From Ruminococcus flavefaciens (GTDB taxonomy: Bacteria; Bacillota; Clostridia; Oscillospirales; Ruminococcaceae), in contig CADBAC010000014.1 in the NCBI GenBank assembly GCA_902792495.1, forward strand, positions 1 to 11,161: a DNA stretch of 11,161 nucleotides, read 5' to 3'. A program made the position numbers and the translations under genes. Positions 1 to 11,161 of this stretch are shown piece after piece (the stretch's first letter is position 1; each line of letters begins with the position of its first letter). The notes beneath the pieces are model-generated. The model saw nothing but the letters and a program-made list of their open reading frames with translations, did no database searches and was not told where the DNA came from.

Positions 1-411
1 GTTTGAATCGTAAAGTTCGAGAGAATTATCAGCAAACTTTTCCTTCAGGGCTGTATCCAGCTCTGTCTGTCTGTCAGCTGTAAGACCTTCGTTTGATACG
101 AATGAGATAGTGATCTGCTTTCCGCCCGAGTCAAGGCTCTCGCCCTTTCTTACGACAACGTTTGAGCCGACTACATCCTTGACAGCCGAACCGACTTCGT
201 TTTCATTGATCTCTCCCTGATAGGTATAAGTGATAAGAGTACCGCCCTTGAATTCGATAGCAAGGTGAACGCCTCTTATGATGATACCTGCCAGAAGTAT
301 AACGCATACAGCGATAACAACGCCGAGTATAAGCTTCTTCTTAGCACAGAAGTTATATACCTTCTGAGGTAAAGTTACGGGAGTTTCTTTCTGAGTTTTC
401 TTCTTGCTCAT
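1..411 (-). CDS. secF: Protein translocase subunit SecF, N-terminal part (cut by window edge)
   Basis: SecF is a membrane partner of SecD that uses the ion gradient to pull exported proteins through SecYEG and release them outside. The 137 codons seen run open to base 1, so the C-terminal transmembrane bundle is missing. A Lys-rich cytoplasmic start (MSKKKTQKE) is followed by one membrane helix at about residues 26-46 and then IEFKGGTLI, which matches the [D/E]FxGGT motif opening the SecF periplasmic-type domain. The ATG overlaps the TGA of secD in an ATGA arrangement, and GGAGGTGACG upstream is a strong ribosome binding site, so the start is secure. Overlap with secD implies translational coupling. 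The assignment rests on the GGT motif, the topology and the position directly after secD. Confidence 0.9.
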   Translation of the reverse strand, partial: MSKKKTQKETPVTLPQKVYNFCAKKKLILGVVIAVCVILLAGIIIRGVHLAIEFKGGTLITYTYQGEINENEVGSAVKDVVGSNVVVRKGESLDSGGKQITISFVSNEGLTADRQTELDTALKEKFADNSLELYDSN

Positions 412-1817
412 TTCTCGTCACCTCCGTAAAGTTTTCTGTTCTGGAAGCACTTGAACTTAGAGAGTGAAGTTACCATGAGTCTTGAAGCAAATACTCCGAA
501 GATAAAGTTGCAGACAACACCTGCGAGCAGGGTAAATCCGAAGGAGTAAACAACACCCTCGGCAGTAGCGCCGAATGCGAAGAAGATAGTCTTGTTGAGT
601 ATCTTTGAGAAGAAGCTGTCAGGAACACCGAAAGCTCCCATGAGGATAACGGCAATGATAACGTTTGTGATATTACCGTCGAGGATAGCAGAGAATGCTC
701 TCTTGTAAGCTATCTTTATAGCAGCGTCAAGTGACTTGCCTGTTCTGAGTTCTTCCTTGATACGCTCACCTGTGATGATGTTAGCGTCAACACCCATACC
801 AACGGCGAGGATGATACCTGCGATACCGGGGATGGTAAGAGTTGAGCCGTTCATGAAGCCGAACCAGCCTGTGATAGCTGCGATAGAACCTGCTATCTGG
901 CCGATAAGAGCAACAACTGCCACACAGCCCGGAAGCTTGTACAGCACTATCATATATATTGCGATACCGATGAAAGCGATAAGAGCTGCGAGAAGGATAG
1001 CATCAAGTGAACCTTCACCCATTGTAGGTGAGATAGTCTTGAAGCTCTTTGTCTCCATCTTGAAAGGAAGCGCACCTGAGTTGATCTGGTCAGCCAGCTT
1101 CTTGGAGGATTCCTGATCGAAGTTACCTGTGATAACAGCGTTTCCGTCAGTGATAGCTGAATTTACGGAAGGAGCGGAGATCATGGTATTATCCATCCAG
1201 ATAGAGATCGGTGTAGATGAACCTGCAAGCTCTGAAGTAGCAGCTGCAAATTTAGATGAACCCTCGGGGCTGAGTTCGAGAGCAACGAGGTACTCGTACT
1301 CGCCGTTCTCATCGGGGCGGTACTGAGCCTGAGCTGAAGCAACATCAGAACCCTGAAGAACGATCTCAGCAGTAGGTGTAACGTTTCCGTCTTCGTCTGT
1401 TTCGCTGTCTGTACCCTTTCTGAAGGTCAGTTCAGCCATTTCGCCCAGTTCCTTAACAGCGGACTGTGGATCGAAGTCGGTCTCGCCTACCTGCCAAGGG
1501 AAACGAACGATGATTCTGTCGCTTTTCTCATCGCTGTAGACCTCATTATCCGTGATACCAAGAGCAGTAAGTCTTGTCTTGATGATCTCGGTTGCTGAGT
1601 CAAGCTGTGCTGTGTCTGCGTCATAGTCGCCGGCAGGGGCGAAAGTAACGTCAACACCGCCCTTGATGTCGATACCAAGGCGGATATCGTCAACACCCTT
1701 GACGTAAGTCGTTTTCTTATCGGCAAAGATCTGGTCTATGCCTAAAACGGAGGTCACTGCAAAAAGTGCGATGAGGATGACGACAACAAAGAAAGTTGAT
1801 TTGCGTGTTTTTTTCAC
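408..1817 (-). CDS. secD: Protein translocase subunit SecD
   Basis: SecD works with SecF on the outer face of the membrane to complete Sec-dependent protein export using the ion gradient. Numbering from the upstream ATG, there is one N-terminal helix (about 11-28), the family motif LGIDIKGGVDVTF (49-61), a soluble extracytoplasmic domain up to about 265, then five predicted helices at about 272-446. Typical SecD signatures are ALPFK (251-255) and GMGVDANIITGERIKEEL (342-359, with the conserved Asp and Asn). An upstream in-frame ATG at 1823 would give 471 residues, but its AGGAGG lies only 1 base away. The GTG at 1817 has a spacing of 7 bases, so I choose 469 residues starting at GTG. A longer than usual stretch of about 20 residues (about 398-418) lies before the last helix. 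The gene has its own promoter at 1898-1926. Confidence 0.95.
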   Translation of the reverse strand: MKKTRKSTFFVVVILIALFAVTSVLGIDQIFADKKTTYVKGVDDIRLGIDIKGGVDVTFAPAGDYDADTAQLDSATEIIKTRLTALGITDNEVYSDEKSDRIIVRFPWQVGETDFDPQSAVKELGEMAELTFRKGTDSETDEDGNVTPTAEIVLQGSDVASAQAQYRPDENGEYEYLVALELSPEGSSKFAAATSELAGSSTPISIWMDNTMISAPSVNSAITDGNAVITGNFDQESSKKLADQINSGALPFKMETKSFKTISPTMGEGSLDAILLAALIAFIGIAIYMIVLYKLPGCVAVVALIGQIAGSIAAITGWFGFMNGSTLTIPGIAGIILAVGMGVDANIITGERIKEELRTGKSLDAAIKIAYKRAFSAILDGNITNVIIAVILMGAFGVPDSFFSKILNKTIFFAFGATAEGVVYSFGFTLLAGVVCNFIFGVFASRLMVTSLSKFKCFQNRKLYGGDEK

Positions 1818-1824
1818 GGTCATG

Positions 1825-1830
1825 CCTCCT
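1825..1830 (-). promoter_or_regulatory. Ribosome binding site deciding the secD start
   Basis: AGGAGG on the minus strand lies 1 base before the ATG at 1823 and 7 bases before the in-frame GTG at 1817. Normal spacing favours the GTG, which makes the protein two residues shorter than the longest reading frame. Confidence 0.65.
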
Positions 1831-1897
1831 GATTCTCATATACACTTATATAATAAGTAAGTGCAATTTATTTCCTGTCTCTACGACAATTACAATT

Positions 1898-1926
1898 ATT
1901 GTACTATAAAATGCCCAAAAAGTCAA
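1898..1926 (-). promoter_or_regulatory. Sigma-A-type promoter of secD-secF
   Basis: On the minus strand, TTGACT (1926-1921) and TACAAT (1903-1898) are separated by exactly 17 bases. Each box differs from consensus at one position. The expected transcription start is near 1891, giving a leader of about 75 nt before secD. That leader holds a weak hairpin (CACTTA 1863-1858 with TAAGTG 1848-1843). An AT-rich half-palindrome (ACAAT/ATTGT) overlaps the -10 box. The promoter lies between atpC and secD, so secDF need not depend on read-through from the atp operon. Confidence 0.85.
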
Positions 1927-2003
1927 GTAATTGAGCAGCAAAACATAATAATTGAAGAATATGCACAATTCAGAGCGTAATAGCTTATGCATAATTACAA
2001 TTT

Positions 2004-2035
2004 TGTAGGGAACGCCGAGGGCGGCATTCCCTACA
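2004..2035 (-). repeat. Palindromic TGTAGGG-type intergenic repeat after atpC
   Basis: A 32-base palindrome: 14-base arms starting TGTAGGGAA and ending TTCCCTACA around a 4-base loop. The arms differ at one position. In the minus-strand RNA that pair is a U-G wobble, while on the plus strand it is an A-C mismatch, so the structure is intact only in the atp-operon orientation. It starts 4 bases after the atpC stop codon and has no U-tract after it, so it is not a classical intrinsic terminator, though it could protect the mRNA 3' end. It belongs to the same family as the copies at 3893-3919 and 3945-3970. Confidence 0.85.
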
Positions 2036-2039
2036 GATA

Positions 2040-2450
2040 TTATTTGAAATGCTTCTGTGAAATTTTCAGACGGTTCATAGCACGGTTCAGCGCTGCCTGA
2101 GTCTGGTAGTACTCCTTGATGCTCTGCTTCTGGCGGAGTTTTTCCTGAGCACGTTCCTTTGCTTCTTCGGCACGCTTTATGTCGATCTCCTCGGGGAGTT
2201 CGCAGGTATCTGCAAGAATTATGGAAGATTCGGGCATGACCTGTATGAATCCCTCGGATATGGCGGCATACTTCCATTTGCCGTTCACCAGATATTTGAG
2301 CTCGCCCGTAGGCAGGCAGGTGACCAGCGGTTCGTGTCCGGGGAGTATACCGAGAAGTCCGTCTATAGCCGTGATAACGAGATGCTCCACTTCGCCCTCG
2401 AAGAATACACGGTCTGTTGCTATTATTTCAAGATGAAAGGTCTTAGCCAT
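2040..2450 (-). CDS. atpC: ATP synthase F1 subunit epsilon
   Basis: Epsilon is part of the central rotor stalk, linking gamma to the c-ring, and can restrain ATP hydrolysis. The 136 residues fit the family (about 130-140). The N-terminal beta-barrel begins with FHLEIIATDRVFFEGEVEHL and contains the family pattern GLLGILPGHEPLVT (residues 31-44) and GELKY. The last 45 residues or so form a Lys/Glu-rich helical hairpin (EEIDIKRAEEAKERAQEKL and on), the domain that can extend to block rotation in bacterial enzymes. The ATG follows GGGAGG at a spacing of 6 bases and lies 12 bases after the atpD stop. It is the last gene of the atp operon and is followed directly by the palindromic repeat at 2004-2035. 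Confidence 0.96.
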   Translation of the reverse strand: MAKTFHLEIIATDRVFFEGEVEHLVITAIDGLLGILPGHEPLVTCLPTGELKYLVNGKWKYAAISEGFIQVMPESSIILADTCELPEEIDIKRAEEAKERAQEKLRQKQSIKEYYQTQAALNRAMNRLKISQKHFK

Positions 2451-2462
2451 GATAAGCCTCCC

Positions 2463-3970
<1,508 letters not shown>

Positions 3971-3976
3971 TTACAC

Positions 3977-4000
3977 GGGCGGATGATATCCGCCCCTACA
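3977..4000 (-). repeat. Second-type palindromic repeat, TGTAGGGGCGG (element C)
   Basis: GGGCGGAT (3977-3984) and ATCCGCCC (3988-3995) form a perfect 8-base stem with a 3-base loop, flanked by CTACA on the plus strand. The minus strand therefore starts TGTAGGGGCGGAT, sharing the TGTAGGG end with copies A, B and the one at 2004 but having a different stem. It starts 18 bases after the atpG stop codon. Confidence 0.8.
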
Positions 4001-4018
4001 AATATGATCGACAAATAT

Positions 4019-4927
4019 TTACTCATCCAGCGAAGCCGCACCGCCGCAGACCTCGGTTATCTCCTGAGTGATAGCCGCCTGTCTTGCACGGTTGTACATC
4101 AGCGACAGATCCTTTATCATGTCCTTGGCACTGTTTGTAGCGGCATCCATAGCGGTCATTCTCGACTGCTGTTCACAGCAGAAAGCCTCCACCATTGCAC
4201 CGTAGATGATGCCCTTTGCGTACTGAGGGATAAGGTAGTTCATTACCTCCTCAGGCGACGGCATGAACGAAGCCTTTGGCAGCTTCTTCATGGTACCGTC
4301 CTCAGCCTTGCCGAAGTGCTTTCTCTCGAAAGGCAGAAGGCGGAGAGTTCTTGCCTCCTGCTGGTTGGATGTTACCATATCCGTATATATAAGGTATACC
4401 TCGTCAAGATCGCCGCTCTCGAATTTTTCGATGACCATTTCAGCTATCTCGCCTGCCCTGTAGAGAGTAGGATTCTGTGTGGTGTAGAGGAATTCTCCGT
4501 CTACGAACGCTTTCTTGCCGCTGTTCATGCGGCGCTGGAAATGCATTCTTCCCACCTGACCGATAACGAAAAGGTAGCAGTTGTCAAGATCAGCAGCTTT
4601 TTCAAGCTCCTGTTCGGTATACTTCATGATGTTGTGGTTATAGCTTCCGCAGAGTCCCTTGTCAGCCGTAATGACGATATATCCCTTTTTACGCTTTTCG
4701 TCGGGGATATCAGAACGCCTGTTGAAGAACTGCTGACGGGTATGCGGTGTATGCTCAAGCACACTGTCGATAGTAGACTGAAGCTTATAGAAGTAAGGCT
4801 CAGTTGCCTCAAGTGACTTTCTTGCCTTCTTCAGCTTTGAGGATGACATAAGGTACATAGCGTTGGTGATCTTCAGTATCTGCTGGATACTTGCGATACG
4901 CTCACGTATTTCTCTCATATTGGGCAT
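4019..4927 (-). CDS. atpG: ATP synthase F1 subunit gamma
   Basis: Gamma is the central shaft that turns inside the alpha3-beta3 head. The 302 residues are slightly longer than the usual 285-290. The N-terminal helix MREIRERIASIQQILKITNA (4-23) followed by MYLMSSSKLKKA is typical. The middle contains the Rossmann-like strand GYIVITADKGLCGSYNHNI, and the C-terminal helix ends EITEVCGGAASLDE, matching the family C-terminus (eIveIvgGAaAl). The ATG at 4927 follows AAGGGGTGA and sits 11 bases after the stop of the delta-alpha gene, overlapping its ribosome binding region. After the stop codon comes a repeat-filled gap rather than atpD directly, which is unusual for this operon. Confidence 0.97.
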   Translation of the reverse strand: MPNMREIRERIASIQQILKITNAMYLMSSSKLKKARKSLEATEPYFYKLQSTIDSVLEHTPHTRQQFFNRRSDIPDEKRKKGYIVITADKGLCGSYNHNIMKYTEQELEKAADLDNCYLFVIGQVGRMHFQRRMNSGKKAFVDGEFLYTTQNPTLYRAGEIAEMVIEKFESGDLDEVYLIYTDMVTSNQQEARTLRLLPFERKHFGKAEDGTMKKLPKASFMPSPEEVMNYLIPQYAKGIIYGAMVEAFCCEQQSRMTAMDAATNSAKDMIKDLSLMYNRARQAAITQEITEVCGGAASLDE

Positions 4928-4938
4928 AGTATCACCCC

Positions 4939-6969
4939 TTATTCCTCAAAAGCAGTAAGGATACGCTCGATGCGCTCCATAAGATCGTCTGTGAGTACCT
5001 TGTTCTCCTCAAGCTCGGAGATGATATCCTGACCGTAGCTTCTGATGTATGTCATAAGCTCGTTTCTGTGTTCACGCAGTTCCTTCAGTGGGATGCCCTT
5101 GAAGAAGCCGTGCTGAGCGGCATAGAGAAGTATTACCTGCTCGTAGTGCGGAAGCGGATTGTACAGCGGCTGTTTCAGCAGCTCTGTAAGCATACGTCCG
5201 TGGTCGAGAAGGTCTGTTGTAGCCTGATCCAGTTCCGATGAGAACTGAGTGAATATCTCCATTTCCTTGAACTGCGCAAGGTCGATACGGAGATTGCCTG
5301 CGGCCTTCTTCATAGCCTTTGTCTGTGCGGCACCGCCGACACGGGATACGGAAAGTCCGTAGTTCACCGCAGGACGCAGACCGCTGTTGAAAAGCTCGCT
5401 CTCAAGGAAGATCTGACCGTCTGTGATGGAAATTACGTTGGTCGGGATGTATGCGGAGATATCTCCTGCGAGAGTTTCTATGATAGGCAGGGCTGTAAGT
5501 GAACCGCCGCCGTGCTCGTCATCAAGACGGCTGGAACGTTCAAGCAGTCTCGAATGGAGATAGAATACGTCACCCGGGTAAGCCTCACGTCCAGGAGGTC
5601 TGTGGAGAAGCAGCGACATTGCACGGTAAGCAACGGCGTGTTTCGACAGGTCATCATATATAATAAGTACATCCTTGCCCTTTGACATGAAATACTCAGC
5701 CATAGCTGTACCCGAATAAGGAGCAATGTACTGGAAAGGCGCAGGGTCGCTGGCAGAAGCACAAACTACTACCGAGTAGTCCATAGCGCCGTATTTTTTA
5801 AGTGTGCCCACTACCTGAGCAACAGTTGAGGACTTCTGACCTATTGCAACATAGATACAGATAACGTCCTGTCCCTTCTGGTTTATCATGGTATCAACAG
5901 CGATAGAGGTCTTACCTGTCTGTCTGTCGCCTATGATAAGCTCACGCTGTCCACGTCCGATAGGGAACATCGAGTCTATGGCAAGTATACCTGTCTGTAA
6001 AGGTACATTTACCGATTTACGCTCGATAACGCCGGGAGCTTCACGCTCAATGGGGAAGTAATCGTCAGCCTTGATATCGCCGAGACCGTCGATAGGCGCA
6101 CCGAGAGCGTCAACTACTCTGCCGAGGAGCTCATCGCTTACGCCGACACCTGCACGCTTGCCTGTGCGAACAACGGAAGAGCCCTCTGTAAGGCCATGAT
6201 CATCGCCGAGAAGAACGACTCCGACTGACTTTTCCTCCAGATTCTGAACGATACCTCTTACGCCGTTCTCGAATTCAACAAGTTCGCCGTACATAACGGA
6301 ATTCATGCCGTGAACTCTTGCGATACCGTCACCGAGACGGGTGATGAATCCTGTAGCGGTAGCGCCTGACTTCACCTCGAAGTCCTTGACCTCGGTCTTG
6401 AGAATGGATATGATATCGCTGTTCTTTCTGTCCTTTGGCGCATTTCCGCCGTCAACGTATTCGGCAGCCTTTGTCTGGAGAGTTTCCTTCATCTGACGGA
6501 GACTTGTACGGTAGCTCTTATCGTACTCGATATCGCCTGCTGTCAGGATGAAACCGCCTATGATATCGGGGTCCTTGCGGTATTCGATATCAACGTCCTC
6601 CTTAACGAACTTCTCCATGATGAATTTCTTCAGGTCAGCCTGCTGTGACTCTGTAAGGGGAGTAACATAGCGGACAAGAGCCTTGATGCTTCCCTGCTTT
6701 TCGATGAGGACATCGTTGTAGTCCTCCAGCAGTTCAGCCATATTTGCGATCTGTCCTTCCCTGACAGCGTTCATCATGAACTTCTGAATCGATTCAGGGA
6801 AGATCTGAGTTATGATATTGCGCTTTTCTTCGTGGGTAACAAGGGGATTTGACAGAGTATCGGCAACATCCCCTACCTCAGTGAGTATCTTCTTTGTCTT
6901 CTCGCAGTCCTCCTGAGAGATATCCAGGCGAAGAAGCTCATTCAGGTACTCTTTTGCGTAGTCCTTCAT
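4939..6969 (-). CDS. atpHA: Fused ATP synthase F1 delta-alpha subunit
   Basis: One uninterrupted 676-residue frame encodes two ATPase subunits. Residues 1 to about 170 are delta (stator cap joining F1 to subunit b): [18 protein letters not shown] (40-57), the Ile/Gly motif DIIGGFIL (135-142) and a final helix. Residues from about 184 on are alpha (non-catalytic nucleotide-binding head subunit): DFEVKSG (196-202), GDGIARVHG (213-221), Walker A GDRQTGKT (347-354), and [13 protein letters not shown] (533-545) with the arginine finger at R543. The linker (about 171-183) is Gly/Asp/Lys-rich. The alpha part is about 493 residues, near normal. No ATG with a ribosome binding site exists at the junction. 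The closest possibility is a GTG at 6375 (V199) with AAGGA 7 bases upstream. Its ATG overlaps the atpF stop codon by 1 base. Delta is normally present once and alpha three times per enzyme, so this fusion raises a stoichiometry problem. Confidence 0.95.
6421..6459 (-). other. Delta-alpha fusion junction (linker)
   Basis: Codons about 171-183 encode the short hydrophilic linker ([13 protein letters not shown]) joining the last helix of delta to the first helix of alpha. There is no in-frame stop, ATG, GTG or TTG here. An ATG at the AAATGCG stretch and a TGA in the ACGTTGACG stretch occur only in other frames, and the two are not in a relation that a single indel would turn into separate delta and alpha genes. 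Confidence 0.75.
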
Positions 6970-7457
6970 TATTTGCCAACCTCCTCATTTGAGAGGAATT
7001 CGTCAACAAGACGGCGGTTCTTCTCGTCGTCAACATTAGCGGCCACGATCTTTGAAGCAGCTTCGATAGCAAGATCAGCGATCTCGGACTGAGCCTGACG
7101 GAGAACCTTCTTTCTTTCGTTTTCGATCTCCTTGTCGGCCTCTGCCACCTTCTTATCGGCCTCTTCATGAGCCTTCTTTATGATAGCGGCTCTTTCGGAT
7201 TCAGCGTCATCATGAGCCTTCATGATGATATTCTTAGCTTCTTCCTTAGCCTCGCCGATAGTATTCTCGTACTGTTCTTTCAGTTCCTCGGCTTCTGTTC
7301 TTGCCTTCTCGGCTGAATCGAGGTTCTCCTGAATAGTGCGAGTACGCTCTTGCTTCATTTTATTCAGTGGTTTGAAAAGGAATATTCTCAGAAGCACAAA
7401 CAAGATAATAATATTTGCAACAGCCTCGAAAATGCTCCAGAATTCAAAATTAAGCAT
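6969..7457 (-). CDS. atpF: ATP synthase F0 subunit b
   Basis: Subunit b is the peripheral stalk that holds F1 still against rotor torque. The 162 residues fit the family. A single N-terminal membrane helix (about 9-28) ends in LFKPLNKM, and a long, charged, Ala-rich coiled coil (about 35-145) follows, rich in Glu, Lys and Arg with the typical [13 protein letters not shown] pattern. The C-terminal part should contact delta. The ATG follows AAGGAGG at a suitable spacing, and the stop overlaps the start of the delta-alpha gene (TAATG), indicating translational coupling. Only one b gene is present, as expected for a homodimeric b2 stalk. Confidence 0.96.
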
Positions 7458-7491
7458 TATTTGCCCTCCTTATGATGATTTTACCGGCTTA

Positions 7492-7719
7492 TTATTTGCT
7501 GCCGAGGATAAAGATAATAAGGAGCGCTATAACGAAACCGTAGATAGCTGTAGCTTCTGCGAGGGCACATCCCAGCAGCAGAGAAGTTCTTATATCGCCC
7601 TTTGCCTCAGGCTGTCTTGCAATTGACTCTGTAGCCTTTGCTGTAGCGATTCCTATACCAATTCCTGCGCCTGCGCCTGTAAGAACGGCAACACCTGCGC
7701 CTAATGCGATAAGTCCCAT
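7492..7719 (-). CDS. atpE: ATP synthase F0 subunit c, second copy
   Basis: Subunit c forms the membrane rotor ring. The 75-residue hairpin has helix 1 with a Gly-rich packing motif (GAGAGIGIGIATAK, 15-28), the polar loop ARQPEAKGD (34-42), and helix 2 with the ion-binding carboxylate E55 in AEATAIYG. The protein is identical to that of the copy at 7746. At DNA level I count 14 differences in 228 bases, all silent, 10 of them within the last 45 or so bases of the gene. I24 sits where sodium-type c subunits have Gln, and A56 where they have Ser, so proton coupling is inferred. GGAGG lies 9 bases before the ATG. Confidence 0.95.
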   Translation of the reverse strand: MGLIALGAGVAVLTGAGAGIGIGIATAKATESIARQPEAKGDIRTSLLLGCALAEATAIYGFVIALLIIFILGSK

Positions 7720-7745
7720 GTTTTTATACCTCCGATATGTATTTA

Positions 7746-7973
7746 TTACTTACTGCCGAGAATGAAGATGATGAGAAGTGCGATAACGAAGCCGTAGATA
7801 GCTGTAGCTTCTGCAAGGGCACATCCCAGCAGCAGAGAAGTTCTTATATCGCCCTTTGCCTCAGGCTGTCTTGCGATAGACTCTGTAGCCTTTGCTGTAG
7901 CGATTCCTATACCGATTCCTGCGCCTGCGCCTGTAAGAACGGCAACACCTGCGCCTAATGCGATAAGTCCCAT
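7746..7973 (-). CDS. atpE: ATP synthase F0 subunit c, first copy
   Basis: This is the upstream one of two tandem c-subunit genes. The encoded 75-residue two-helix proteolipid is residue-for-residue the same as the copy at 7492, including the loop ARQPEAKGD and the ion-carrying E55. GGAGG lies 9 bases before the ATG, the same spacing as in the second copy, and only 26 bases separate the two genes. Since the proteins are the same, the ring should be uniform. The most direct effect would be a higher dose of c, of which 8-17 copies per enzyme are needed. Recent duplication or gene conversion explains the near-identical DNA. Confidence 0.96.
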   Translation of the reverse strand: MGLIALGAGVAVLTGAGAGIGIGIATAKATESIARQPEAKGDIRTSLLLGCALAEATAIYGFVIALLIIFILGSK

Positions 7974-8034
7974 ATTAATTTACCTCCGTATTTTCAGAAC
8001 TTGTCTTCATACGATGAAACAGGATCTTTTCTGC

Positions 8035-8772
8035 TTATGAAGCAAGGTTCTTTCTTTTTTTCTCTTTTTTCTCTTTTTTGCCTTCGTGTTCTTCTTCCTC
8101 AAGTGCCTCAGCAAGATAAAGCGAGGTAAGGAAAGCGAAAACGTAAGCCTGAAGAAGTCCGTCGAAAAGGTCGAAGTAAGCACTTGCGATAACAGGTACG
8201 CCGATCGCAGGAACACCCAGATTTGATGTGATGGCAACCTTTATAAGTTCCATTACAACGAATGCGGCGAGAACGTTACCGAAAAGTCGCATACAAAGCG
8301 ACAGCGGACGTGTCAGAAGGTCAAGCACATTTATAGGATTGAGGAAGCTTTTCAGCCACTTGCCCGGACCTTTTTTAATAATGAAAGCAGCCTGCACAAG
8401 AATTATAGCCATTCCTGCAAGGGCAGCCGTAACATTTACATCCTTTGTCGGAGGTACGAAGCCGAATACGCCTATAATATTCGCTGCACCTATGTAGATG
8501 ATGAAAGTCTCAAGTATCTGTACATACTTTTTTCCGCTTTCGCCGAGAACTTCCATAAAGAAGTTGTCGAGGAAATCCATGAATGATTCAAGTACGCACT
8601 GTGAACCGGTAGGAACTTTTTTAAGACTTCTTGTAAGTATGATGGAAAGCAGCACTAATACTGCCATAATTATCCAGGTTACCACACAGGATTCCGCAAT
8701 TGGAATTCCTCCTAATATAGGTATCGTAAAGGCCGTTTTATTTTCCAACTGTTCAATCAGTTCTTCTGCCAT
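8035..8772 (-). CDS. atpB: ATP synthase F0 subunit a
   Basis: Subunit a provides the two half-channels that load and unload ions on the c-ring. The protein has 245 residues from the ATG at 8772. That start is chosen because GAAGGTG ends 5 bases before it, whereas the in-frame ATG at 8790 (six residues longer) has only a T-rich stretch upstream. Several membrane helices are visible (about 30-48, 88-106, 115-132, 155-180, 188-220). The essential stator arginine is R162 in PLSLCMRLFGN, and the last helix has LLQAYVFAFLTSLYLAEAL. The last 20 or so residues are an unusual charged tail (EEEEHEGKKEKKEKKRKN). It is first in the operon. No atpI lies upstream, although many Firmicutes have one. Confidence 0.96.
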   Translation of the reverse strand: MAEELIEQLENKTAFTIPILGGIPIAESCVVTWIIMAVLVLLSIILTRSLKKVPTGSQCVLESFMDFLDNFFMEVLGESGKKYVQILETFIIYIGAANIIGVFGFVPPTKDVNVTAALAGMAIILVQAAFIIKKGPGKWLKSFLNPINVLDLLTRPLSLCMRLFGNVLAAFVVMELIKVAITSNLGVPAIGVPVIASAYFDLFDGLLQAYVFAFLTSLYLAEALEEEEHEGKKEKKEKKRKNLAS

Positions 8773-8777
8773 GATAA

Positions 8778-8784
8778 CACCTTC
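8778..8784 (-). promoter_or_regulatory. Ribosome binding site deciding the atpB start
   Basis: GAAGGTG on the minus strand ends 5 bases before the ATG at 8772 and lies downstream of the alternative ATG at 8790, so it can serve only the shorter form. Confidence 0.75.
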
Positions 8785-8796
8785 TTTCATATAAAA

Positions 8797-8832
8797 TAGA
8801 AAAACGGAGACAGCCTGCGGCCAAATCTCCGT
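8797..8832 (-). terminator. Intrinsic-terminator-like hairpin in the atp leader
   Basis: In minus-strand RNA, ACGGAGA (8832-8826) pairs perfectly with TCTCCGT (8810-8804). An inner GCC/GGC helix is possible in the 15-base loop, and the stem runs straight into UUUUUCU. It lies about 65 bases after the predicted atp start site and 24 bases before the atpB start codon, so it would act inside the atp leader. It could also stop read-through from the upstream genes. On the plus strand no T-tract follows. I see no obvious competing antiterminator stem. A 9-base complement (ATAAAATAG 8871-8863 with CTATTTTAT 8799-8791) would enclose the hairpin rather than compete with it. Confidence 0.65.
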
Positions 8833-8901
8833 GGATCCAGTCAGAATAGCGGTTTATTTATACTATTTTATGACCGTCGGACATCTCGTCCATACCTTTA
8901 T

Positions 8902-8930
8902 ATAATATAACAAAATGGGTATATTGTCAA
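8902..8930 (-). promoter_or_regulatory. Sigma-A-type promoter of the atp operon
   Basis: On the minus strand a perfect TTGACA (8930-8925), a spacer of 17 bases and TATTAT (8907-8902, one change from TATAAT). The expected start is near 8895, giving a leader of about 120 nt before atpB. The leader starts with a small hairpin (GGAC 8891-8888 with GTCC 8882-8879). This is one of the two strongest promoters in the window, as expected for an ATP synthase operon. Confidence 0.88.
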
Positions 8931-8936
8931 GTGTTT

Positions 8937-9000
8937 GCGGAAAAATTCACAAATTTCCGCCATGCTTTTACAGCATATTGCCATATATGTATCAAGTGGC
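8937..9000 (-). other. Cluster of inverted repeats upstream of the atp promoter
   Basis: Three inverted repeats lie in tandem between the coiled-coil gene and the atp -35 box: GCGGAAA 8937-8943 with TTTCCGC 8954-8960 (7-base stem), ATGCT 8962-8966 with AGCAT 8972-8976, and TGCCA/TGGCA near 8979-9000. None is followed by a U-tract on the minus strand, so they are not classical terminators. The first ends 7 bases from the -35 box and could be an operator, or the set may mark the 3' end of the upstream transcript. The function is not determined. Confidence 0.35.
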
Positions 9001-9001
9001 A

Positions 9002-9379
9002 TTATTCTGCGTTTTCAGCAGTTTCCTCAGCCTCGCTTTTTTCGGTTTCGCCTGCGGCGCTGAGAGTCTTTATAGCGTTATCCAGACGCTCTATGGAAGA
9101 TGTGTTCAGCTTGGAAGAAAGCCTTACACGGTCAAGGTCACGCTTGAAAGCAGCAAGTTCACTTGCTATCTTCCGCATTATGTCCTTATTCTGTACCTCC
9201 TTGTCCTCAAGGGCGCATACTCTCTTGATAAGGTCGTTGACATTGGCAGCAAGGGCTTCGTTGGCGGAATTCTGCCTTTCACCGAAATCCATAAGCTTTT
9301 CCGCAGCCTTCAGAGTACCTATTTTCTCATGGCCTGTAAAGGTCAGCATTTTCTCATTTGTAAGTCTTATATCAGACAT
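9002..9379 (-). CDS. Small coiled-coil protein of unknown function
   Basis: I do not recognise a family. The protein has 125 residues from the ATG at 9379. An in-frame GTG at 9388 overlaps the ribosome binding site itself and is rejected, while AAAGGAG (9394-9388) is 8 bases from the ATG. There is no signal peptide or membrane helix. Residues about 15-35 are mixed, then about 35-108 form a Leu/Ala/Glu/Lys-rich helix with probable heptads (NEALAANVNDLIKRVCALED; KIASELAAFKRDLDRVRLSSK). The last 15 or so residues are very acidic (EKSEAEETAENAE). It starts 5 bases after the stop of the reductase gene, whose last codons hold its ribosome binding site, so it is in the same transcript and may serve cell-surface glycan assembly. 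That is a guess from position only. Confidence 0.8.
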   Translation of the reverse strand: MSDIRLTNEKMLTFTGHEKIGTLKAAEKLMDFGERQNSANEALAANVNDLIKRVCALEDKEVQNKDIMRKIASELAAFKRDLDRVRLSSKLNTSSIERLDNAIKTLSAAGETEKSEAEETAENAE

Positions 9380-9384
9380 ATTGC

Positions 9385-10326
9385 TCACTCCTTTATCTTT
9401 GTTCTCCAGTAGTCAAGGGTATCCTTAATGGTATCTTCAACGGTTATTTCCGCTTTCCAGCCCGTATCTGCGTATATCTTTGAAACATCGGGCTCTATTA
9501 CGGGGATATCCGAGGCACGCATACGTTTTTCGTCACGGCAAACTGTTATATTAGTTTTTGCATAACTGATTATCGTATCAAGAATATACTGTATCTTCAC
9601 AGCCCTGCCCCGTCCCACATTGTAGACCTGACCGCTTCTGCCCTTTTCACCGAGAAGGCGGTAAGCTCTCACAACGTCACGGACATCGGTGAAATCACGC
9701 ATAGCTTCGAGATTTCCCACAGATATGACGGGTTCTCTCATGCCTTTTTCTATTTCGGCTGCCTGTTTGCAGAAATCCGAGATAACGAATATCTCCGCCT
9801 GTGCAGGTCCCGAATGATTGAAGGCCCTGACCATGACAATGTCCATTTTGTACGCTCTTGCGTATATTTCGCCAAGCATACCCTGACAGGCTTTTGTAGC
9901 CGCATAGATATTGCCGGGGCGCAGTACCTCGTCCTCACTGAGAGGACAGGCATCCTGACGTATAAAGCCGTATTCCTCGCCCGAGCCGATGAGCACAAGG
10001 CGCATATCCTTCTTTACCGCATCACGGGCGGCTTCGAGGACATTTATCGTGCCGATAACATTCACCTCTGCGGTAAGCTGAGGCTTTTTCCATGAAAGCG
10101 CCACTGAACTCTGAGCGGCGAGATGATACACGATATCAGGCTGTATCTCGTCAAATACCGCCCTTACGCTGTCAGCATCGAGAATATCGAGAGTATGAAC
10201 GTTACACTCTCCCTCAGTCTTTTCAGACGGCAGACAGGTAGCATGAACTTCCCATCCTGCCGAAGCAAGCTCCTTTACGAGATAACCTCCAACAAAGCCT
10301 GCCGCACCTATGATAAGAGCCTTCAT
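9385..10326 (-). CDS. rmd: GDP-4-dehydro-6-deoxy-D-mannose reductase-like SDR enzyme
   Basis: Probable NAD(P)H-dependent reductase making GDP-D-rhamnose from GDP-4-keto-6-deoxy-mannose, a sugar donor for surface glycans. The 313 residues show an extended short-chain dehydrogenase: GAAGFVG (7-13) for nucleotide binding, HLAAQSSV (68-75), catalytic Ser115 in IGSGEEYG, YAATK with Tyr141 and Lys145, then VRAFNHSGPAQ (166-176) and VGNLEAMRDFTDVRDVVRAY (203-222). The later parts, including MRASDIPVIEPD, closely follow the Rmd pattern. A related sugar-nucleotide epimerase or dehydratase is the main alternative. The ATG overlaps the stop of the glycosyltransferase gene (ATGA), with GGAGG 9 bases upstream, so the two are translationally coupled. 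The partner GDP-mannose 4,6-dehydratase is not in the window. Confidence 0.82.
   Translation of the reverse strand: MKALIIGAAGFVGGYLVKELASAGWEVHATCLPSEKTEGECNVHTLDILDADSVRAVFDEIQPDIVYHLAAQSSVALSWKKPQLTAEVNVIGTINVLEAARDAVKKDMRLVLIGSGEEYGFIRQDACPLSEDEVLRPGNIYAATKACQGMLGEIYARAYKMDIVMVRAFNHSGPAQAEIFVISDFCKQAAEIEKGMREPVISVGNLEAMRDFTDVRDVVRAYRLLGEKGRSGQVYNVGRGRAVKIQYILDTIISYAKTNITVCRDEKRMRASDIPVIEPDVSKIYADTGWKAEITVEDTIKDTLDYWRTKIKE
9388..9394 (-). promoter_or_regulatory. Ribosome binding site of the coiled-coil gene, inside the reductase gene
   Basis: AAAGGAG on the minus strand forms the last sense codons of the reductase gene just before its TGA. It lies 8 bases from the ATG at 9379 and sets that start. 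Confidence 0.75.
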
Positions 10327-11161
10327 ACCTCCGCTCCTCCTTTCAGCACCTCATACAGCCGCCTGATAACGGCCTCCTCGCAGAAATGCTCCATTACACG
10401 TTCTTTAGCGGCATTTCCGAATCTCTCACGCATATCCCTGTCTGACGCAAGACGTATCATCGCCTTAGCCAGTGCCTTCGGGTCATCGGGAGCAACAGTC
10501 AGTCCTGTTTCGCCGTGAATGCTCACATAAGGCACTCCCGAAGGAAGAGCAGTATTTATAACGGGCTTGCCGTATATCATCGCTTCAAGCTGAACGATAC
10601 CGAACGCCTCGCTCTTCACAACGGATGGCAGTACGAATATATCACAGTCGGCATAAGCCTGTTTAAGCTGTTCATCGGGGAGGAATCCCAGAAAATGCAC
10701 CTTATCCGCAATGCCGTACCTTTCAGCCATAGCCTCCAGCTTTTCACGGAGTTCACCTGTGCCTGCGATAAACAGTTCCATTTTCAGCCTGCTTTTCGAC
10801 GCATAGCGGAAAGCTTTCAGCAGTACCTCCACGCCTTTGTAGTAGACAAGTCTGCCTGTGAAAAACACCTTTACGCTTTCGCTGTCGGTGCATTTTTCGG
10901 TCAGGAAGGGAGCTTTCTCAATATCCAGATATTCCTCGGGAGTTATACCGTAGGGCACTATCCTGCACTTTTCCGCAAATTCGGGCAGATAGTCCGAGCC
11001 CTTTACGTGTCCCTCAGTAGCCACAGCCACAGCATCCGCACGTTTCAGCAGATAGCGCATAAATGGCTTGTACACCAGCATAAGCTTTTTCTGCTTGACG
11101 ATATCGCTGTGCCATGATACCACCACTCTGCCTCGGAATCCCGAAAGCATAAGTGCAAGGT
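10323..11161 (-). CDS. GT4-family glycosyltransferase, C-terminal part (cut by window edge)
   Basis: A GT-B-fold retaining glycosyltransferase that transfers a sugar from a nucleotide donor, probably a mannosyl- or rhamnosyltransferase in surface polysaccharide synthesis. The frame is open to the right edge (Leu-Ala-Leu precede the Met at 11150), and the family is usually 360-380 residues, so about 90-100 N-terminal residues are missing. That Met is therefore not the start. Numbering from it: SWHSD (12-16, acceptor side), VPYGI (65-69), the donor-domain start FFTGRLVYYKGVEVLLKAF (96-114), and the EX7E motif EAFGIVQLE (181-189) followed by GKPVI. The C-terminus overlaps the rmd-like gene by 4 bases. 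GDP-sugar specificity is inferred from that neighbour, not from the sequence. Confidence 0.88.
   Translation of the reverse strand, partial: LALMLSGFRGRVVVSWHSDIVKQKKLMLVYKPFMRYLLKRADAVAVATEGHVKGSDYLPEFAEKCRIVPYGITPEEYLDIEKAPFLTEKCTDSESVKVFFTGRLVYYKGVEVLLKAFRYASKSRLKMELFIAGTGELREKLEAMAERYGIADKVHFLGFLPDEQLKQAYADCDIFVLPSVVKSEAFGIVQLEAMIYGKPVINTALPSGVPYVSIHGETGLTVAPDDPKALAKAMIRLASDRDMRERFGNAAKERVMEHFCEEAVIRRLYEVLKGGAEV

Follow-up and report, generated by a model that had tools for sequence, protein, structure and literature searches.

Rotary ATP synthases are asymmetric in a basic way, with one delta subunit for three alpha subunits, and this 1:3 ratio is held to set how many peripheral stalks there are and, with them, how many protons an ATP costs. 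In ordinary enzymes the single delta sits on the symmetry axis, where its N-terminal region touches two of the alpha subunits and its C-terminal region the third, and it binds the b2 dimer (PMC12229609). The same paper describes the system that is closest to the one presented here. Ueno et al. (2025) cut the N-terminal domain (NTD) off the delta subunit of Bacillus PS3 and fused the remainder to every alpha. The engineered enzyme has up to three stalks (PDB 9JC1, 9JC2), its H+/ATP ratio is roughly doubled (5.8 versus 3.0), and it synthesizes ATP at half the proton-motive force (PMC12229609). They argue that the NTD limits the stalks to one, and name as natural cases Acidaminococcus fermentans and the UniProt entries G4Q3K6 and A0A1I2C5T3 (PMC12229609).

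The locus analyzed here lies in a stretch of 11,161 nucleotides from Ruminococcus flavefaciens, the whole of which is referred to as the window. As in the engineered PS3 protein (deltaDeltaN-alpha), the C-terminus of delta is joined to the N-terminus of alpha through a short linker, and by the same logic all three alpha subunits would carry a C-terminal domain (CTD) of delta. The engineered form, however, lacks the delta NTD (residues 2-104) and the C-terminal domain of epsilon, whereas the window protein keeps a complete, folded NTD. The natural cases, which could be compared by their published description, are in-operon delta-alpha fusions like ours, but the A. fermentans fusion is reported to be without the NTD that Ruminococcus keeps.

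Other known arrangements are more distant. In some mycobacteria and Gordonia delta is likewise fused to an operon neighbour (PMC5709465; PDB 7nkd and others), but there the partner is b and the delta:alpha ratio stays 1:3, whereas b is a separate gene in the window. The N-ATPase operons share the lack of a free delta gene, yet they start with beta and epsilon, include two extra genes, and have delta either absent or fused with b (PMC11738941), in contrast to the standard F-type order found here. The ordinary atpH-atpA pair of Clostridia has the gene order and domain set of the window but consists of two genes with their own starts; the separate alphas that we read are 55-71% identical to the window alpha.

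The fused gene and its operon

The window gene is a genuine full-length delta-alpha fusion (Table 1). A preliminary description of this DNA had claimed that delta and alpha form one protein in which both parts are complete, and the frame bears this out, as it contains a two-domain delta and a complete alpha. The delta NTD matches the fold of PS3 chain 6n2y_I and the CTD matches the engineered fusion 9jc1; together with a match over positions 19-172 of the 172 in the profile, these two folds place the part in the delta/OSCP family (PF00213). The alpha part contains the Walker A motif, GDRQTGKT. The whole-protein AlphaFold model has low confidence in the nucleotide domain of alpha (mean pLDDT 67.9, 26 rows) and served only for delta, the linker and the first alpha helix. 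The N-terminal segment of alpha, which directly follows the linker, is the part that binds delta in ordinary enzymes. That such a link is sterically plausible, as had also been proposed, agrees with the engineered delta-alpha enzyme (PDB 9JC1), which works. It is plausible that the fusion fixes the stator covalently to the head.

Table 1. Features of the fused gene and of the surrounding ATP synthase operon (positions in the window).
Feature	Position	Strand	Remarks
Fused delta-alpha gene (atpHA), 676 aa	4939..6969	-	single open frame; OSCP and alpha domain matches
Delta NTD, six helices, residues 1-93	6691..6969	-	AlphaFold helices within 3-91
Delta CTD (b2-binding), residues 94-173	6451..6690	-	AlphaFold strands 95-150, helix 153-174
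Linker, residues 174-183	6421..6450	-	pLDDT <50 at 175-178
Alpha N-terminal segment with helix, residues 184-206	6352..6420	-	alignment to canonical alpha N-termini
Alpha barrel, nucleotide-binding and C-terminal domains, residues 207-676	4942..6351	-	contains GDRQTGKT
Met160, sole ATG/GTG/TTG from -25 to +5 of the alpha start	6490..6492	-	no Shine-Dalgarno
AGGAGG, Shine-Dalgarno of fused gene	6980..6985	-	
atpC, epsilon, 136 aa	2040..2450	-	
atpD, beta, 463 aa	2463..3854	-	
atpG, gamma, 302 aa	4019..4927	-	
atpF, subunit b, 162 aa	6969..7457	-	stop overlaps start codon of fusion
atpE copy 2, subunit c, 75 aa	7492..7719	-	
atpE copy 1, subunit c, 75 aa	7746..7973	-	protein identical to copy 2
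atpB, subunit a, 251 aa	8035..8790	-	
Frame of 128 aa	9002..9388	-	between atpB and a GDP-mannose dehydratase-like gene

The operon is intact and reads a-c-c-b-(delta-alpha)-gamma-beta-epsilon; with a, c, b, delta, alpha, gamma, beta and epsilon all in one operon, the locus encodes an F-type ATP synthase. A Shine-Dalgarno-like stretch is present at seven of the eight genes, the exception being the gene for a.

Some further features of the operon were observed. The tandem c genes sit in a 246-nt repeat of 93% identity. Among the eight Ruminococcus loci L042-L049, two c motifs were found in four (L043, L044, L045 and L047) and one in L046, L048 and L049, while the L042 locus ends before c. The c subunit contains the carboxylate of helix 2 (ALAEATAIY); it has neither the Gln nor the Ser of the Na+ motif, and would read as the proton type. 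The C-terminal tail of subunit a (EEEEHEGKKEKKEKKRKNLAS) is highly charged, and such a tail is present in four of six other a subunits (L050, L062, L091 and L108, not L073 and L104). The 128-aa frame upstream of atpB gave no NCBIfam match and only a sub-threshold match to DUF1664, and searches of the window for Rfam families and for tRNAs gave none.

Occurrence in the genus

Since the genome from which the window derives is fragmented (a bin of 531 contigs with a completeness of 79.6%), the join between atpH and atpA might be suspected to be an artefact of assembly or sequencing. The distribution of the fusion makes this extremely improbable. In a sample of 100 Ruminococcus genomes, the window's own included, a delta match was obtained in 95 and a fused frame in 91, among them a genome of three contigs (G035). 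A separate delta accompanies the fused one in eight of the 91 and is the only delta in four other genomes; the five genomes without a delta match are 64-82% complete. In three of the 91 (G033, G036 and G061) the frames look cut or shifted. The best 120 of 7,989 scored proteins, own included, are all fusions of 674-678 aa that have the same four domains and cover the whole query; they come from Ruminococcus wherever an organism is named, and the names given to the listed homologues are 'subunit alpha' or 'Multifunctional fusion protein'. Moreover, fusions occur in other lineages in genomes that are complete or in one contig (L057, which is complete, and G749, G618 and G367). The preliminary description considered that near-identical relatives with separate genes would speak against a real fusion; such relatives were looked for and not found, and the separate-gene rows of the genus in the tree described below (five, from 12 loci) fall in another ATP synthase clade. 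The genome G045 holds two fused copies on different contigs and is perhaps a mixed bin (4.6 Mb, 6% contamination).

Full-length and short fusions in other lineages

The fusion, whose spread in related genomes the preliminary description proposed to check, extends well beyond the genus. A contig scan by similarity to the window protein yielded at least 588 relatives, and the following counts refer to the best 80 loci and are not population frequencies. A full fusion, with 175-194 codons open before alpha, is present in 26, a fusion without room for the NTD in 30, and separate genes in 24. Of the short loci, 29 have 83-127 codons before alpha; the thirtieth (L118) is truncated at the end of its contig, and was counted through its CTD. 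The full-fusion group includes Ruminococcus, Lachnospira, Pseudobutyrivibrio, Agathobacter and Oribacterium, and the short-fusion group Butyrivibrio, Shuttleworthella, Absicoccus and Mogibacterium. As far as the contigs extend, the genes for a, c, b, gamma, beta and epsilon flank the fused gene in these loci. All five short fusions that were compared with Pfam (L073, L076, L088, L104 and L108) match only the OSCP profile positions from 98 on. Named strains have both forms: the records of Butyrivibrio hungatei DSM 14810 contain a fusion without the NTD and those of Pseudobutyrivibrio xylanivorans DSM 14809 one with it.

Searches with a profile of the junction gave a similar picture. At least 35 of 391 genomes of the class, own included, match in one stop-free frame; among the matches listed, nine are of full size (frames of 671-691) and one (G423) is cut by a contig end. 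A sample of 398 genomes of the phylum added at least eight cases outside the class among the matches listed, and the seven of these that were retrieved are fused, of the short size and accompanied by their own a, c and b. When a short fusion from another class served as the query, seven proteins were obtained, none of which is named Acidaminococcus. From the family, class and phylum searches 34 fusion-bearing genomes of other groups were chosen. The fusion is the only atpA and the only OSCP match in 19 of them, whereas the other 15 have a second, separate operon. The short form accounts for 17 of the 19, including three single-contig genomes, and in these 17 no OSCP match besides the fused CTD was found.

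In one NTD-less clade (L091, L100, L106, L108-L110, L114, L116 and L119-L121) the c subunit has a long, signal-like N-terminal extension, with frames of 123-172 aa, and the frames of subunit a are about 272-308 aa. The possibility that the long c consists of duplicated hairpins was rejected: it has one hairpin besides the extension, and therefore offers no c-ring compensation. Also set aside was L156 in G066, a frame of 758 aa that matches OSCP weakly and gave no match to any ATP synthase query.

Origins of the fusion

In a quick tree of 97 alphas, from which the N-termini had been removed, the 15 Ruminococcus fusions form one clade (support 100). Their nearest rows are separate genes of Anaerovorax (L061) and of a Clostridia bin (L082) (support 90), while ten separate rows of the genus and family lie in another clade (support 100). 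Because of these two placements, the fused operon looks like a replacement of the family's own operon rather than a change within it. That the fused type is not nearest to the separate type of the family, and that eight genomes of the genus hold both, suggests that the replacement was horizontal.

Other fusions are nested within groups with separate genes, for instance that of Onthocola (L052) among Mediterraneibacter and its kin, and two short fusions, L076 and L105, are placed among full ones (support 99 in the 97-alpha tree, 94 in a quick tree of 80 rows). On the latter tree the AU test rejected a single origin of all fusions (397 log units, p 3e-37) as well as a single origin of all short fusions (269 log units, p 2e-29); the groups were set by gene structure, though after both trees had been seen. 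Parsimony on the 80-row tree counts ten changes between fused and separate, a number that does not tell gains from losses and of which seven are forced by starred branches, and with 27 of the 77 inner branches drawn open the number of origins is only a range. Judged by gene structure and phylogeny, delta-alpha fusions are thus widespread in Clostridia and arose repeatedly, and many are without the NTD. No free delta without the NTD was noticed among the loci read, which fits an order in which the fusion came first and the loss of the NTD later; besides these loci, there is one family match with a 146-aa frame (in G275).

Selection on the fused domains

The rates of evolution differ between the parts of the fused protein. 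In 25 usable, overlapping pairs out of 27 Ruminococcus fusion rows, with a median dS of 0.8-1.2 that is near saturation, dN/dS is 0.164 for the delta NTD (residues 1-100), 0.060 for the CTD (101-170), 0.362 for the linker (171-183), 0.059 for the N-terminal segment of alpha and 0.047 for the rest of alpha. The NTD is therefore under purifying selection and still matters.

A comparison with separate deltas of the same family revealed a change in the CTD. Its divergence relative to that of alpha is 1.99 in the Ruminococcus fusions versus 4.36 in the separate deltas (13 and 27 disjoint pairs, p 1.5e-5), and a repeat with subunit b as control gave 1.97 versus 4.56 (12 and 18 disjoint pairs, p 0.00035). 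Scaled to alpha, the CTD thus evolves about half as fast in the Ruminococcus fusions. In the repeat, neither the rate of b (p 0.51; 12 and 18 pairs) nor that of the NTD (p 0.63) differed between fused and separate. Relaxed selection on the NTD after fusion was likewise not supported when all full fusions were compared with all separate deltas (p 0.47). In the other full fusions the CTD/alpha ratio is 3.25 (8 pairs), a small drop, and NTD/CTD is 1.07, not above the values for separate deltas in two sets (1.12 and 1.57). The slow-down of the CTD is thus mainly a Ruminococcus result, as it is clear only there. These sets include row L014, which in its alpha part diverges from the other rows beyond alpha residue 333.

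One chain or two

As there is one delta site on an ordinary head, it is relevant whether free alpha is available besides the fused chain, and the preliminary description had listed among its options that alpha is also made separately. A second atpA was sought in 28 Ruminococcus genomes, chosen from those whose only delta match is the fused one, and was found in none. They are the window's own, which is only 79.6% complete, and 27 with a completeness of at least 96%; the eight genomes with an extra separate delta were left out of this set. Only one atpA scores above the curated cut-off in each of the 28, and its frame is fused and 671-685 aa long. Further weak matches in 26 of them, with frames near 460 and 590 aa, look by their size like the B and A subunits of a V-type enzyme. 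They are missing from G013 (98% complete), which may have no rotary ATPase besides the fused enzyme. In the eight of the 91 fused genus genomes and the 15 of the 34 other genomes that have a separate delta (and, in these, separate alphas too), free subunits could be supplied from there.

Free alpha could also be made through translation initiation within the fused gene. In 75 fused loci, of which 45, including the window's, are full and 30 are without the NTD, start codons (ATG, GTG or TTG) were sought around the beginning of the alpha part, in a range of -25 to +5 codons. No start-like codon is present in 21 of the 75, or in 15 when the range is widened to -35 to +8, and 43 of the 54 loci that do have one in the narrower range show no Shine-Dalgarno-like stretch at any. 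The window itself offers the in-frame ATG of Met160, and such an ATG occurs 15-25 codons ahead of alpha in 22 of the 27 Ruminococcus rows; yet this Met belongs to the last delta helix, its distance to alpha varies, and in the window it has no Shine-Dalgarno. A Shine-Dalgarno-like stretch accompanies some junction start codon in five of the 27. As no start is common to the lineages, internal initiation was rejected as a mechanism conserved across them. The test is weaker for Ruminococcus alone because a Met near the end of delta is common there, and the rejection is less firm for that genus. On balance the separate production of alpha is disfavoured, and we consider internal initiation very unlikely.

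Alternatively, cleavage in the linker after translation might restore the ordinary delta1-alpha3 stoichiometry. The linker is indeed variable and predicted to be flexible, but it is not conserved in length or sequence in the fused rows compared, and these reveal no cleavage site in common. Moreover, cleavage would leave an excess of delta, and would explain neither the absence of the NTD from so many fused forms nor the constrained CTD. We therefore regard it as improbable, if somewhat less so than internal initiation.

Probably three deltas per head

The reading that we prefer, with a probability of roughly two in three, is that this F-type ATP synthase has the full-length fusion in the roles of both delta and alpha, and that each F1 contains three delta-alpha chains. 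Three NTDs cannot share one axial site, and at least two would have to be displaced. In such a head one delta would be arranged as in ordinary enzymes, with its NTD in the central dimple and its CTD on the b2 stalk. The CTDs of the other two would remain bound, each to the N-terminus of the alpha that follows it, and their NTDs would be displaced from the dimple. The slow CTD can be read as a domain that is now permanently built into each of the three alpha positions, with one NTD continuing in the ordinary role. The tether would make the binding of delta permanent and, in the long run, the NTD dispensable, which would explain the repeated loss of the NTD in related fused lineages.

A further-reaching possibility is that both extra CTDs bind b2 and a as well, so that the number of stalks rises to two or three and the H+/ATP ratio increases; full-length fusions would then be the step by which gut anaerobes evolved, more than once, an NTD-less multi-stalk form. 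The engineered deltaDeltaN-alpha enzyme provides the precedent, with its up to three stalks and its ratio of 5.8 (PMC12229609). The specific constraint on the Ruminococcus CTD after fusion, and the related lineages without the very domain that is said to limit the stalks to one, point in the same direction, and b and a are present as single genes. However, the window protein retains a folded NTD under purifying selection, a domain that restricts the stalks to one according to PMC12229609, and subunit b shows no change in rate. We therefore consider more than one stalk doubtful for the window enzyme; the chance of extra stalks would be higher in the short fusions.

Significance

The preliminary description named no earlier report of a delta-alpha fusion. 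The NTD-less type, however, is in print (PMC12229609). A natural fusion that keeps the NTD is absent from the parts of that paper that were available. In the open-licence literature, searched by title and the start of the abstract, we found no report of the full-length fusion, of its scale and repeated origins, or of a delta-alpha fusion in Ruminococcus.

At the level of the genes, most sampled genomes of one genus of the gut and rumen have removed the asymmetry between delta and alpha. Other Clostridia have removed it independently, and in many cases without the domain that is thought to enforce it. The finding also bears on annotation, as operons that seem to be without delta may hold fusions that are named 'subunit alpha' in the databases. 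Because fusions are present in the records of named strains, the native enzymes are directly testable. In place of a single stator anchor the enzyme may have three, an arrangement that was recently engineered in the laboratory and that has so far been no more than suspected in nature.
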